Assembly: GCF_009902005.1 (NCBI RefSeq) | Contig: NZ_WUTT01000001.1 | Coordinates: forward strand, 286,762-350,761 | DNA length: 64,000 nucleotides | Reading direction: 5' to 3' | Source of the DNA: Halomonas alimentaria | GTDB lineage: Bacteria; Pseudomonadota; Gammaproteobacteria; Pseudomonadales; Halomonadaceae | Part shown: positions 1 through 64,000 of the stretch, piece after piece | Layout of the letters: each line of letters begins with the position of its first letter | Position numbering within the stretch: position 1 is the stretch's first letter | Notes under the pieces: model-generated | Seen by the model: the letters and a program-made list of their open reading frames with translations, nothing else | Databases searched by the model: none | Told to the model about the DNA's origin: nothing | Position numbers and translations under genes: made by a program

Positions 1-3927
<3,927 letters not shown>

Positions 3928-3932
3928 CCTCG

Positions 3933-3950
3933 TGTAGGAAATCGCCTACA
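3933..3950 (+). promoter_or_regulatory. GacA-box-like palindrome upstream of the small RNA
   Basis: The perfect inverted repeat TGTAGG-N6-CCTACA lies about 118 bases upstream of the predicted start of the 4060 RNA. The GacA/UvrY upstream site of rsmZ-type genes is TGTAAG-N6-CTTACA, so this differs by one symmetric base pair. The sequence CTCGTGTAGG is repeated at 3952-3961, where a degenerate second site (TGTAGG-N6-CAGACA, 3956-3973) can be read. That GacA binds here is inference from similarity and context. Confidence 0.55.
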
Positions 3951-4023
3951 TCTCGTGTAGGTGATGTCAGACATGACGGCGAAGAGGTCGGTACCATATG
4001 GTGCCGACTTTATTTTTATCTGT

Positions 4024-4052
4024 TTGAAATAAAAGAATTATTACCGTATGAG
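4024..4052 (+). promoter_or_regulatory. Sigma-70 type promoter of the RsmZ/CsrB-like RNA
   Basis: TTGAAA (4024-4029) and TATGAG (4047-4052) are separated by 17 bases inside an unusually A+T-rich patch. Transcription would begin near 4059-4061. Confidence 0.55.
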
Positions 4053-4059
4053 CGGTGCC

Positions 4060-4309
4060 CGTAAGGTGGCGTCTGTCGACACTGGCGCTGGCTCGCAGGG
4101 TGCTTGTTCCTGCGCCAGTCTCTGCCAGAATGCGAAGCGGGACGAGGGGGCATGGAACAGTGCCTCCGGCAGGATGCAACGGGATGCTGAGTGATGCGCC
4201 AGGTGCGGCAGGAGGCCGCTTCCGGGCAGGGAGGTCATCACGGGAGTCAGGGTGGAAGGAGCCGCCCATGGAATCGCTTGGAGCGGGCGGCCCCTGGGCC
4301 GCCTTTTTT
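4060..4309 (+). ncRNA. rsmZ: CsrB/RsmZ-family small RNA (CsrA antagonist), predicted
   Basis: Predicted to bind and titrate CsrA. Eleven GGA triplets fall in 143 bases, starting at 4140, 4154, 4172, 4182, 4211, 4230, 4243, 4254, 4258, 4270 and 4280. Several sit in hairpins: 4146-4167 (loop TGGAACAG), 4205-4219 (loop CAGGAGG) and 4250-4267 (loop AAGGAG). A stable 5' hairpin (4081-4119) precedes them, and a terminator with six U residues ends the RNA. A sigma-70 promoter and a GacA-like box lie upstream. In Pseudomonas, rsmZ lies next to fdxA, followed by mutS and recA, the same neighbourhood as here, though eno rather than rpoS is on the other side. At about 250 nucleotides it is longer than RsmZ and shorter than E. 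coli CsrB. No credible reading frame covers it. The start is inferred from the promoter; the symbol rests on synteny. Confidence 0.75.
4286..4309 (+). terminator. Rho-independent terminator of the small RNA
   Basis: An 8-bp G+C stem (GGCGGCCC / GGGCCGCC) with a 2-base gap is followed by six T residues. Confidence 0.9.
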
Positions 4310-4358
4310 CCTGCAGGGTGTTCTCCTTTCTTCTGCCCAGTGGTAGGGCAGAAGCGAC

Positions 4359-4388
4359 AGCGCCGACCGTCGTGAGACGGTCGGCGCT
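4359..4388 (-). terminator. Terminator hairpin of fdxA
   Basis: A perfect 13-bp stem with a 4-base loop (AGCGCCGACCGTC / GACGGTCGGCGCT) lies 36 bases beyond the fdxA stop codon. The T tract is weak on both strands, so termination efficiency is uncertain. Confidence 0.65.
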
Positions 4389-4423
4389 ATCGTTTGTGAG
4401 TCCGTGGCGGCTGTGAAGTGGGC

Positions 4424-4747
4424 TCAGCGTTCCAGCTGCTCGAGCTTGCCCGGCTTGCCATCCCACTCCTCGGCGTCGGGCAGTGGGTCCTTCTTCTCGC
4501 TGATATTTGGCCATACCTCGGCCAGTTCGGCGTTGATCTCGATGAACGGCTCCTGGCCGTCAGGCAGCTCATCCTCCGAGAAGATCGCCTCGGCGGGACA
4601 CTCCGGCTCGCACAGGGCGCAGTCGATGCACTCGTCGGGGTGGATCACCAGGAAGTTGGGCCCCTCGTAGAAGCAGTCCACCGGACACACCTCGACACAG
4701 TCGGTGTACTTGCACTTGATGCAGTTCTCGGTGACGACGAATGTCAT
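4424..4747 (-). CDS. fdxA: Seven-iron ferredoxin FdxA
   Basis: Small cytosolic electron carrier with one [3Fe-4S] and one [4Fe-4S] cluster, typical of the proteobacterial FdxA family (107 residues). The Cys motifs are visible near the N terminus ([14 protein letters not shown]) and at about residues 40-50 ([12 protein letters not shown]). The extended acidic C terminus is typical of the family. A GAGGGAGGGA purine-rich site precedes the start. It shares the fdxA-mutS-pncC-recA neighbourhood of Pseudomonas and converges on the small RNA at 4060-4309. Confidence 0.95.
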
Positions 4748-4955
4748 GCCGCTCTTCCCTCCCTCATGGCCCGGTTCGCTGCCGTGGCAGGTCCCGACCG
4801 ATGTGAATAGTAAAAGGTAATAAAAACCAGCTCTCTTATTCTAAGAAGCTAGGGTATCCGTCCATTCTAGTCGCCGCCGCCAGGCCGCCGCAAGCGAGGG
4901 GCCAGCTATTGCATATGGATGTACCGCTCAAGGCTTTCCCGGCGACAGGCCCCGG

Positions 4956-5052
4956 GGCGCCGGACCGTCGATGGGGCGCTGTGAACCCCTCCCTGGGCGC
5001 TACCGATGCCATCCCTGGCATAGGACCCCCTCTTCGACCTGTCCCCGGCGCC
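4956..5052 (-). repeat. Dispersed structured repeat, copy A (reverse orientation)
   Basis: One of three related intergenic copies. Read on the minus strand it shares GGTCCTATGCCAGGGATGGC and then CATCGGTAGCGCCCAGGGAG with the copies at 34361 and 47233. Its ends pair as GGCGCCGG / CCGGCGCC. The inner hairpin is ATGCCA-GGGA-TGGCAT (5006-5021), where copy C has ACGCCA-GGGA-TGGCGT, a compensatory base-pair change. It occupies much of the 350-base gap between fdxA and mutS. The remainder (4748-4955) is the fdxA upstream region, in which I see no clear promoter. Confidence 0.75.
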
Positions 5053-5097
5053 TTTCGCTAGCGCAGCATGGCTAAATGCGTTAGCCCTGCTTACCTC

Positions 5098-7677
5098 TTA
5101 CAGAGTTTCCCGCCAACGATAGAGCAGCTCCAGCGCCTGGCGCGGGGTCAGGTCGTCGAGGCCGAGGCCGGCAAGCTCCTCCACCAGCGGGTGCGGCGCG
5201 CTGGCGAAGAGATCGTTCTGCAGTGGTGCCGCCACTGCACCACCATCGCTGCGCGACGGGCGGCTGCCCTGGTCGACCTCCTGCTGCTCCAGCTGGGCGA
5301 GCTTCTCCCGGGCTCGGGCGATCACTCCCTGGGGCACGCCGGCGAGCTGCGCCACCTGCAGGCCGTAGCTCTGGCTGGCTGGACCTTCCTCCACCCGGTG
5401 CATGAAGACGATGCCGTCCCTGTGTTCCGCCGCGGTGAGGTGAACGTTGGCCACCCCCTCGGCCTGCTCGGGCAGGGCCGTCATCTCGAAGTAGTGGGTG
5501 GCGAACAGGGTAAAGGCGCGGGTGCGGGTCAGGTGCTCGGCGCTGGCCCAGGCCAGCGACAGGCCATCGAAGGTGCTGGTGCCGCGGCCGATCTCGTCCA
5601 TCAGCACCAGGCTTTCGTCGGTGGCGTTGTGCAGGATGCTGGCGGTCTCGGTCATCTCCACCATGAAGGTGGAGCGTCCGCCGGCCAGGTCGTCCGAGGA
5701 GCCGATGCGGGTAAAGATACGGTCCACCGGGCCGATCTCCGCTTCGTCTGCCGGCACGAAGTTGCCGGTGTGGGCGAGCAGCACGATCAGCGCGGCCTGG
5801 CGCATGTAGGTGGACTTGCCGCCCATGTTGGGGCCGGTGATCACCAGCATGCGGCGGTCGTCGCCCATCATCAGGTCGTTGGGCACGAAGGGAGCGTCGG
5901 AGACTCGCTCCACCACCGGGTGGCGACCGCCGCGGATGGCGATGCCCGGGGTATCGGCCAGGTGCGGGCGCACGAACTCCAGGGCGCGGGCGCGCTCGGC
6001 GAAGGCGCACAGCACGTCCAGCGCCGCCAGTGCCCGAGCACTGGCCTGGAGGGCGTCGAGCTCGGCGTTGAGAGTGTCGAGCAGTCCCTCATAGAGCAGC
6101 TTCTCCCGGGCGAGTGCCCGGGACTTCGCCGACAGCGCCTTGTCCTCGAACTCCTTGAGCTCGGGGATGATGAAGCGCTCGGCGTTCTTCAGTGTCTGGC
6201 GGCGGATATAGTCCGCCGGGGCCTCCTTGGCCTGGGCTCGGGGGATCTCGATATAGTAGCCGTGGACCCGGTTGTAGCCGACCTTGAGGCCGGGCAGGCC
6301 GGTGCGTTCCCGCTCGCGAGTCTCCAGCCTGACCAGGTAGTCGCCGGCGTGCTCGGCCAGCCCACGGTGTTCGTCGAGCTCGGCATCGTAGCCCTCGGCA
6401 AGCACTCCGCCGTCGCGGATCACCACCGGCGGGTTCTCCACCAGGGCGCGGTTCAGGGTGTCGGCGAGCTCGGGATAGGGGCGGACATGACGCTTCAGCT
6501 CGTCCAGGGTGGAGCCCTCGGGGTAGTCGGCGAGCCGGGCCTCGAGGTCGGGCAGGGCGTTGAAGGCGTCGCGCAGCCGGGCCAGGTCCCGTGGACGGGC
6601 ACTGTAGAGGGCCACCCGGGCCAGGATGCGCTCCACGTCGCCGATCGCCTTGAGGTCGTCGCGCATCACCTCGAAGCCGTCCGCCTCCAGCAGCAGTGTC
6701 ACGGCGCTCTGGCGTGCCTGGATGCGCTCGCGGTCACGCAGCGGGCGGTTGAGCCAGCGCTTGAGCAGCCGCGAACCCATGGCGGTGGCGGTGGTGTCGA
6801 GCACGCTGGCCAGGGTGTTGTCGCCGCTGCCACCGAGGTTGACGTCGATCTCCAGATTGCGACGGCTGGCAGCGTCGATGACCACCGCGTCGTCGCGGCT
6901 CTCCACGCCGATGGCGGTGACGTGGGGCAGGCGCGAGCGCTGGGTGTCCCGGGCATACTCGACGAGGACCCCGGCGGCGGTGATGGCGGCCTCCAGGTGG
7001 GCGCAGCCGAAGCCGCGCAGGTCCTGCACCTGGAACTGATCGCAGAGCAGGCGGGTGGCGCTCTCCGGGTCGAACAGCCAGTCGCTCTGGCGGCGCAGGC
7101 CGCGGCGCCCCTCCAGGGCCGGCGGCAGGGAGAGATTCTCGGCCACCAGCAGTTCGGCCGGGTCGAGGCGCTGGAGCTCGGCGAGCATCTCGCCTTCGCC
7201 CTCCACCTCCAGCACGCTGAAGCGTCCGCTGGAGAGCTCCAGCCAGGCCAGGCCGATGCGCTCGCCGGCGGCATGCACGGCCACCAGCAGGTTGTCGCGG
7301 CGGGCATCCAGCAGGGCTTCGTCATACAGGGTGCCGGGGGTGACGATGCGCACCACGCGGCGCTCCACCGGGCCCTTGCTGGTGGCGGGGTCGCCGATCT
7401 GTTCGCAGATCGCCACCGATTCGCCGGCGGCCACCAGACGCGCCAGGTACCCCTCGGCGCTATGGTAGGGCACCCCAGCCATGGGGATCGGCTGCCCGGC
7501 GGACTGGCCGCGCTGGGTCAGGGTGATGTCGAGCAGCGCCGCGGCGCGCCTGGCGTCATCGAAGAACAGCTCGTAGAAGTCGCCCATGCGATAGAAGAGC
7601 AGCACCTCCGGGTGCTCGCGCTTGATCTTCAGGTACTGGGCCATCATCGGCGTATGCTGGGCGCTGGCCTGGGACAT
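5098..7677 (-). CDS. mutS: DNA mismatch repair protein MutS
   Basis: Recognises mismatches and small loops and recruits MutL. The 859-residue protein matches family length. The N-terminal mismatch-recognition domain carries the Phe-x-Glu motif in GDFYELF. The C-terminal ABC-type ATPase has Walker [10 protein letters not shown] starting at residue 615, followed by the MDEIGRGTS Walker B region. I chose the ATG at 7677 ([12 protein letters not shown]) because it aligns with the family start and follows an AGGAG site. The frame extends 23 codons further without family-like sequence. It is divergent from pncC and close to recA, grouping repair genes. Confidence 0.97.
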
Positions 7678-7828
7678 GGCGATCTCTGGGCTCCTGGTCT
7701 CGTTGAGCGGTCGTCGGAGGCGCACGCGAATCGGCTGCGCCTGCATCCCCTCGGCAAAGGCAGTATTCTACGCAGATGGTCCTGCCTCGTCAGGCATGCC
7801 TTCGATCCACCGTGCAGGAGTCCTCACC

Positions 7829-8341
7829 ATGCCCCACTCTGCCGCCAGCCTCGCCAACCTCGACCTGTCCACCCTGGCCGAGCGCCTGGGTCGCCTGTGC
7901 CGAGACCGAGGGGTGACCATCACCTGCGCCGAATCTTGTACCGGCGGCGGGGTGGCCAGCGCCATCACCTCGGTGGCCGGCAGCTCCGACTACTTCGAGA
8001 CCGGCTACGTCACCTACTCCAACGCCGCCAAGACCCGCCTGCTGGGCGTGGAGGAGGCGTTGCTCGACGCGCATGGCGCGGTCAGCCCGGAGGTTGTCGA
8101 GGCCATGGTGCGTGGTGCCTGCCGCGACAGCGGTGGTGATCTCGGTGTGGCGATCAGCGGCGTGGCCGGACCGGGCGGTGGCAGCGCCGACAAGCCGGTG
8201 GGTACCGTGTGGCTGGCGTGGGGTGACGCCGAACACGCCGAGGCGGAGTGCCATCGCTATCCCGGCGATCGCCGGGCGGTGCGCGAGCAGGCGGTGCGCG
8301 AGGCGCTGGTTGGCATGATTCGCCGCCTCGAGGCACGCTGA
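7829..8341 (+). CDS. pncC: Nicotinamide-nucleotide amidohydrolase PncC (CinA C-terminal domain)
   Basis: Deamidates nicotinamide mononucleotide to nicotinate mononucleotide in pyridine nucleotide recycling. The 170-residue product is a stand-alone CinA C-terminal domain with the motifs [27 protein letters not shown] and GVAGPGGG. I chose the ATG at 7829 because GCAGGAG precedes it; the longer open frame overlaps mutS on the opposite strand. The position directly upstream of recA is conserved in gammaproteobacteria. Confidence 0.93.
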
Positions 8342-8401
8342 GGCCGACGCTCGCCCGGGAACAATTTTCGCTGGCCGAGCGCGCCATTTTTCTCCATACT
8401 A

Positions 8402-8417
8402 CTGGTCAGTCATACAG
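8402..8417 (+). promoter_or_regulatory. LexA (SOS) box of recA
   Basis: CTGGTCAGTCATACAG fits CTGT-N8-ACAG with one mismatch, and the flanking TA dinucleotides also match the 20-base consensus. It lies 31 bases before the recA start, so recA should be SOS induced. Confidence 0.85.
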
Positions 8418-8448
8418 TATCCAGAGACCCAGATTGAGGAGGCCCGTG

Positions 8449-9516
<1,068 letters not shown>

Positions 9517-9519
9517 GCC

Positions 9520-10002
9520 ATGCTGGAGCGAACCGCCAGCGACGCCACGCCCCGTGATGATGCCGTCCGGCTGCTGGCCCGGCGTGAGTACTCTCGCGCC
9601 GAGCTGGTCGAGCGCCTGGCGGCGAAGGGGCATGCCGACGACAGCATCGCCGAGTGTCTCGACGACCTCGCCGAGCAGGGACTGCAGTCCGACGCCCGCT
9701 TTGCCGAGAGTTTCCTGCGCTCGCGGATCTTCCGCGGCCAGGGGCCGGTGAAGATTCGCCTGGAGCTGGAACGGCGTGGCCTCTGTCGTGAGGAGGTCCA
9801 GGCCGCCTTCGCCGCGAGCGAACAGGCCGGCGAGGCCGACTGGGCAGCCCTGGCCTGTGCGGCGCTCGCGCGGCGTTTCACTGGGCCCGGTGACACCCCG
9901 CGCGAGCGCGCCCGTCGCGAGCGCTTCCTGGCAAGCCGTGGCTTCGACTTCGACCAGGTGCGCCACGCCCTGGCCCATGCCTGGGACTCCACATCGGACT
10001 AG
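9520..10002 (+). CDS. recX: Regulatory protein RecX
   Basis: Small helical modulator that inhibits RecA filament extension and activity. The 160-residue sequence has the tandem three-helix repeats of the family (RDDAVRLLARREYSRAELVERL, then DDLAEQGLQSDARFAESFLRSR, each shown here only as short blocks). It begins 3 bases after recA, inside a recA-recX operon, and has no separate promoter in view. Confidence 0.95.
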   Translation: MLERTASDATPRDDAVRLLARREYSRAELVERLAAKGHADDSIAECLDDLAEQGLQSDARFAESFLRSRIFRGQGPVKIRLELERRGLCREEVQAAFAASEQAGEADWAALACAALARRFTGPGDTPRERARRERFLASRGFDFDQVRHALAHAWDSTSD

Positions 10003-10164
10003 CCCCCTTCAGTCCCTTGACAACTGCGCTATAATATCTCCCTTTGCGAACGCCCCGGGTGGCCCCCCGCGGCGCCGCGATGCGCCATGTTCACGCGCCT
10101 CGTGGCGCCCGTATCGAGCCAGCGTCGCCCGCCGGGTCACCCCGTTCATCGCCACGGATACCCC

Positions 10165-12774
<2,610 letters not shown>

Positions 12775-12785
12775 CAGGATTCGAG

Positions 12786-12814
12786 AGGGCCGGTAGCCGC
12801 GAGGCGCCGGCCCT
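12786..12814 (+). terminator. Possible terminator hairpin after alaS
   Basis: AGGGCCGG / CCGGCCCT with a 13-base loop lies just past the alaS stop. It has no proper T tract, so it may be a weak terminator or an mRNA end-stabilising hairpin. Confidence 0.4.
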
Positions 12815-12881
12815 GCTTGTAGAGAGACACCTTTCACTCACCCGGGCCTAGTTGCCCGACATACGAGGGGAAATTTCACCG

Positions 12882-14135
12882 ATGGCATTATACGTACAGA
12901 AGTTCGGCGGCACCTCGGTGGGCTCCGTGGAGCGCATCAAGGCCGTGGCCGAGAAGGTCAAGGGCTTCCGCGACAATGGCCACCAGGTCGTCGTGGTGGT
13001 CTCCGCCATGAGCGGCGAGACCAATCGACTGATCGGCATGGCCAACGAGATCAACGATGAGCCGACCCCGCGCGAGATGGACATGCTGGTCTCCACCGGC
13101 GAGCAGGTGACCATCTCGCTGCTGGCCATGGCACTGCACAAGCTGGGCGTGCCGGCGACCTCCTATACCGGCTCCCAGGTGGGCATCCAGACCGACAGCG
13201 CCCACACCAAGGCGCGCATCCAACGTATCGAGACCGATGAGCTGCAGTCCGACCTGGACGACGGCCAGGTGGTGGTGGTCGCCGGCTTCCAGGGGGTCGA
13301 CGAGGAGGGCAATATCACCACCCTCGGTCGCGGCGGCTCCGATACCACTGGCGTGGCCCTGGCTGCGGCGCTGAAGGCCGACGAATGCCAGATCTATACC
13401 GACGTCGATGGCGTCTACACCACCGATCCCCGGGTGTGCAGCAAGGCCCAGCGCCTCGAGAGCATCACCGTCGAGGAGATGCTGGAGCTGGCCAGCCTGG
13501 GCTCCAAGGTGCTGCAGATTCGCGCCGTCGAATTCGCCGGCAAGTACAATGTGCCGCTGCGCGTGCTGTCCAGCTTCGAGGACGGCCCCGGCACCCTGAT
13601 CGTTGCAGACTCTGACCAAGACGAGGACACCATGGAAGAACCGCTGATCTCCGGTATCGCCTTCACCGCCAACGAGGCCAAGCTGACCCTGCTCAATACC
13701 CCCGACGTGCCGGGCGTGGCCTCGCGCATCCTCGGCCCCATCGCCGACGCCAATATCGAAGTCGACATGATCGTGCAGAACGTGGCGCCGGCCGGCGACT
13801 ACACCGACTTCACCTTCACCGTGGCCAAGGGTGACTACAAGCAGACCCTCAAGATCCTCAACGAGCAGGTGCTGCCGGACCTGGGCGAGGGTGAGGTCAA
13901 GGGTGACGACAACATCGCCAAGGTCTCCCTGGTGGGCGTCGGCATGCGCTCCCACGCCGGCGTGGCCTCCAAGATGTTCCGCGTGCTCTCCGAGGAGAAC
14001 ATCAACATCCGCATGGTCTCCACTTCCGAGATCAAGATCTCGGTGGTGATCGACGAGAAGCAGATGGAGCTGGCCGTGCGCGCCCTGCACAAGGCCTTCG
14101 GCCTCGACAAGGCCGATATCGAGAGCGAGGAATAA
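12882..14135 (+). CDS. lysC: Aspartate kinase
   Basis: Phosphorylates aspartate, the first step of lysine, threonine, methionine and diaminopimelate synthesis and, in halophiles, of the precursor route to ectoine. The 417-residue protein starts with [11 protein letters not shown], has the kinase domain to about residue 250 and two C-terminal ACT regulatory domains (for example the segment beginning at ITF/ITA-like [15 protein letters not shown]). The ATG at 12882 follows GAGGGG. DapB, a later enzyme in the same pathway, is encoded at 27077. Confidence 0.96.
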
Positions 14136-14174
14136 GCCGACCCCGTGGCGGCAGATTACCTTCTACGCTGGTAG

Positions 14175-14208
14175 AAAGGCCCGCCGCGTCCTGCGGCGGG
14201 GCTTCCCT
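14175..14208 (+). terminator. Terminator hairpin after lysC
   Basis: GCCCGCCGC pairs with GCGGCGGGGC (one bulge), flanked by AAAG and TTCCC, between lysC and csrA. Confidence 0.5.
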
Positions 14209-14342
14209 TCAACTGGCGTCCCGTGTTTGATGGGCCGCCGTGTTGGTCACGGAGGACGTTCTGCCACATACTGAGGCGGCGTGGTACTGCCGGCCAACAT
14301 CCCGTTGCCAGCCAGAGAACAAGCCTGAGAAGGAGATCAGCC

Positions 14343-14540
14343 ATGCTCATCCTGACCCGCCGTGTCGGCGAGACCCTGATGATAGGTGACGACATCACCG
14401 TGACGGTGCTGGGCGTGAAAGGCAACCAGGTCCGTATCGGGGTGAATGCGCCGAAGGATGTGGCAGTTCATCGCGAGGAGATCTATCAGCGCATTCAGCG
14501 CGAGAAGAGTGACGAGGAAGGTTCTGGTCACGAAGAGTAG
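14343..14540 (+). CDS. csrA: Carbon storage regulator CsrA (RsmA)
   Basis: Dimeric RNA-binding protein that represses or stabilises mRNAs by binding GGA motifs near ribosome sites. The 65-residue product has the canonical N terminus [16 protein letters not shown] and the VRIGV...VHREEI core. A GAGAAGGAG ribosome site fixes the start. It lies between lysC and two tRNA genes, as in Pseudomonas. The GGA-rich RNA at 4060-4309 is its likely sequestering partner. Confidence 0.98.
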
Positions 14541-14622
14541 CGGTCAGGGCTGCAGACAAAAAAGCCGTGGGGGCGCTGGACAAACCCCTTCGGAAACGGT
14601 AAGATATGCGCCGTGTCGTTAG

Positions 14623-14715
14623 GGAGAGGTGGCCGAGTGGCTGAAGGCGCTCCCCTGCTAAGGGAGTAAGGGGTTTATAGCCTCTTCGAGGGTTCGAATC
14701 CCTCCCTCTCCGCCA
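14623..14715 (+). tRNA. tRNA-Ser (anticodon GCT)
   Basis: 93-nucleotide class II tRNA with encoded CCA. The acceptor stem is GGAGAGG / CCTCTCC and the anticodon loop is CTGCTAA. The long variable arm and the T-loop GGTTCGAATCC are clear. It reads AGC/AGU serine codons. Confidence 0.97.
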
Positions 14716-14736
14716 CGGCGACACCGTGAAGCATCA

Positions 14737-14813
14737 GCGCCCGTAGCTCAGCTGGATAGAGTACCTGACTACGAATCAGGTGGTCGGAGGTTCGAATCCT
14801 CCCGGGCGCGCCA
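14737..14813 (+). tRNA. tRNA-Arg (anticodon ACG)
   Basis: 77-nucleotide tRNA with encoded CCA. The acceptor stem is GCGCCCG / CGGGCGC, the anticodon loop CTACGAA and the T loop TTCGAAT. The A34 is presumably converted to inosine to read CGN codons. It follows tRNA-Ser by 21 bases and is probably in the same transcript. Confidence 0.97.
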
Positions 14814-14819
14814 GATCTT

Positions 14820-14858
14820 GACCCGTCCTCCATCGCGAGGGCGGGTCTTCTCTTTTTT
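14820..14858 (+). terminator. Terminator of the tRNA-Ser/tRNA-Arg transcript
   Basis: GACCCG...CGGGTC hairpin followed by TTCTCTTTTTT just after tRNA-Arg. Confidence 0.8.
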
Positions 14859-14924
14859 GGGACGTCCTGTCCCTCCCGGTTTCTGCTAGCCGGGGCGCTT
14901 CTCCGGGCGCCCCTGCGATCGTTT

Positions 14925-14962
14925 GAGGCGCCGTCGCCATTGCGACGTGCGCCTCTTTTTTT
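14925..14962 (+). terminator. Second strong terminator downstream of the tRNAs
   Basis: GAGGCGC (14925-14931) and GCGCCTC (14949-14955) enclose a partly paired loop and are followed by seven T residues. It may be a back-up terminator, or the border of the degraded island that begins just beyond it. Confidence 0.75.
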
Positions 14963-14966
14963 CGGT

Positions 14967-15095
14967 TCATCGCATTTTGCCGGGAAACGCGGCACGGATC
15001 TTCAGGAAGAAGTATTCCGTGTCGCGGTACCCATAGGCCATACTCGGATTTACCGCCGTTTCTCTATCCCGCCGTCGCCTAAGAGTACTTCGTTT
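14967..15095 (-). pseudogene. C-terminal remnant of a transposase
   Basis: An open stretch on the minus strand ends MAYGYRDTEYFFLKIRAAFP plus four residues and a stop at 14967. A GYRDxEYFFLKI tail resembles the C-terminal ends of transposases, perhaps ISL3-like; this family call is from memory. The stretch continues in the same frame, after a stop codon, from the truncated integrase. It therefore looks like an insertion sequence that disrupted the integrase and then decayed. No terminal inverted repeats could be picked out. Confidence 0.4.
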
Positions 15096-15623
15096 TCACG
15101 CCAGTCTGCGAAGAACCGTTTCTATGTGGCCCCGGTCCTCGATGCGGCGCAGGCAGGTCAGCAGTTCAGCAGCGGTGATCTCGGAAAGCGGTCTTTTGCC
15201 GAGGACTGGAAAGGCGTCGCGCTCGAGTCGTCGGCGGTTACGCTGGTAGTGATCCGGCACGACGTCATGCTGGTGGACTCGCTCCAGCCATTCCTGTGCC
15301 ACCAGCTGGAACGTGTTGGCTGCTACCTGTTGTCCGAGCCGGCGCTGGACTTGCTTGGCCATGCTGGGGTCCACGTCCTCGGCTAGCTGCTCCTTGGCCC
15401 TGTCACGAACTTTTCGCGCCTCCGCCAGGGTTACGTCCGGGTAGGTGCCGATCGCGAGTAGCTTCTCCTTGCCAGCAAAACGGTATTTCATTCGCCAATA
15501 CTTGCTGCCAGTCGGTCGGATCTCCAGATACAGCCCACCGCCATCGGCCATCCTGATGGTCTTGTCCTTGGGCTTCGCCGTCTTCACGGCAGTGGCTGAG
15601 AGCTTGTTGATCTGACGGCTCAT
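15096..15623 (-). pseudogene. Truncated P4-type tyrosine integrase
   Basis: 175 residues covering only the N-terminal part of a phage/island integrase of the P4 type: the arm-binding DUF4102-like region (NKLSATAVKTAKPKDKTIRM, then DGGGLYLEI and KYRFAGK) and part of the SAM-like core-binding domain (QEWLERVH, ending near RRIEDRGHIET). The catalytic domain with the Arg-His-Arg-Tyr residues is absent; intact members have about 400 residues. The frame ends at a stop directly next to a transposase-like tail. It faces away from the 3' end of ssrA, a common integration site, so this is the scar of a lost island. Confidence 0.85.
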
Positions 15624-15785
15624 GGGGGTACCTCGCAGCGAGCTTGGCAGGTACCCCCACCTCGGGCCGCATTGCGACGGCTGGGTGGGTCAGAAGCCCC
15701 GGCTGATGCGGTCTGCGGGGAGTTGGGGGTACCAGATTCTGGTTTCGACGATGTACCCCCAGATGTACCCCCATCGTTGGGGGTA
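15624..15785. repeat. Array of six GGGGGTAC motifs at the integrase start
   Basis: Copies occur in both orientations at 15624, 15650 (reverse), 15725, 15753 (reverse), 15765 (reverse) and 15779. The first abuts the integrase start codon. The first two form an inverted repeat, and the last three lie within 33 bases. Such clustered short repeats beside an integrase and its attachment site resemble arm-type integrase binding sites, possibly used for autoregulation too. No gene is evident here. Confidence 0.55.
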
Positions 15786-15804
15786 TGTCAAAGGATGACC
15801 TGGG

Positions 15805-15879
15805 AACTCCTGAAACAAGAAAGGGGCCCGGAGGCCCCTGTTCATGCGGTTTCTGGCGTTTCTTGGTAACTCCTGAAAC
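15805..15879 (+). repeat. 12-base direct repeats next to ssrA
   Basis: AACTCCTGAAAC occurs at 15805-15816 and 15868-15879, 63 bases apart, just outside the 3' end of ssrA. They could be remnants of attachment-site duplication or accessory binding sites; the function is unknown. Confidence 0.45.
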
Positions 15880-15886
15880 CTGTGGT

Positions 15887-16267
15887 TGGTGGAGGCGGCG
15901 GGAATTGAACCCGCGTCCGCCAGCACGCGCCCATTGGCTCTACATGCTTAGATTCCGTTTTTTGATTTAACGCCTCTGGCTCCAACGGTCAGGATCCAGC
16001 GACGCGATTCCTCTTAAGTTTAACGACCGGCATGAGGACGCTACCGATCGCGATCCCATCATTCTTGGCTCGTATCCCCTCCGTGATGAATGGGCACATC
16101 ACTTCGGGGCCGGACTAGAAGCTAGCGGCTATTAAGCTGCCAGCGCGCCCTGAGCGTAGTTGTCGTCGTTTGCGACTATTTAGTCGTGATGTTGGATTTA
16201 CGAGATACATCACGCTCTCGGCATGCACCGCAGGGGTTGTCACCGGCGTCGAAACCATGTCGCCCCC
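15887..16267 (-). ncRNA. ssrA: Transfer-messenger RNA (tmRNA)
   Basis: Rescues stalled ribosomes with SmpB and tags nascent peptides for proteolysis. On the minus strand it begins GGGGGCGACATGG and ends CGCCTCCACCA, giving a 7-bp acceptor stem with one G-U pair. The T-loop segment GTTCAATTCCC is clear. The resume codon GCA opens a short frame encoding ANDDNYAQGALAA and stop. The length is 381 nucleotides. smpB follows upstream on the same strand. Its 3' end abuts the integrase scar, and the tRNA-like 3' end is intact, as expected when an island restores its target. Confidence 0.96.
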
Positions 16268-16307
16268 TCAATCGGCATCCTAACAGGATGTCCGAGCTTA
16301 TGACAGA

Positions 16308-16799
16308 TCAGCCACGGTTTTGTTCCCGCATGATGCGTCCCTTCTGACGCTGCCAGTCGCGATCCTTCTCGGTGGCGCGCTTGTCGTGCAGCTTCTTGCC
16401 GGTCACCAGCGCCAGCTCGCACTTCACCCGGTTGCCCTTCCAGTAGAGCTTGAGCGGCACGCAGGTGTGGCCCTTGTCCTGGGTGCGCGAGAAGATCCTG
16501 GCGATCTCCTTTCTGTGCAGCAGCAGCTTGCGGGTGCGCGTGGGGTCAGCCACCTCGTGGGTGCTGGCGGTGTTGAGCGGCAGGATATGGCTGCCCAGCA
16601 GCCATGCCTCGCCGTTCTTGACCAGGATATAGGTGTCGGTCAGCTGGGCCTTGCCCGCACGCAGGCTCTTGACCTCCCAGCCAGCCAGCACCAGGCCAGC
16701 CTCGAAGGTCTCTTCGATGTGGTATTCGAAGCGCGCCTTCTTGTTCAAGGCGATGACGTTGCTGCCTGGGCCCTTGCCCTTGGCTTTCTTGTTGGCCAT
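16308..16799 (-). CDS. smpB: SsrA-binding protein SmpB
   Basis: Binds the tRNA-like part of tmRNA and delivers it to stalled ribosomes. The 163-residue protein has the OB-fold blocks [28 protein letters not shown] and GSHILPL. The basic C-terminal tail ([19 protein letters not shown]) enters the mRNA channel. It is encoded 40 bases upstream of ssrA on the same strand. Confidence 0.97.
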
Positions 16800-16925
16800 G
16801 AAACCTCGTATCGTGTCCTTGCCTGTGGCGGCTCCCTCCGAGATGGGGGAAGCGTGGTACCATTCAAGGCCTGAAATGACGGCCCATGATACGCCCTGGG
16901 CACCGTGAAGTCAGCGAGGAGCGCA

Positions 16926-17360
16926 ATGCCAACGGTCAACCGAACCGCCATGGTGCGGCATACCCCCCAGGAGATGTTCGATCTGGTCAACGATTTCGAA
17001 CGCTATCCGGAGTTCCTGCCGGGCTGCCGCCGCGCCCGCCTGGTGGAGCGCGACGAGTCGCACCTGATCGGCGAGATGACCCTGGGGCGGGCCGGCATCG
17101 AGCAGAGCATCATGACCCGCAACGACCTGATCGAACCCGAGCGCATCGAGATGTCGCTGGTCAGCGGCCCCTTCAAGCGCCTGCGCGGCCGCTGGCTGTT
17201 CACGGCGATGGGTGAGGATGCCTGCAAGGTGAGCCTGGAGATGGAGTTCGAGTTCGCCAATCGCCTGCTCGGCATGGCCTTCGGCAAGCTCTTCCAGCAG
17301 GTCGCCGGGCAGCTGGTCGACTCCTTTACGCGCCGCGCCAACGACCTCTACGGGAACTGA
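16926..17360 (+). CDS. ratA: RatA-like START/Coq10-family protein
   Basis: 144-residue single-domain protein of the polyketide cyclase/START superfamily (VRHTPQEMFDLVNDFERYPEFLPGC, shown here as its diagnostic block split at NDFERYPEF). E. coli RatA was described as a ribosome-association toxin, while other members bind ubiquinone; which applies here is unknown. I chose the ATG at 16926 (MPTVNRT) by family length and a GAGGAGCGC ribosome site. It is divergent from smpB and sits 3 bases before rnfH. Confidence 0.9.
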   Translation: MPTVNRTAMVRHTPQEMFDLVNDFERYPEFLPGCRRARLVERDESHLIGEMTLGRAGIEQSIMTRNDLIEPERIEMSLVSGPFKRLRGRWLFTAMGEDACKVSLEMEFEFANRLLGMAFGKLFQQVAGQLVDSFTRRANDLYGN

Positions 17361-17363
17361 GGG

Positions 17364-17660
17364 ATGGCCGAGATCGCGATCGAGGTGGCCTTTGCCCTCC
17401 CGGAAAAGCAGCGGATCATCAGCCTGCGGGTGCCGCTGGTCACCACCGCCCGCGAGGCCGTGGCGCTGGCCGATCTGCCGTCACACTTCCCCGAGTTGCC
17501 CGCCGATACCTTCAATGACGCCGACCTGGGCCTGTTCGGCAAGCGTCTTCGCGAGCCGGGGACCCATCGCCTGCGCGCGGGTGACCGGGTCGAGGTCTAC
17601 CGCGGGTTGATCATCGACCCCAAGGCGGCGCGTCTGGCGCGGGCCGGCACCAGACGCTGA
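17364..17660 (+). CDS. rnfH: RnfH family ubiquitin-like protein
   Basis: 98-residue beta-grasp protein of the RnfH (UPF0125) family, with the typical opening EIAIEVAFALPEKQRI and the block GLFGKRLREPGTHRLRAGDR near the C terminus. The biochemical role is not established. It starts 3 bases after ratA, and this ratA-rnfH pair is conserved in gammaproteobacteria. Confidence 0.9.
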   Translation: MAEIAIEVAFALPEKQRIISLRVPLVTTAREAVALADLPSHFPELPADTFNDADLGLFGKRLREPGTHRLRAGDRVEVYRGLIIDPKAARLARAGTRR

Positions 17661-17692
17661 CGCCCCGCCGGGCAGGAGCGCGGCGGGGCGTC
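17659..17692. terminator. Hairpin between convergent rnfH and bamE
   Basis: The 12-bp stem GACGCCCCGCCG / CGGCGGGGCGTC overlaps the rnfH stop and lies 24 bases beyond bamE. T tracts are poor on both sides. Confidence 0.55.
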
Positions 17693-17715
17693 AGGGTTGC
17701 CCGTGCGAGCGGGTA

Positions 17716-18141
17716 TCAGCGCTGGTCGGCGGGTGCCGCGTTGGGTGTTGCCAGCGGCGTAGCGGTGCCGCCCTCCGGCAGCGGTCCGCCTTCGCTCTGG
17801 CGCATCTCGATCGCCTCGTCGAGGTCGCCCTCGCGCTGGATATCCACCAGGCGGTTGCCGTCGAAGGTCAGGGTCACGCGGCGGCGCTCGATGTCCTCGT
17901 AGGCCTTGTCCAGATAGAAGACGTAGTCCCACTGGCTGGCGTCGAAGGGCGCTTCCAGCAGCGGGCTGCCCATCACATAGACGACGTCGTCGCGAGTCAT
18001 GCCCGTCCGCAGCTGCTCCACCATCTCGGCGGTCACCAGGTTGCCCTGGGGAATGTCGCGCTTGTAGACGCCGAAGTAGCTGCAGCCGCTGGCCATCAGC
18101 AGGGCGGCGGTAAGGGTGACGATTCTGGTCAACTTTTGCAT
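17716..18141 (-). CDS. bamE: Outer membrane assembly lipoprotein BamE
   Basis: Lipoprotein of the BAM complex that inserts beta-barrel proteins into the outer membrane. The 141-residue product begins with a lipoprotein signal peptide ending LLMASGC. It then has the SmpA/OmlA domain (QGNLVTAEMVEQLRTGMTRD, MGSPLL, WDYVFYL). I chose the ATG at 18141 because it places the lipobox at about residue 20; the open frame upstream overlaps fur. The Pro/Ala-rich tail (about 25 residues) is longer than in E. coli. It is divergent from fur, as in Pseudomonas. Confidence 0.93.
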   Translation of the reverse strand: MQKLTRIVTLTAALLMASGCSYFGVYKRDIPQGNLVTAEMVEQLRTGMTRDDVVYVMGSPLLEAPFDASQWDYVFYLDKAYEDIERRRVTLTFDGNRLVDIQREGDLDEAIEMRQSEGGPLPEGGTATPLATPNAAPADQR

Positions 18142-18213
18142 TTGCGCCTGTTCTTCACTATCGTGGTTTCGGTCGATCATACCCGACCCTACCTGATACT
18201 GCGAAGAGCAACC

Positions 18214-18660
18214 ATGGCCGACCAGAACCATGAATTACGCAAGGCCGGTCTGAAGGTGACCCTGCCCCGCGTGAAGATCCTGCAGATCCTGGAAAACGCC
18301 CAGGGCGAGCATCACATGAGCGCCGAGGATGTCTACAAGACGCTGCTCGATGCCGGCGAGGATGTGGGCCTGGCCACCGTCTACCGGGTCCTGACCCAGT
18401 TCGAGACCGCGGGCCTGGTGGTGCGTCACAACTTCGACGGCGGCCACGCCGTGTTCGAGATCTCCCAGGAGGAGCACCACGACCATATGGTGTGCCTGGA
18501 GAGCGGCGAGATCGTCGAGTTCTTCGACGAGGTGATCGAGCGTCGCCAGCAGGAGATCGCCGAGGAGCATGGTTACGAGCTCGTCGACCACGCCCTGGTG
18601 CTCTATGTGCGCCCGCGTGGTTCCAGCGTGACCCGCCAGGATGGCCCGCCGCGCAAGTAG
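18214..18660 (+). CDS. fur: Ferric uptake regulator Fur
   Basis: Fe(II)-responsive dimeric repressor. The 148-residue protein has the N-terminal winged helix (KVTLPRVKILQILE, LATVYRVLTQF) and the metal sites in EEHHDHMVCLESGEI. The second CxxC pair common in E. coli Fur is not present at the C terminus; Pseudomonas-type Fur also lacks it. The start at 18214 follows GCGAAGAG. It is divergent from bamE and convergent with recN. Confidence 0.96.
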   Translation: MADQNHELRKAGLKVTLPRVKILQILENAQGEHHMSAEDVYKTLLDAGEDVGLATVYRVLTQFETAGLVVRHNFDGGHAVFEISQEEHHDHMVCLESGEIVEFFDEVIERRQQEIAEEHGYELVDHALVLYVRPRGSSVTRQDGPPRK

Positions 18661-18681
18661 CCGGCAGCGCCAGTCAGCAGC

Positions 18682-18714
18682 ACGACGGCCCCGATCATCG
18701 ATCGGGGCCGTCGT
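18682..18714. terminator. Bidirectional terminator between fur and recN
   Basis: The 15-bp stem ACGACGGCCCCGATC / GATCGGGGCCGTCGT is followed by CGTTTG on the plus strand. It separates two convergent genes. Confidence 0.75.
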
Positions 18715-18748
18715 CGTTTGGGGGCATTGTATGGGGCGATGGCAGGCC

Positions 18749-20422
18749 CTAGTGGTGGGGGCGCTGGCTGGCGTCGAGCATCTCCCGGGCATGGGCGAGG
18801 GTGCGGTCGGAGAGATTGACCCCGCCCAGCATGCGCGCCAGCTCGCCCACGCGGCCGGCCTCGTCGAGCAGCGCCATGCGGGTCAGTGTGGTATCTCCCT
18901 CGGCCTGCTTCTCGATATGCAGGTGGCGGTGGGCCTGGGCCGCGACCTGGGGCAGGTGGGTCACGGTCATCACCTGGCCCTGCTCGCCCAGCCGACGCAG
19001 CAGCTGACCGACGATTTCGGCGGTGGCGCCGGAGACCCCCACGTCGACCTCGTCGAACACCAGGCTGGGAATGGTGGAGTGGCGGGCCGCCACCACCTGG
19101 ATCGCCAGGCTGATGCGTGACAGCTCGCCGCCCGAGGCGACCTTTGCCAGTGGGCGTGCCGGCTGGCCGGGGTTGGCACTGATCAGGAAGCGCACCGCGT
19201 CGAGCCCCTCGGCGGCGGGCGCCTCGCGCTCGCTGACTTCCACCTCGAAGCGCGCCTTGCCCATGGCCAGAAAGGCGAGCTGCTCCTGCACCGCCTCGCC
19301 GAAGCGGCCGGCGGCCTGGCGGCGGGCCTCGCCCACCTCCCGGGCCAGGCGCTTCCACGCCTCGCGCAGCGCCTCGACCTCGGCGGAGAGGGCGTCCAGG
19401 TCCTGGTCGCCCTCTTCCAGTGTCGCCAGTTCGGCCTGCAGGCGCTGATGCAGGGCCGGCAGCTCCTCGGGCATCACGTGGTGCTTGCGCGCCAGGCGGT
19501 GTACGTCGCCCAGGCGCTCGTCCACCCAGGCCAGGCGCTCCGGGTCGAGCTCGGTGTCCGCGGCGAGGTGGGAGAGCTCCCGGGCCGCCTCCTCGACCTG
19601 GATGCGCGCCTCGCCGAGCATGCCCAGCGTCTCGCCCAGGCGACCTCGCTCGCAGCCGGGCAGCGCCTCGAGGCGGCCGATCGCCTGGGTGAGCAGGCTG
19701 ATGGCGCCACCCTCGTCATTGTCACAGCACTCGCTGGCGAACTGCGTCTCGCGCAGGCGCTCCTCGGCGTGGGCCAGCTCCTCCTGCTCCTCCTCGAGGG
19801 CCTTCAGCTCACCCTCGGCGAGCCCCAGCTGGTCGAGCTCCTCCACCTGGTAGCGCACCAGCTGGCGGCGGGCGTTCAGCTCGTCGCCATCCTCGGCCAG
19901 GCGCTTGAGCCGGCGGCGAGCGGCCTGCCAGGCGCGGAAGGTCTCGGCCATCTCGGCTACCGCCTCGCGGTGACCGGCGAAGTCGTCGAGCAGCCGCAGA
20001 TGGGTCTCCTCGCGCAACAGCTGCTGGTGGGCGTGCTGGCCATGCACCTCGATCAGGTGCTCGCCCAGGGCGCGCAGGTCGGCCACGGTGGCCGGCTGAC
20101 CATTGATCCACGCCTTGGAGCGTCCGCTGGCACTGACCACCCGCCGCAGCAGGCAGTCATCGTCGGGCAGCTCCCGGGCGGCCAGCCAGGCACGAGCCTG
20201 GGGCAGGTCGGCGATATCGAAGCGAGCGGAGAGGTCGGCGCGATCGCGGCCGTGGCGCACACTGGCGGCATCGGCGCGCTCACCCAGGCACAGGCCCAGG
20301 GCGCCGAGCAGGATCGACTTGCCAGCGCCGGTCTCGCCGGTGATGGCGGTCATGCCGCCGGCGAGTTCCAGCTCGAGATGGTCGACGATGGCGAAGTCGC
20401 GAATGGCAAGTTCCGTGAGCAT
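18749..20422 (-). CDS. recN: DNA repair protein RecN
   Basis: SMC-like ATPase acting in double-strand break repair. The 557-residue protein has Walker A GETGAGKS near residue 30, a central coiled coil (about 150-350, rich in Glu/Arg/Leu) and the C-terminal signature LSRISLAIQVV with the VFDEVDVGVSG Walker B. An imperfect LexA box lies about 50 bases upstream, suggesting SOS induction. It is divergent from grpE and convergent with fur. Confidence 0.97.
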   Translation of the reverse strand: MLTELAIRDFAIVDHLELELAGGMTAITGETGAGKSILLGALGLCLGERADAASVRHGRDRADLSARFDIADLPQARAWLAARELPDDDCLLRRVVSASGRSKAWINGQPATVADLRALGEHLIEVHGQHAHQQLLREETHLRLLDDFAGHREAVAEMAETFRAWQAARRRLKRLAEDGDELNARRQLVRYQVEELDQLGLAEGELKALEEEQEELAHAEERLRETQFASECCDNDEGGAISLLTQAIGRLEALPGCERGRLGETLGMLGEARIQVEEAARELSHLAADTELDPERLAWVDERLGDVHRLARKHHVMPEELPALHQRLQAELATLEEGDQDLDALSAEVEALREAWKRLAREVGEARRQAAGRFGEAVQEQLAFLAMGKARFEVEVSEREAPAAEGLDAVRFLISANPGQPARPLAKVASGGELSRISLAIQVVAARHSTIPSLVFDEVDVGVSGATAEIVGQLLRRLGEQGQVMTVTHLPQVAAQAHRHLHIEKQAEGDTTLTRMALLDEAGRVGELARMLGGVNLSDRTLAHAREMLDASQRPHH

Positions 20423-20473
20423 GTTGCCTCCCCGTCGGGCCTGTTATCGGGCACATGTTCATTCATACATGAT

Positions 20474-20489
20474 GTGAGTGTTTATACAG
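20474..20489 (-). promoter_or_regulatory. Candidate LexA box upstream of recN
   Basis: On the minus strand CTGTATAAACACTCAC has a perfect CTGT half and a degenerate second half (TCAC for ACAG). It lies about 50 bases from the recN start, and recN is a classical SOS gene. Confidence 0.5.
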
Positions 20490-20537
20490 TAGTCCAGGAT
20501 TTCCGACAATGCACGGCAGACTCGTCTCGCCCGATGC

Positions 20538-20565
20538 CTTGAGTTCCGCGGCGACGTCCCCATAT
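20538..20565 (+). promoter_or_regulatory. Sigma-32 heat-shock promoter of grpE
   Basis: CTTGAG (20538-20543) and CCCCATAT (20558-20565) with a 14-base spacer closely match CTTGAAA-N13/15-CCCCATNT. Transcription would start about 90 bases before grpE. Confidence 0.8.
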
Positions 20566-20663
20566 AGCGGGCATAACCGTTACACGTCCACATTCATCAT
20601 CTTGCATCGGCGATCACAGGTCGCCGCATCTGAATTTCACAGAAGAGCTTCAGGAGAGACCCC

Positions 20664-21293
20664 ATGGCCAAAGATCCCCAGACCCCGCTGGACGAGGAGC
20701 TCAAGCGCCAGGAGGAAGAGGCGGAGCCCCAGGCCGAGCCGCAGCCCGTGGAGGGTGAGCTGGAGGAGGTTGCCGAGGCCGCCGATCAGGCGGAGCAGGC
20801 CGCAGCGTCCGGCGACAATCCCGAGGCCGAGGTGCTGGCCGCCCGCGTCGAGGAGCTCGAGCAGAGCGTGGCCGAGGCCAAGGACCAGGCGCTGCGCGCC
20901 GCCGCCGAGGCACAGAACGTGCGCCGCCGCGCCGAGCAGGAGGCCGAGAAGGCCCGCAAGTTCGCGCTGGAGAAGTTCGTCAAGGAGCTGCTGCCGGTGG
21001 TCGACAGCCTGGAGAAGGCGCTCGAGGCGATGTCAGATGAGGCCAGCGAGGCCCACCTGGAGGGGGTCTCCATGACCCTCAAGATGCAGCTCGACGTGCT
21101 CGGCAAGTTCGGCGTCGAGGTGGTGGATCCCGCTGGCGAGCCCTTCGACCCGCAGTACCACGAGGCCATGGCCATGGTGCCCAACCCTGAACTCGACCCC
21201 AACAGCGTGATGGAGGTGGTTCAGAAGGGCTACCTGCTCAACGGCCGCCTGGTGCGCCCGGCCATGGTGGTGGTCAGCCAGGCCGCCGGCTGA
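20664..21293 (+). CDS. grpE: Nucleotide exchange factor GrpE
   Basis: Releases ADP from DnaK during the chaperone cycle. The 209-residue protein has a long acidic N terminus (to about residue 60), a coiled-coil dimerisation region and the C-terminal beta-domain with the signature [28 protein letters not shown] site precedes the ATG. It heads the grpE-dnaK-dnaJ cluster, each of the first two genes with its own heat-shock promoter. Confidence 0.96.
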
Positions 21294-21318
21294 ACGGCAA
21301 CAATTCCGGGGCGCGGGG

Positions 21319-21346
21319 CTTGAAATGCTTCCCACGGCCCCCAGAT
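21319..21346 (+). promoter_or_regulatory. Sigma-32 heat-shock promoter of dnaK
   Basis: CTTGAAA (21319-21325), a 13-base spacer and CCCCAGAT (21339-21346) lie in the 124-base grpE-dnaK gap. This is a near-perfect heat-shock promoter. Confidence 0.85.
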
Positions 21347-21417
21347 AGATGGCAACTCCGCGGCGAAGGCCGCTGAACACGACTCCTGAATACATCACAC
21401 GACTTCGAGGATTTCCT

Positions 21418-23349
<1,932 letters not shown>

Positions 23350-23385
23350 ACCACGCATCTGAACTACGCATCTAAGCCATGGATG

Positions 23386-23422
23386 ACACCAGCGCGGGGG
23401 CCTGACTCCCGCGTTGGTGTTT
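23386..23422 (+). terminator. Hairpin between dnaK and dnaJ
   Basis: ACACCAGCGCGGG pairs imperfectly with CCCGCGTTGGTGT and is followed by TTT. It could attenuate transcription into dnaJ, giving less DnaJ than DnaK. Confidence 0.55.
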
Positions 23423-23453
23423 CCGAGGGACCGCGACGGAGGCGGACAGACCC

Positions 23454-24605
23454 ATGTCCAAACGCGACTATTACGAGGTACTGGGCGTAGAGCGCGGTGC
23501 CGATACCAAAGACATCAAGAAGGCCTACCGCCGGCTCGCCCAGAAGTTTCACCCCGACCGCAACCCGGATGACGAGAGTGCGGCGGAGAAGTTTCGTGAG
23601 GTCTCCGAGGCCTACGAGGTGCTCAGCGACGGCGAGAAGCGCGCCGCCTACGACCAGTTCGGCCATGCCGGCGTGGATGGTCAGGCCGGCGGCTTCGGCG
23701 GTGGTGGCTTCGGTGGCGCCGGGGCCGGTGGCTTCAGCGATATCTTCGGCGATGTGTTCGGCGATATCTTCGGCGGCGGCGGTGGCCGGCGGCACCCTAA
23801 CGCCCCGGCCCGGGGCAGTGACCTGCGCTACAACCTCGAGCTTGACCTCGAGGACGCCGTGGCTGGCACCAGTGTGGATATCCGCGTGCCGCGCCACGTG
23901 GAGTGCGAGCGCTGCGACGGCGACGGCGCCGAGCCGGGCTCCAGCAAGGAGACCTGCCCGACCTGTGGCGGTCACGGCCAGGTGCGCATGCAGCAGGGCT
24001 TCTTCGCCGTGCAGCAGACCTGTCCGACCTGCCATGGCTCCGGTCAGCACATCAAGGTGCCGTGCCACAAGTGCCACGGCGAGGGCCGGGTACGCGAGAC
24101 CCGCACGCTGTCGGTGAAGATCCCCGCCGGCGTGGATACCGGCGACCGCATTCGCCTCAACGGCGAGGGCGAGGCCGGCATCAACGGTGGCCCGCCCGGG
24201 GATCTCTACGTGCAGGTGCACCTCAAGCCGCACCCGATCTTCCAGCGCGACGGCCGCAACCTGCAGTGCGAGGTGCCGATCAACTTCGTCGACGCAGCGC
24301 TGGGTGGCGAGCTGGAAGTGCCGACCCTGGGTGGCCGGGTCAAGCTGAAGATCCCGCCCGAGACCCAGACCGGCAAGCTCTTCCGCCTGCGTGGCAAGGG
24401 CGTCAAGCCGGTGCGTGGCGGCGCCCCGGGCGACCTGATCTGCAAGGTGGTGGTCGAGACCCCGGTGAAGCTCAAGGAGGAGCAGAAGGAGCTGCTGCGC
24501 CAGTTCCAGGAGAGCCTGGGCGGCACCAACAGCGCCCACCACTCGCCCAAGAAGAGCGGCTTCTTCGACGGCGTGAAGAAGTTCTTCGAGGACATGAAGC
24601 CCTGA
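23454..24605 (+). CDS. dnaJ: Chaperone protein DnaJ (Hsp40)
   Basis: Co-chaperone that delivers substrates to DnaK and stimulates its ATPase. The 383-residue protein has the J domain with HPD (KFHPDRNP, about residues 30-40) and a Gly/Phe-rich linker. Four zinc-finger CxxCxG repeats ([32 protein letters not shown]) and the C-terminal substrate domain follow. It is the usual third gene of the heat-shock cluster. Confidence 0.98.
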
Positions 24606-24646
24606 CGCTATCCCCCCAGCGGCTCGCTCCTCGAGGCGTTCCAGGA

Positions 24647-24674
24647 GACCCCGGCATCGCGAGATGCCGGGGTC
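24647..24674. terminator. Terminator between dnaJ and the HNH gene
   Basis: Perfect 12-bp stem GACCCCGGCATC / GATGCCGGGGTC with a GCGA loop, then TTCGTGT on the plus strand. It serves convergent dnaJ and the HNH gene. Confidence 0.75.
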
Positions 24675-24688
24675 TTCGTGTATGGGGC

Positions 24689-25645
24689 TCAGCGCTGCAG
24701 GTGTGCCAGGCGCCAGGCCAGCGCCTCCCGGTCGGGCTGCCAGCGCGGGTCGCGGGGCAGCACCAGTGGTTGTTCGTCGAGTTCGCACAGCCAGCGGCTG
24801 TCGGGCACCAGTGCATCCACTGTGGGGCTGACGTGCCAGCGATGATCCGGCCCCGGGGCGATCAGGTGGTTGTCCATGGCCCAGTGCAGGTTGGGTGTGA
24901 GTGCCACGCCGTTGCTGGGGCGGTCATCCTGGCTCTCGGCGAAGGGCACCAGGTGGGCCGCCTCCACCAGGTAGCGGTAGTCGGGGGTGATATAGCGTAG
25001 CCGGCTCGCCGCACAGCGGTAGTCATAGGCTTCCAGGACCAGCGAGCGGAAGGCGGCGGAGCGGGCCTTGGCCTGCTGAGGTGAAACGGGGCTTGAGCCC
25101 TTGAGTTGCTCCGGCGACTTCTCGTAGGAGCCGCTGGCAAAGGCTTCGTCCAGGTAGTCATGCAGCTTTGCCTGGGTGTCCGGGCTCCATGCGAAATAGC
25201 GGGTGATCAGGTGTGCACCTGCCTCGCGGGCGGCCTGCTCGCTGCCGAGCCTCGCCAGCAGTTCCGGGTGCAGCCTGGCAGCGCCGAAGCGCTTGAGCAA
25301 CTGGTCGAGTGATCGCGGTGCACCCAGTTGGTCGACGACACCGGCCAGAGTTGGAGAGAGTTCGGGCTGCCAGAGTGAACCGGCTGCGCCGTCCGGCCCC
25401 TTGTCGCTGGCAAGAAACCACAGCGGCAACCAGGGCCGCGCTTCGTGGCGCGAGCCGGCTGCGAGCTCATACAGCTCGTGATAGCGGCTGATCAGGCGAG
25501 TGTCGATGACTACCCGGGGCGAGGTGATATGCCCTGCCTGGATCTCGCAGATGATGGCCAGCATCAGGCAGGGCTTGTTGGGGGCGGGGTTGCCTCGGCT
25601 CTGCCCGACCCTCAGCCGTGTCAGGCAGCCAAGCGCATCGACCAT
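24689..25645 (-). CDS. HNH endonuclease, possible modification-dependent restriction enzyme
   Basis: 318 residues. The C-terminal third has an HNH nuclease arrangement: Cys211, His231 in EAAHLVPFAESQDD, Asn245 in SNGVAL, and His254/Asp258/His260 in NLHWAMDNH. The N-terminal region (about residues 20-100: KPCLMLAIICEIQAG, then ARPWLPLWFLASD and LWQPEL) resembles the front domain of HNH proteins of the ScoMcrA type, which bind phosphorothioated DNA. That match is from memory and is inference. No dnd or methylase gene is nearby. The ATG at 25645 follows AAGGAG. With the next two genes it interrupts the usual dnaJ-dapB junction, which suggests acquisition. Confidence 0.75.
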   Translation of the reverse strand: MVDALGCLTRLRVGQSRGNPAPNKPCLMLAIICEIQAGHITSPRVVIDTRLISRYHELYELAAGSRHEARPWLPLWFLASDKGPDGAAGSLWQPELSPTLAGVVDQLGAPRSLDQLLKRFGAARLHPELLARLGSEQAAREAGAHLITRYFAWSPDTQAKLHDYLDEAFASGSYEKSPEQLKGSSPVSPQQAKARSAAFRSLVLEAYDYRCAASRLRYITPDYRYLVEAAHLVPFAESQDDRPSNGVALTPNLHWAMDNHLIAPGPDHRWHVSPTVDALVPDSRWLCELDEQPLVLPRDPRWQPDREALAWRLAHLQR

Positions 25646-25827
25646 GGTGCTCTCTCCTTCGTCCTTGAGTGGTGACGGCTCCCAACGTTACCACGCCGTC
25701 GGCAGGGCGGGCCTCTCGCACAAAAGCGCAGAGGCGGTTCGTCAATGCTGTTGAAAGAAGCCGCTTGGCGGCGAGGGTGGTGTCGTCATAGTCTGGTAGT
25801 CCGACATTTCTGCAGGAGGAGAGCGCC

Positions 25828-26102
25828 ATGCCCATTTCACGCGCCGAGCTGCACGCCGACGATGCGGCAGCCCTGATCGATCAGCTGTGCGAGCGCTGGT
25901 CGGACGCCAAGGAGGTGGACCGTTCCGCCGACCCGGTGCGGGTCGATTTCGAGAACGGCAGCTGCTACCTGCAGGCGCAGCCGGACAAGCTGCTGGTGGT
26001 GGTGGAGGCCGTCGATGACGAGAGCCACGACCAGCTGGAGGGCCAGGTGGATCACGCCCTGGATACCCTCAAGGGTGTCGAACTGGATATCGTCTGGGAG
26101 GC

Positions 26103-26106
<4 letters not shown>
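25828..26106 (+). CDS. DUF2218 domain protein
   Basis: 92-residue acidic protein matching the DUF2218 family by its size, the RVDFENGSCYLQA block and the C-terminal DHALDTLKGVELDIVW. The function is unknown; relatives often accompany metal or siderophore genes, which I do not see here. A CAGGAGGAG ribosome site fixes the start. Its stop overlaps the GTG start of the transporter by 4 bases, so the two are translationally coupled. Confidence 0.8.
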
Positions 26107-27883
<1,777 letters not shown>

Positions 27884-28031
27884 AGGGGTAGTCGAAGGGC
27901 GGAGTTTCCTGTAATATCCCCAAAATTTTGGCCGGGCGCCTGGGCGAAAGCCCAACACAGCGCTTGTTGCTTCGGCCCTTTGTTCTGAGCGAACCAGCTC
28001 TGAGCACATCAGTTCCGAGCGAATGACAACA

Positions 28032-28076
28032 AGCGGGATGAAACCGGTCACCATCGGGTTTCGTCCCGCTTTTTTG
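28032..28076 (+). terminator. Rho-independent terminator between dapB and carA
   Basis: A 14-bp stem (AGCGGGATGAAACC / GGTTTCGTCCCGCT) is followed by a run of six T. It ends the dapB transcript; a role as a carAB attenuator is possible only if a promoter lies farther upstream. Confidence 0.88.
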
Positions 28077-28104
28077 CGGGCCGGCCATCGGTAAGCAGTA
28101 TGCA

Positions 28105-28133
28105 TTGACGAGCTGTCTCGATAGCTCTCTAAA
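28105..28133 (+). promoter_or_regulatory. Putative carAB promoter
   Basis: TTGACG (28105-28110) and TCTAAA (28128-28133) with a 17-base spacer lie just upstream of carA. The start would fall near 28140, giving a leader of only about 13 bases that is little more than the ribosome site. Confidence 0.5.
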
Positions 28134-28153
28134 AAACCTGGGAGGACGTTGCA

Positions 28154-29302
28154 TTGAACAGACCCGCGATACTGGCCCTGGAAGACGGCAGTGTGTTTCA
28201 CGGCACGGCCATCGGTGCCGATGGACAGACCAGCGGTGAGGTGGTGTTCAATACGGCCATGACCGGCTATCAGGAGATCCTGACCGACCCCTCCTACACC
28301 CGACAGATCGTCACCCTGACCTACCCCCATATCGGCAATACCGGCGTCAACGCCGAGGATGTGGAGTCGGGGGCCATCGCCGCCGCCGGCCTGGTGATCC
28401 GCGACCTGCCGCTGCTGGCCAGCAGCTTCCGTTGCGAGCAGACCCTCTCCGACTACCTCAAGGGCCAGAACGTGCTGGGCATCGCCGAGATCGATACCCG
28501 CCGTCTGACGCGCATTCTGCGCGACAAGGGCGCCCAGAACGGCGCGATCCTGGCCGGCAGCGAGGCCGAGGGCGAGGACGCCGAGGAGCGCGCCCTGGCC
28601 GCCGCCCGCGCCTTCCCGGGCCTCAAGGGCATGGATCTGGCCAAGGTGGTCTCCTGCCAGAGCCCCTACGATTGGAGCGAGGGCGAGTGGGCCCTGGGTC
28701 AGGGTTACGCCGACACCACCCAGGGTGAGCGCCCCTTCCACGTGGTCGCCTACGACTTCGGCGTCAAGCGCAACATCCTGCGCATGCTGGCCTCCCGCGG
28801 CTGCCGCCTGACCGTGGTGCCGGCCCAGACTCCGGCGTCCGAGGTGCTGGCCATGGCCCCCGACGGCATCTTCCTGGCCAACGGCCCCGGCGACCCCGAG
28901 CCCTGCGACTACGCCATCAAGGCGATCCAGGAGATCCTCGAGACCGAGATCCCGCTGTTCGGCATCTGCCTGGGCCACCAGCTGCTGGCCCTGGCCAGCG
29001 GAGCGAAGACCGTGAAGATGAACCACGGCCACCATGGTGCCAACCACCCGGTTCAGGACCTCGACACCGGCCATGTGATGATCACCAGCCAGAACCACGG
29101 CTTCGCCGCCGACGAGGCGAGCCTGCCGGCCAACCTGCGGGCCACCCACCGCTCGCTGTTCGACGGCACCCTGCAGGGGATCGAGCGCACCGACCGCCCG
29201 GCCTTCAGCTTCCAGGGTCACCCGGAGGCGAGCCCCGGGCCCCGGGACGTCGCGCCGCTGTTCGATCGTTTCGTCGAGATGATGCGGTCCCGCCAGGCCT
29301 GA
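28154..29302 (+). CDS. carA: Carbamoyl-phosphate synthase, small subunit
   Basis: Glutaminase subunit feeding ammonia to CarB for arginine and pyrimidine synthesis. The 382-residue protein has the N-terminal domain ([23 protein letters not shown]) and a class I amidotransferase domain with Cys272 in FGICLGHQ. The start codon is TTG, placed by the family N terminus and the GGGAGG site about 9 bases upstream; there is no in-frame ATG nearby. carB follows after 58 bases. Confidence 0.97.
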
Positions 29303-29360
29303 GCCTGGGGAATCGCCACACTCACGTCGCCACTCGTCACCCTTTTCAGCGGGAAGCACC

Positions 29361-32587
<3,227 letters not shown>

Positions 32588-32591
<4 letters not shown>

Positions 32592-33064
32592 ACAAGGTCC
32601 CGATGACCGTCGCCGGAGAGTCGCGTCTGCGCGAGGAGCTCGAGCACCTCAAGGGCGAGGCGCGTCCCAGGGTGATCGCCGCCATCGCCGAGGCCCGCGA
32701 GCATGGTGATCTCAAGGAGAACGCCGAGTACCATGCGGCCCGCGAGCAGCAGGGCTTTATCGAGGGGCGTATCCAGGAGATCGAAGGCAAGCTCTCCAAC
32801 GCCCAGGTGATCGATGTCACCAAGCTGCCCAGAACGGGCAAGGTGATCTTCGGCGTTACCGTGGAGCTGCTCAACCTCAACAACGACGAGGAGGTGACCT
32901 ACCGGATCGTCGGCGAGGATGAGGCGGATATCAAGCAGGGCAGGATCTCCGTGACCTCGCCCATCGCCCGTGCCCTGATCGGCAAGGAGGAGGGTGATGC
33001 GGTGGTGGTCAAGACCCCGGGTGGCGACGTCGAGTATGAGATCTCGGGCGTGGAGCACCTCTAG
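32588..33064 (+). CDS. greA: Transcription elongation factor GreA
   Basis: Rescues backtracked RNA polymerase by stimulating transcript cleavage. The 158-residue protein has the N-terminal coiled coil with the acidic tip region ([20 protein letters not shown]) and the C-terminal FKBP-like domain ([18 protein letters not shown]). I chose the ATG at 32588 in the 4-base overlap with carB; the upstream extension lies wholly inside carB. Confidence 0.97.
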
Positions 33065-33075
33065 CCCTTCGGGCA

Positions 33076-33103
33076 GCTGTAAGCCATAAGCTTTAAGCTA
33101 TAA
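33076..33103 (+). repeat. Tandem heptamer array before the greA/yhbY terminator
   Basis: Four contiguous degenerate heptamers: GCTGTAA, GCCATAA, GCTTTAA, GCTATAA. A matching inverted set lies at 33153-33173, and a similar array lies at 49618-49652 before another strong terminator. Confidence 0.7.
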
Positions 33104-33105
33104 GA

Positions 33106-33143
33106 AGAACACCTCCAGCTCAGGTTTGAGCTGGAGGTGTTCT
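33106..33143. terminator. Very strong bidirectional terminator between greA and yhbY
   Basis: A perfect 17-bp stem (AGAACACCTCCAGCTCA / TGAGCTGGAGGTGTTCT) with a 4-base loop is followed by GGTTTTG. It separates convergent genes and is nested inside inverted heptamer arrays. Confidence 0.85.
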
Positions 33144-33152
33144 GGTTTTGAC

Positions 33153-33173
33153 TTACGGCTTAAAGCTTACAGC
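33153..33173 (-). repeat. Inverted heptamer array after the greA/yhbY terminator
   Basis: Read on the minus strand: GCTGTAA, GCTTTAA, GCCGTAA. Together with 33076-33103 it makes a large inverted repeat around the terminator. Confidence 0.65.
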
Positions 33174-33186
33174 TCTGAGCGGCAGC

Positions 33187-33513
33187 TCAGCGGCGGCCGT
33201 GGTGTCCCTCGTAGCGCTGCACGTTGGAGAGCTTCGGATTGGCCTGGGGGTTGCGCCGGTAGAGCAGCGCCATCTTGCCGATCTTCTGCACCAGCTCGGC
33301 GCCGCACGCCTCGATCAGCTCCTCGAGCATGGCGCTGCGTTCGTCGCGTTCCGGCAGGGCGAACTTCACCTTGATCAGCTCGTGGTCGTTGAGGGCCCGG
33401 TCGAGCTCCGCCAGCACTCCTTCGGAGATGCCGTTCTCGGAGATCATGACCACCGGGTTCAGGTGGTGACCGATGCTGCGAAATGCTTTCTTTTGTGCCT
33501 GTGACAAGCTCAT
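33187..33513 (-). CDS. yhbY: YhbY-family CRM-domain RNA-binding protein
   Basis: 108-residue single CRM (KH-like) domain protein that associates with pre-50S ribosomal particles in E. coli. The typical GxxG-type segment, here SENGISEGVL, and KVKFAL are present. I chose the ATG at 33513 (MSLSQAQKKAFR) by family length; the open frame upstream overlaps the rlmE 5' region. It is divergent from rlmE. Confidence 0.94.
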   Translation of the reverse strand: MSLSQAQKKAFRSIGHHLNPVVMISENGISEGVLAELDRALNDHELIKVKFALPERDERSAMLEELIEACGAELVQKIGKMALLYRRNPQANPKLSNVQRYEGHHGRR

Positions 33514-33680
33514 GGTATCTTGCGTCTTCTCGGTTGCGCGCAGCCAGCCATGGTACGCGCAAATCGTCACGCCGAAAACGTCTTCGGTGAAAGCGCCGGA
33601 CCAACCGGCCATTCTTCGGCGCTTCAGTACCGCATTCCGCTCCGCGCCAGTCACACCCCCGCTACATTCCAGGTGATGCC

Positions 33681-34340
33681 GTGGCTCGTTCCCGCACCCC
33701 ATCTCCCGCCTCCAGCAAGCACTCCGCCAGCAAGACCAGCAAGGGCTGGCTGAAGGAGCACTTCGACGACCAGTACGTGCAGCGCTCCTGGCAGGAGGGC
33801 TACCGCTCGCGGGCCAGTTACAAGCTGTTCGAGCTCGACGAGAAGGACCGGCTCCTGGCGCCGGGCATGACTGTGATCGACCTGGGAGCGGCGCCCGGCG
33901 GCTGGAGCCAGGTAGCGGCCGAGAAGGTAGGCCCCGAGGGGGTGGTGATCGCCTCCGATATCCTCGAGATGGATGCCCTGGCCGGGGTCGACTTCATCCA
34001 GGGCGACTTCACCGAGGAGGCGGTCCTCGAGGCGATCCTCGCCACCCTGGGCAGCCGCCCGGTGGACCTGGTGATGTCGGATATGGCCCCCAACATGAGT
34101 GGCATGGCCGCCATCGACCAGCCTCAGGCGATGTACCTGGTGGAGCTGGCACTGGACCTGGCCGGCCAGACCCTGCGCCCCGGCGGCACCTTCCTGGCCA
34201 AGGTGTTCCAGGGCGAGGGCTTCGATGAATACCTGAAGGCGCTGCGCAGCGCCTTCACGCGGGTGGTGACCCGCAAGCCCGGCGCCTCACGGGCGCGCTC
34301 CCGTGAGGTCTACCTGCTGGCCCAGGGCTTTCGCGGCTGA
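33681..34340 (+). CDS. rlmE: 23S rRNA (uridine-2'-O-)-methyltransferase RlmE
   Basis: Methylates U2552 in the 23S rRNA A loop during late 50S assembly. The 219-residue protein has the SAM motif [11 protein letters not shown], the basic N terminus [18 protein letters not shown] and the C-terminal [14 protein letters not shown] with the catalytic Lys. The start is GTG at 33681, chosen from the AGGTGATG spacing and family length. It sits upstream of ftsH, as in E. coli (ftsJ-ftsH), but separated by 394 bases that include a dispersed repeat. Confidence 0.95.
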
Positions 34341-34360
34341 GCCTGAGGAAACCAAGGGGC

Positions 34361-34537
34361 GCTGGGGGCAAGCCGTAGAGGAGGTCCTACGCCAGGGGTG
34401 AGGAGCATTGCTCCGAACGGGCTGGCCAAGGATGGCCAGCACCGGACCTGCAAGCGGAGCGGGACGCGAGAGCGCAGCAGGGCGTCGGTAGCGCCCATGG
34501 AGGGGTTCACAGCGCCTCCTCGAAGGCTTGTCGCCAG
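34361..34537 (+). repeat. Dispersed structured repeat, copy B (expanded)
   Basis: Related to the copies at 4956 and 47233. Outer arms CTGGGGGCAAGCC and GGCTTGTCGCCAG pair, as do AGGAGG and CCTCCT inside them. Relative to copy C about 80 bases are inserted in the middle. The insert includes a further hairpin, GCTGGCCA-AGGA-TGGCCAGC (34421-34440), plus GGAGCATTGCTCC. It fills about half of the 34341-34734 gap. The rest, up to ftsH, shows no gene and no clear promoter. Confidence 0.75.
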
Positions 34538-34734
34538 ATCAGCCCCGGACGACAAGCTATCCGCGATAGCCCTGGCCTACCGGGGCGATTGCCGGACAGC
34601 GCAGCACAAAGTGTGTCACAGTGCCTGCTGCGGTGGACCGCCCGGCGGGCGGTGGCCGAACGCGGCCGGCTCCTGTAGTGTCCAAGGTGCCAGGTCCCTG
34701 CGGCCGACAGATTTCAGATATTGAGGGTAGTCCC

Positions 34735-36723
<1,989 letters not shown>

Positions 36724-36746
36724 GCCCGCCGCGACACTGCCTGTCA

Positions 36747-36766
36747 GGCGCCCCCGCGGGGGCGCC
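36747..36766 (+). terminator. Terminator between ftsH and folP
   Basis: A near-perfect palindrome GGCGCCCCC-GC-GGGGGCGCC is followed by TTTGCCTTT. Confidence 0.75.
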
Positions 36767-36811
36767 TTTGCCTTTCTGGTCCACCCCCTTACCCCAGCTA
36801 GCCGAGAGAAG

Positions 36812-37660
36812 ATGAACCCGACAGCCTCCCTGATGTGCGGCCGACACCGGCTCGACCTCTCCTATCCCCGCGTCATGGGGATCCTCAACGTCACCCCCGA
36901 CTCCTTCTCCGACGGCGGCCGCCATGTGGCCCTGGACGACGCCCTGCGCCACGCCGAACGGATGCTGGCCGAGGGCGCGGCGATGATCGATGTCGGTGGC
37001 GAGTCGACCCGTCCGGGGGCCGATCCGGTCTCGCCCCAGGAGGAGCTCGAGCGCGTGGCGCCGGTGGTGGAGGCGCTGGTGCGCGAGCTCGACGCCCTGG
37101 TCTCGGTGGACACCAGCTGCCCCGAGGTGATGCGCGAGAGCGCGGCGCTGGGTGCGGGAATGATCAACGACGTGCGCTCGCTGGAGCGCGAAGGGGCGCT
37201 GGCCGCGGCCATCGGCAGCGGACTGCCGGTGTGCCTGATGCACCGCCAGGGCGAGCCTCGCGACATGCAGCAGGCGCCCCGCTATGATGTGCCTATCGAG
37301 GAGGCGGTGGCCGACTATCTTGCCGCCCGCGTCGCCGAGTGCGAGGCGGCCGGCCTGCGCCGGGAGCGCCTGCTGCTCGACCCGGGCTTCGGCTTCGGCA
37401 AGACGGTTGAGCATAACCTGCGCCTGCTCCACCGCATGGGTCGCCTCAGCGAGCTCGAACTGCCGCTGCTGGTGGGCATGTCGCGCAAGAGCATGATCGG
37501 CAAGGTGCTGGAGCGTCCGGTGGAGGAGCGCCTGCCCGGTGGCCTGGCGCTGTCGACCCTGGCGGTAGAGCGCGGTGCCCGCATCCTGCGTGTCCACGAC
37601 GTGGCCCCCACCGTGGATGCGGTGAACATGACCTGGGCCGTACTCAAGGAGGGATGCTGA
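36812..37660 (+). CDS. folP: Dihydropteroate synthase
   Basis: Joins p-aminobenzoate to dihydropterin pyrophosphate in folate synthesis; the sulfonamide target. The 282-residue TIM-barrel protein has [14 protein letters not shown] at the N terminus, [11 protein letters not shown], and [10 protein letters not shown] chose the ATG at 36812; the longer frame runs into ftsH. FolK, the preceding pathway enzyme, is encoded at 53416. The stop overlaps the glmM start (TGATG). Confidence 0.97.
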
Positions 37661-39018
37661 TGGCTCGACGCTACTTCGGAACCGACGGGATTCGCGGCAC
37701 GGTGGGCGAGCCGCCCATCACTGCCGACTTCATGCTCAAGCTGGGCTGGGCCACCGGCCGCGTGCTGGCCTCGCGCAACCCCAAGCGCCGCCACCGGGTG
37801 CTGATCGGCAAGGATACCCGTATCTCCGGCTACATGTTCGAGTCGGCCCTGGAGGCCGGGCTCTCTGCAGCGGGGGTGGACGTGGCCCTGCTCGGCCCCA
37901 TGCCGACCCCGGGCATCGCCTACCTGACCCGCACCTTCCGTGCCGACGCCGGCATCGTCATCTCGGCGTCGCACAACCCCTTCGCCGACAACGGCATCAA
38001 GTTCTTCTCCACCGAGGGCGCCAAGCTCGGCGACGAGCTCGAGGCGGAGATCGAGGCGATGCTCGACGAGCCGTTGACCACCGTGGCCGCCGACCGGCTC
38101 GGCAAGGCCGCGCGCATCGACGATGCCGCCGGGCGCTATATCGAGTTCTGCAAGTCGACCATTCCCGATCGGGTCAGCCTCGCGGGGCTCAAGGTGGTGC
38201 TCGATTGCGCCCACGGCGCCACCTACCACATCGCCCCCAGCGTCTTTCGTGAGCTGGGCGCCGAGGTGAGTCTGATCGGTGCCGCCCCCGACGGCCTCAA
38301 TATCAACCGCGAGGTGGGCTCCACGCACCCCGCGGCACTGCGTGCGGCGGTGATCCAGCAGGGCGCCGACCTGGGGGTGGCCTTCGACGGCGACGGCGAC
38401 CGCGTGCTGCTGGTCGACAGCGACGGTCGCGAGATCGACGGCGACGACATCCTCTACCTGATCGCCCGGGACCGCCACGCTCGCGGCGAGCTGGGCGGTG
38501 GCGTGGTGGGGACCCTGATGACCAACTTCGGCCTCGCCGCGGCACTGGAGGCGATGGGCGTACCCTTCGAGCGCGCCAAGGTGGGTGACCGCTACGTGAT
38601 GGAGCGCCTCGCCGCCAACGACTGGCAGCTGGGTGGCGAGTCCTCCGGCCATATCGTCTGCGGCCACGTGCAGACCACCGGCGATGGCATCGTCTCGGCG
38701 CTGCAGGTGCTGGCCTTCATGGTGCGCGAGGGCAAGTCGCTGCAACGCCTGCTGGATGGCCTGGAGAAGGCGCCCCAGGCTCTGGTCAATGTGCGCCTCA
38801 CGCCGGGCAGCGATGCCCGGGCGGTGATGGCCATGCCGGCCCTCCAGGAGACGGTGAGCGAGGTCGAGGGTGAGCTGGGCGACGAGGGGCGGGTGCTGCT
38901 GCGACCCTCCGGTACCGAGCCGCTGATCCGGGTGATGGTGGAAGGGCGCCCGCACCTGGACGTGGACGGCCTGGCGCGGCGTCTCGCCGAGCGGGTCGAG
39001 GCACTGCTCGACGCCTGA
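37660..39018 (+). CDS. glmM: Phosphoglucosamine mutase
   Basis: Converts glucosamine 6-phosphate to glucosamine 1-phosphate for peptidoglycan and lipopolysaccharide precursors. The 452-residue protein starts [11 protein letters not shown] and has the phosphorylated Ser104 in ISASHNP. The metal loop DGDGDR and the phosphate loop [12 protein letters not shown] follow. I chose the ATG at 37660 because AAGGAGGG precedes it and it forms the TGATG overlap with folP; an ATG two codons earlier exists. Confidence 0.98.
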
Positions 39019-39092
39019 GCGCGCAAGACCACCGGTTGTCTTGACAGGGCCTCTCCTATACCATTTCGCTCCACCTTGAAAGAGGACAGTCG

Positions 39093-39842
39093 ATGCGCAC
39101 GCCGCTGATTGCCGGCAACTGGAAGATGAATGGCTCGACCGAGCTGGTCGAGGCCTTCGGCCGGACCTTCTCCAGTGCCGCGCTGCCGAGTTCGCTGGAA
39201 GCGGCGATCTTTCCGCCCTATCCCTATCTGGAGGCGGCGCGGCGTGCCTTCGCCGAGACGCCATTGCGACTCGGCGCCCAGACGCTCAATCCGCTCCACT
39301 CCGGCGCCCATACCGGCGAGGTGAGCGGGCGCATGCTGCGCGAGTTCGGCGTCTGTTATGCGTTGGTGGGCCACTCCGAGCGACGCCAGCTCTACCGCGA
39401 GAGTGATGAGCAGGTGCACGACCGCCTGCTGGCCGCCCTCGGTGTCGACATCACGCCGGTGCTCTGTGTCGGCGAGACCCTCGAGGAGCGTGATGCCGGT
39501 CACACCATGCAGGTGGTGCTGCGCCAGGTCGGTTATGTGATGGCGCGGCTGGAGCCGGAGCAGCGTGAGCGCGTGATCATCGCCTATGAGCCGGTATGGG
39601 CCATCGGCACCGGCCGTACCGCGACGCCGGAGCAGGCTCAGGAGGTGATGGCCGGCATCCGCGACTACCAGGCCGGCTTCGATCGCGACCTGGCGGCCGC
39701 TCTGCGGCTGCTCTACGGCGGTAGCATGAACGCGGGCAATGCGGCGGAGCTGCTTGCCCAGCCCGATATCGACGGCGGCCTGGTGGGCGGTGCCTCGCTC
39801 AAGGTCGACGATTTCCTAGCCATCTGTCAGTCAGCAGGTTGA
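39093..39842 (+). CDS. tpiA: Triosephosphate isomerase
   Basis: Interconverts dihydroxyacetone phosphate and glyceraldehyde 3-phosphate. The 249-residue protein has the catalytic Lys in GNWKMNG, the His in VGHSERR and the Glu in [11 protein letters not shown]. It sits between glmM and secG, the common gammaproteobacterial order, and its stop is 4 bases before secG. Confidence 0.98.
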
Positions 39843-39846
39843 TTCC

Positions 39847-40206
39847 ATGCAAGTTGCCATTCTCATGATCCACGTGGCGATCGCCATCGCCCTGGTCGTC
39901 CTGATCCTGCTGCAGCAGGGCAAGGGGGCCGAGGCCGGTGCCGCCTTCGGTGGCGGTGCCTCCCAGACCGTGTTCGGCTCCCGCGGCAGCGGCGGCTTCC
40001 TGTCGAAGTTCACCGCCTTGCTGGCAGCGGCCTTCTTCGCCACCTCCCTGACTCTGGCCTGGTTCGCCAGCCAGGCCGGTGATGCCCCCGAGGCGGGAAT
40101 TCCCGACTCGCGGCTGATCGAGCAGCAGAACAGTGTGCCGACCCTTGACGACGAGGGCTCGAGCATGGATAATGCTGCGCCAGTGCTGGAGGGCAGCGAC
40201 GAGTAG
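39847..40206 (+). CDS. secG: Protein translocase subunit SecG
   Basis: Small inner membrane subunit of the SecYEG channel. The 119-residue protein has two hydrophobic segments (about 3-21 and 56-75) around the conserved loop [20 protein letters not shown]. An acidic C-terminal tail follows. It is directly followed by tRNA-Leu(GAG), as in Pseudomonas. Confidence 0.96.
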
Positions 40207-40236
40207 CTCGCTGCGCAGTTTCCAGCCTCCCCTGAT

Positions 40237-40323
40237 GCCGAAGTGGTGGAATTGGTAGACACGCTATCTTGAGGGGGTAGTGACCTTACGGTCGTGCGGG
40301 TTCAAGTCCCGCCTTCGGCACCA
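40237..40323 (+). tRNA. tRNA-Leu (anticodon GAG)
   Basis: 87-nucleotide class II tRNA with encoded CCA; acceptor stem GCCGAAG / CTTCGGC, anticodon loop TTGAGGG and variable arm TGACCTTACGGTC. It lies 30 bases after secG. Confidence 0.97.
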
Positions 40324-40449
40324 TCTGATTCATCGCGACGCCCATGCAGTTTTCGAGCGTCGACGATCCTTCAGAAGCAGGATTGGCAACGCGGTGTGCG
40401 CCCCTTGACGGATTCGTCAGTGGCGTGTAATATCACCGACCTAGATTGA

Positions 40450-40526
<77 letters not shown>

Positions 40527-40611
40527 TCTTCCGGCAGGTGCCTGGCGAACAGTAGCATGTTCGTGTGAAGGGGCAGCTATATTACCGGAGTGGTCTACAG
40601 GTTTCTTGTGA

Positions 40612-40639
40612 AAGCCCCTTCCTGTGAAGGGGCTTTTTG
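40612..40639 (+). terminator. Terminator between tRNA-fMet and rimP
   Basis: AAAGCCCCTTC / GAAGGGGCTTT with a short loop and five T residues. Some readthrough is expected if rimP-nusA is served from the tRNA promoter, as in E. coli. Confidence 0.85.
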
Positions 40640-40761
40640 TTAGCAGCTTGCCCAGGGCGCCAGGCGCCAGGGCACTGTTCCGGGCAATGCCAATCAGCCA
40701 CCTGACTTCCCAGTTCACTCCCGGCCAGGTGCCTGATGCAACGGCTGTAGGAGTCTATTCC

Positions 40762-41223
40762 GTGGCTACCAAGGATGCAGCGCTACACGCATTGATCGAC
40801 CCCGTGGTCACCGCCATGGGCTTCGAGCTGTGGGGCATCGACCATCTCTCCCAGGGCAAGCACTCGCGTCTGGTGATCTACATCGATCACGAAGACGGCA
40901 TCAACGTCGACGACTGTGCGGATATCAGCCGCCAGGTCAGTGCCCTGCTCGATGTGGAGGATCCGATCCACGGCGAGTATCGCCTCGAGGTCTCCTCCCC
41001 GGGGATGGATCGCCCGCTGTTCACCCTCGATCAGTTTTCCCGCTATCGCGGCCACGAGGTGGCGCTGAAGTTGCGCGCACCCTTCGAGGGGCGTCGCAAG
41101 TTCCAGGGCCTGCTGGCCGGCGTGGAGGGCGATGAGGTGCTGCTGCAGGTCGATGGCGAGGAGTATTGTTTTCCCGTCGATGGCATCGATCAGGCCCGCG
41201 TGGTGCCCCGTTTCGAGGACTAG
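40762..41223 (+). CDS. rimP: Ribosome maturation factor RimP
   Basis: Assists 30S subunit assembly. The 153-residue protein has [30 protein letters not shown] and [13 protein letters not shown], all typical of the family. The start is GTG at 40762, chosen because TAGGAG lies 8 bases upstream and the length matches the family; the open frame continues upstream with unrelated sequence. It heads rimP-nusA-infB-rbfA-truB-rpsO-pnp. Confidence 0.95.
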
Positions 41224-41304
41224 CCCGCGGTTCAAGGATTCGGCCTCCCCCGGGAGGCATGTTGAGCAACAGCTCGAGAACAGGTTTTCTGGCGAGGCAA
41301 AGGC

Positions 41305-42795
41305 ATGAGTAAAGAGATTCTGGCGGTCGTCGATGCGATCTCCAACGAGAAGGGGGTTCCCCGCGAGGTGATCTTCGAGGCCGTCGAGGCGGCCCTGGCC
41401 AGCGCGTCGCGCAAGCGCTTCGAGGACGAGGAAGCCAGCGTACGGGTGCATATCGATCGCAGCACCGGCGATTATGAGACTTTCCGCCGTTGGGAAGTGG
41501 TCGAGGACGATGACTTCGACGGCCCCGATCACCAGATCAAGCTCACCTTCGCCGAACGTCGCGACCCGCCCCTGGGCTTGGGCGACGTGGTCGAGGAGAA
41601 GATCGAGAACGCCGACTTCGGCCGCATCGCCGCCCAGACTGCCAAGCAGGTGATTGTGCAGAAGGTCCGTGAGGCCGAACGCGCCGAAGTGGTGCGCCTC
41701 TACGCCGACCGCGAGGGCGAGCTGGTCTCGGGCATCGTCAAGAAGACCACCCGCGACGGGCTGATCATCGATCTGGGGGATAACGCCGAGGCGTTCCTAC
41801 CGCGCAGCGAGATGATTCCCGGCGAGCGCTATCGCATGAACGAGCGGGTGCGTGCCCTGCTGATCAAGGTCGACGCGGAGGCTCGCGGTGCGCAGCTGAT
41901 CCTGTCGCGTACCTGCCCCGAGCTGATCATCGAACTTTTCAGCATCGAGGTCCCGGAGATCGCCGAGCAGCTCATCGAGATCAAGGGTGCCGCCCGCGAT
42001 CCGGGCTCGCGAGCCAAGATCGCCGTCAAGACCAACGACCGCCGCATCGATCCGGTGGGCGCCTGCGTCGGCATGCGCGGCTCGCGGGTCCAGGCGGTCT
42101 CCTCGGAGCTGCAGAACGAGCGTGTCGATATCGTGCTGTGGGACGACAATCCGGCCCAGCTGGTGATCAACGCCATGGCACCGGCGGATGTCGCCTCCAT
42201 CCTGGTCGACGAGGATGCCCACGCCATGGATGTGGCCGTCGCCGAGGACAACCTGGCCCAGGCCATCGGCCGCAGCGGCCAGAACGTGCGCCTGGCCTCC
42301 GAACTCACCGGCTGGCGGATCAACGTCATGACCGAGGCCGAGGCGGAGGACAAGCGCGACCAGGAGATCGACAGCCTGGTGGAGCACTTCGTGCAGCACC
42401 TCGACATCGACGACGATGTGGCGCGCCTGCTGGTGGAGGAGGGCTTCACCACCCTGGAGGAGATCGCCTACGTCCCGGTCGAGGAGATGCTCGAGATCGA
42501 GGAGTTCGACGAGGAGACCATCGAGGAGCTGCGCGCTCGCGCCAAGGACGAGCTCCTCAACCTCGCCATCGCCTCCGAGGAGGAGCTGGACGGTGCCCAG
42601 CCGGCCGACGACCTGCTGGAGATGGAAGGCATGGAGCGCCACCTGGCCTTCATCCTGGCCAGCCGCGGGATCGTCAGCATGGAGGATCTGGCCGAGCAGT
42701 CCGTCGATGACTTGCTGGATATCGAGGGCATTGACGAGGAGCGTGCCGCGTCACTGATCATGACTGCCCGTGCGCCCTGGTTTGAGAACGAGTAG
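41305..42795 (+). CDS. nusA: Transcription termination/antitermination factor NusA
   Basis: Binds RNA polymerase and nascent RNA and modulates pausing, termination and antitermination. The 496-residue protein has the N-terminal polymerase-binding domain, S1 domain (about 135-200), KH1 and KH2 domains ([14 protein letters not shown], then [17 protein letters not shown]) and two acidic C-terminal repeats, as in E. coli. Confidence 0.97.
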
Positions 42796-42912
42796 TTCGC
42801 ATACGAACCGCTCGAAGGCGAATAGCGTGCAGACAAGGGTCCGATGCCCCGCGCTCGGACCGGCAGTATTCGAAGCGAACAGAATTGGGGTCACGGGCTC
42901 AGGAGGGTCTAC

Positions 42913-45435
42913 ATGTCAGACATGACCGTTAAGGATTTTGCAGCTAAGGTGGGACGCGACGTTCCCCGCCTGCTGGAACAGATGAAAGAAGCCGGGCTCA
43001 AGCACAAGTCCGAGGGTGATGCCGTGTCCGAGGAGGACAAGCGTCAGCTGCTCGACTACCTGACCAAGAGCCATGGCGGCGACGCCGAAAAGGCCGCGCC
43101 GAAGAACCGCATCACCCTGACGCGCAAGACGCGCAGTCGCATCAACACCGGTGAGCGTGGCAAGACCATCGAGGTGCAGGTGCGCAAGAAGCGCACCTAC
43201 GTCAAGCGCGCCGAGGAAGAGAGCAAGCCGGAGCCGGTGGAGGACACCGGGCCGCGTCAGCTGGTCGGTGACATGGCCGACTCCCAGCAGGCCCAGGCCG
43301 CCAAGGAGGCCCGCGAGGCCGAGGAGGCCAAGGCAAAGGCCGCGGAGCAGGCCGCCCAGGAGGCTGCCGCCAAGCTCGAGGCCCAGAAGGCTGCCGAGGT
43401 TCCCGATATTCCGGTACCCGAGCTCGAGACTCCGGCACCCTCCGACGAGCCGCCGGCTCCCCCCAAGGAGGGTCGCTCCGATCGTCGCACCGCACCGCCC
43501 AAGAAGGCCGCGGCCAAGAAGGGTCGCCACGAGCGTGACGACGACGACCGCGAGGAGCGGCGTCGTGGCGGCGGCAAGAAGGCCAAGCGCGCCGAGCGCC
43601 GCGGCGGTCGCCGTGGTGGCAGCAGCCAGGGCGGTGGCAAGCACGGTTTCCAGAAGCCGACCCAGCCCATCGTTCGCGAGGTCTCGATCCCCGAGTCGAT
43701 CAGCGTTGCCGACCTGGCCGACAAGATGTCGATCAAGGCCAACGAGGTCATCAAGACCATGTTCACCATGGGCGCGGCGGTGACCATCAACCAGACCATC
43801 GATCAGGACACCGCGGCCATCGTGGTCGAGGAGATGGGCCACAAGCCCAAGCTGGTCAAGGATGATGCGCTGGAAGAGGAAGTGCTGGAGAGCATCTCCT
43901 ACGAGGGGGAAGAGCTCACTCGCGATCCGGTCGTCACCGTGATGGGTCACGTCGACCACGGCAAGACCTCGCTGCTCGATTACATTCGCCAGGCCAAGGT
44001 GGCCACCGGCGAGGCCGGCGGCATCACCCAGCATATCGGCGCCTACCACGTCGCTGCCGAGAAGGTGAACGGCTCTCACGGTGTGACCTTCCTGGATACC
44101 CCCGGACACGCGGCCTTCACCGCCATGCGTGCCCGCGGCGCCAAGGCCACCGACGTGGTCATCCTGGTGGTGGCCGCCGATGACGGCGTGATGCCCCAGA
44201 CCATCGAGGCGGTCGAGCACTCCAAGGCTGCCGGCGTTCCCATGGTGGTCGCCGTCAACAAGATTGACAAGCCGGCCGCCGACCCGGACCGCGTCAAGAA
44301 TGAGCTCTCCCAGCACGGCGTCATCTCCGAGGAGTGGGGTGGCGACACCCAGTTCGTGCACGTCTCCGCCAAGACCGGCGAAGGCATCGACGAGCTGCTC
44401 GAGGCGGTGCTGCTGGTCTCCGAGGTGCTCGAGCTCAAGGCCGTGCCCGAGGCGCCCGGCAAGGGCGTGGTGGTCGAGTCGCGCCTGGACAAGGGCCGCG
44501 GCCCGGTGGCCACCGTGCTGGTCCAGAACGGTACCCTGAAGAAGGGCGATATCGTGCTGGCCGGCCTGCACTACGGCCGCGTGCGTGCCCTGACCAACGA
44601 ACTCGGCAAGCAGGTCGACGAGGTCGGCCCGGCGATGCCGGTGGAGATCCAGGGCCTCGACGGCACCCCCGAGGCGGGTGACGACTTCATGGTGCTGGCC
44701 GACGAGAAGAAGGCCCGTGAGGTCGCCAACTTCCGTCAGGGCAAGTACCGCGAGGTGCGCCTGGCGCGCCAGCAGAAGGCCAAGCTGGAGAACATGTTCA
44801 GCCAGATGGGCCAGGAGGTCGCCGCCAAGCTCAATATCGTGCTCAAGGCCGACGTCCAGGGCTCGCTGGAAGCGATCAAGGGGGCACTGGAAGAGCTCTC
44901 CACCGACGAGGTGGAAGTGGCCGTGGTCTCCTCCGGGGTGGGTGGCATCACCGGCACCGACGCCAACCTGGCGCTGGCCTCCGAGGCCATCGTGATCGGC
45001 TTCAACGTGCGTGCCGACGCCGCCGCCCGCGAGATCATCGAGCGCGAAGGCCTCGACCTGCGCTACTACAGCGTCATCTACCAGCTGATCGATGAGGTCA
45101 AGCAGGCGATGACCGGCATGCTGGCACCGGAGTGGAAGGAAGAGATCGTCGGTGTGGCCGAGGTCCGCGACGTCTTCCGTGCGCCCAAGATCGGCGCCAT
45201 CGCCGGCTGCATGGTCATCGAGGGCAGCGTGCACCGCAACAAGAAGATCCGTGTGCTGCGCGACGACGTGGTCATCTACGAGGGCGAGCTCGAGTCGCTG
45301 CGCCGCTTCAAGGACGACGTCCAGGAAGTGCGCAACGGCATGGAGTGCGGCATCGGCGTGAAGAACTACAACGATGTCCAGGTCGGCGACAAGATCGAGG
45401 TCTTCGATCAGGTCAAGGTCGAGCGGACCCTCTAA
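42913..45435 (+). CDS. infB: Translation initiation factor IF-2
   Basis: GTPase that positions initiator tRNA on the ribosome. The 840-residue protein has an IF2N domain at the N terminus, a long charged linker (about 90-250, rich in Ala, Glu and Arg), then the G domain with G1 GHVDHGKT from residue 345, DTPGHAAF and NKIDK, and C-terminal domains. I chose the ATG at 42913 because AGGAGG precedes it. The initiator tRNA gene lies just upstream in the same cluster. Confidence 0.98.
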
Positions 45436-45453
45436 GGGCTCGAGGAGTCGTAC

Positions 45454-45861
45454 ATGCGCGAGTTCAAGCGTACCGACCGGGTGGCCGACCAGCTCCAGAA
45501 GGAGCTGGCGGTACTCATCCAGCGCGAGGTCAAGGATCCGCGCCTGGGCATGGTCACCGTCAGCGGGGTCGAGGTCAGCCGTGACCTCGGCTATGCCGAT
45601 GTCCATGTGACCCTGCTGGGTGAGGATACCCCGGAGCGCATCAAGGAGAACCTCAAGGTTCTCAAGCAGGCCGCCGGCTTCCTGCGCGGGCAGATCGCCC
45701 GGCGCATCAAGCTGCGCCACGTGCCGGAGCTGCGCTTTCACTATGACGAGAGCGTGGTCCGTGGCCAGCGCCTCTCCTCGCTGATCGACGAGGCGGTGGA
45801 GAGCGATCGCGTCCGTCACGGCGATGAGTCCTCCCCCGAGGACGAGGGCGAGCGCGGCTGA
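45454..45861 (+). CDS. rbfA: Ribosome-binding factor A
   Basis: Cold-shock-associated 30S maturation factor. The 135-residue KH-type protein has REFKRTDRVADQLQKELAVL, RDLGYADVHVTLLG and the C-terminal PELRFHYDES. Its stop overlaps the truB start by one base (TGATG at 45859-45863), which couples their translation. Confidence 0.96.
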   Translation: MREFKRTDRVADQLQKELAVLIQREVKDPRLGMVTVSGVEVSRDLGYADVHVTLLGEDTPERIKENLKVLKQAAGFLRGQIARRIKLRHVPELRFHYDESVVRGQRLSSLIDEAVESDRVRHGDESSPEDEGERG

Positions 45862-46778
45862 TGGCGCGTCGACGTCGCGGCCTGCCGGTCAACGGGGTGT
45901 TGCTGTTGGACAAGCCTGCGGGCATGTCCAGCAACCATGCCCTGCAGCGGGCCAGGCGCCTGTTCCAGGCGCAGAAGGCGGGTCACACCGGAACGCTGGA
46001 TCCGATGGCGACCGGCCTGTTGCCGGTGTGCTTCGGCGAGGCGACCAAGTTCTCCGCCCACCTGCTGGCGTCCGACAAGGTCTATCGCACCCGAGTGGAA
46101 CTGGGCGTGGTCACCGACACCGGCGACGCCGAGGGTGAGGTGGTCGAACGTCTGGCGGTGCCGGCGCTGAACGCCACCGACGTGGAGTCGGTACTCGCGC
46201 GCTTCCAGGGCGAGATCGAGCAGGTGCCGCCGATGTACTCGGCGCTCAAGCACCAGGGCCGCAAGCTCTACGAGCTGGCCCGCGAGGGCAAGTCGATCGA
46301 GCGTGCAGCACGCCGCGTGACGGTGTATGATGCGCGGCTCGTTGCCTTCGAGGGCAGCGCCTTCGAGCTCGAGGTAAAGGTCAGCAAGGGCACCTATGTG
46401 CGCACCCTGGCCGAGGATATCGGTCGCGCTCTGGGCAGCGGCGCGCATATCAGTGTGCTGCGTCGCCTGGCCACCGGTCCCTTCGGCGCCGAGGGCATGC
46501 TGACCCTCGAGGCGCTGACGGCACTGCCCGACCAGGACGCCCGGGAAGCGACGCTGCTGCCGGTGGACATCCTGGCCGCGCACTTGCCGCGGCTCGAGGT
46601 CGACGCCGACGCGGCCCGGCGACTGACCCACGGTCAGTCGGCCCGGGCGGACACCGGCGGCCTCGCCGTCGGCGATACGGCAAGACTCTACTGTGACGAG
46701 GCCTTCCTGGGTCTCGGCGCGGTAACGACGCCACAGGAGGTGGCGCCGAAACGGTTGCTGAGCACCGCAACCGACTAG
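45861..46778 (+). CDS. truB: tRNA pseudouridine-55 synthase TruB
   Basis: Forms pseudouridine 55 in the T loop of tRNAs. The 305-residue protein has the catalytic Asp47 in [12 protein letters not shown], the [10 protein letters not shown] strand and a C-terminal PUA-like domain. It lies between rbfA and rpsO, as in E. coli. Confidence 0.97.
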
Positions 46779-46854
46779 GGAGCAACGCGGAGACTGCAAA
46801 TATGCGTGGTCTCACACATTCATCATTCAGGCATATTGCTTACTGGAGAGACAG

Positions 46855-47124
46855 ATGGCACTCACAGCCGAACAGAAGGCCTCAATCGTCAACGAATTCG
46901 GTCGTGGCGATAACGATACCGGTTCCCCCGAAGTGCAGGTTGCCCTGCTGAGCGCCAACATCGATGGCCTGCAGGACCACTTCAAGACCAACAAGCAGGA
47001 TCACCACTCCCGTCGTGGCCTGATCCGCATGGTCAACCAGCGCCGCAAGCTGCTGGACTACCTGAAGCGCAAGGACTTCGAGCGCTATCAGGCTCTGATC
47101 CAGCGTCTGGGCCTGCGTCGCTAA
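46855..47124 (+). CDS. rpsO: 30S ribosomal protein S15
   Basis: Primary 16S rRNA-binding protein of the 30S platform. The 89-residue product has [21 protein letters not shown] split over its helices and [28 protein letters not shown] ribosome site precedes it. A terminator follows. Confidence 0.98.
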
Positions 47125-47147
47125 GCGACGTACCTCACGCGGCAGAG

Positions 47148-47175
47148 AAACGGGCGGCCTTCGGGTTGCCCGTTT
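47148..47175 (+). terminator. Terminator after rpsO
   Basis: AAACGGGC(GG) pairs with (TT)GCCCGTTT, followed by a short T run, 23 bases past the rpsO stop. Confidence 0.75.
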
Positions 47176-47232
47176 TGCGTTGGTAAGTCCGCGATTTCAC
47201 TTAGTTATCGGAGTCATACACAGCGAGGGACG

Positions 47233-47327
47233 CTGGGGGCAAGCCGAAGAGGAGGTCCTACGCCAGGGATGGCGTCGGTAGCGTACAGGGAGGTATTCAC
47301 AGCGCCTCCTCGCAGGCTTGCCGCCAG
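47233..47327 (+). repeat. Dispersed structured repeat, copy C (compact)
   Basis: The cleanest of three copies. Outer arms CTGGGGGCAAGCC and GGCTTGCCGCCAG pair, then AGGAGG pairs with CCTCCT. An inner hairpin ACGCCA-GGGA-TGGCGT (47260-47275) is followed by CGGTAGCG. It sits in the 341-base rpsO-pnp gap; the rest of that gap holds the rpsO terminator and the pnp leader. Confidence 0.75.
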
Positions 47328-47465
47328 GTCAGGCCCGAGCGATGCATGGTGATGCAATACCCAGGAAATGTCGCTATCCGGTGGCCGCGGGACGCGTCAA
47401 CCCCTAAAATGGTCGGCGAGTCGAAACGACCCAAACACAGAAAAGTAACGTTGAAGGAAGTCGCC

Positions 47466-49601
47466 GTGAATCCGGTCAAGAAGACATTTCAGTACGGTCG
47501 CAGCACCGTCACCCTGGAAACCGGGCGCATCGCCCGCCAGGCCACCGGTGCCGTGATGGTCACCATGGACGATACCGTGGTGCTGTGCACCGTGGTCGCC
47601 AAGAAGGAGGCCAATCCTGCCCAGCCCTTCTTCCCGCTGGGGGTGTTCTACCAGGAGAAGACCTACGCGGTCGGCAAGATCCCCGGCGGCTTCTTCAAGC
47701 GCGAGGGGCGTCCCACCGAGAAGGAGACCCTCACCTCGCGGCTGATCGACCGCCCGATACGCCCGCTGTTCCCCAAGGGCTTCATGAACGAGGTGCAGGT
47801 CGTCTGTACCGTGCTCTCCACCGACCGCAACCATGACCCGGATATCGCGGCGCTGCTGGGTACCTCCGCGGCCCTGGCCATCTCCGGCGTGCCCTTCAAT
47901 GGCCCCATCGGTGCGGCCCGCGTCGGCTTCGACGAGGAGAAGGGCTACTTCCTCAACCCCACCGTGGAGGAGCTCGCCAGCTCCGAACTGGACATGGTCG
48001 TTGCCGGTACCGAGAAGGCGGTACTGATGGTGGAGTCCGAGGCCGATGAGCTGCTCGAGGACGAGATGCTCGGCGCCGTGCTCTATGGCCACCAGGAGAT
48101 GCAGGTGGCGATCCAGGCCATCAACGAGCTGGTCGCCGAGGCCGGCAAGCCGAAGTGGGACTGGCAGCCACCGGCGGAGAACACCGCCCTCAAGGCCGCC
48201 GTGGCCGAGGCCTTCGAGGCCCGCGTGGGCGAGGCCTATCGCATCACCGACAAGATGGCCCGTCAGGACGCCCTCTCCGCCCTCAAGGCCGAGGCGGTCG
48301 AGCAGCTGGCCGGCGAGGAAGAGGGCAAGTTCGACAGCGATGAGGTCAAGGGTGCCTTCGCGAGCCTGGAGAAGCGCGTGGTGCGCCATCGCGTGGTCAA
48401 GGGCGAGCCGCGTATCGACGGCCGCGACCACAAGACCGTGCGTCCGCTGGATATCGAGGTCGGCAGCCTGCCCAAGACCCACGGTTCGGCGATCTTCACC
48501 CGTGGCGAGACCCAGGCCATCGTGGTCGCCACCCTGGGCACCCTGCGCGACTCCCAGCTGATCGAGTCGCTGGAGGGCGAGCGCAAGGACCGCTTCCTGC
48601 TGCACTACAACTTCCCTCCCTACAGCGTGGGCGAGGCCGGCTTCATGGGCGGCCCCAAGCGTCGCGAGATCGGCCATGGCCGCCTGGCGCGTCGCGGCGT
48701 GCAGGCGATGCTGCCCGACGAGGCGGACTTCCCCTACACCATCCGCGTGGTCTCCGAGATCACCGAGTCTAACGGCTCCAGCTCCATGGCTTCCGTATGC
48801 GGCTCCTCGCTGGCCCTGATGGACGCCGGCGTGCCGATGAAGGCCCCGGTGGCGGGTATCGCCATGGGCCTGGTCAAGGACGCCGATGGCTTCGCCGTGC
48901 TGACCGATATCCTCGGTGACGAGGACCACCTCGGCGACATGGACTTCAAGGTGGCCGGCTCCGCGGATGGCGTCACCGCCCTGCAGATGGACATCAAGAT
49001 CGAGGGCATCAACGAGGAGATCATGGAGCAGGCGCTGCAGCAGGCGCTGGAAGCGCGCCTCGGCATCCTTGAGCAGATGAATGCGGTGATCGCCCAGAGC
49101 CGCGCCGAGGTCTCCGAGAACGCCCCCTCCATGGCGACCATCAAGATCGCCCCGGACAAGATCCGCGATGTCATCGGCAAGGGCGGCGCCACCATCCGCA
49201 AGATCTGCGAGGACACCGGCGCCTCCATCGACCTGGACGACGACGGCACCGTGCGCATCTACGCCGAGGACAAGTCGGCGGCCAAGGCGGCCATCGATAC
49301 CGTGCTGGCGATCACCGCCGAGCCCGAGATCGGCAAACTCTACCGCGGCAAGGTGGTGCGTATCGCCGACTTCGGTGCCTTCGTCAACATCATGCCCGGC
49401 ACCGACGGCCTGGTGCACATCTCCCAGATCGTGCCGGAGCGAGTCAACGACGTGCGTGACTTCCTCAACGAGGGCGACGAGCCCATCGTCAAGGTGCTCG
49501 ATATCGACAACCGCAACCGGGTGAAGCTCACCATCAAGGAGATCACCCCGGAAGAGAAGGCGGCATTCGAGGCAGAAGCGGCCGCCGAGCCCGAGCTGTA
49601 A
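47466..49601 (+). CDS. pnp: Polynucleotide phosphorylase
   Basis: 3'-5' exoribonuclease and degradosome component. The 711-residue protein has two RNase PH-like domains (opening [20 protein letters not shown] and, in the second half, [14 protein letters not shown]). C-terminal KH ([15 protein letters not shown]) and S1 ([18 protein letters not shown]) domains follow. The start is GTG at 47466, placed by the GAAGGAAG site and family N terminus. Enolase, another degradosome protein, is encoded at 2635. Confidence 0.97.
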
Positions 49602-49617
49602 GAACCGCCTTCGGCGA

Positions 49618-49652
49618 GCTGAAAGCTGTAAGCTGTAAGCCTGAAGCTGGAA
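49618..49652 (+). repeat. Tandem heptamer array after pnp
   Basis: Five contiguous heptamers: GCTGAAA, GCTGTAA, GCTGTAA, GCCTGAA, GCTGGAA. They precede the pnp terminator exactly as a similar array precedes the greA terminator. The pnp stop codon itself lies in another GCTGTAA-like unit (GAGCTGTAA). Confidence 0.7.
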
Positions 49653-49655
49653 GAA

Positions 49656-49688
49656 AACCGCCCCCGCAGCCTGGCTGCGGGGGCGGTT
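49656..49688. terminator. Strong terminator after pnp
   Basis: A 15-bp stem AACCGCCCCCGCAGC / GCTGCGGGGGCGGTT with a 3-base loop is followed by CTTTATTT. Confidence 0.85.
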
Positions 49689-49713
49689 CTTTATTTCTGG
49701 CTTATAGGAGGCG

Positions 49714-49838
49714 CTGATTCATGTCGCGAGCGATGAGAGGCTGATCGCCGCCGGAGCGCAGGAACCGGAGTGTAGCTCGCTACATGAGGATTCCGAGCAC
49801 CGCCGGCGGTCAGGATATCGAGCGCAGCAATGAATCAG
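49714..49838. repeat. 125-bp palindromic intergenic element
   Basis: The ends are CTGATTCAT and ATGAATCAG, and the centre near 49777 is GTAGC-TC-GCTAC flanked by GGAACCGGAGT and GAGGATTCC. In between, CGCGAGCG, GATCGCCGCCGG and their near-complements pair imperfectly. It lies between convergent pnp and phaA. It resembles large palindromic interspersed repeats known in bacterial genomes; no second copy is in this window. Confidence 0.65.
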
Positions 49839-49845
49839 TGTTTCC

Positions 49846-51021
49846 TCAGCGCTCGATGGCGAGCGCCACGCCCTGCCCACCGCCGATGCACAGGGTGGCC
49901 AGGCCCTTCTTGGCGTCGCGGGCGATCATCTCGTGGACCAGCGTCACCAGGATGCGGCAGCCGGAGGCACCGATGGGGTGACCGATGGCGATGGCACCGC
50001 CGTTGACGTTGATCTTGCTGGCATCCCAGCCCAGCTCCTTGTTGACGGAGAGTGCCTGGGCGGCGAAGGCCTCGTTGGCCTCGATCAGGTCGAGGTCGTC
50101 GATACTCCAGCCGGCCTTCTCCAGGCAGCGGCGGGTGGCCGGGGCCGGGCCGATGCCCATGATGGCGGGGTCGACGCCAGCATTGCTGTAGGCCTTGATG
50201 CGGGCCAGCGGCTCGAGGCCCAGGGCCTTGGCCTTCTCAGCGCTGCACAGCATCACCACGGCGGCGCCGTCGTTGATGGAGGAGGCGTTGCCGGCGGTAA
50301 CGGTGCCATCCTTCTTGAACGCCGGACGCATGCCGGCGAGCTTCTCGGCTGTCACGTCGCGTGGGCCCTCGTCGGTGTCGAAGACGACCGGGTCACCCTT
50401 GCGCTGGGGGATCTCCACCGGGACGATCTGCCCCTTGAACTTGCCCTCGCGAATGGCGGCGGCGGCCTTCTGCTGGGAGCCGGCGGCGAACTCGTCCATC
50501 TCCTCGCGGGTGATGCCGTACTTCTCGGCCAGGTTCTCGGCGGTGATGCCCATATGGTAGTTGTTGAAGGCGTCCCACAGGCCGTCATGCACCATGCTGT
50601 CCACCGCCTTCCAGTCGCCCATGCGCTGGCCGTTGCGCGAGTTAGGCAGCACGTGGGGCGAGGCGGACATGTTCTCCTGGCCGCCGGCGATGATCAGCTC
50701 GGCGTCACCGCAGCGGATCGCCTGGGTGGCCAGGTGCAGCGCCTTGAGGCCTGAGCCGCACACCTTGTTGATGGTCATGGCCGGCACGGCCTCGGGCAGG
50801 CCGGCCTTGATGGCCGCCTGGCGTGCGGGGTTCTGGCCGACACCGGCGGTCAGTACCTGGCCGAGCAGCACCTCGTCCACCTGATCGCCGGCCACACCGG
50901 TGGTGGCCAGAAGGTCCTTGATGACCACGGCGCCCAGGTCGCTGGCAGGGATGCCGGCCAGGGAGCCGCCGAAGGAACCGACGGCGGTACGGCGGGCGGC
51001 AACGATAACCACTTCTTGCAT
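49846..51021 (-). CDS. phaA: Acetyl-CoA C-acetyltransferase (biosynthetic thiolase)
   Basis: Condenses two acetyl-CoA to acetoacetyl-CoA, the first step to polyhydroxybutyrate, or acts in acetoacetate metabolism. The 391-residue protein has the acylated Cys88 in [11 protein letters not shown], the His in [14 protein letters not shown] and the second Cys in CIGGGQG. The short form and the [12 protein letters not shown] ending favour a PhaA/AtoB-type enzyme over a fatty acid oxidation FadA. No phaB or phaC is adjacent. A GGAGAG ribosome site precedes the ATG. Confidence 0.88.
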
Positions 51022-51171
51022 GTGAGCACTCTCCTCGCTGGAAAGACGGGCTTGCGGCCTTGTCGCGACAGCCTGACACGACCGGGACTTTCAGCATAGG
51101 GGAGTCTTGTGCGGCGCCGCAATGTTTGCATGGCGGCAATTGGTGGTAGGCGAGCGCCCAGGAGAGGATTC

Positions 51172-51208
51172 GGGCGGCAACCCGGCTTGCACCGGCGGGT
51201 TACCGCCC
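51172..51208 (-). terminator. Hairpin after panD
   Basis: GGGCGGCAACCC and GGGTTACCGCCC form a 12-bp stem with one mismatch, starting 7 bases beyond the panD stop. It has no T tract. Confidence 0.45.
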
Positions 51209-51214
51209 CGGGGC

Positions 51215-51595
51215 TCAGGCCATCTGGACGGGGATGGCGTGGCTGGTGTGGCTGACGTGGTTGCCTTCCTGCAGGTAGACCAGGGCGGGCTGGTGGCTCT
51301 CGAGCTCGGCGTCACTGTAGTGGGCATAGCTGCAGATGATCACCCGCTGACCTTCGCTTGCCAGGTGGGCGGCAGCGCCGTTCACCGAGATCACCTTCGA
51401 GCCCTCCTCGGCACGGATGGCGTAGGTGGTGAAGCGCTGGCCATTCTCGACGTTGTAGATCTGGATCTGCTCATTCTCACGGATGCCGGCCATGTCGAGC
51501 AGCTCACCGTCGATGGCGCAGGAGCCCTCGTAGTTGAGCACGGCGTGGGTGACGCGGGCCATGTGCAGCTTGGCCTTGAGCATGATGGTGTACAT
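51215..51595 (-). CDS. panD: Aspartate 1-decarboxylase
   Basis: Makes beta-alanine from aspartate for pantothenate. The pyruvoyl enzyme is synthesised as a proenzyme cleaved at Gly24-Ser25, visible here as YEGSCAID. The 126-residue length matches the family. The start gives the usual residue numbering; a second Met at position 5 is possible. It is the last gene of folK-panB-panC-panD, 27 bases after panC. Confidence 0.96.
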
Positions 51596-51622
51596 GGAAA
51601 CAGGGTCCTCCAGAGGGCTGCC

Positions 51623-52471
51623 TCAGCGGGGCAGGGTCAGGGTCAGGTTATCGATCAGCCGGGTGGTGCCCAGCCGGGCGGCGGCGAGCAGCACCGCCTC
51701 GCGGGTGGCGGTGGTGGCCGGCCCGAGATCGGCGGCGCGCAGCTCCAGGTAGTCGGGCTCGAAGCCGGCCTCTTCCAGGCGTGTCCGGCCCTGCTCGAGG
51801 AGCGCGGACGGGGCGCTTCCGGCCTCCAGGCCCTCGCGCAGTTCGCACAGGGTGGCGTAGAGGCGCGGGGCGATGGCTCGCTGCTCGGGGCTCAGGTAGC
51901 CGTTGCGTGAGGAGAGTGCCAGGCCGTCCTCGGCGCGCACGATGGGCACGCCGACGATCTCGATCGGGAAGTGCAGGTCGGCGACCATGCGGCGGATCAC
52001 CGCCAGCTGCTGGTAGTCCTTCTCGCCGAAGCAGGCGAGGTCGGGCTGCACCAGGTTGAAGATCATGCCGACAACCGTAGAGACGCCATCGAAGTGGCCG
52101 GGGCGCGAGGCGCCGCACAGCCCTTCGCTGACCTCGGGGACCACGATGCGGGTCTGGGCTTCCAGGCCGCGGGGATAGAGAGTGGTGGTATCCGGGGCGA
52201 ACAGCAGGTCGCAACCGGCCGCCTCGAGTCGCGCCTGATCCTCTTCGAGGGTGCGCGGGTAGGCCTCGAGGTCCTCGCCGGCGCCGAACTGCAGCGGGTT
52301 GACGAAGATGGTGGCGATCACTACATCCGCCCGCTCGCGGGCGGCGGCGACCAGTGCCAGGTGGCCGTCGTGGAGGTTGCCCATGGTGGGGACCAGGGCG
52401 ATGCGCTCGCCGCGACGACGGGCGTCGCCCAGCGTCTCGCGCAGGGCGGATATCTCTCTCAGGGTTCGCAT
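51623..52471 (-). CDS. panC: Pantothenate synthetase
   Basis: Condenses pantoate with beta-alanine using ATP. The 282-residue protein has the HIGH-like motif [31 protein letters not shown] and the [21 protein letters not shown] region, all conserved. It lies between panB and panD on the same strand, completing the pantothenate branch. Confidence 0.97.
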
Positions 52472-52522
52472 GACAACCTTCCGGCTAGAAGCGGTACTCG
52501 AGACCGTGTTGAAAAACCGTCA

Positions 52523-53314
52523 TTAAAAGCAGTGCTCCTCGGCGGGGAAGCGCCGCGCCTTGACGTCCTCGTGATAGCGACGGAAGGCGCCGTGGATGTC
52601 CTCGGCCTCGGCCATGAAGTTCTTGACGAAGCGCGGCTTGCGGCCAGGAGTGACGTCCAGCATGTCGTGCATGACGAGTATCTGGCCATCGGTGTCGGGG
52701 CCGGCACCGATGCCGATCACCGGCACATCGAGGGCTTCGGTGATGGCGCGCCCCAGGCTCGCCGGCACGCACTCGAGCAGGATGACCGAGGCGCCGGCCT
52801 CGACCAGGGTGCGGGCGTCCTCGAGGATCTGGCTGGCGCGATCGGCATCGCGTCCCTGCACCTTGTAGCCGCCCAGCTGGTAGACGGTCTGTGGCGTCAG
52901 GCCCAGGTGGGCGCACACCGGCACGCCACGGCGGGTCAGCTCACGGATACCGTCGGCCATCCACGCCTCGCCCTCCACCTTGACCAGCTCGGCCCCGGCG
53001 CGCATCAGCTCGCCGGCGTTCTCCAGCAGGCGCTCGGTGCTGGCATTGCCCATGAAGGGCAGGTCGACCATCAGCAGGCTGGCGCCCTTGCCACGGGCCA
53101 CGCAGCGGGTGTGGTAGCAGATCTCCTCCAGGGTGACCGGCAGGGTGCTGGCGTGGCCCTGCAGGACCATGCCCAGGGAGTCGCCCACCAGCAGCACCTC
53201 GATGCCGGCATCGCTGGCGGCCCTGGCGAAGGAGGCGTCGTAGGCGGTCAGGGAGCTGAAGGTGTCACCGGCGCGCTTGTAGGCCTGCAGCGTGCTCAGG
53301 GTGATGGGTTTCAT
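52523..53314 (-). CDS. panB: 3-methyl-2-oxobutanoate hydroxymethyltransferase
   Basis: Makes ketopantoate from 2-oxoisovalerate and methylenetetrahydrofolate. The 263-residue TIM-barrel protein has SLTAYDASFA, VLLVGDSLGMVLQGH and the Mg-site and VPVIGIGAGPDTDGQ segments. It begins 101 bases downstream of folK, in a gap with several GTAAC-type motifs. Confidence 0.97.
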   Translation of the reverse strand: MKPITLSTLQAYKRAGDTFSSLTAYDASFARAASDAGIEVLLVGDSLGMVLQGHASTLPVTLEEICYHTRCVARGKGASLLMVDLPFMGNASTERLLENAGELMRAGAELVKVEGEAWMADGIRELTRRGVPVCAHLGLTPQTVYQLGGYKVQGRDADRASQILEDARTLVEAGASVILLECVPASLGRAITEALDVPVIGIGAGPDTDGQILVMHDMLDVTPGRKPRFVKNFMAEAEDIHGAFRRYHEDVKARRFPAEEHCF

Positions 53315-53363
53315 GGCGTGCTCTCTCGTTTGTGACGTCGGGTCGCGGCGCGGGGACCGGCCC

Positions 53364-53446
53364 GTGTAACCCGCGATTGTTACCTGAAAGGCCGCGTTGT
53401 GTCGATGGGTAACACTTATCGTCCATTGAACCCGCTGGGTAACACT
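53364..53446. promoter_or_regulatory. Cluster of GTAAC motifs between folK and panB
   Basis: TGTTACC at 53378-53384 is followed by GGTAACA at 53408-53414 and 53438-53444, each 30 bases apart, and GTGTAAC lies at 53364-53370. The last two are part of a 10-base direct repeat GGGTAACACT around the folK stop. The same heptamer occurs in the crcZ upstream region. A binding site for CbrB or another regulator is possible but unproven. Confidence 0.35.
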
Positions 53447-53922
53447 CGCAGTGTCGCTGCGTCGGCATGAGCGGCCTCCAGGTCGGCCAGCCGCCGGCCA
53501 TCCGGCAGCCGCATCCGCGGCTCCACCGCCAGCAGCGGCACCAGCACAAAGGCGCGCCGGGCCATCTCCGGGTGCGGCACCGTCAGGCGCGGCAGGCAGA
53601 GGGTGCTGTCATCGAACAGTAGCAGATCCAGGTCGAGGGTGCGGGGCCCCCAGCGGCGGCTGCGGATCCGGCGGTGGCGCTGCTCCAGGGCTTGCAGCTG
53701 GTCGAGCAATGCCAGCGGCGAGAGACGGGTCTCCACGCAGGCTACGGCATTGATGAAGTCGGGCTGATCCTGGGGACCGACGGGGCGACTGGCATACAGC
53801 TTTGATGCGGCGATGCGACGCGTCAGGGGCAACCGGTCGAGTGCCTCGAGGGCCCGGGCGACCTGCGCCTCGGGATCCTCGAGGTTGCTGCCCAGGCCGA
53901 TCCAGGCGCGCTGCATGCTCAT
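53416..53922 (-). CDS. folK: 2-amino-4-hydroxy-6-hydroxymethyldihydropteridine pyrophosphokinase
   Basis: Transfers pyrophosphate from ATP to the pterin substrate, one step before FolP. The 168-residue protein opens AWIGLGSNLEDP and has RRWGPRTLDLDLLLFDD and VPHPEMARRAFVLVPL, the family signature. Its start overlaps the pcnB stop by 4 bases (ATGA). Confidence 0.97.
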   Translation of the reverse strand: MSMQRAWIGLGSNLEDPEAQVARALEALDRLPLTRRIAASKLYASRPVGPQDQPDFINAVACVETRLSPLALLDQLQALEQRHRRIRSRRWGPRTLDLDLLLFDDSTLCLPRLTVPHPEMARRAFVLVPLLAVEPRMRLPDGRRLADLEAAHADAATLRVLPSGFNGR

Positions 53923-55328
53923 GCCTCGGGGCTACCACCATCGTTATCGCGGCGTGGCTTGCGCCGGCGGCGGCGCTTCTTGCGGCCGGGTTTGCCGCTA
54001 CCGGCGGGGTTGGCGCCGGCCTTGTCGAGCAGGCGGGCCTGCTCGTGTTCATCAGCTTTCTGGAAGGCGGTCCACCAGTCGCCGAGGCCGGGCTGGAGTT
54101 CGCCGGCCGCCTCGCGCAGCAGCAACAGGTCATAGGCGGCGCGGAAACGCGGGTGCTCCCGGGTTTGGAATACCCGGCGACCGCGGCGCAGCGGCAGGCG
54201 TTGCTGGAGGTCCCAGATGTCGCGCATGGGCAGGCTGAAACGCTTGGGGATCGACACGTGCTGGAGCTGGCGCGAGACCACCTGCTGGGAGGCGGCCTGC
54301 AGCGCCGGGATCGGCGGCAGGCCCCTGGCCTCCTGTTCGGCCTGACGCTGCACCACCGGCCCCCACAGCATGGCCGCAAACAGGAAGGCGGGGGTCACCG
54401 GACGCTCCTCGAGGATGCGTCGATCGGTGCTGGCCAGGGCCTCCTCGACCAGGCGCTCGGCCCAGGGCAGCTCATCCATGGCCTCGGCGGCCTCGGGGAA
54501 GAGCATCTCGAACAGGCCGTAGTGTCGCAGCAGTCGGAACGTCTCGACGCCGTGACCGGCCATGAACAGCTTGAGCACCTCGTCGAACAGACGCGCCGGG
54601 GGGATCTGCAGCATCAGGGGGGCGAGCTCGCGGATCGGCGCCTCGCTGTCTGGGGCCAACTGGAAGTCGAGCTTGGCTGCAAAGCGCACAGCACGCAGCA
54701 TGCGCACCGGGTCCTCGCGATAGCGGGTCGCCGGGTCGCCGATCAGCCGCAGGGTGCGCGCCTCGATGTCGCGAACGCCGTTGGCGAAGTCGTGGATCGA
54801 GAAGTCGGCGATGCTGTAATAGAGGGCGTTGATGGTGAAGTCGCGGCGCAGGGCATCTTCCTGGATGTTGCCCCAGACGTTGTCGCGCAGCAGCAGGCCG
54901 TCGTCGGACTGCTGGGCGATATGGTCGGCGTGGTCGTCGCCGGGCTTGCCGCGGAAGGTGGTGACCTCGATCACCTCGCGGCCAAAGCGCACGTGGACGA
55001 TGCGAAAGCGGCGACCGATGATCCGCGAATTGCGGAACAGCCCCTTGACCTCCTCCGGCGTCGCGTCGGTGGCGACATCGAAGTCCTTGGGCATGCGTCC
55101 CAGCAGGGAGTCGCGGATGCAGCCGCCGACCAGATAGGCCTCGAAGCCGGCGTTATGCAGCCGATAGAGGACCTTGAGGGCGGCATCGCTGAAGTGCTGG
55201 CGCGATACCGGGTGCTCCTCGCGGGGAATGACGCGCACCTCGGGCACGCCGGCGGCGGCCTCGGTACCGAACAGCGACTTCAGGCTCTCGCCGGGGCTCT
55301 GCAGAAAACGGGTAAATCCTTTGAACAT
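53919..55328 (-). CDS. pcnB: Poly(A) polymerase I
   Basis: Adds 3' poly(A) tails that promote RNA decay. The 469-residue protein has the nucleotidyltransferase signature YLVGGCIRDSLLGRMPKDFD (about residues 75-95), the RNA-binding middle domain and a strongly basic C-terminal tail (RKKRRRRRKPRR). I chose the ATG at 55328 (MFKGFTRFLQ) from family alignment. No good ribosome site precedes it, and the frame stays open a further 65 codons into the crcZ region, so the true start is uncertain. In Pseudomonas, pcnB also follows crcZ. Confidence 0.93.
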   Translation of the reverse strand: MFKGFTRFLQSPGESLKSLFGTEAAAGVPEVRVIPREEHPVSRQHFSDAALKVLYRLHNAGFEAYLVGGCIRDSLLGRMPKDFDVATDATPEEVKGLFRNSRIIGRRFRIVHVRFGREVIEVTTFRGKPGDDHADHIAQQSDDGLLLRDNVWGNIQEDALRRDFTINALYYSIADFSIHDFANGVRDIEARTLRLIGDPATRYREDPVRMLRAVRFAAKLDFQLAPDSEAPIRELAPLMLQIPPARLFDEVLKLFMAGHGVETFRLLRHYGLFEMLFPEAAEAMDELPWAERLVEEALASTDRRILEERPVTPAFLFAAMLWGPVVQRQAEQEARGLPPIPALQAASQQVVSRQLQHVSIPKRFSLPMRDIWDLQQRLPLRRGRRVFQTREHPRFRAAYDLLLLREAAGELQPGLGDWWTAFQKADEHEQARLLDKAGANPAGSGKPGRKKRRRRRKPRRDNDGGSPEA

Positions 55329-55444
55329 GCGGCGATATCGACTCGCAAGGCGGAGAAAGCTCGTGGAAAGCGTATAAAAGCGTTGAGTGTAGCGGACCCC
55401 CGTAAGCTTGCATAGCGCAGGACGCCTGCCGAGCGGCCACACGT

Positions 55445-55471
55445 AGAAGGGGGAGGCCGATGGCCTCCCCC
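55445..55471 (-). terminator. Terminator of the CrcZ-like RNA
   Basis: On the minus strand GGGGGAGGCC-ATC-GGCCTCCCCC forms a perfect 10-bp stem, followed by TTCT. Confidence 0.75.
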
Positions 55472-55936
55472 TCAAGCAACGGTGCAGCATCCCTGCTGCT
55501 GGTTCTTCTTCGTGATGGCACATCGCCTTGAATACGCACCACAGTCACCAAGGAGTACAGGCAAGCAGTGTTGTTATCCTTGTTGGCGCTCCCGGGGGTA
55601 ACCGCCTCGTATTCAAAACAATAATCCAACCACGACGGCAGAAAATCTGCCTTCCCCCGGCGTCTTGGTATTGTTCCCGGGGGTGCGCCTCGCTTGCCCA
55701 TTGTTCTTGTTGTGGGCGTGGCTGGCGCGTCGCGTCCTGAGTCTTCCGGTGCCTCGGGTTGCTGTTGTTGTTGGGGCCGAGGGGCCGGGCACGTCATTCA
55801 GTTGTTCTTGTTGGTCTCGTGCCTGTAGCGGCACTCGCCCACGCTGTTGGCATTGTTGTGGTGGGCGTCTGTCATCCGGGCTGCACTGTTGTTGTTGTGG
55901 CGGGCAGCGGATGACGCCGGAACTTGTTTTTCTTGC
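55445..55936 (-). ncRNA. crcZ: CrcZ-like small RNA (Hfq/Crc decoy), predicted
   Basis: Predicted to sequester Hfq/Crc and relieve carbon catabolite repression. The minus strand carries about seven A-rich AAC/AAG repeats at 55887-55899, 55846-55860, 55799-55814, 55758-55775, 55699-55716, 55667-55675 and 55568-55587. Several sit in hairpin loops: GGCGTCATCCG..CCGGATGAC, CCTCGG..CCGAGG, GCCC..GGGC and CCCCCGG..CCGGGGG. A sigma-54 promoter ends 12 bases upstream and a hairpin terminator closes it. In Pseudomonas, crcZ lies between cbrB and pcnB behind a CbrB-dependent sigma-54 promoter; the same layout is seen here. At about 490 nucleotides it is somewhat longer than the roughly 400 of P. aeruginosa CrcZ. 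Reading frames across it look non-coding. Confidence 0.82.
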
Positions 55937-55947
55937 CCTGTTATATA

Positions 55948-55962
55948 GCAGGCGGCATGCCA
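55948..55962 (-). promoter_or_regulatory. Sigma-54 promoter of the CrcZ-like RNA
   Basis: On the minus strand TGGCATGCCGCCTGC fits TGGCAC-N5-TTGC with the invariant GG and GC exactly 10 bases apart. Transcription would start near 55936. CbrB, a sigma-54 activator, is encoded immediately upstream. An A+T-rich tract at 55968-55990 could hold a bend or IHF site. Confidence 0.8.
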
Positions 55963-55991
55963 GGCTATGTTTTTTTTATTTTATTCATAGA

Positions 55992-56087
55992 GTTACTGGT
56001 GTCGATGAAAAGGGCGTCGTCGGATGCGGGCGTGAGTGTTACCCGGATGGCACCGTGTTGGGGCCCTGTCTGTGTGGGACGGTAACA
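55992..56087 (-). promoter_or_regulatory. Candidate CbrB upstream activating region
   Basis: GTTAC (55992-55996), TGTTAC (56037-56042) and GTAACA (56082-56087) are spaced about 45 bases apart, 40 to 140 bases upstream of the sigma-54 promoter. From memory, P. putida CbrB recognises TGTTAC-N14-GTAACA. The half-sites match but the spacing does not, so binding is tentative. Confidence 0.4.
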
Positions 56088-56236
56088 AATGGTGCGTGGC
56101 TGGCCCGGAAGCTGCCCCCGGGCGTCGACAGGAGGCGAGGAGAGAGCTCTTGCACCTTGGTCGAAGGTGCCTCGCTTCGAGCACGCCCTGGCCGGGCGAA
56201 GGGTGGTCGCGGCCTGGTCAGCAGGGGGGGCAGGAA

Positions 56237-57627
<1,391 letters not shown>

Positions 57628-57631
<4 letters not shown>

Positions 57632-60561
57632 CGGGGTGTTTCACCCTCCTTCTGGTGGCGCGGCAGCCACAGGCTGATGCGGGTGCCGCGCTCGCGTCCC
57701 GGTGGTGGAGATTCGACCTCCAGGTTGCCGTGGTGCTCGGCGACGATGCTGTAGACCAGCGGCAGGCCGAGGCCGGTGCCTTCGCCAGGGGGCTTGGTGG
57801 TGGTGAAGGGCTCGAAGAGGTGGTCGCGCACGCTGGGGTCGATACCTGCCCCCTCGTCGGTGACGCTGATCCTCAGCCCCGCGCCCTCCGGGACCGCCTC
57901 GATGGTCACGCCATCCCCCGGCTCGCTGGCATCGCGGGCGTTGCCCAGCAGATTGACCATCACCTGGAGCAGGCGCTGGGCGTCGCCCTCGACCCGCTCC
58001 GCCGCCGGGCAACGGTTGTCGAAGCGCACATCCTCCCTCGAGCGGGCGAGATGGATCAAGTGGATGGCCTCGTCGACCACCTTGGCGATGCCAACCGGGG
58101 CGAGTTCGCGGCCGGCCAGGTGACGCCCGCCATGGGCGAAGCCCACCAGCGAGGAGACGATGCGCGAGACGCGGTCGGTGAGCTGCTGGATCTGCTCGGT
58201 GGTCTCCAGCACCTCGGGGTCATCGGTCTCGTAGCGCAGGTTCTGGGCCAGCGAGGAGATGCCGGTGATGGGGTTGCCGATCTCGTGGGCGACCCCGGCG
58301 GCCAGCTGGCCGATGGAGGCCAGGCGGGCGGCGTGGACCAGCTCGTCTTCCAGCCACTTCATCTCGCTGTGGTCCTCGACCAGGATCACCATGCCGCCGG
58401 GCTCGTTGTCGCTGCCCTCCAGGGCGGCCTTGTGCAGGCTCAGGTAGCGTGTGGTGCCGTCCAGGCTGACAGGCTGCTTGTAGAGGTGGCTGCCGGGCTC
58501 CGCGATGATGCGTCCCAGCAGTTCGCCCCAGGGGGCAGGCAGGCTCTCGCGCCGTGCGCCGACCACACCGCCGCCCTCGATGCCCGAGAGCCGGGCCAGG
58601 GCATCGTTCCACATCAGCAGCTCACCATCCTCGCCGAAGGCGCACAGCCCCACCGGTAGCCGGGTCAGGGTGCGGCGGTGGTAGCGGCGCAGGCCGTCGA
58701 GCTCCCGGGCGAGACCGGTGAGCCGCGAGCGGTAGGCTTCCAGGCGGCTCTCCACGAAGTGGATGTCCTCGGTGGCGCCGGGACCATCCTGGCGGTAGGG
58801 CAGGTAGCGGTCGACGATGTCCTGGGCCACCGAGGGACCCATCAGCCCCGAGAGGTTGGCCTGCAGGCGGTCGCGCAGCCGGCGCAGTGCATAGGGGCGG
58901 CCGTCCAGTGGTGACAGGCCCAGGTCATCCAGGGCGCGATCCACCTCGCGGGCCGCCACCGACTCGCCCAGGGCGCGTGCCAGGTACGACTTGAACTCCT
59001 CGCCGTTGGCGGCCTCCAGCGGCAGCCGCTTGGGGCGGATCACTGCGTCCACCGAGCAGGCCTCGGCGGCGGCGCGCTCCCCCTCGGAGGTCGGGGTGGC
59101 CAGGGAGACCACGATGAACACCAGGGCGTTGCTCGCCAGCGAGACCAGAGTCACCGCATACCAGGCGGGCTCGCCGGCCAGCGCCTCGAGTCCCGGAGGA
59201 ATGATCACCAGGGCGGGCAGTCCGGTCAGCAGCGGCAGCCACAGCCCGGCGAGCCACACCAGGATGCCGCTGGCCAGCCCGGCCAGCATGCCCCGCCGGT
59301 TGGCGCCCGGCCAGTAGAGCAGGGCCAGCAGGCCGGGCAGGCACTGCGCCATGCCCACGAAGGCGGCAAGCCCCAGGCTGGTCAGGTCGTGGTGCACGCC
59401 GACGATGCGATAGAACAGCCAGCCACCGAGCACCACGGCGGCGACCAGGCCGCGGCGCAGCCAGCGCAACCAGCGGTAGAGGTCGTGGTGGGCCTCGGGA
59501 GGGTGCGCCACCAGGAAGACATGGTTGACCAGCATGCCCGACAGCGCCAGGGCGATCAGCAGCGTGGTAGCACTGGTGGCGGCCAGGCCGGCGAGGAAGG
59601 CCAGGGCCTGGAGTGCCACCGACTCGGAGAGGCCGAACGCCAGATAGGCGGTACCCAGGGGACCATCGGCGCCCAGCCGCTGGCCCGCCCACAGGATCAG
59701 CGGCACCGGCAGCGCCATCAGCAGCAGGAACAGCGGCAGTGCCCAACTGGCCTGCAGCAGGGTGTGGCGCGAGCGGGTCTCGGTGAACACCAGGTGGAAG
59801 ATGTGCGGCATCAACAGGCCGGCGAAGAACAGCAGCAGCAGCGAGCGCCAGTGCGCCGGGTCGGTCTGGACCACGCTGGCCTGGAAGGCCTGGCCAGGAC
59901 CCTCGAGCCACGCCTGGACGTCGGCGGGACCCTCGAACACGGCGAACAGCGCGAAGGCACCCAGGCCCAGCATGGCGGAAAGCTTGATCAGCGAGGAGAG
60001 TGCCATCACCGCCAGCAGGCTGTCGTGCTGGCCGTCGATGCGCCGTCGACCCACGAAGGTCATGTCGAACAGCGCCAGCAGCACGCAGAAGACCAGCGCC
60101 AGCGTTGCCGGCGAGGCCGCGCCGGTCATCAGGTAGATGGCGTTGCCCATGGTCTGCACCTGCAGCGCCAGCAGCGGCAGTACCGCCAGCAGGCTGACCA
60201 GGGTGATCAGGGTGCCGACCCAGCGCGAGCGATAACGGAAGGCGAAGAGGTCGGCCAGCGAGGCCAGCTGATGGGTGCGTACCATGCGCTGGATCGGCAC
60301 CAGCAGCACCGGTGCCAGCAGGAAGGCGCCGGCCACCCCCAGGTAGTAGGTCAGGTAGCCGTAGCCGGAGGTGGCGGCCAGCTCCAGGCTGCCATAGATC
60401 GCCCAGGCGCTGGCGTAGACTCCCAGCGCCAGGGCGTAGACCAGCGGGTGGCGGGTGATGCGCGTGGGGATCCAGCCGCGATCCACGGCCAGGGCGCAGA
60501 GCCACAGCAGCAGCAGGAAGCCGGCCCCCACGCCGAGCATGGTCGCCAGGCTAGCGTTCAT
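57628..60561 (-). CDS. cbrA: Sensor histidine kinase CbrA with SLC5-type transporter domain
   Basis: Membrane sensor of the CbrAB system; in Pseudomonas the transporter domain takes up histidine. The 977-residue protein has about 13 membrane segments of the sodium/solute symporter type (to about residue 500). A linker and PAS domain (about 620-730) and a kinase core with the H box [11 protein letters not shown] (His759) and GTGLGLPLV follow. I chose the ATG at 60561 because AGAGGA lies 6 bases upstream; a TTG seven codons earlier is weaker. It overlaps the cbrX stop region. Confidence 0.95.
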
Positions 60562-60727
60562 CGAGCTTCCTCTTCTGCTCAAGCCACACGGTCAGGGCGA
60601 TCAGCACGCCCCAGATGACGAAGGGACGGTACCAGGCGACGCCGGGAGTGGCCCAGCCGCTCATGATCAGTGGCGAGAGCAGGTAGCCACCGAGCACCAG
60701 GAACAGCATCAGCCGATAGACGTACAT
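60551..60727 (-). CDS. cbrX: Small membrane protein upstream of cbrA (CbrX-like)
   Basis: 58-residue protein opening MYVYRLMLFLVLGGYLLSPL, with a second hydrophobic stretch near residues 36-48 and a charged tail ending EQKRKLDER. It has two probable membrane helices. The ribosome site GGAGG is 4 bases before the ATG. Its stop lies inside the start of cbrA (11-base overlap), which indicates translational coupling. Pseudomonas has a similar small gene, named cbrX, just before cbrA; the symbol rests on position and type. Confidence 0.8.
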   Translation of the reverse strand: MYVYRLMLFLVLGGYLLSPLIMSGWATPGVAWYRPFVIWGVLIALTVWLEQKRKLDER

Positions 60728-60754
60728 GGAGCCTCCTTCTCTTTCAGCGCGCCG

Positions 60755-61648
60755 CTACCCCGGCGTGTCGGTGAGCGGGCGCTCGGCCTGCGGGCGGATG
60801 CGTGCCACCGACCAAGCCTCCAGGCCCCAGGCAAGCTGCTCGGCCACCGGGGCGGTGGCCAGGGCGTCCGGTGGGGCCTGGTCCAGCGCTGCCAGGGCGG
60901 CGTGCAGCAGCGGGCGCACGCTGGCATCGTCGGCGGGCAGGGCCGGTGCCAGGTTCTGCTTGGAGAGCTTCTGGCCGCCTTCGCCGGTGATCAGCGGCAG
61001 GTGCAGGTAGCGCGGCTCGGGATAGCCCAGGGCGTGCTGCAGCTGGCGCTGCCAGGGGGTATTGTCGAGCAGGTCGAAGCCGCGCACCACGTCGCTGATG
61101 CCCTGGTCGGCGTCGTCCACCACCACGGCGAGCTGATAGGCCCACAGGCCATCCTTGCGCTTGAGCACCACGTCGCCGAGCTCGGCCGGGTCGAAGCACT
61201 GTTCGCCGAACAGGCGGTCCTGCCATACCACCGGGCGCAGCCCCAGGTCGCTGCGCAGCCGCCAGGCCACCGGCTTGTCGGGTTCGCGCACGCCGTCGCG
61301 GCACCAGCCGGGATAGATGGGGAAGTCGCGCCACTGCTTGCGTGAACAGCTGCAGGGGTAGGCGAGGCCCAGTGCGGTCAGCCGCTCGAGGGCGGCCTGG
61401 TAGGCGTCGCCGCGATTGTGCTGCCAGAGCACCGGGCCGTCCCAGTGCAGGCCGAAGGCCTCCAGCTGGCGCAGGATCGCGTCGGCGGCGCCGGACGGGC
61501 AGCGCGGCGGATCGATATCCTCGATGCGCAGCAGCCACTCGCCCCCGGCGCGGCGGGCATCCAGGTAGCTGGCCAGGGCCGCCACCAGCGAGCCGAAGTG
61601 CAGCGGCCCGGAGGGGGTCGGGGCGAAGCGTCCGCGGTAGTGGCTCAT
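60755..61648 (-). CDS. gluQ: Glutamyl-Q tRNA(Asp) synthetase
   Basis: Attaches glutamate to queuosine in the anticodon of tRNA-Asp. The 297-residue protein resembles the catalytic half of glutamyl-tRNA synthetase and lacks the anticodon domain. [11 protein letters not shown] replaces HIGH and KLSKQ replaces KMSKS. The zinc region is CSCSRKQW. It lies between dksA and cbrX, as in Pseudomonas. Confidence 0.96.
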
Positions 61649-61674
61649 GGGCGGCTCCGGGTAGCGGATACGCG

Positions 61675-61698
61675 GACGGGCACCCAGGGGTGCCCGTC
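61675..61698 (-). terminator. Hairpin between dksA and gluQ
   Basis: Perfect 11-bp stem GACGGGCACCC / GGGTGCCCGTC with a 2-base gap. It has no T tract, so it may only attenuate. Confidence 0.5.
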
Positions 61699-61732
61699 AC
61701 GGAGGGTCGGCCAGGCCATCGGCATGCCCGGA

Positions 61733-62170
61733 TCAGCCGCCCAGCTGCTTTTCCTTGAGCTCGGCCAGCGTCTTGCAGTCCACGCACAGGGTGGCCGTGG
61801 GACGGGCCTCCAGCCGGCGAATGCCGATCTCGACGCCACAGGCCTCGCAGAAGCCGTAGTCGTCCTCGTCGATCTTCTCGAGGGTCTCGTTGATCTTCTT
61901 TAGCAGCTTGCGTTCGCGATCCCGGGTGCGCAGCTCCAGGCTGAAGCCCTCCTCCTGGGTGGCGCGATCGGCCGGGTCGGCGTAGTTGTTCGCCTCCTCC
62001 TGCAGGTGGCGCACGGTACGGTCGACCTCCTCCATGAGCTCCTGCTTCCAGCCCAGCAGGATCTGCCGGAAATGCTCCAGCTGCGCCTCGTTCATGTACT
62101 CTTCACCCGCCGCAGGTTCGTAGGGGGTGAACTTCTTGGGCGCTTCCGTTTTCTTGTCGGCTACTGGCAT
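61733..62170 (-). CDS. dksA: RNA polymerase-binding transcription factor DksA
   Basis: Binds the RNA polymerase secondary channel with ppGpp in the stringent response. The 145-residue protein has a coiled coil with the acidic tip DPADRA and a C-terminal zinc finger with four cysteines (CEAC ... CVDC). An 85-base terminator region separates it from gluQ downstream. Confidence 0.97.
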   Translation of the reverse strand: MPVADKKTEAPKKFTPYEPAAGEEYMNEAQLEHFRQILLGWKQELMEEVDRTVRHLQEEANNYADPADRATQEEGFSLELRTRDRERKLLKKINETLEKIDEDDYGFCEACGVEIGIRRLEARPTATLCVDCKTLAELKEKQLGG

Positions 62171-62407
62171 GGGACTGCCTCATTACTTGAGTGACTGCTG
62201 ATCAATACCCGCTGCGATGCAAGGTATCTCACGCCAAAGGCATGCTTGTTTAGCCGAAAAGGCGCGGGGTTGCAACCTCGGGCACGCCATTGGCTGCGAT
62301 CCTGCCACCAAAGTCGCTACACTAGGGCCTTCGATGACACGATCTTTTGACCACGCCGCGGGGTCCCTGGCTCCCCGGCGTACTGGCCTACCGACAGGAG
62401 TCCTGCC

Positions 62408-63568
62408 ATGGCGTGGAGCCCGCGCATCGACCAGGTTGCCCCCTTCCGGGTGATGAGCCTGCTGGAAACCGCCCAGGCCCGCGAGGCGGCCGGCCACGAC
62501 GTGATCCACCTGGAGGTGGGCGAGCCGGACTTCGCGACCCCGGAGCCGGTTGTCGCCGCCGGACAGGCGGCGCTGGCGGCGGGACACACTCGCTACACGC
62601 CGGCGGCCGGGCTGCCCGCCCTGCGCGAGGCGATCGCCGGCCAGTATGCCGAGCACTTCGGTGCCGCCGTCGACCCCCGCCGTATCCTGGTCACCCCCGG
62701 TGCCTCCGGGGCGCTGCTGCTCGCCAGCCAGCTGCTGGCCGGCCCCGGCGACCGGGTGCTGATGGCGGACCCCAACTACCCCTGCAACCGCCACTTCATG
62801 GCCCTGGCCGGGGCCGAGGTGGATGCCGTGCCTGTGGGGCCGGCGAGCGGTTGGCAGCTGGACGCCGAGCTGGTAGCAGCGCACTGGCACGACGCCACCC
62901 GCCTGGCGATGCTCGCCACGCCCTCCAACCCCACCGGCCATATGCTGGATGCGGGGCAGCTGGCGGCGGTGGCCGAGACGGTGGCAGCGCGGGGTGGCCA
63001 CCTGCTGGTGGACGAGATCTACCAGGGGCTCTGCTATGACCTCGAGCCACTCTCGGTGGCGTCGATCACGCCGGACGCCTTCGTGGTCAACAGCTTCTCC
63101 AAGTACTTCGGCATGACCGGCTGGCGCCTGGGCTGGCTGCTGGCGCCGGAAGAGGCGGTGGAGCCGCTGACGCGGCTGGCCCAGAATGTCTTCCTGGCCG
63201 CCCCGACCCCGGCCCAGCACGCCGCCCTGGCCGCCTTCACCACGCAGACTCGGGGCATTCTCGAGGAGCGTCGGGCCGAGCTGGGCCGGCGCCGCGATGC
63301 CCTGCTGGCCGGGCTGGCGCGGCTCGGCCTGGCGCCCTCGCTGCCGCCCCAGGGGGCCTTCTACCTGTGGCTCGACATCTCCCGCTACAGCGACGACAGC
63401 CAGGCCTTCTGCCGGCGCCTGCTGGAGGAGGAGAACGTGGCCATTACTCCGGGGATCGACTTCGCCCTGCAGGGTGGTGAGCACCATGTGCGCATCGCCT
63501 TCACCACCGGGGTCGAGCGCCTGGAGGAGGCGGTGAGTCGCCTCGAGCGCTTCCTGGCGCGCCAGTAA
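62408..63568 (+). CDS. Class I/II pyridoxal-phosphate aminotransferase
   Basis: 386-residue fold type I aminotransferase, related to aspartate/alanine-type enzymes; the substrate cannot be fixed. The PLP-binding Lys232 is in NSFSKYFGMTGWRLGW. The Asn and Asp/Tyr motifs (TPSNPTGH, DEIYQGLCYD) and the C-terminal Arg region (HHVRIAFTTG) are present. It is divergent from dksA and 8 bases upstream of sfsA. Pseudomonas has an aminotransferase at the same place. Confidence 0.93.
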   Translation: MAWSPRIDQVAPFRVMSLLETAQAREAAGHDVIHLEVGEPDFATPEPVVAAGQAALAAGHTRYTPAAGLPALREAIAGQYAEHFGAAVDPRRILVTPGASGALLLASQLLAGPGDRVLMADPNYPCNRHFMALAGAEVDAVPVGPASGWQLDAELVAAHWHDATRLAMLATPSNPTGHMLDAGQLAAVAETVAARGGHLLVDEIYQGLCYDLEPLSVASITPDAFVVNSFSKYFGMTGWRLGWLLAPEEAVEPLTRLAQNVFLAAPTPAQHAALAAFTTQTRGILEERRAELGRRRDALLAGLARLGLAPSLPPQGAFYLWLDISRYSDDSQAFCRRLLEEENVAITPGIDFALQGGEHHVRIAFTTGVERLEEAVSRLERFLARQ

Positions 63569-63576
63569 GGAGCCAC

Positions 63577-64000
63577 ATGGACTATCCCGAACTGCTGCCC
63601 GGCACCCTGCTGCGTCGCTACAAGCGCTTCCTGGCTGATGTGCGCCTCGACGATGGCCGCGAGGTGGTGGCCCACTGCCCCAATACCGGCTCCATGCGAG
63701 GGGTGAACGTGCCGGGCTGCCGGGTGTGGCTGTCACCCAGCGATAACCCGAAGCGCAAGCTGGCCTGGACCTGGGAGCTGATCGAGCTGCCCCAGCCCGA
63801 CGGCCGCCTGGCCATGGCCTCGGTACAGACGGGGCGCGCCAACCGCATCGTCGAGGAGGCGCTGCGCGCCGACAGGGTGCCATCGTTGACCGGCTATGCC
63901 GAGCTGCGACGGGAGGCGCCGGTGGCCTGTGCGGGGGAGAAGGCCTCGCGACTCGATTTTCGCCTCGACGACCCCGAGCGTGGCACGGCCTTCGTGGAGG
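63577..64000 (+). CDS. sfsA: DNA-binding protein / sugar fermentation stimulation protein SfsA (5' part)
   Basis: First 141 residues of an SfsA-family protein, cut by the window end. The motifs RRYKRFLADVRLDDG, AHCPNTGSMRG and SVQTGRANRIVEEAL are characteristic. Full family length is about 235 residues. The ATG follows AAGGAG and lies 8 bases after the aminotransferase stop, so the two form an operon. Confidence 0.93.
   Translation, partial: MDYPELLPGTLLRRYKRFLADVRLDDGREVVAHCPNTGSMRGVNVPGCRVWLSPSDNPKRKLAWTWELIELPQPDGRLAMASVQTGRANRIVEEALRADRVPSLTGYAELRREAPVACAGEKASRLDFRLDDPERGTAFVE

Follow-up and report, generated by a model that had tools for sequence, protein, structure and literature searches.

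In Pseudomonas, the RNA CrcZ (RF01675) occupies the slot between cbrB and pcnB, with a -24/-12 promoter and a GTTAC/GTAAC pair upstream, and it carries A-rich stretches; in all of these features the locus described here is alike. RsmY/RsmZ and CsrB/CsrC, the decoys of RsmA/CsrA, show their motif in hairpin loops, the motif of the CsrA decoys being GGA as against the A-rich one for Hfq. They also repeat a protein-binding motif which titrates a translational repressor, according to PMC4063720. The same paper describes P. aeruginosa CrcZ as an RNA of 407 nt with six A-rich stretches to which Hfq could bind with its distal face, and reports that its first 151 nt, containing three A-rich stretches, bound Hfq in gel shifts. 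For the Hfq/Crc/CrcZ mechanism of Pseudomonas we rely on excerpts of PMC4063720 and PMC6890931. The extra copies CrcY and CrcX of some Pseudomonas share the decoy principle (PMC8871633, in part), and CbrAB itself has been stated to be unique to, or exclusive of, Pseudomonadaceae (excerpts of PMC8871633 and PMC6296734). Among the matches listed from the open-access literature, no title or abstract beginning reported a CrcZ-like RNA in Halomonas, Halomonadaceae or other marine genera. CrcZ and Halomonas occur in separate contexts in the passages available from PMC9049629, and those from PMC5073097 mention cbrAB transcripts in a marine community without assigning them to Halomonas.

We analyzed a 64 kb stretch of Halomonas alimentaria DNA (called the window here, at its whole length), in which a predicted RNA is situated between cbrB and pcnB, all in one direction. 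The gene order on the minus strand is gluQ (named from its own sequence), cbrA, cbrB, a gap of 900 bases and pcnB, with the following genes around the gap.

57628..60582, minus strand: cbrA, sensor kinase, 984 aa, 49-51% identity to CbrA of Pseudomonas-like loci.
56237..57631, minus strand: cbrB, NtrC-type response regulator, 464 aa, 64-66% identity to CbrB of Pseudomonas-like loci.
53919..55328, minus strand: pcnB, poly(A) polymerase, named by an NCBIfam model.

No NCBIfam model assigns the name CbrA or CbrB to either protein, and Pfam gave no transporter domain for CbrA at E 0.001; their identity rests on near full-length likeness to Pseudomonas-like loci together with synteny. The probable start of pcnB is ATGTTCAAAGGATTTACC, rather than the far-upstream ATG given in the ORF list, and an identical start sequence is present in three relatives (L003, L029, L036). 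Within the gap, a GCACCA box, a GTTACC/GTAACA pair and a -24/-12 promoter are followed by A-rich stretches that have G+C stems and by a terminator, as listed here.

56090..56095, minus strand: GCACCA box, no known binder.
56037..56086, minus strand: upstream pair, GTTACC (56086-56081) and GTAACA (56042-56037).
55947..55962, minus strand: predicted sigma54 -24/-12 promoter, TGGCATGCCGCCTGCT.
55445..55936, minus strand: predicted CrcZ-like RNA, about 492 nt, with A-motif excess, low fold energy and conservation in relatives.
55924..55934, minus strand: A-rich stretch 1, AAGAAAAACAA, at the 5' end, mostly unpaired in the fold.
55887..55898, minus strand: A-rich stretch 2, hairpin loop in the fold.
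55845..55859, minus strand: A-rich stretch 3, hairpin loop in the fold.
55802..55812, minus strand: A-rich stretch 4, AACAAGAACAA, single-stranded in the fold.
55759..55772, minus strand: A-rich stretch 5, AACAACAACAGCAA, hairpin loop in the fold.
55701..55711, minus strand: A-rich stretch 6, AACAAGAACAA, hairpin loop in the fold.
55665..55675, minus strand: A-rich stretch 7, AACAATACCAA, hairpin loop in the fold.
55608..55622, minus strand: 5' arm of a conserved 15-bp core helix, ATTGTTTTGAATACG, near-invariant in 45 relatives.
55571..55584, minus strand: A-rich stretch 8, AACAAGGATAACAA, in the core domain, partly paired in the fold.
55522..55536, minus strand: 3' arm of the core helix, CGTATTCAAGGCGAT, near-invariant in 45 relatives.
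55445..55471, minus strand: terminator hairpin with a short T-tail.

On the minus strand of 55445-55940 we found 13 copies of AACAA, with one on the opposite strand, as compared to a mean of 1.34 and a maximum of 6 in 1000 dinucleotide shuffles; similarly, AANAANAA occurs 9 times (shuffles mean 0.25, maximum 4). When the 64 kb were scanned on both strands, the top eight 500-base segments for AACAA all overlapped the RNA region. The predicted fold has an energy of -204 kcal/mol (z = -6.97), and none of 100 shuffles was equally low. The sequence-only reading had reported about seven A-rich motifs here, at least four of them in hairpin loops. Their excess over the shuffles is real, while the count comes to eight stretches by eye and seven blocks with a stricter pattern; stretches 2, 3, 5, 6 and 7, i.e. 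five of the eight, form hairpin loops in the predicted fold, in agreement with that reading. Its placement of the RNA in the cbrB-pcnB slot, with a -24/-12 promoter at one end and a hairpin terminator at the other, was likewise borne out, although the hairpin at 55471-55445 is missing from the output of an automated terminator scan. The +1 of the RNA is predicted near 55936. A covariance model of the core, which had the window sequence among its inputs, matches 55636-55445 at 189 bits. A further element within the RNA, AGGACGCGACG (about 55735-55725 of the window, minus strand), recurs in several Halomonadaceae RNAs, e.g. L003, L029 and L048, and is absent from those of L038 and L043.

The promoter TGGCATGCCGCCTGCT is the sole exact match to TGGCAYG-N5-TGCW within the 64 kb. 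With one mismatch permitted, 5 matches were obtained against 6.7 expected, i.e. no more than by chance, so the -24/-12 site alone is weak evidence and its weight comes from conservation: a GG-N10-GC site and a GTTAC/GTAAC pair are both present in 45/45 cbrB-bearing family loci, as judged by sequence only. We infer from this co-occurrence and from the analogy with Pseudomonas, there being no footprint, that the pair is the putative CbrB site. The GCACCA box was found between -150 and -125 in 30/45 cbrB-bearing and 15/15 cbrB-less loci. A palindrome, GACNATNGTC, for which no binder is known, lies near -200 upstream of the promoter (e.g. in L005 and L233) in 23/45 cbrB-bearing and 11/15 cbrB-less loci, and occurs about 0 times in shuffles.

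We drew 61 genomes of the family and called CbrB at E at most 1e-120, which placed it in 46 of them. In 45 of these 46, cbrB is followed by pcnB across a gap with 9-20 AACAA; the exception, G024 (L041), has no adjacent pcnB or RNA and was excluded from the sets of 45. Upstream of pcnB, 60/61 family genomes have an A-rich RNA preceded by a -24/-12 promoter, and a model of the core (R1) detects it in 58/61. The RNAs of the 45 relatives have a uniform layout, with a length of 462-554 nt and 7-9 A-blocks each. Their 15-bp core helix has standard pairs in 45/45 at 14 of the 15 positions and in 43/45 at the remaining one; since its letters scarcely vary, the core demonstrates conservation and not covariation. 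On the other hand, the stem of the terminator has changes on both sides among the 45 relatives. In minimum-energy folds, their A-blocks (n=369) are 91% unpaired as against 34% for the remaining sequence, and hairpin loops hold 238 of the 369. Among the 324 A-blocks whose flanks were long enough, 170 are bracketed by a stem of 5 bp or more, as compared to a mean of 54 and a maximum of 73 when flanks were swapped between species (20 permutations), which indicates that the A-block stems co-vary. In G024 (L041, L250), both cbrA and cbrB are present and pcnB is located away from cbrB; no A-rich RNA was detected next to either cbrB or pcnB, nor with the model, which is the reverse of the cbrAB-less case described below. 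In G057 (L051, whose genus label is common to L048-L050), a CbrB-like gene was matched over its first 381 residues only, and the genome yielded no CbrA orthologue, so that an orphan CbrB is possible.

Similar results were obtained when named species, one genome per species, were scanned with a 22-base pattern of the core (at least 120 stretches). Among the matches listed, the pattern had one match in each of 80 stretches, two of which are the contig ends of one MAG. The matches listed span Halomonas, Vreelandella, Litchfieldella, Onishia, Salinicola, Chromohalobacter, Kushneria and Cobetia, along with Modicisalibacter, Halovibrio, Billgrantia, Marinospirillum and Oceanospirillum, and they include MAGs, one of them labelled Pseudomonadaceae. 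These stretches overlap partly with the 61-genome sample, some species being the same. Unlike the Pseudomonas with CrcY and CrcX, the own genome gave one match of the core model. Weak matches in G005 (26.8 bits) and G028 (23.5 bits) were considered as extra copies and rejected, as the stretches read contain no AACAA or AANAANAA and resemble coding regions with terminators at the end; a third weak match was obtained in G046 (21.1 bits).

Furthermore, the protein partners of such an RNA are encoded in the same genome. Among its five Exo_endo_phos genes one encodes Crc and adjoins pyrE and the RNase PH gene (neighbours judged by eye); its top match among solved structures is 4jg3 (E 2.9e-75), a catabolite repression control protein, which we take to be the Crc chain of P. 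aeruginosa. Crc is encoded in 61/61 of the Halomonadaceae genomes drawn. The single Hfq gene of the own genome (L052) encodes F at position 25, a distal-face residue that is Y in E. coli and P. aeruginosa PAO1; the change is conservative, yet it affects a position on which the binding of A-rich RNA by the distal face depends. A search of the own genome for the target motif AAYAANAAYAA gave 9 matches against 9 in the control, two of them inside the RNA and none of the remaining seven at a clear translation start, and a 14-base CA-motif pattern gave one match. With the motif at control level and no matches at start sites, no target regulon is demonstrated in the own genome.

We consider it highly probable that the window RNA is a CrcZ-like decoy of Hfq/Crc, a reading with which its locus, promoter type, upstream pair and A-rich loops agree, as does a genome that encodes both Crc and Hfq. 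Its anatomy and conservation were observed directly, and so were the loss of the upstream pair together with cbrB and the genes for Crc and Hfq. That it is transcribed, that CbrB binds upstream of it and that it binds and titrates Hfq/Crc is inferred from the analogy to Pseudomonas; for Halomonadaceae neither RNA nor binding data were found. By that analogy, CbrA would activate CbrB when the preferred carbon source is exhausted, and CbrB would bind the GTTACC/GTAACA pair and open the sigma54 promoter. The RNA would then display about eight A-rich stretches of the A-R-N type, mostly in loops, to which Hfq, together with Crc, may bind through its distal face. Catabolic mRNAs would thereby lose Hfq/Crc from their A-rich translation starts, and catabolite repression would end. 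If true, RNA-titrated Hfq/Crc repression would be an old circuit for carbon control within the order, of relevance to halophiles used for bioplastic production.

CbrB is missing from 15 of the 61 family genomes, and 13 of these 15 carry the RNA at the cut-off of the core model, with neither cbrA nor cbrB within roughly 10 kb around it. The best CbrA-like match genome-wide has 29-34% identity in all 15, like the paralogues in cbrA-bearing genomes. The other two, G017 and G018 (L248 and L249), have an A-rich stretch and a -24/-12 site upstream of pcnB, and the core was not found there by the model or by eye. The next gene upstream is gluQ in 14/15 of the cbrB-less loci, L248 having no gluQ within the stretch examined. 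The GG-N10-GC promoter is kept in 15/15, whereas the GTTAC...GTAAC pair is present in 0/15, as against 45/45 cbrB-bearing loci; lone copies of GTTACC or GTAAC persist near L236, L239, L240 and L247. The same association was noticed among the 80 named stretches listed. All 65 with cbrB have the pair, and five have gluQ directly upstream with no cbrB and no pair (Salinicola salarius L103, Kushneria sinocarnis L118, Salinicola corii L132, a Halomonas MAG L151 and Salinicola avicenniae L155); the upstream part of the remaining 10 was too short to decide. In a tree of PcnB, which lacks L041 and L072 (no PcnB), the cbrB-less genomes form two groups, needing two label changes, but a single origin was recovered in 12% of bootstrap trees and hence is not ruled out.

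Since cbrAB and the pair are gone while the sigma54 promoter and the GCACCA box are kept, we infer that another sigma54 activator works at the RNA promoter in these lineages. It is thus conceivable, although we would put the chance at a little under even, that the decoy RNA has outlasted its known activator, that at least one lineage of the Halomonadaceae, or perhaps two (including Salinicola and Kushneria species), has been rewired to another sigma54 activator, with NtrC as a candidate, and that the relief of carbon repression there may answer to nitrogen or another signal. NtrC was above the cut-off in 18/18 genomes tested and is present in all 15 cbrB-less ones. When sites were scored with a full-site consensus (threshold at least 10 of 14), NtrC-like sites were found in 14/15 cbrB-less loci as against 17% of shuffles, but also in 25/45 cbrB-bearing loci as against 12% of shuffles, and the positions of the best sites differ between loci. 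NtrC as the replacement remains a candidate only, for which the predicted sites are weak evidence. The cbrAB-less lineages offer a natural experiment that may show which components of the switch can be lost and which activator steps in. In L246 a short tandem repeat of GGTTAACCTGATATT type was observed between the RNA terminator and pcnB.

That the RNA also stays upstream of pcnB in loci without cbrAB may be expected if it were a long 5' leader of pcnB (or else a 3' tail of cbrB), with A-rich stretches and hairpins that affect the gene of the poly(A) polymerase in cis, the more so as pcnB runs in the same direction and starts within about 120 bases after the RNA. However, a terminator whose stem has changed on both sides stands between the RNA and pcnB, and a locus of another family (L069) has the promoter and A-blocks with no pcnB match in the DNA examined, and we regard the cis-acting leader as improbable. 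Somewhat less probable still is that the RNA binds Hfq but acts mainly as a base-pairing sRNA through its conserved core, the A-rich loops merely loading Hfq. Conservation among the RNAs of the 45 relatives is indeed highest in the 15-bp core helix and its flanks; yet L248 and L249 keep the A-rich stretches and the -24/-12 site with no core found, and the number of A-blocks is nearly constant at 7-9 per RNA.

We give hardly any credence to a chance low-complexity A-rich sequence or a missed protein-coding region. Although the ORF list includes ORFs across the RNA region, the longest closed ATG ORF within the RNA is merely 25 aa in the window (median 43 aa and maximum 125 in the relatives, n=45), and a chance origin is contradicted by the shuffle controls and by conservation.

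The arrangement that we read as a CrcZ-like decoy is not confined to the family. CbrB orthologues (E at most 1e-130) were present in 290/390 genomes drawn from the order. We took 40 cbrB loci of 23 other families from the best matches listed, so that the sample is biased to close relatives; a cbrA match was found in 40/40, pcnB in 34/40 and the GTTAC/GTAAC pair in 34/40. A -24/-12 site followed by at least 3 A-blocks within 500 bases, our definition of the layout, was met in 33/40 loci and 20/23 families. It was not met in L056 and L078 (f8), L057 (f9), L065 (f29), L066 (f30), L091 (f7) and L092; L057 and L066 have the promoter, the pair and two A-blocks, and L092, interrupted by a contig end, was still scored as a miss. 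The presence of CbrB in 290/390 genomes and of the layout in 33/40 sampled loci makes the restriction of CbrAB to Pseudomonadaceae too narrow.

Rfam RF01675 (gathering score 95 bits) gave no match in the window, none at the locus up to E = 10 and none in the whole genome, and the window RNA is not a member of the Rfam CrcZ family as modelled. It further differs from CrcZ in being longer (492 vs 407 nt), in having eight A-rich stretches by eye vs six and in the GCACCA box upstream. The Rfam model was above its cut-off in 6/20 of the other-family loci searched, five of f21 and one of f2, and it misses 11 of the 17 among these 20 that have the layout. Family f21, judged to be Pseudomonas-like by this match, has six loci with the same layout, and the five searched score 309-361 bits. 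The arms of a long-range helix, ATT[G/C]TTTTG[A/G]A and T[T/C]CAA[G/A]GC[G/A]AT, look common to CrcZ and the Halomonadaceae RNA, the two families differing by the exchange of an A-U for a G-C pair; they are alike in Halomonadaceae and 6/6 f21 loci, the consensus having been picked by eye from these very sequences. The Halomonadaceae core model matched the f21 locus L084 at E 0.0018 only, and with those arms not paired. Beyond f21, seven loci (L053, L055, L059, L070, L072, L080 and L088) had core-helix scores exceeding those of at least 39 of 40 shuffles, and the remaining 27/40 loci did not reach this level. The match in L088 lies upstream of its own promoter and was set aside as probably due to chance.

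Thus, the window RNA very likely works like CrcZ and is best described as a divergent CrcZ-type decoy, within a CbrAB-CrcZ module spread widely in the order, which includes lineages that have lost CbrAB and kept the decoy. The decoy proposed from the sequence alone is supported by the locus, promoter, upstream pair, A-rich loops and Crc/Hfq, with transcription and Hfq binding inferred. Of the checks suggested with it, the comparison of cbrB-pcnB gaps in Halomonadaceae (A-blocks kept, flanking stems co-varying) and the search for crc elsewhere in the genome turned out in its favour, while the Rfam search did not. The idea that an RNA in Halomonas would extend the CrcZ family holds as far as its presence in 60/61 family genomes is concerned and fails on the Rfam match, and the RNA cannot be seen as an isolated Halomonas case with the same arrangement in 20 of 23 other families sampled.

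Two or more units of promoter and A-rich stretch in a row were observed between cbrB and pcnB in L071, L075, L088 and L090 (by script) and in L072 (by eye), and these are possible tandem duplications of the RNA gene. Matches to the Rfam P36 RNA were noticed 90-100 bases upstream of CrcZ in L060, L061, L081, L082 and L084; as the matched stretch has, by eye, an inverted repeat with a T-tail and GTAAC sites, it may belong to the cbrB terminator and crcZ control region and not be a separate RNA.
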